Assembly (NCBI GenBank): GCA_903862805.1
Contig: CAIOZP010000211.1
Coordinates: 1 to 10,769, forward strand
Source: an uncultured Fibrobacterota bacterium
GTDB lineage: Bacteria; Fibrobacterota; Chitinivibrionia; Chitinivibrionales; CAIOZP01
Direction of reading: 5' to 3'
Length of the DNA stretch: 10,769 nt
Within the stretch, counting starts at the first letter, position 1; each line of letters starts with the position of its first letter. Shown here in pieces: positions 1-10,769 of this stretch. The position numbers and the translations under genes are program-made. The notes below the pieces were generated by a model. The model worked only from the letters and a program-made list of their open reading frames with translations, had not been told where the DNA came from and made no database searches.

Positions 1-96
1 GAATAGCGGGTTGGATCGAATCGTCCTTATTCTGAAATGAGAAGAAAAAAACGGGAAGGTGGATTCCGAGATTCTGCTTGACATGCAACATAGCGG

Positions 97-170
97 GCGA
101 CGCGAAGCGTGGGGGGTTGGGGTCACATCTTCCTTGGCGGGTCTAAGGGCTGGCTAAGCCCTTCCTTCTT
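97..170 (+). repeat. Structured intergenic repeat, copy 1
   Basis: The 49-nt core at 122-170 (starting gtcacatcttcc, ending ttccttctt) recurs in inverted orientation at 10700-10748 with three mismatches. It contains a perfect 7-bp hairpin: arm 145-151, loop ggcta at 152-156, arm 157-163. An alternative 5-bp stem pairs 132-136 with 144-148 and includes one G-U pair. The two stems share 145-148 and so exclude each other. Upstream, weaker similarity to the other copy continues through a G-rich run (111-122) into a small hairpin at 100-110 (stem acgc/gcgt, loop gaa). The repeat lies 56 nt past the stop codon of the RNase gene and points against that gene's transcription. The family is not recognised. 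It could be a dispersed REP-like element, a miniature mobile element or a terminator module. Confidence 0.85.
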
Positions 171-182
171 ATTTGTCTTTTG
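145..182 (+). terminator. Possible plus-strand terminator within repeat copy 1
   Basis: A 7-bp GC-containing stem with a 5-nt loop (145-163) is followed on the plus strand by a pyrimidine- and T-rich tail (ttccttcttatttgtctttt). This would suit a gene arriving from the left on the plus strand. On the minus strand, the direction in which the RNase gene is transcribed, the hairpin is followed by agacccgcc with no T-run, so it is a poor intrinsic terminator for this operon. The T tract is interrupted even on the plus strand, hence the low confidence. Confidence 0.3.
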
Positions 183-192
183 TTTCAAAGAC
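175..192. other. Small A/T-rich hairpin downstream of the RNase gene
   Basis: gtcttt (175-180) pairs perfectly with aaagac (187-192) around a 6-nt loop. It lies 35 nt beyond the stop codon of the RNase gene. There is no T-run on either side and only two GC pairs, so it may be chance or a weak 3'-end structure for the operon transcript. Confidence 0.25.
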
Positions 193-226
193 TTCGCCCA
201 CTATCCATAATTAAAACTCTTACCTC

Positions 227-1768
227 TTAAACAAATTTCTCAGTACTTGGCTCTCCAGAATCGCCTTCATAAATCTCGAATTCATCGGCATCGAAGTCGT
301 CGTTGTCAACTATTTCGAGCTGGAAACCGTGGGCCTTGCGCAATCCTTCGAGCATGAATTCCTTGTCTTTGAAAAGGTGCTCGGCAACCGCAGGCGCGAC
401 AACGATGCGAAGGAATCCCTTCATGCCGTTTGATGCGGCGCGACCGAGCCAGCGGTCGATGCGGGCTGTGACGGTTCCGGGCGAGAAGATGCGGCCGACT
501 CCGCTGCACGATGGACAAACGTCGGTGAAAAGTTCCTGAAGTTCGGGGCGAACGCGCTTGCGGGTCATTTCCATCAGACCGTATTTCGAGATCGGCGCCA
601 TCGAGGTTGTGGTGTTGTCTTTTTCGAGCAGCTTGCCCATTTCCTGTTCGATGTGGCGACGATGCCCCATTTCCTTCATGTCGATAAAGTCAACCACGAT
701 GATCCCGCCGATGTCGCGCAAACGCAACTGACGCGCTATTTCGTAAACAGCATCGAGGTTGGTTTTGTATATCGTGTCTTCGAGATTTGTTTTGCCTACG
801 TTGCGACCGGTGTTTACGTCGATGGCGAGCAGTGCCTCGGCGTGATCGAACAGCAGATAGCCGCCGCTTTTGAGCCATACCTTGCGGCGCAAAGATTTTT
901 CGATGTCGCGATCGATGTTGAACCTGTCGAACAGCCTGCCTTCGCCGTTGTAAAGTTTCACGCGCGTTGCCAAATGCGGCGACACGGCTTTCACATAGTT
1001 GACGATGTCGCGGTGATCTTCCTGCGTGTCAACTAAAACCTCGCTGACGTCGTTGGAAAACAAATCGCGGATGACGCGCACCGTAATGCCGCTTTCCTGA
1101 AAGATCAGACGTGGGCCGGTGCCTTCGAGCGCCTCGTTGACCGCGAGTTTCCACTTCTCGATAAGGCTTTTCAGCTCGGCGACGAAGTCTTCTTCCTTTA
1201 CATCGAGTCCGATGGTGCGGACGATTACGCCAACGCCTTCGGGCTTGAACTGCGAAATGATTTTCTTGATGCGTTTGCGCTGGGCCGGATCGCCAAGCTT
1301 CTTGGAAACACCGATCGTATTGCTGTCGGGAACAAGCACTAAAAAGCGTCCGGCAATAGAGATTTGGGTGGTGATTTTCGGGCTTTTGTTGCCGATGGGT
1401 TCTTTCACGACCTGCACCAAAATGCTCTGCCCGACTTTAATAACCTTCTCGATGGGGATTCTTGGAATCCTGCGGCGACCGCGGCCGTTGCTGTCGTTGC
1501 CGCTGTCTTCGGAGCCGATCTCCGAGTCTTCGAGAAGAAGCGAAGGATCGACGTCGGCAGCGTGGAGAAAGCCGGTGCGGCCCATTCCCATGTCAACAAA
1601 CGCCGACTGGATTCCGGGGAGCAGCGATGTAACCTTGCCACGGTAGATATTGCCGAGGATTCGGTATTGGTCGGGGCGTTCAACCACGAGCTCGACCAGC
1701 TTGCCGTCTTCGACAAGGGCAGCGCGTTTCTCTGTGGAGGTCGCACTGAAGAGAATTTTTTTGTTCAT
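227..1768 (-). CDS. rng: Ribonuclease G/E family endoribonuclease
   Basis: This is a cytoplasmic single-strand-specific endoribonuclease that acts in rRNA maturation and mRNA decay. It has 513 aa, close to E. coli RNase G (489 aa), and lacks the long C-terminal degradosome scaffold of RNase E. An S1-like RNA-binding region starts near residue 37 (IYRGKV, LPGIQSAFVDMG, GFLHAADVD). It is interrupted at about 80-105 by an acidic then Arg-rich insertion. The catalytic metal-binding aspartates are D317 (IDVNTGR) and D360 (VVDFIDM). The zinc-link cysteines are C418 and C421 (CPSCSG). The spacings D317-D360 (43) and D360-C418 (58) equal those of E. coli RNase E D303, D346 and C404. The block APISKYGLMEMTRKR is intact. 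The ATG lies 11 nt after the sprA stop, with only a weak GGA ahead of it, so it is probably translated from the same transcript. RNase G is favoured over a short RNase E on length alone. Confidence 0.96.
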   Translation of the reverse strand: MNKKILFSATSTEKRAALVEDGKLVELVVERPDQYRILGNIYRGKVTSLLPGIQSAFVDMGMGRTGFLHAADVDPSLLLEDSEIGSEDSGNDSNGRGRRRIPRIPIEKVIKVGQSILVQVVKEPIGNKSPKITTQISIAGRFLVLVPDSNTIGVSKKLGDPAQRKRIKKIISQFKPEGVGVIVRTIGLDVKEEDFVAELKSLIEKWKLAVNEALEGTGPRLIFQESGITVRVIRDLFSNDVSEVLVDTQEDHRDIVNYVKAVSPHLATRVKLYNGEGRLFDRFNIDRDIEKSLRRKVWLKSGGYLLFDHAEALLAIDVNTGRNVGKTNLEDTIYKTNLDAVYEIARQLRLRDIGGIIVVDFIDMKEMGHRRHIEQEMGKLLEKDNTTTSMAPISKYGLMEMTRKRVRPELQELFTDVCPSCSGVGRIFSPGTVTARIDRWLGRAASNGMKGFLRIVVAPAVAEHLFKDKEFMLEGLRKAHGFQLEIVDNDDFDADEFEIYEGDSGEPSTEKFV

Positions 1769-1779
1769 GAAATTTCCGA

Positions 1780-4700
1780 TCAGAAACTGATTTTTACCGA
1801 TACCGTCACGTTGTTTGTCGTGGTCGTTCTGTCGGCCAACGCGGTATAGGTTTTCTTGTGGTCATATTCGGCGAGGCCGCTTATGTTGTCTGTGAAATTA
1901 TATGAAAGCGTCGGATGAATATCCAAATCTTTGTCGACAAGTTCATTTGTTGTAAGATTGCTGACCGTCCTGATGCGGTCAACCGCCACGTCGAGCTGCG
2001 TTTTCAGTTCGCCCTTGATCGGAATGGTCCAGCGCTTGAAAAGCGTCACAGAGCGGTCTTTTTTCGGCTTCACAGTGTATGCCACCGACATGATATTTCC
2101 AACCAGACGACTGCGCTTGAAGTTGTTCGTGGTAGAACCGGCCTTGATTGTATATGTTGTGTCCTTCTTGAAATGAAGGTTCCAGACAAGATCAATAGGA
2201 ATACGTTTGACCGTTCCCTTGAAACCGATAAGCGGGTTCAGGTCGGTTGTTCTGGTGCGATCGTCCTGAATCGCAGTGTCACCGTAGCGGGCGGTTTTGT
2301 GCGAGCTCAGGGTGAAATCGTAAAGCGAGTTCAGCTGAGCTGCTTTCAGCGCTTTCATCACAATCGGAATCTTTTCGAGAACGTTCGAGTTCGCCGCCAC
2401 CGAGATGTCGGGGAAGGTTACGGTCGTATCTATCGAACGATCCGGCGAAACCGTGTACTTGCGATCCCATTTCAGCGTAGGCGTAAGAGAAATGTTCAGC
2501 GGCGGCGGAATGCGGAACGGTGAAGATATGGAATAGTTCTGATCGGTGTTGCGCTTGTCGGAACTCCACAGAATCGCGTCGTAGGTTTTTGTCTTGGAGA
2601 ATTCCCTGTTGTAAACACCGCCGAAATCTTTGTGGTCATTCATATTGCCGGTGACAATGTCCTGCATGCTGCGATCTTTGAATCCCCACTGATACGCATA
2701 CCAACCGGCGGTTCCGACACCGCGGTCGTCGAGATAATTGGTGTAGATATAATCGTCGGTGAGATCGCAGGTGGCGCTGTATTCGAAGCGAATGCTGTTG
2801 AATCCGAATTTGTCGAAATTCTTGCCGACGGCATCAACCTTCTTGCTCGAAGGCGAAGCGGGTTTGGTAAGTCCGCCAATGTTTGTAACAAGCGATCTGA
2901 ACCGGATCTCTGCCACGCCCTTGAATGTCGAATGTACCCCGCTGGTGAGATATTCCTTGAGCGAATCGGTCGAAAGCGTGCGCGGTGTAAGGTCACTGGA
3001 GTTAGAATAGTCGGCGGTATGAACGAGCCAGTCAACAAACTGCGGGTCGCACTGAATTCCCAAGTGCTGCGACCGGCTTTTTTCGAAACTTGTTATGAAG
3101 TACCGGCCCCAAGTGGTGTCCATCTTCAAAACATTTCTGTCGGTGAAGCGTGACATTTTATCTGTGCCCTTTATCAGTCCGGAATCGGCGGCAAGCGGAG
3201 CGTCGAACACGCGGTTTAGACTGATGTCGTAATTGGTCTTGATCAACGGATCGAGTGGCGCCCATGCATATTGAAAGGCATGATTGACGGTCAGCTTGCG
3301 GGTTTTGGTTTCTATCATCTGAAGCGAACTGTAGTTGTAGAGGTTGGCGTATTCGGTTCCGCTGTTCAGCAAGTCGAAATTGAACCGCGAAGGAAAGGCA
3401 TTGAGCTTATACATCTTGAACGGCTTCGGCAGAAACTTCGACTTCGATTTACCAAATGGCGACAACGATGTCGGGAACGGCATCTTTCTCGGCGAAAGAT
3501 CGTAGTGGAATTCGAAATCGTATTTCCGGTCGGAATTTATGGTCAGGTTATTCTCGGCATCGCGCGGAAGGTCCAATCTTTTGAGCGAGTCAAGGAACGC
3601 CGTATCGGAGGACATTTTACCGTAATAGGTCGTTGACGTGTCGCGGGTATAGGTCGCCTTGGTGGTGATTCTGTCGGCGGTGAGGTTTGTTGCCGGACTC
3701 ACGCCGGTTCCGTTTTTACCATAGCTGATATAAGCCGAGGAACCGGTCGTTGTAGTCTGGTAGCGTTCAGCCGGAGTTGTTTCGTTTGTCGGCGGCTTTC
3801 GTAAAATCATGTCGGCGAAGTCGTTGCTCATGTTGCTCAGATTGTCGGACTGACCATTCTGCGCCAAAAGAATATCGGAACCCGGACGGTACTTAGGCCT
3901 TGTAAGCGAGGCCGTTGCCTGCGCACCAATAGGCAATGAAACGCCCCACTTCTGCGGAGTGAATTTCTGAAGATTAAGCTGTGACGACAATGATGCCGCG
4001 AGCTTGGCATCCTTTGTCATTCCCGGATCATCGGCCATCTGACGGAAATTAGCATCGTCAAAGCTTGCCGTAGCATCGGTGTTGAGAAGATCCGCCCAGC
4101 CGGATTTGAAATCGGCACGGAAAGCCCAGCCCGCATAAGATTCCAGCCCCCAAGCTTCTATTCCGTGAATCATCAGCGAACCGGTGTCGGATACATGTTC
4201 ACCGGTTTTCATATCAAGACCAACGGCCATCCACTGTATGTCGGAAAATGTCGGCTGTGTTGCGTAGGTGCTGTGAATACGGTAGGTTCCCTCGCTGAAC
4301 ACAGCGGTGGTATCAATCCTCGGCGGTTTTTCGCCGTGCCCGGCAAAGTAGCTGAGCTTCATCTTGGCGTAGTGCTCAAGAACAATCCTGACACCTTCGC
4401 GTGTCTGCCATGTCAGCTCATCGACAACGTGGGTCGGACGGAATTCGTAGTAGCAACTGTCGTTGTTGCCGAAGCGGAAGAAGAAGGTCGAATCGGTCTG
4501 GGCAAAAGCTCCGAAAGTTTTAAGATGGAAGCGAAGTTCCTTTGAATTGGTGATGTTGATTTTCTGGTAGTTTAGATTCGATCCCATGTAACGGCTGACA
4601 TAGGCCGTGCCGGAATCGAGTCCGGCCCACTTCATCATGAGAGCATATTCCTTCTTAGGGGTCTTGCCGTCGGCGTCGTATTCCTGACGTTTTACAAGAT

Positions 4701-7700
4701 TCTCGAAAAGCTGGGAATTGTCTTTGCTGTTTACAACGGTGGTAACGACACTGCTGTTTTTGTCAACACCAACGCTTGGAGGCAGAATGGGATTCCACAT
4801 ACTTCCTTCGAAACGCATCTCGGCGAGGTCGATCGTATCACGACCAAGGCGACTGTCTTTGCTTCTTTCGCGCCACACAAGACGGACGTAACGAATATTG
4901 TTCCACGCAGGACTTCCAACGGTCGTATCAGGCCGCGCTATGTTTCGGGTAGTATCAGCGGCGGCTTGACTACCGATAGGAATCCGTATGAAATACCAAC
5001 CTTTGTTCAAAGAATCGGGAAGTGTATTACGATCAATCAGCGGGTTCGCTTGAAGCAGAACTTCTTTGCCGGTGTTCGGATCGACGTACTTTTTGTATGC
5101 TACGCCCATGGTTGACAGGTTAAGTTTATAACGATAAAAGCTTTCGGCCGTTGTAAAACCGTTGCCGCTGATGTCTTCGCTGCTCAGTTTCCCATCGTTT
5201 TCAAGTCCGTTACATTTCGACCGGTTCGAGATGTCACCGCTGCCATTGCCGTTGCCATATGGTGCCCAATCGTCGTCTGACGGGCCGCCCGATCTGCTGC
5301 GGTTGTAATAATCGTTGAGGTATGTGTTGCCGTAGCCAAGAGAATCCCAATACCCTGGATTTGCGCTGTCGGGTATCAGGTAGTATTCTTTGGAATCCGG
5401 CAGGGTATCAAGGCCGTGATCATATCGGCCGTCATATTCGCCATCCTGAACGGTGTTTTTCTCGCGGTCAAGATTCCCGTTCGGCGGGCCACCGTTCCAT
5501 GACACATCATTGCTGACCTGGCCAAAATCGATATAAAGCTGGCCGAGATTCGTTGTGTCTCGTACCTTGATCCAGAATGTAAAAAACTTGTCGCCGTCAC
5601 GATTGTTGAGTGTTCCGGGAAGCACCGTCATAATCGAAGCACACGGAAGGATTGTATCCATCATGGCCTTCCCGAATTCAGATCTGCGCCCGGATGTATC
5701 AACTCTGAACGGCTGATTCACCCAGCGCAAAGTCGGTTCGTTCTGATCGTTAGGATTCGCGGAAGAAGTGGAATCGAGCGCGTGCAGTTCGGCAAGCTTT
5801 ATCGGGTTGTCATTTGCAAGCGGCGAATACCAGAAGGTTTTCCACGACGGCGGATTCCAGTAATATCCGTCGGGATTGCCTGACGAGGCGATGTCAACGG
5901 GAATGGAACCGTGATACCAGCCATTCTGACTGACATCGAGGGAATACTCTTTGTTGGCCGACTGGAAATCTTCTATGTACGCTTCACGATTTTTGTCGGT
6001 GTTGTCGATTGTTTTGGGTTTTACAAGCGAGTATGCGCCTTCGACATCAAGGCTTGCAACAGATGCCGCACCACTTGAGACAAGGGGAAGAAAGTTCACC
6101 GCCTCGGTCATCCAGTCTGGGGCAAATTCGAGATGCAGATTCATGTCGTAAAGAAAGCGGTTGTAAGCCTCGCTGCCGATACGTGGAATCACCTTACGCT
6201 GCGCCTGCATGAACTCGCCCATGACCGTTGACGCAATAAAAGACGTTGGACTGATGCCTGGAAGATTGAGCCTTGCGTAGGCACCGAGGAAATCTTTTGA
6301 ATCGAACATCAGCATTGCATCGCTGGAATACTGCACACTGATCTTGCTGGTGGCCTGAGCTTTGGTCGAAATAAGATCGAGCTGTCCGCTCTCGTAGTCG
6401 ATGGAATAGTCCTTGTCTTTTACGAGGATCTCGCCGCCAGCATCTTTGACCGTTTCGGAACCGGCAGCTACTCCAAACCCGAGCTGGAACGAGTAATTAT
6501 GCGAAGATCCGCCGTTCATAATGATTTTGAACATCGGCGCAGGGCGGGTTGTGGAGTTTATTATCGAATCGTTGTAAATGTCGGGGTTTGTGTTAGTCGC
6601 CCCGTTGTACTTTCCCAAGTCGGTATTTGTAAAGGGCAGATTGCCTTTTGCTTTGTCGCCGTAGGGAGGCAATATCACAATCCCGTTTCCAAAGTCGAAG
6701 ATTTCAGGTTCGCCGGATTTGATTATTCCATCGGCTCCGGCAAGATTAAGCACTGTGGTGAATTTTTTATTTCCATCAGTGAGCTGCTGAATCGAACCAT
6801 CGGTCGTAATTCTTTGGACATCCATTGTAAATCCATCCGGCTTTACACCGCCCGGCATCGAATAGATATTTCGCCACATAAGCCAATAAGTGCGGTCATG
6901 GGGATTGGTTGAATATGATCCGTACTTGAGGCTGTATAGCGTCACATGACTTGTGGAATCGTTAGACCTAATCACCGTGGTATCGCCACGATGATGTGTC
7001 CCGTCGGAAAAGGCAGCGCCTTTCGGGTCGATTTTGTATGAAACCGCAAGGATACCATCGGCTCCGAGGTTCATTGAGTCAGTTAGAGTAATCCACCCGC
7101 GACCCGACGCATCGAGCACATAATCGATCCCGTCACGCAATCTCACGTATGTGAAATACCCACTGGTTTGGCTCAATATGTCATGATCGGTATTTGCATA
7201 ATACCATTGCTGGCCGGGTGTGACCGTTGGCACTTTTTTATAAACAAACAGCGATCCTTTCACAATCGTCGGGATCGACTTTGTCTGATCAAGATAATGC
7301 AACAGGAACAGACTATCGAGGAAGAAACGCTTGTCCCTCTTGAACTGGTCTTCGGTAGTGGGCATATCGTTACTTGAACCCGTTGTCGAAAAATCCTTAG
7401 TCTGATTCTGCGAATTTTCACGGCTGACAATCGTCGTTAGCGAAAGCGGGCCCCATTGTGATTTCACCCTTATGCCAAACAGTCCCTCGGCGCTGCCGCC
7501 ATAACCGGCAAGTCCCTGTCCGGGCATAGCAAAGTTTGTGTAGCCAGCGGTCACTTCCTGTATCACGTCGTCTTCGAGTTGGTCGGCAGAGTCGGGATCG
7601 GCCTTGTATTCGACCTTCATCTTCTTGAGCTGATCCTTGAAGCTCTCGCCGGAGGTTCCGTCCTTGCCGGTCTTGATTTCGATATTGATTAGACGACCGA

Positions 7701-8649
7701 TGCTGCCTTTGATCGTGAAACTGTTGTCGAAGTCGAAGTTCGGCCCCTGAACGCTGTGACTTGGCGCCACGCCGCCGCTGACAATATTTGTTCCGGTGAC
7801 CGAGAAACTGACTGACTGCCAACCCTTGATCGAAAGCTTGGGTGGTTCCTTGCCGAGAATTCTACGCGCCCATGCCGGATAGTTGACAGGAAGGGAAATC
7901 GCAAGCTCAGGAATGCCGGTTACAGCCTCTTTCTTTTTCGTTCCTTCCTTCTTGTGCGCCTTTGCCCAGAGTTTCTCCATGTTGAAGTGCTCCATGCTGC
8001 GCAGGTAGTCTTCGAGTTCGGCAAAGTGGCAAGTCCAGACCGGTATGCCTGTGACCTTGTCGTAACGCATGAACGTAACCTGACGTTTCTCGAAGTCGAT
8101 GATGGTTGTATCTGAAAGATTTTTCGGCTTCACTTCCGGAAGCGTTACATCGCCGGTTTTAAGAGGGCTTTCCGGAGCAGTGCTTTCGAAAAGCGGTTTG
8201 TATCCAGGCTCGGTAATAGCCTCGGTATTGATCCCGCGCATTCCTTTTGTGGTATCGGGTTTCGTTGGCGTTTTCTGTAGATCGTTTTTTGCGGACGAAG
8301 AGCTGTCTGTTGCAGGTATCGACGATGCCGCATTGACAGAAGATGAATCGGCCTTCGCGCTGTCGGCACCGACTGGTTTAACCGAAAGTACCGTCCCTCC
8401 GTTAAGCCCGGAAGAGGAATCGGCAGCAGGTTTCGTGCTGTCGGATGTGGTCGGTGCGCTTTGCTTTTTTGACGAAGTGTCGGCAGTTGACAAAGAAGGA
8501 ACCGTCTGCGTATCAGCTTTGGCGGTGCTGCTGTCGGCGGCGGCAATTGCTGCAAGAAGATTGTGCGAGAATCCCGATCCGGCAAGCCCCGCGCCGAGGG
8601 CGCTGAGAACCGATGTAACGATTATTGCCAAAGGTAGTCGTTTGATCAT
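1780..8649 (-). CDS. sprA: SprA/Sov-type T9SS outer-membrane translocon protein
   Basis: SprA forms the giant single-chain outer-membrane beta barrel (36 strands in the F. johnsoniae structure) through which T9SS cargo leaves the cell. This 2289-aa protein matches the usual size of roughly 2300-2500 aa. It begins with a signal peptide (KR at 3-4, hydrophobic to about 24, Ala-rich to about 38). A Ser/Asp/Thr/Lys linker follows at about 38-135. Residues about 180-230 resemble the SprA N-terminal region (TTIIDFEKRQ, GIPVW, LEDYLRSM). About 270-410 is a strong SprA block: LSIKGWQSVSFSVTG, SFTIKGSIGRLINIEI, DDVIQEVTAGYTNFAMPGQG, LFGIRVKSQWGPLSLTTIVS. Near 889 is YIEDFQSA followed by a Trp, like the SprA DDFEGS motif. 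Near 1160 a dockerin/EF-hand-like loop (ENDGKLSSEDISGNG) occurs. The C-terminal half is rich in Tyr, Thr and Asn alternations and ends in Phe, typical of barrels. The start ATG overlaps the upstream stop in ATGA. No frameshift is visible. Family assignment is from remembered motifs. Confidence 0.9.
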   Translation of the reverse strand: MIKRLPLAIIVTSVLSALGAGLAGSGFSHNLLAAIAAADSSTAKADTQTVPSLSTADTSSKKQSAPTTSDSTKPAADSSSGLNGGTVLSVKPVGADSAKADSSSVNAASSIPATDSSSSAKNDLQKTPTKPDTTKGMRGINTEAITEPGYKPLFESTAPESPLKTGDVTLPEVKPKNLSDTTIIDFEKRQVTFMRYDKVTGIPVWTCHFAELEDYLRSMEHFNMEKLWAKAHKKEGTKKKEAVTGIPELAISLPVNYPAWARRILGKEPPKLSIKGWQSVSFSVTGTNIVSGGVAPSHSVQGPNFDFDNSFTIKGSIGRLINIEIKTGKDGTSGESFKDQLKKMKVEYKADPDSADQLEDDVIQEVTAGYTNFAMPGQGLAGYGGSAEGLFGIRVKSQWGPLSLTTIVSRENSQNQTKDFSTTGSSNDMPTTEDQFKRDKRFFLDSLFLLHYLDQTKSIPTIVKGSLFVYKKVPTVTPGQQWYYANTDHDILSQTSGYFTYVRLRDGIDYVLDASGRGWITLTDSMNLGADGILAVSYKIDPKGAAFSDGTHHRGDTTVIRSNDSTSHVTLYSLKYGSYSTNPHDRTYWLMWRNIYSMPGGVKPDGFTMDVQRITTDGSIQQLTDGNKKFTTVLNLAGADGIIKSGEPEIFDFGNGIVILPPYGDKAKGNLPFTNTDLGKYNGATNTNPDIYNDSIINSTTRPAPMFKIIMNGGSSHNYSFQLGFGVAAGSETVKDAGGEILVKDKDYSIDYESGQLDLISTKAQATSKISVQYSSDAMLMFDSKDFLGAYARLNLPGISPTSFIASTVMGEFMQAQRKVIPRIGSEAYNRFLYDMNLHLEFAPDWMTEAVNFLPLVSSGAASVASLDVEGAYSLVKPKTIDNTDKNREAYIEDFQSANKEYSLDVSQNGWYHGSIPVDIASSGNPDGYYWNPPSWKTFWYSPLANDNPIKLAELHALDSTSSANPNDQNEPTLRWVNQPFRVDTSGRRSEFGKAMMDTILPCASIMTVLPGTLNNRDGDKFFTFWIKVRDTTNLGQLYIDFGQVSNDVSWNGGPPNGNLDREKNTVQDGEYDGRYDHGLDTLPDSKEYYLIPDSANPGYWDSLGYGNTYLNDYYNRSRSGGPSDDDWAPYGNGNGSGDISNRSKCNGLENDGKLSSEDISGNGFTTAESFYRYKLNLSTMGVAYKKYVDPNTGKEVLLQANPLIDRNTLPDSLNKGWYFIRIPIGSQAAADTTRNIARPDTTVGSPAWNNIRYVRLVWRERSKDSRLGRDTIDLAEMRFEGSMWNPILPPSVGVDKNSSVVTTVVNSKDNSQLFENLVKRQEYDADGKTPKKEYALMMKWAGLDSGTAYVSRYMGSNLNYQKINITNSKELRFHLKTFGAFAQTDSTFFFRFGNNDSCYYEFRPTHVVDELTWQTREGVRIVLEHYAKMKLSYFAGHGEKPPRIDTTAVFSEGTYRIHSTYATQPTFSDIQWMAVGLDMKTGEHVSDTGSLMIHGIEAWGLESYAGWAFRADFKSGWADLLNTDATASFDDANFRQMADDPGMTKDAKLAASLSSQLNLQKFTPQKWGVSLPIGAQATASLTRPKYRPGSDILLAQNGQSDNLSNMSNDFADMILRKPPTNETTPAERYQTTTTGSSAYISYGKNGTGVSPATNLTADRITTKATYTRDTSTTYYGKMSSDTAFLDSLKRLDLPRDAENNLTINSDRKYDFEFHYDLSPRKMPFPTSLSPFGKSKSKFLPKPFKMYKLNAFPSRFNFDLLNSGTEYANLYNYSSLQMIETKTRKLTVNHAFQYAWAPLDPLIKTNYDISLNRVFDAPLAADSGLIKGTDKMSRFTDRNVLKMDTTWGRYFITSFEKSRSQHLGIQCDPQFVDWLVHTADYSNSSDLTPRTLSTDSLKEYLTSGVHSTFKGVAEIRFRSLVTNIGGLTKPASPSSKKVDAVGKNFDKFGFNSIRFEYSATCDLTDDYIYTNYLDDRGVGTAGWYAYQWGFKDRSMQDIVTGNMNDHKDFGGVYNREFSKTKTYDAILWSSDKRNTDQNYSISSPFRIPPPLNISLTPTLKWDRKYTVSPDRSIDTTVTFPDISVAANSNVLEKIPIVMKALKAAQLNSLYDFTLSSHKTARYGDTAIQDDRTRTTDLNPLIGFKGTVKRIPIDLVWNLHFKKDTTYTIKAGSTTNNFKRSRLVGNIMSVAYTVKPKKDRSVTLFKRWTIPIKGELKTQLDVAVDRIRTVSNLTTNELVDKDLDIHPTLSYNFTDNISGLAEYDHKKTYTALADRTTTTNNVTVSVKISF
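8646..8649 (-). other. ATGA stop/start overlap joining SUMF1 gene and sprA
   Basis: The TGA of the SUMF1-domain gene and the ATG of sprA share bases (ATGA on the minus strand). The nearest Shine-Dalgarno-like AAGGA lies 12 nt ahead of the ATG, farther than usual, so re-initiation by the ribosome finishing the upstream gene is the likely mode. This ties the output of the two proteins together. Confidence 0.8.
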
Positions 8650-9854
8650 TGCGCAGTCGGATCCTTACAACAGCGAAACCCCACCGGATTGTGGCGGTTC
8701 TGCGGAAAATAACTGTAGCGCTCGTCAAAGCAGTCAGCCTGACCGGCGCTTTGCCAGAATCCGCCCATCACGTTGTAGAAATCACCATTGCCTTCCGAGT
8801 GCGTCGAGGTCCATTCGGAAAGATTGCCAGACATGTCGAATGCGCCGTACCAGCTGCGACACTCAGGCATCGCGCCGGATTTCAGGCGGGCAGTGTCGTG
8901 CGTTACGCAGATGCGTGGCTCGTATTTCGTTCCGTATGGATACCGCGATTTCGCCGGACCCGAACACGCGTCGCTCCATTCTTTAGTGGTGCAAAGCCGC
9001 TTGCCAGAAAGGAAGCAGGAATCGTTCGCCTGATAAAACGACACATTGGAAAACGGTTTCACGCCCTTGCGGTTCGGCCACTCGAAGCGATCAATGCAGA
9101 CTCCGCTTCCGGCATCGACAAAAATCATGTCGCCCGGGCAACGCTTCACGCTCTGATCAGCCTTGATTGTGTATGCGTCGAAACGCTCGTCCATTTTCTT
9201 ACCGCAAGAGTCGGTCGCGCGGAAAAACAAGGTGTCGGACTTGGTAATCGCCACGGCTTTGCCGGAGTAGTCGGCCCAGGCTCCGTGCGATAACCGGTAT
9301 TCAACGCGACAGATTTTATTTGCCGATAAGACAACCGACACCGCACCGTAGTGCAAGCCACCCGCCGGATCGGGAGTTACCCATGGCATCATCGTATCGG
9401 AAGCACATGGACTCTGCGCCGCTGCCGCCAGCGCTGCAGCAACAGCCGCGACACTGTCGGCTCTCAGTGAATCGACTTTTGCAGAATCTTTAATCGCCTG
9501 AGCCAAGATCGAATCGGCAACTTTTGCGGCTGAGATTTTTCCAGTATCTTCAGCGGATTTCAGGGATGATTTCACCGCAGTACTTTTACCTGATGCAGGG
9601 AGAATGCTGTCGGATCGGTTGACAGTGTCGGTATGCACAGACACGATATTTTTTTTGGCGGTATCGGACATGGAATCACTACGGTTTTCTTTTCCGCTTT
9701 GGTGCGTGCCGTGCCCGAAAAGTTTTTTGAAAGGATTGAGCGTGTCCGATGAAAACTGGTTCTGGCCGATCCATGCGACGATGCACAAAAGCAGAATCAC
9801 CGCGATAATTGCGGCATTCCGTTTTGTTCGCTTGTCTGCATTCCCTTTGCTCAG
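8646..9854 (-). CDS. Membrane-anchored FGE-sulfatase (SUMF1)-domain protein, possible T9SS partner
   Basis: Numbering here is from the GTG at 9800 (384 aa). The frame is open further upstream, and I place the start at a CTG (9854) that overlaps the folP stop. This adds 18 residues, including the basic leader KGNADKRTKRN, ahead of one membrane helix, so the rest would face the periplasm. Residues 40-130 form an Asp-Ser/Ala-rich linker with repeated ADS and VDS. Residues 138-212 resemble a chitobiase C-terminal-like beta domain (PDPAGGLHYGAVSVVLSA, IEYRLS-like CRVEYRLS, DTLFFRATDSCG). Residues 221-378 are the SUMF1 domain: DMIFVDAG, VCIDRFEW, GKRLCTTKEWSDACSG, YPYG, GAFDMSGNLSEWT, VGFRCC. Thirteen cysteines outside the helix suggest disulfides. 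The FGE catalytic cysteine pair is not clearly present (C357 only), so enzyme activity is doubtful. It is coupled to sprA by ATGA. GldK/PorK and GldJ of the T9SS share this fold, but this protein has no lipobox. Domain call sure; role inferred. Confidence 0.88.
   Translation of the reverse strand: MSKGNADKRTKRNAAIIAVILLLCIVAWIGQNQFSSDTLNPFKKLFGHGTHQSGKENRSDSMSDTAKKNIVSVHTDTVNRSDSILPASGKSTAVKSSLKSAEDTGKISAAKVADSILAQAIKDSAKVDSLRADSVAAVAAALAAAAQSPCASDTMMPWVTPDPAGGLHYGAVSVVLSANKICRVEYRLSHGAWADYSGKAVAITKSDTLFFRATDSCGKKMDERFDAYTIKADQSVKRCPGDMIFVDAGSGVCIDRFEWPNRKGVKPFSNVSFYQANDSCFLSGKRLCTTKEWSDACSGPAKSRYPYGTKYEPRICVTHDTARLKSGAMPECRSWYGAFDMSGNLSEWTSTHSEGNGDFYNVMGGFWQSAGQADCFDERYSYFPQNRHNPVGFRCCKDPTAQ
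9851..9854 (-). other. CTGA stop/start overlap joining folP and the SUMF1 gene
   Basis: On the minus strand the folP TGA sits inside CTGA. The CTG is in frame with the SUMF1-domain gene, and a purine run (gggggaag) precedes it by about 5 nt from the last of the five Gs. No ATG, GTG or TTG lies between this CTG and the GTG at 9800, and the nearest upstream in-frame stop (TAA) is only four codons before the CTG. The arrangement mirrors the ATGA overlap at the other end of the gene. Confidence 0.45.
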
Positions 9855-10684
9855 GGCTTCCCCCGTTTAATTGCCTCGGCGACCAAAAGTGCGTCACGTG
9901 TTTCCGCAACATCGTGAACCCTGAAAAACCGCACACCCGAAAAATACGCTGCTACCACGCTCGCAAGGCTTCCGGCAAGTCGGTTCTCCGCATTTCGTCC
10001 GGTAATCGTTCCGACAAAAGCCTTCCGCGAAGTTCCTAAAAGAACCGGAAAACCATCGGCAAGCAGTTCTGGCAGGCGATTCAAAATATCAATATTATCC
10101 TCGAAGCGCTTCGCAAACCCGATCCCCGGATCAAGGATGATACGCTCCTGCAAAACTCCGGCCGCAACAAAATCGGAAACAGCAGACGCAAGTTCTGACC
10201 GGACTTCGCTCATGCCGTCACAATAGTGCGGATCAATCTGCATATCCTGCGGAGTTCCGCGGCTGTGCTGAATCACTACATTACATCCGAGCGTTGCGAC
10301 GATCGCTTTCATATCAGGATCAAACCGCCCGCCGGAAACATCGTTTACGATATTTGCGCCAGCTTCAATCGCGGCTTTTGCCACTTCGGATTTTCGCGTG
10401 TCGATGCTGATGAGTGCGTCGCACGAAGCGCGGAGCTTTCGGATGACCGGAATAGTCCGGTCAATTTCTGTTTTCACATCTATTATGACAGAGTCCGGTC
10501 TCGTCGATTCCCCGCCGACATCAATTACGTCGGCTCCATCTGATGCGAGTTTTAATCCATGCGAAACGGCATCGTCAACAGAGAAGTGTTTTCCGCCGTC
10601 GAAGAAGGAATCGGGTGTAGTGTTTAGAATTCCCATGATAAGGAATGGCGAGGCGTTTAGTTTTTCTGAAATTGGATTTTTCAT
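9851..10684 (-). CDS. folP: Dihydropteroate synthase
   Basis: This enzyme condenses 6-hydroxymethyl-7,8-dihydropterin pyrophosphate with p-aminobenzoate to give dihydropteroate in folate synthesis. It is cytoplasmic, a TIM barrel and the sulfonamide target. From the ATG at 10684 it has 277 aa, the normal bacterial length. All signature blocks are present: MGILNTTPDSFFDGG (17-31), GGESTRPD (57-64), SIDTRK (93-98), NDVSGG (114-119), QHSRGTPQDMQ (139-149), DPGIGFAK (185-192), GTSRKAF (217-223) and RVHDV (255-259). Thr replaces the common Val in NVTPDSF, and Phe replaces Ser in SFSDGG. A GTG at 10720 would add 12 residues, but these are encoded by the intergenic repeat. The ATG puts the first motif about 16 residues in, as expected. 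No strong Shine-Dalgarno precedes it. It is the first gene of the operon inside this window. Confidence 0.97.
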   Translation of the reverse strand: MKNPISEKLNASPFLIMGILNTTPDSFFDGGKHFSVDDAVSHGLKLASDGADVIDVGGESTRPDSVIIDVKTEIDRTIPVIRKLRASCDALISIDTRKSEVAKAAIEAGANIVNDVSGGRFDPDMKAIVATLGCNVVIQHSRGTPQDMQIDPHYCDGMSEVRSELASAVSDFVAAGVLQERIILDPGIGFAKRFEDNIDILNRLPELLADGFPVLLGTSRKAFVGTITGRNAENRLAGSLASVVAAYFSGVRFFRVHDVAETRDALLVAEAIKRGKP

Positions 10685-10699
10685 AAGACAGGAAGGCAG

Positions 10700-10769
10700 A
10701 AGAAGGAAGGGGTTAGCCACCCCTTAGACCCGCTAAGGAAGATGTGACTATAAAACCCCGTCGCATTGC
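10700..10769 (-). repeat. Structured intergenic repeat, copy 2 (runs off window edge)
   Basis: The core at 10700-10748, read on the minus strand, matches 122-170 at 46 of 49 positions. The 7-bp hairpin is kept (10707-10713 with 10719-10725, same ggcta loop), with one pair changed from C-G to G-C on both sides. The alternative 5-bp stem is a perfect A-U version here (cctta/taagg). Beyond the core, gcaatgcgacgggg at the window edge loosely matches gcgaagcgtggggg of copy 1. The element faces folP and ends 15 nt before its ATG, so it would lie in the folP mRNA leader if the promoter is upstream, or end a transcript arriving from the right. It continues outside the window. Confidence 0.85.

Follow-up and report, generated by a model that had tools for sequence, protein, structure and literature searches.

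Among the closest described counterparts of the protein reported here is PorK, described as an FGE-like fold that lacks the two catalytic cysteines and whose groove docks PorN; an insertion of about 150 residues, InsH (R81–P230), builds the ring, and GldJ is given an FGE-like fold too (PMC12421860). A 2016 survey detected type IX secretion in Bacteroidetes only, and the word "Fibrobacter" does not occur in its main text (PMC4793230).

We analyzed a 10,769-nt stretch of DNA—"the window" throughout, meaning this whole stretch—from a Fibrobacterota genome bin (3.13 Mb, 748 contigs, 83% complete) in which a gene for a SUMF1-fold protein adjoins sprA; the names attached to related loci and proteins place the bin in this phylum. 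We read the product, with a probability of roughly 0.6, as a docking protein typical of the phylum, anchored in the inner membrane and built on a non-catalytic FGE fold, whose gene became linked with the sprA operon in a single order. A literature search by title or by the start of the abstract, with subscription journals largely outside its scope, found no description of this architecture.

The locus and its SUMF1-fold protein

The window holds four minus-strand genes (folP, the SUMF1-fold gene, sprA, and rng), with the following features:

9851..10720, minus strand: folP, dihydropteroate synthase (TIGR01496, 311.6 bits)
9851..9854, minus strand: CTGA overlap of the folP stop and the CTG start of the SUMF1-fold gene
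8646..9854, minus strand: SUMF1/FGE-fold gene, 402 codons plus stop from CTG 9854, or 384 aa from GTG 9800
9759..9827, minus strand: membrane helix, residues 10–32 (AlphaFold2 model), behind a K/R-rich N-terminus; predicted N-in, C-out
9411..9752, minus strand: linker, residues 35–148, Ser/Ala/Lys/Asp-rich
9159..9407, minus strand: Ig-like beta domain, residues about 150–232 (alignment and AlphaFold2 strands), motif C..DTxxPWVYPDPSGGLH
8649..9143, minus strand: FGE-fold domain, residues 238–402, Cys-rich, Ser369 at the first catalytic Cys position
8646..8649, minus strand: ATGA overlap of the SUMF1 stop TGA (8648–8646) and the sprA ATG
1780..8649, minus strand: sprA, type IX secretion outer-membrane translocon, 2289 aa (TIGR04189, 359.5 bits; PF14349, 44.1 bits)
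227..1768, minus strand: rng, Rne/Rng family ribonuclease (TIGR00757, 466.5 bits)

The first-pass annotation had proposed an FGE-sulfatase/SUMF1 gene coupled through an ATGA overlap to a sprA outside Bacteroidota, and both parts hold: the protein scores 51.1 bits against Pfam FGE-sulfatase (cut-off 23.3), and SprA passes the 200-bit cut-off of TIGR04189 in a Fibrobacterota genome. Homology of the window SprA to other SprA proteins begins at about residue 138; after a signal-peptide-like start, its residues about 35–137 form a Ser/Ala/Asp/Thr-rich low-complexity region that resembles the linker of the SUMF1 protein in composition.

The start of the SUMF1 frame needs comment. Upstream of GTG 9800 the frame offers no ATG, GTG, or TTG, and GTG 9800 itself falls within the membrane-helix codons. 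Because relatives encode a similar charged N-terminus ahead of the helix in the alignment, a start at CTG 9854, or else an assembly error, is likelier than the GTG. The 384-aa database protein is the window's own SUMF1 protein; the next listed homologues are 41–57% identical over the aligned parts.

The domains and the helix are strongly predicted. The linker (S20, A20, K12, and D10 among its 114 residues) is modeled by AlphaFold2 as disordered over residues 35–108, with two short helices at 110–145. The extra beta domain gives a weak OmpL47 profile match (18.8 bits, cut-off 40) and weak PKD-like matches in Foldseek. Thus the helix, long linker, and additional beta domain of the initial proposal stand, with the linker Ser/Ala/Lys/Asp-rich rather than "Asp-Ser." The suggestion that a membrane helix takes the place of a lipid anchor also agrees with the family as a whole, a hydrophobic N-terminal segment being present in 103 of 108 aligned members (hydropathy) and a lipobox-like motif in 0/108 (simple regex).

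The FGE-fold domain, at ~165 residues, covers positions 88–254 of the 255-position Pfam profile, i.e., the N-terminal part is absent. We examined the catalytic motif RGGxxxC....C, with its two copper-binding cysteines; the first of these positions is Ser in 99/108 and Cys in 0/108 members of the family alignment. As the first catalytic Cys is missing in all 108, the window protein is, on its sequence, no typical catalytic FGE. A true catalytic FGE or a sulfoxide-synthase-like periplasmic enzyme—suggested by the above-cut-off Pfam score and by weak EgtB and SenA profile matches—is thus very improbable given this loss, the truncated domain, and an EgtB score of 20 of 360 bits, and the outcome that the first-pass annotation named as fatal to its idea, a catalytic FGE, is not borne out.

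Relation to GldK, GldJ, and other type IX parts

The kinship with GldK/PorK or GldJ offered in the first reading does not survive. As a candidate GldK/PorK, the window protein scores 17.1 bits against TIGR03525 (cut-off 350), with a best stretch of 18 residues. As a GldK/PorK-type lipoprotein it fails on its membrane helix and on the missing lipobox-like motif, and as a PorK-like ring builder on size: the domain leaves no space for InsH, 161 residues being aligned within PorK residues 46–476. GldJ is rejected too, TIGR03524 giving no match to the window protein at E 0.1 and matching only 6/108 family members (best 0.0026). Across the family, TIGR03525 reaches E ≤ 0.1 with 89 of the 108 aligned members (3.8e-6 at best); the family profile scores 19–20 bits against PorK, and in fold comparison the window protein lies no closer to PorK than to FGEs. 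From these sequence and fold comparisons we place it outside the GldK/PorK/GldJ family.

A true GldK elsewhere in the genome, another outcome held to count against the initial proposal, was not seen. At E ≤ 0.001 the GldK profile has at least one match in 149 of 150 Fibrobacterota genomes, with listed matches at profile positions 195–407 (the generic FGE part), and none of the 150 exceeds the 350-bit cut-off (best 108 bits, G082). The window's genome has 13 such matches, the best being a different protein (L001, 83.6 bits) that scores about 70 bits against PorK and is far nearer to GldK/PorK than the window protein.

For the remaining ring and motor profiles, GldM was found in 0/150 Fibrobacterota genomes by a search that matched no control genome and is thus a non-detection; GldL was above cut-off in 0/100 genomes (three weak matches) and GldN in 0/100, again with no control genome matched. 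As these three profiles were silent in the controls, absence of GldL, GldM, and GldN is not proven. Weak PorV-profile matches also occur in Fibrobacterota (e.g., L178–L180), in frames often of ~740–900 aa vs the 243-position PorV profile.

SprA itself was matched in 150/150 Fibrobacterota genomes (E ≤ 0.001), above cut-off in 144. Its presence throughout, without recognized GldKLMN, poses the question of how the translocon is energized and held in these cellulose and chitin degraders.

Spread, gene order, and their possible meanings

The SUMF1 family is nearly as widespread, with a match at E ≤ 1e-15 in 143/150 Fibrobacterota genomes; five of these score no better than paralogs, leaving about 138 clear cases. 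Two genomes, G022 (98% complete) and G091 (90%), carry SprA with no SUMF1 match at 1e-15, so the protein may be dispensable for SprA or for the envelope. Three homologue searches (E ≤ 1e-3) returned 276, 520, and 428 proteins, and among the best 120 of each every organism name was Fibrobacterota, only a minority of entries being named. For the protein of a family-f8 genome (G001), close homologues were 71–98% identical, and those named among the best 120 of 428 were Fibrobacter sp. The family is best read from these matches as typical of the phylum Fibrobacterota, though not necessarily confined to it.

Within the window's order, the gene pair is well kept. Among 29 GTDB loci found with our family alignment A1 (two of which, L053 and L062, share one bin), sprA directly follows SUMF1 in 27, L049 ending at a contig edge and L072 being non-adjacent; folP precedes SUMF1 in 25, with L050, L060, and L062 starting at or near a contig end. 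The SUMF1–sprA gap is -17 to +28 nt in 25 of the 27 and +116 and +295 in the other two. The ATGA overlap, judged by the nearest start codon, is rare (1/27, L056); L119 also has a 4-nt SUMF1/sprA overlap. In a 40-genome set of the order, which shares genomes with the GTDB set, SUMF1 adjoins sprA in 34 (G000, the window's genome, included), spanning 19 genera. These comprise 29 of the 30 loci L077–L106, G005, and, by coordinates, G015, G017, G067, and G077; of the rest, G065 breaks at a contig end, G003 and G041 have the genes apart, and G051, G053, and G075 lack a clear ortholog. One bin holds two SUMF1–sprA pairs (G061:C95 and G061:C37; L053, L062), either a duplication or a mixed bin.

Outside the order the picture changes. 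The conservation beside sprA that had been put forward as a check thus holds within one order and stops there: adjacency was seen in 0/46 genomes of other families, places being compared by eye. In these 46, SUMF1 and sprA lie far apart or on separate contigs, the nearest case (G108, L114) having the two genes roughly 8 kb apart and oppositely oriented. Outside the order, SUMF1 sits behind folP–cdaA or separate from folP, cdaA, and sprA. In family f8, folP–cdaA–SUMF1 are packed on one strand, away from sprA, in 20/20 loci (L142–L161, best DAC matches), and G002 (family f9) has this order too; tight packing behind folP or folP–cdaA is seen in separate lineages. In two f8 genomes, the gene immediately upstream of sprA encodes a ~625–630 aa protein (MELTK.QERRL...; L122 3785–5677, L123 13121–14998).

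As sprA–rng occurs without an adjoining SUMF1 (L114, L124, L126) and folP–cdaA–SUMF1 occurs without sprA (L107, L109, L110, L116), these arrangements suggest that the window's order brought together two older blocks, folP–(cdaA)–SUMF1 and sprA–rng. The same separate occurrences favor an ordinary housekeeping string, in which folP, SUMF1, sprA, and rng would be neighbors through common inheritance and SUMF1 and SprA would be functionally unconnected; ftsH and folP have unrelated functions, and housekeeping genes of this sort (ftsH, folP, rng) can stay linked without serving a common purpose. Yet the joined order has outlasted the divergence of the SUMF1 proteins, which are now about 37–47% identical to the window protein, and the frames remain mostly near-contiguous. 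On balance, we give mere co-inheritance a little under an even chance.

That the protein is instead a SprA-specific component, one that replaces either the GldK/PorK ring or the anchor that GldL/M forms and so ties the inner membrane to SprA, seems to us doubtful, if possible. It would fit the pairing with sprA across 19 genera, mostly at short gaps, the failure to find GldK, GldM, GldL, or GldN at the levels given above (the last three with searches that matched no control), and the inactive FGE fold held in common with PorK (PMC12421860). Against it stand the 0/46 adjacency outside the order, equally tight packing behind cdaA in family f8, the GldK profile score of 17 vs 350 bits with no lipid anchor, the two SprA-bearing genomes with no detected ortholog, and two in-order genomes (G003, G041) that have both genes, separated. 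A structural role beside SprA would be drawn from the gene order of one clade, since the pair is unseen outside the window's order; within that order the link to SprA is a true feature of the gene arrangement and, as a partnership, plausible. The stronger form, in which Fibrobacterota run SprA without GldKLMN and the FGE-fold protein replaces the ring, coupling the inner membrane to SprA, is improbable; if true, it would mean that a type IX system of different construction had independently recruited an inactive FGE fold.

Position next to cdaA is, in other bacteria, that of CdaR/YbbR, which has a single N-terminal helix and extracytoplasmic beta domains. The folP–cdaA–SUMF1 order of all f8 loci and of G002, and a topology like that of a membrane-anchored extracytoplasmic regulator, would suit a protein that serves the diadenylate cyclase CdaA as a partner or sensor in the envelope, but we consider this unlikely. 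DAC domains were found in 125/150 genomes but not in families f10–f13, where 12 of the 15 genomes nevertheless have a clear SUMF1 match, and no cdaA match separates folP from SUMF1 at any of the window-order loci. The window protein itself has no YbbR (PF07949) match at E ≤ 1, and YbbR, matched in 23/100 genomes, is a separate protein in some f8 genomes. In part of the window's order (G075:C510, G023:C173, G057:C320, and others) DAC and YbbR share one ~480–500 aa frame, so that the cyclase and its customary partner form a single protein. Because SUMF1 is kept where DAC is not detected and YbbR exists separately or fused, the SUMF1 protein is, by these matches, not simply a CdaR substitute.

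We return, then, to an inner-membrane-anchored docking protein typical of the phylum. Its short charged N-terminus would stay in the cytoplasm and one helix would span the inner membrane, while the flexible linker would carry the Ig-like and Cys-rich FGE-fold domains into the periplasm. The latter domain is probably disulphide-bonded, and its non-catalytic groove most likely docks another protein. As the gene lies beside cdaA elsewhere, this would be an envelope role needing no link to sprA. In the window's order, with the gene joined to sprA–rng and presumably co-expressed with sprA, the protein may help to position or secure SprA or the proteins that work with SprA. This makes it a concrete, widespread candidate envelope partner for SprA, and close orthologs occur in Fibrobacter, some members of which are in culture. 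A gene packed by cdaA in one lineage and by sprA in another also urges caution in reading function from the operon of one clade.

Comparison with known systems

Very similar FGE-fold domains belong to PKD-repeat lipoprotein-like proteins of the same phylum (L165, L167, and L011, the last from the window's genome), whose C-terminal Cys-rich domain scores 157.5, 147.7, and 138.7 bits, respectively, against the A1 profile. Unlike the window protein, L165 and L167 are 936–943 aa long with PKD repeats, on short loci with no folP or sprA match. The frames concerned are L165 3350–6181, L166 1455–3776, and L167 984–3794; Pfam was run on L165, L167, and L011, and matched FecR in L167. Downstream of the frames in L166 and L167 lies a frame of 533–562 aa, lnt-like by eye.

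The protein resembles CdaR/YbbR in that its gene lies next to cdaA in family f8 and a lone N-terminal helix precedes a predicted extracytoplasmic beta domain; it differs in lacking a YbbR domain and in being retained in families with no detected DAC. Relative to FGE, SUMF1, and SUMF2, it has Ser in place of the first copper-ligand Cys and no N-terminal FGE part, and it adds an Ig-like domain and a membrane helix. With PorK/GldK (PDB 9mzu, 9ots, 9myj) it shares an FGE fold that has lost the paired catalytic Cys and its standing as an envelope protein of a SprA bearer, whereas its neighbors are folP, sprA, and rng instead of gldL/M/N. By analogy, the likeness to PorK would be confined to an inactive FGE fold that is likely used for docking.
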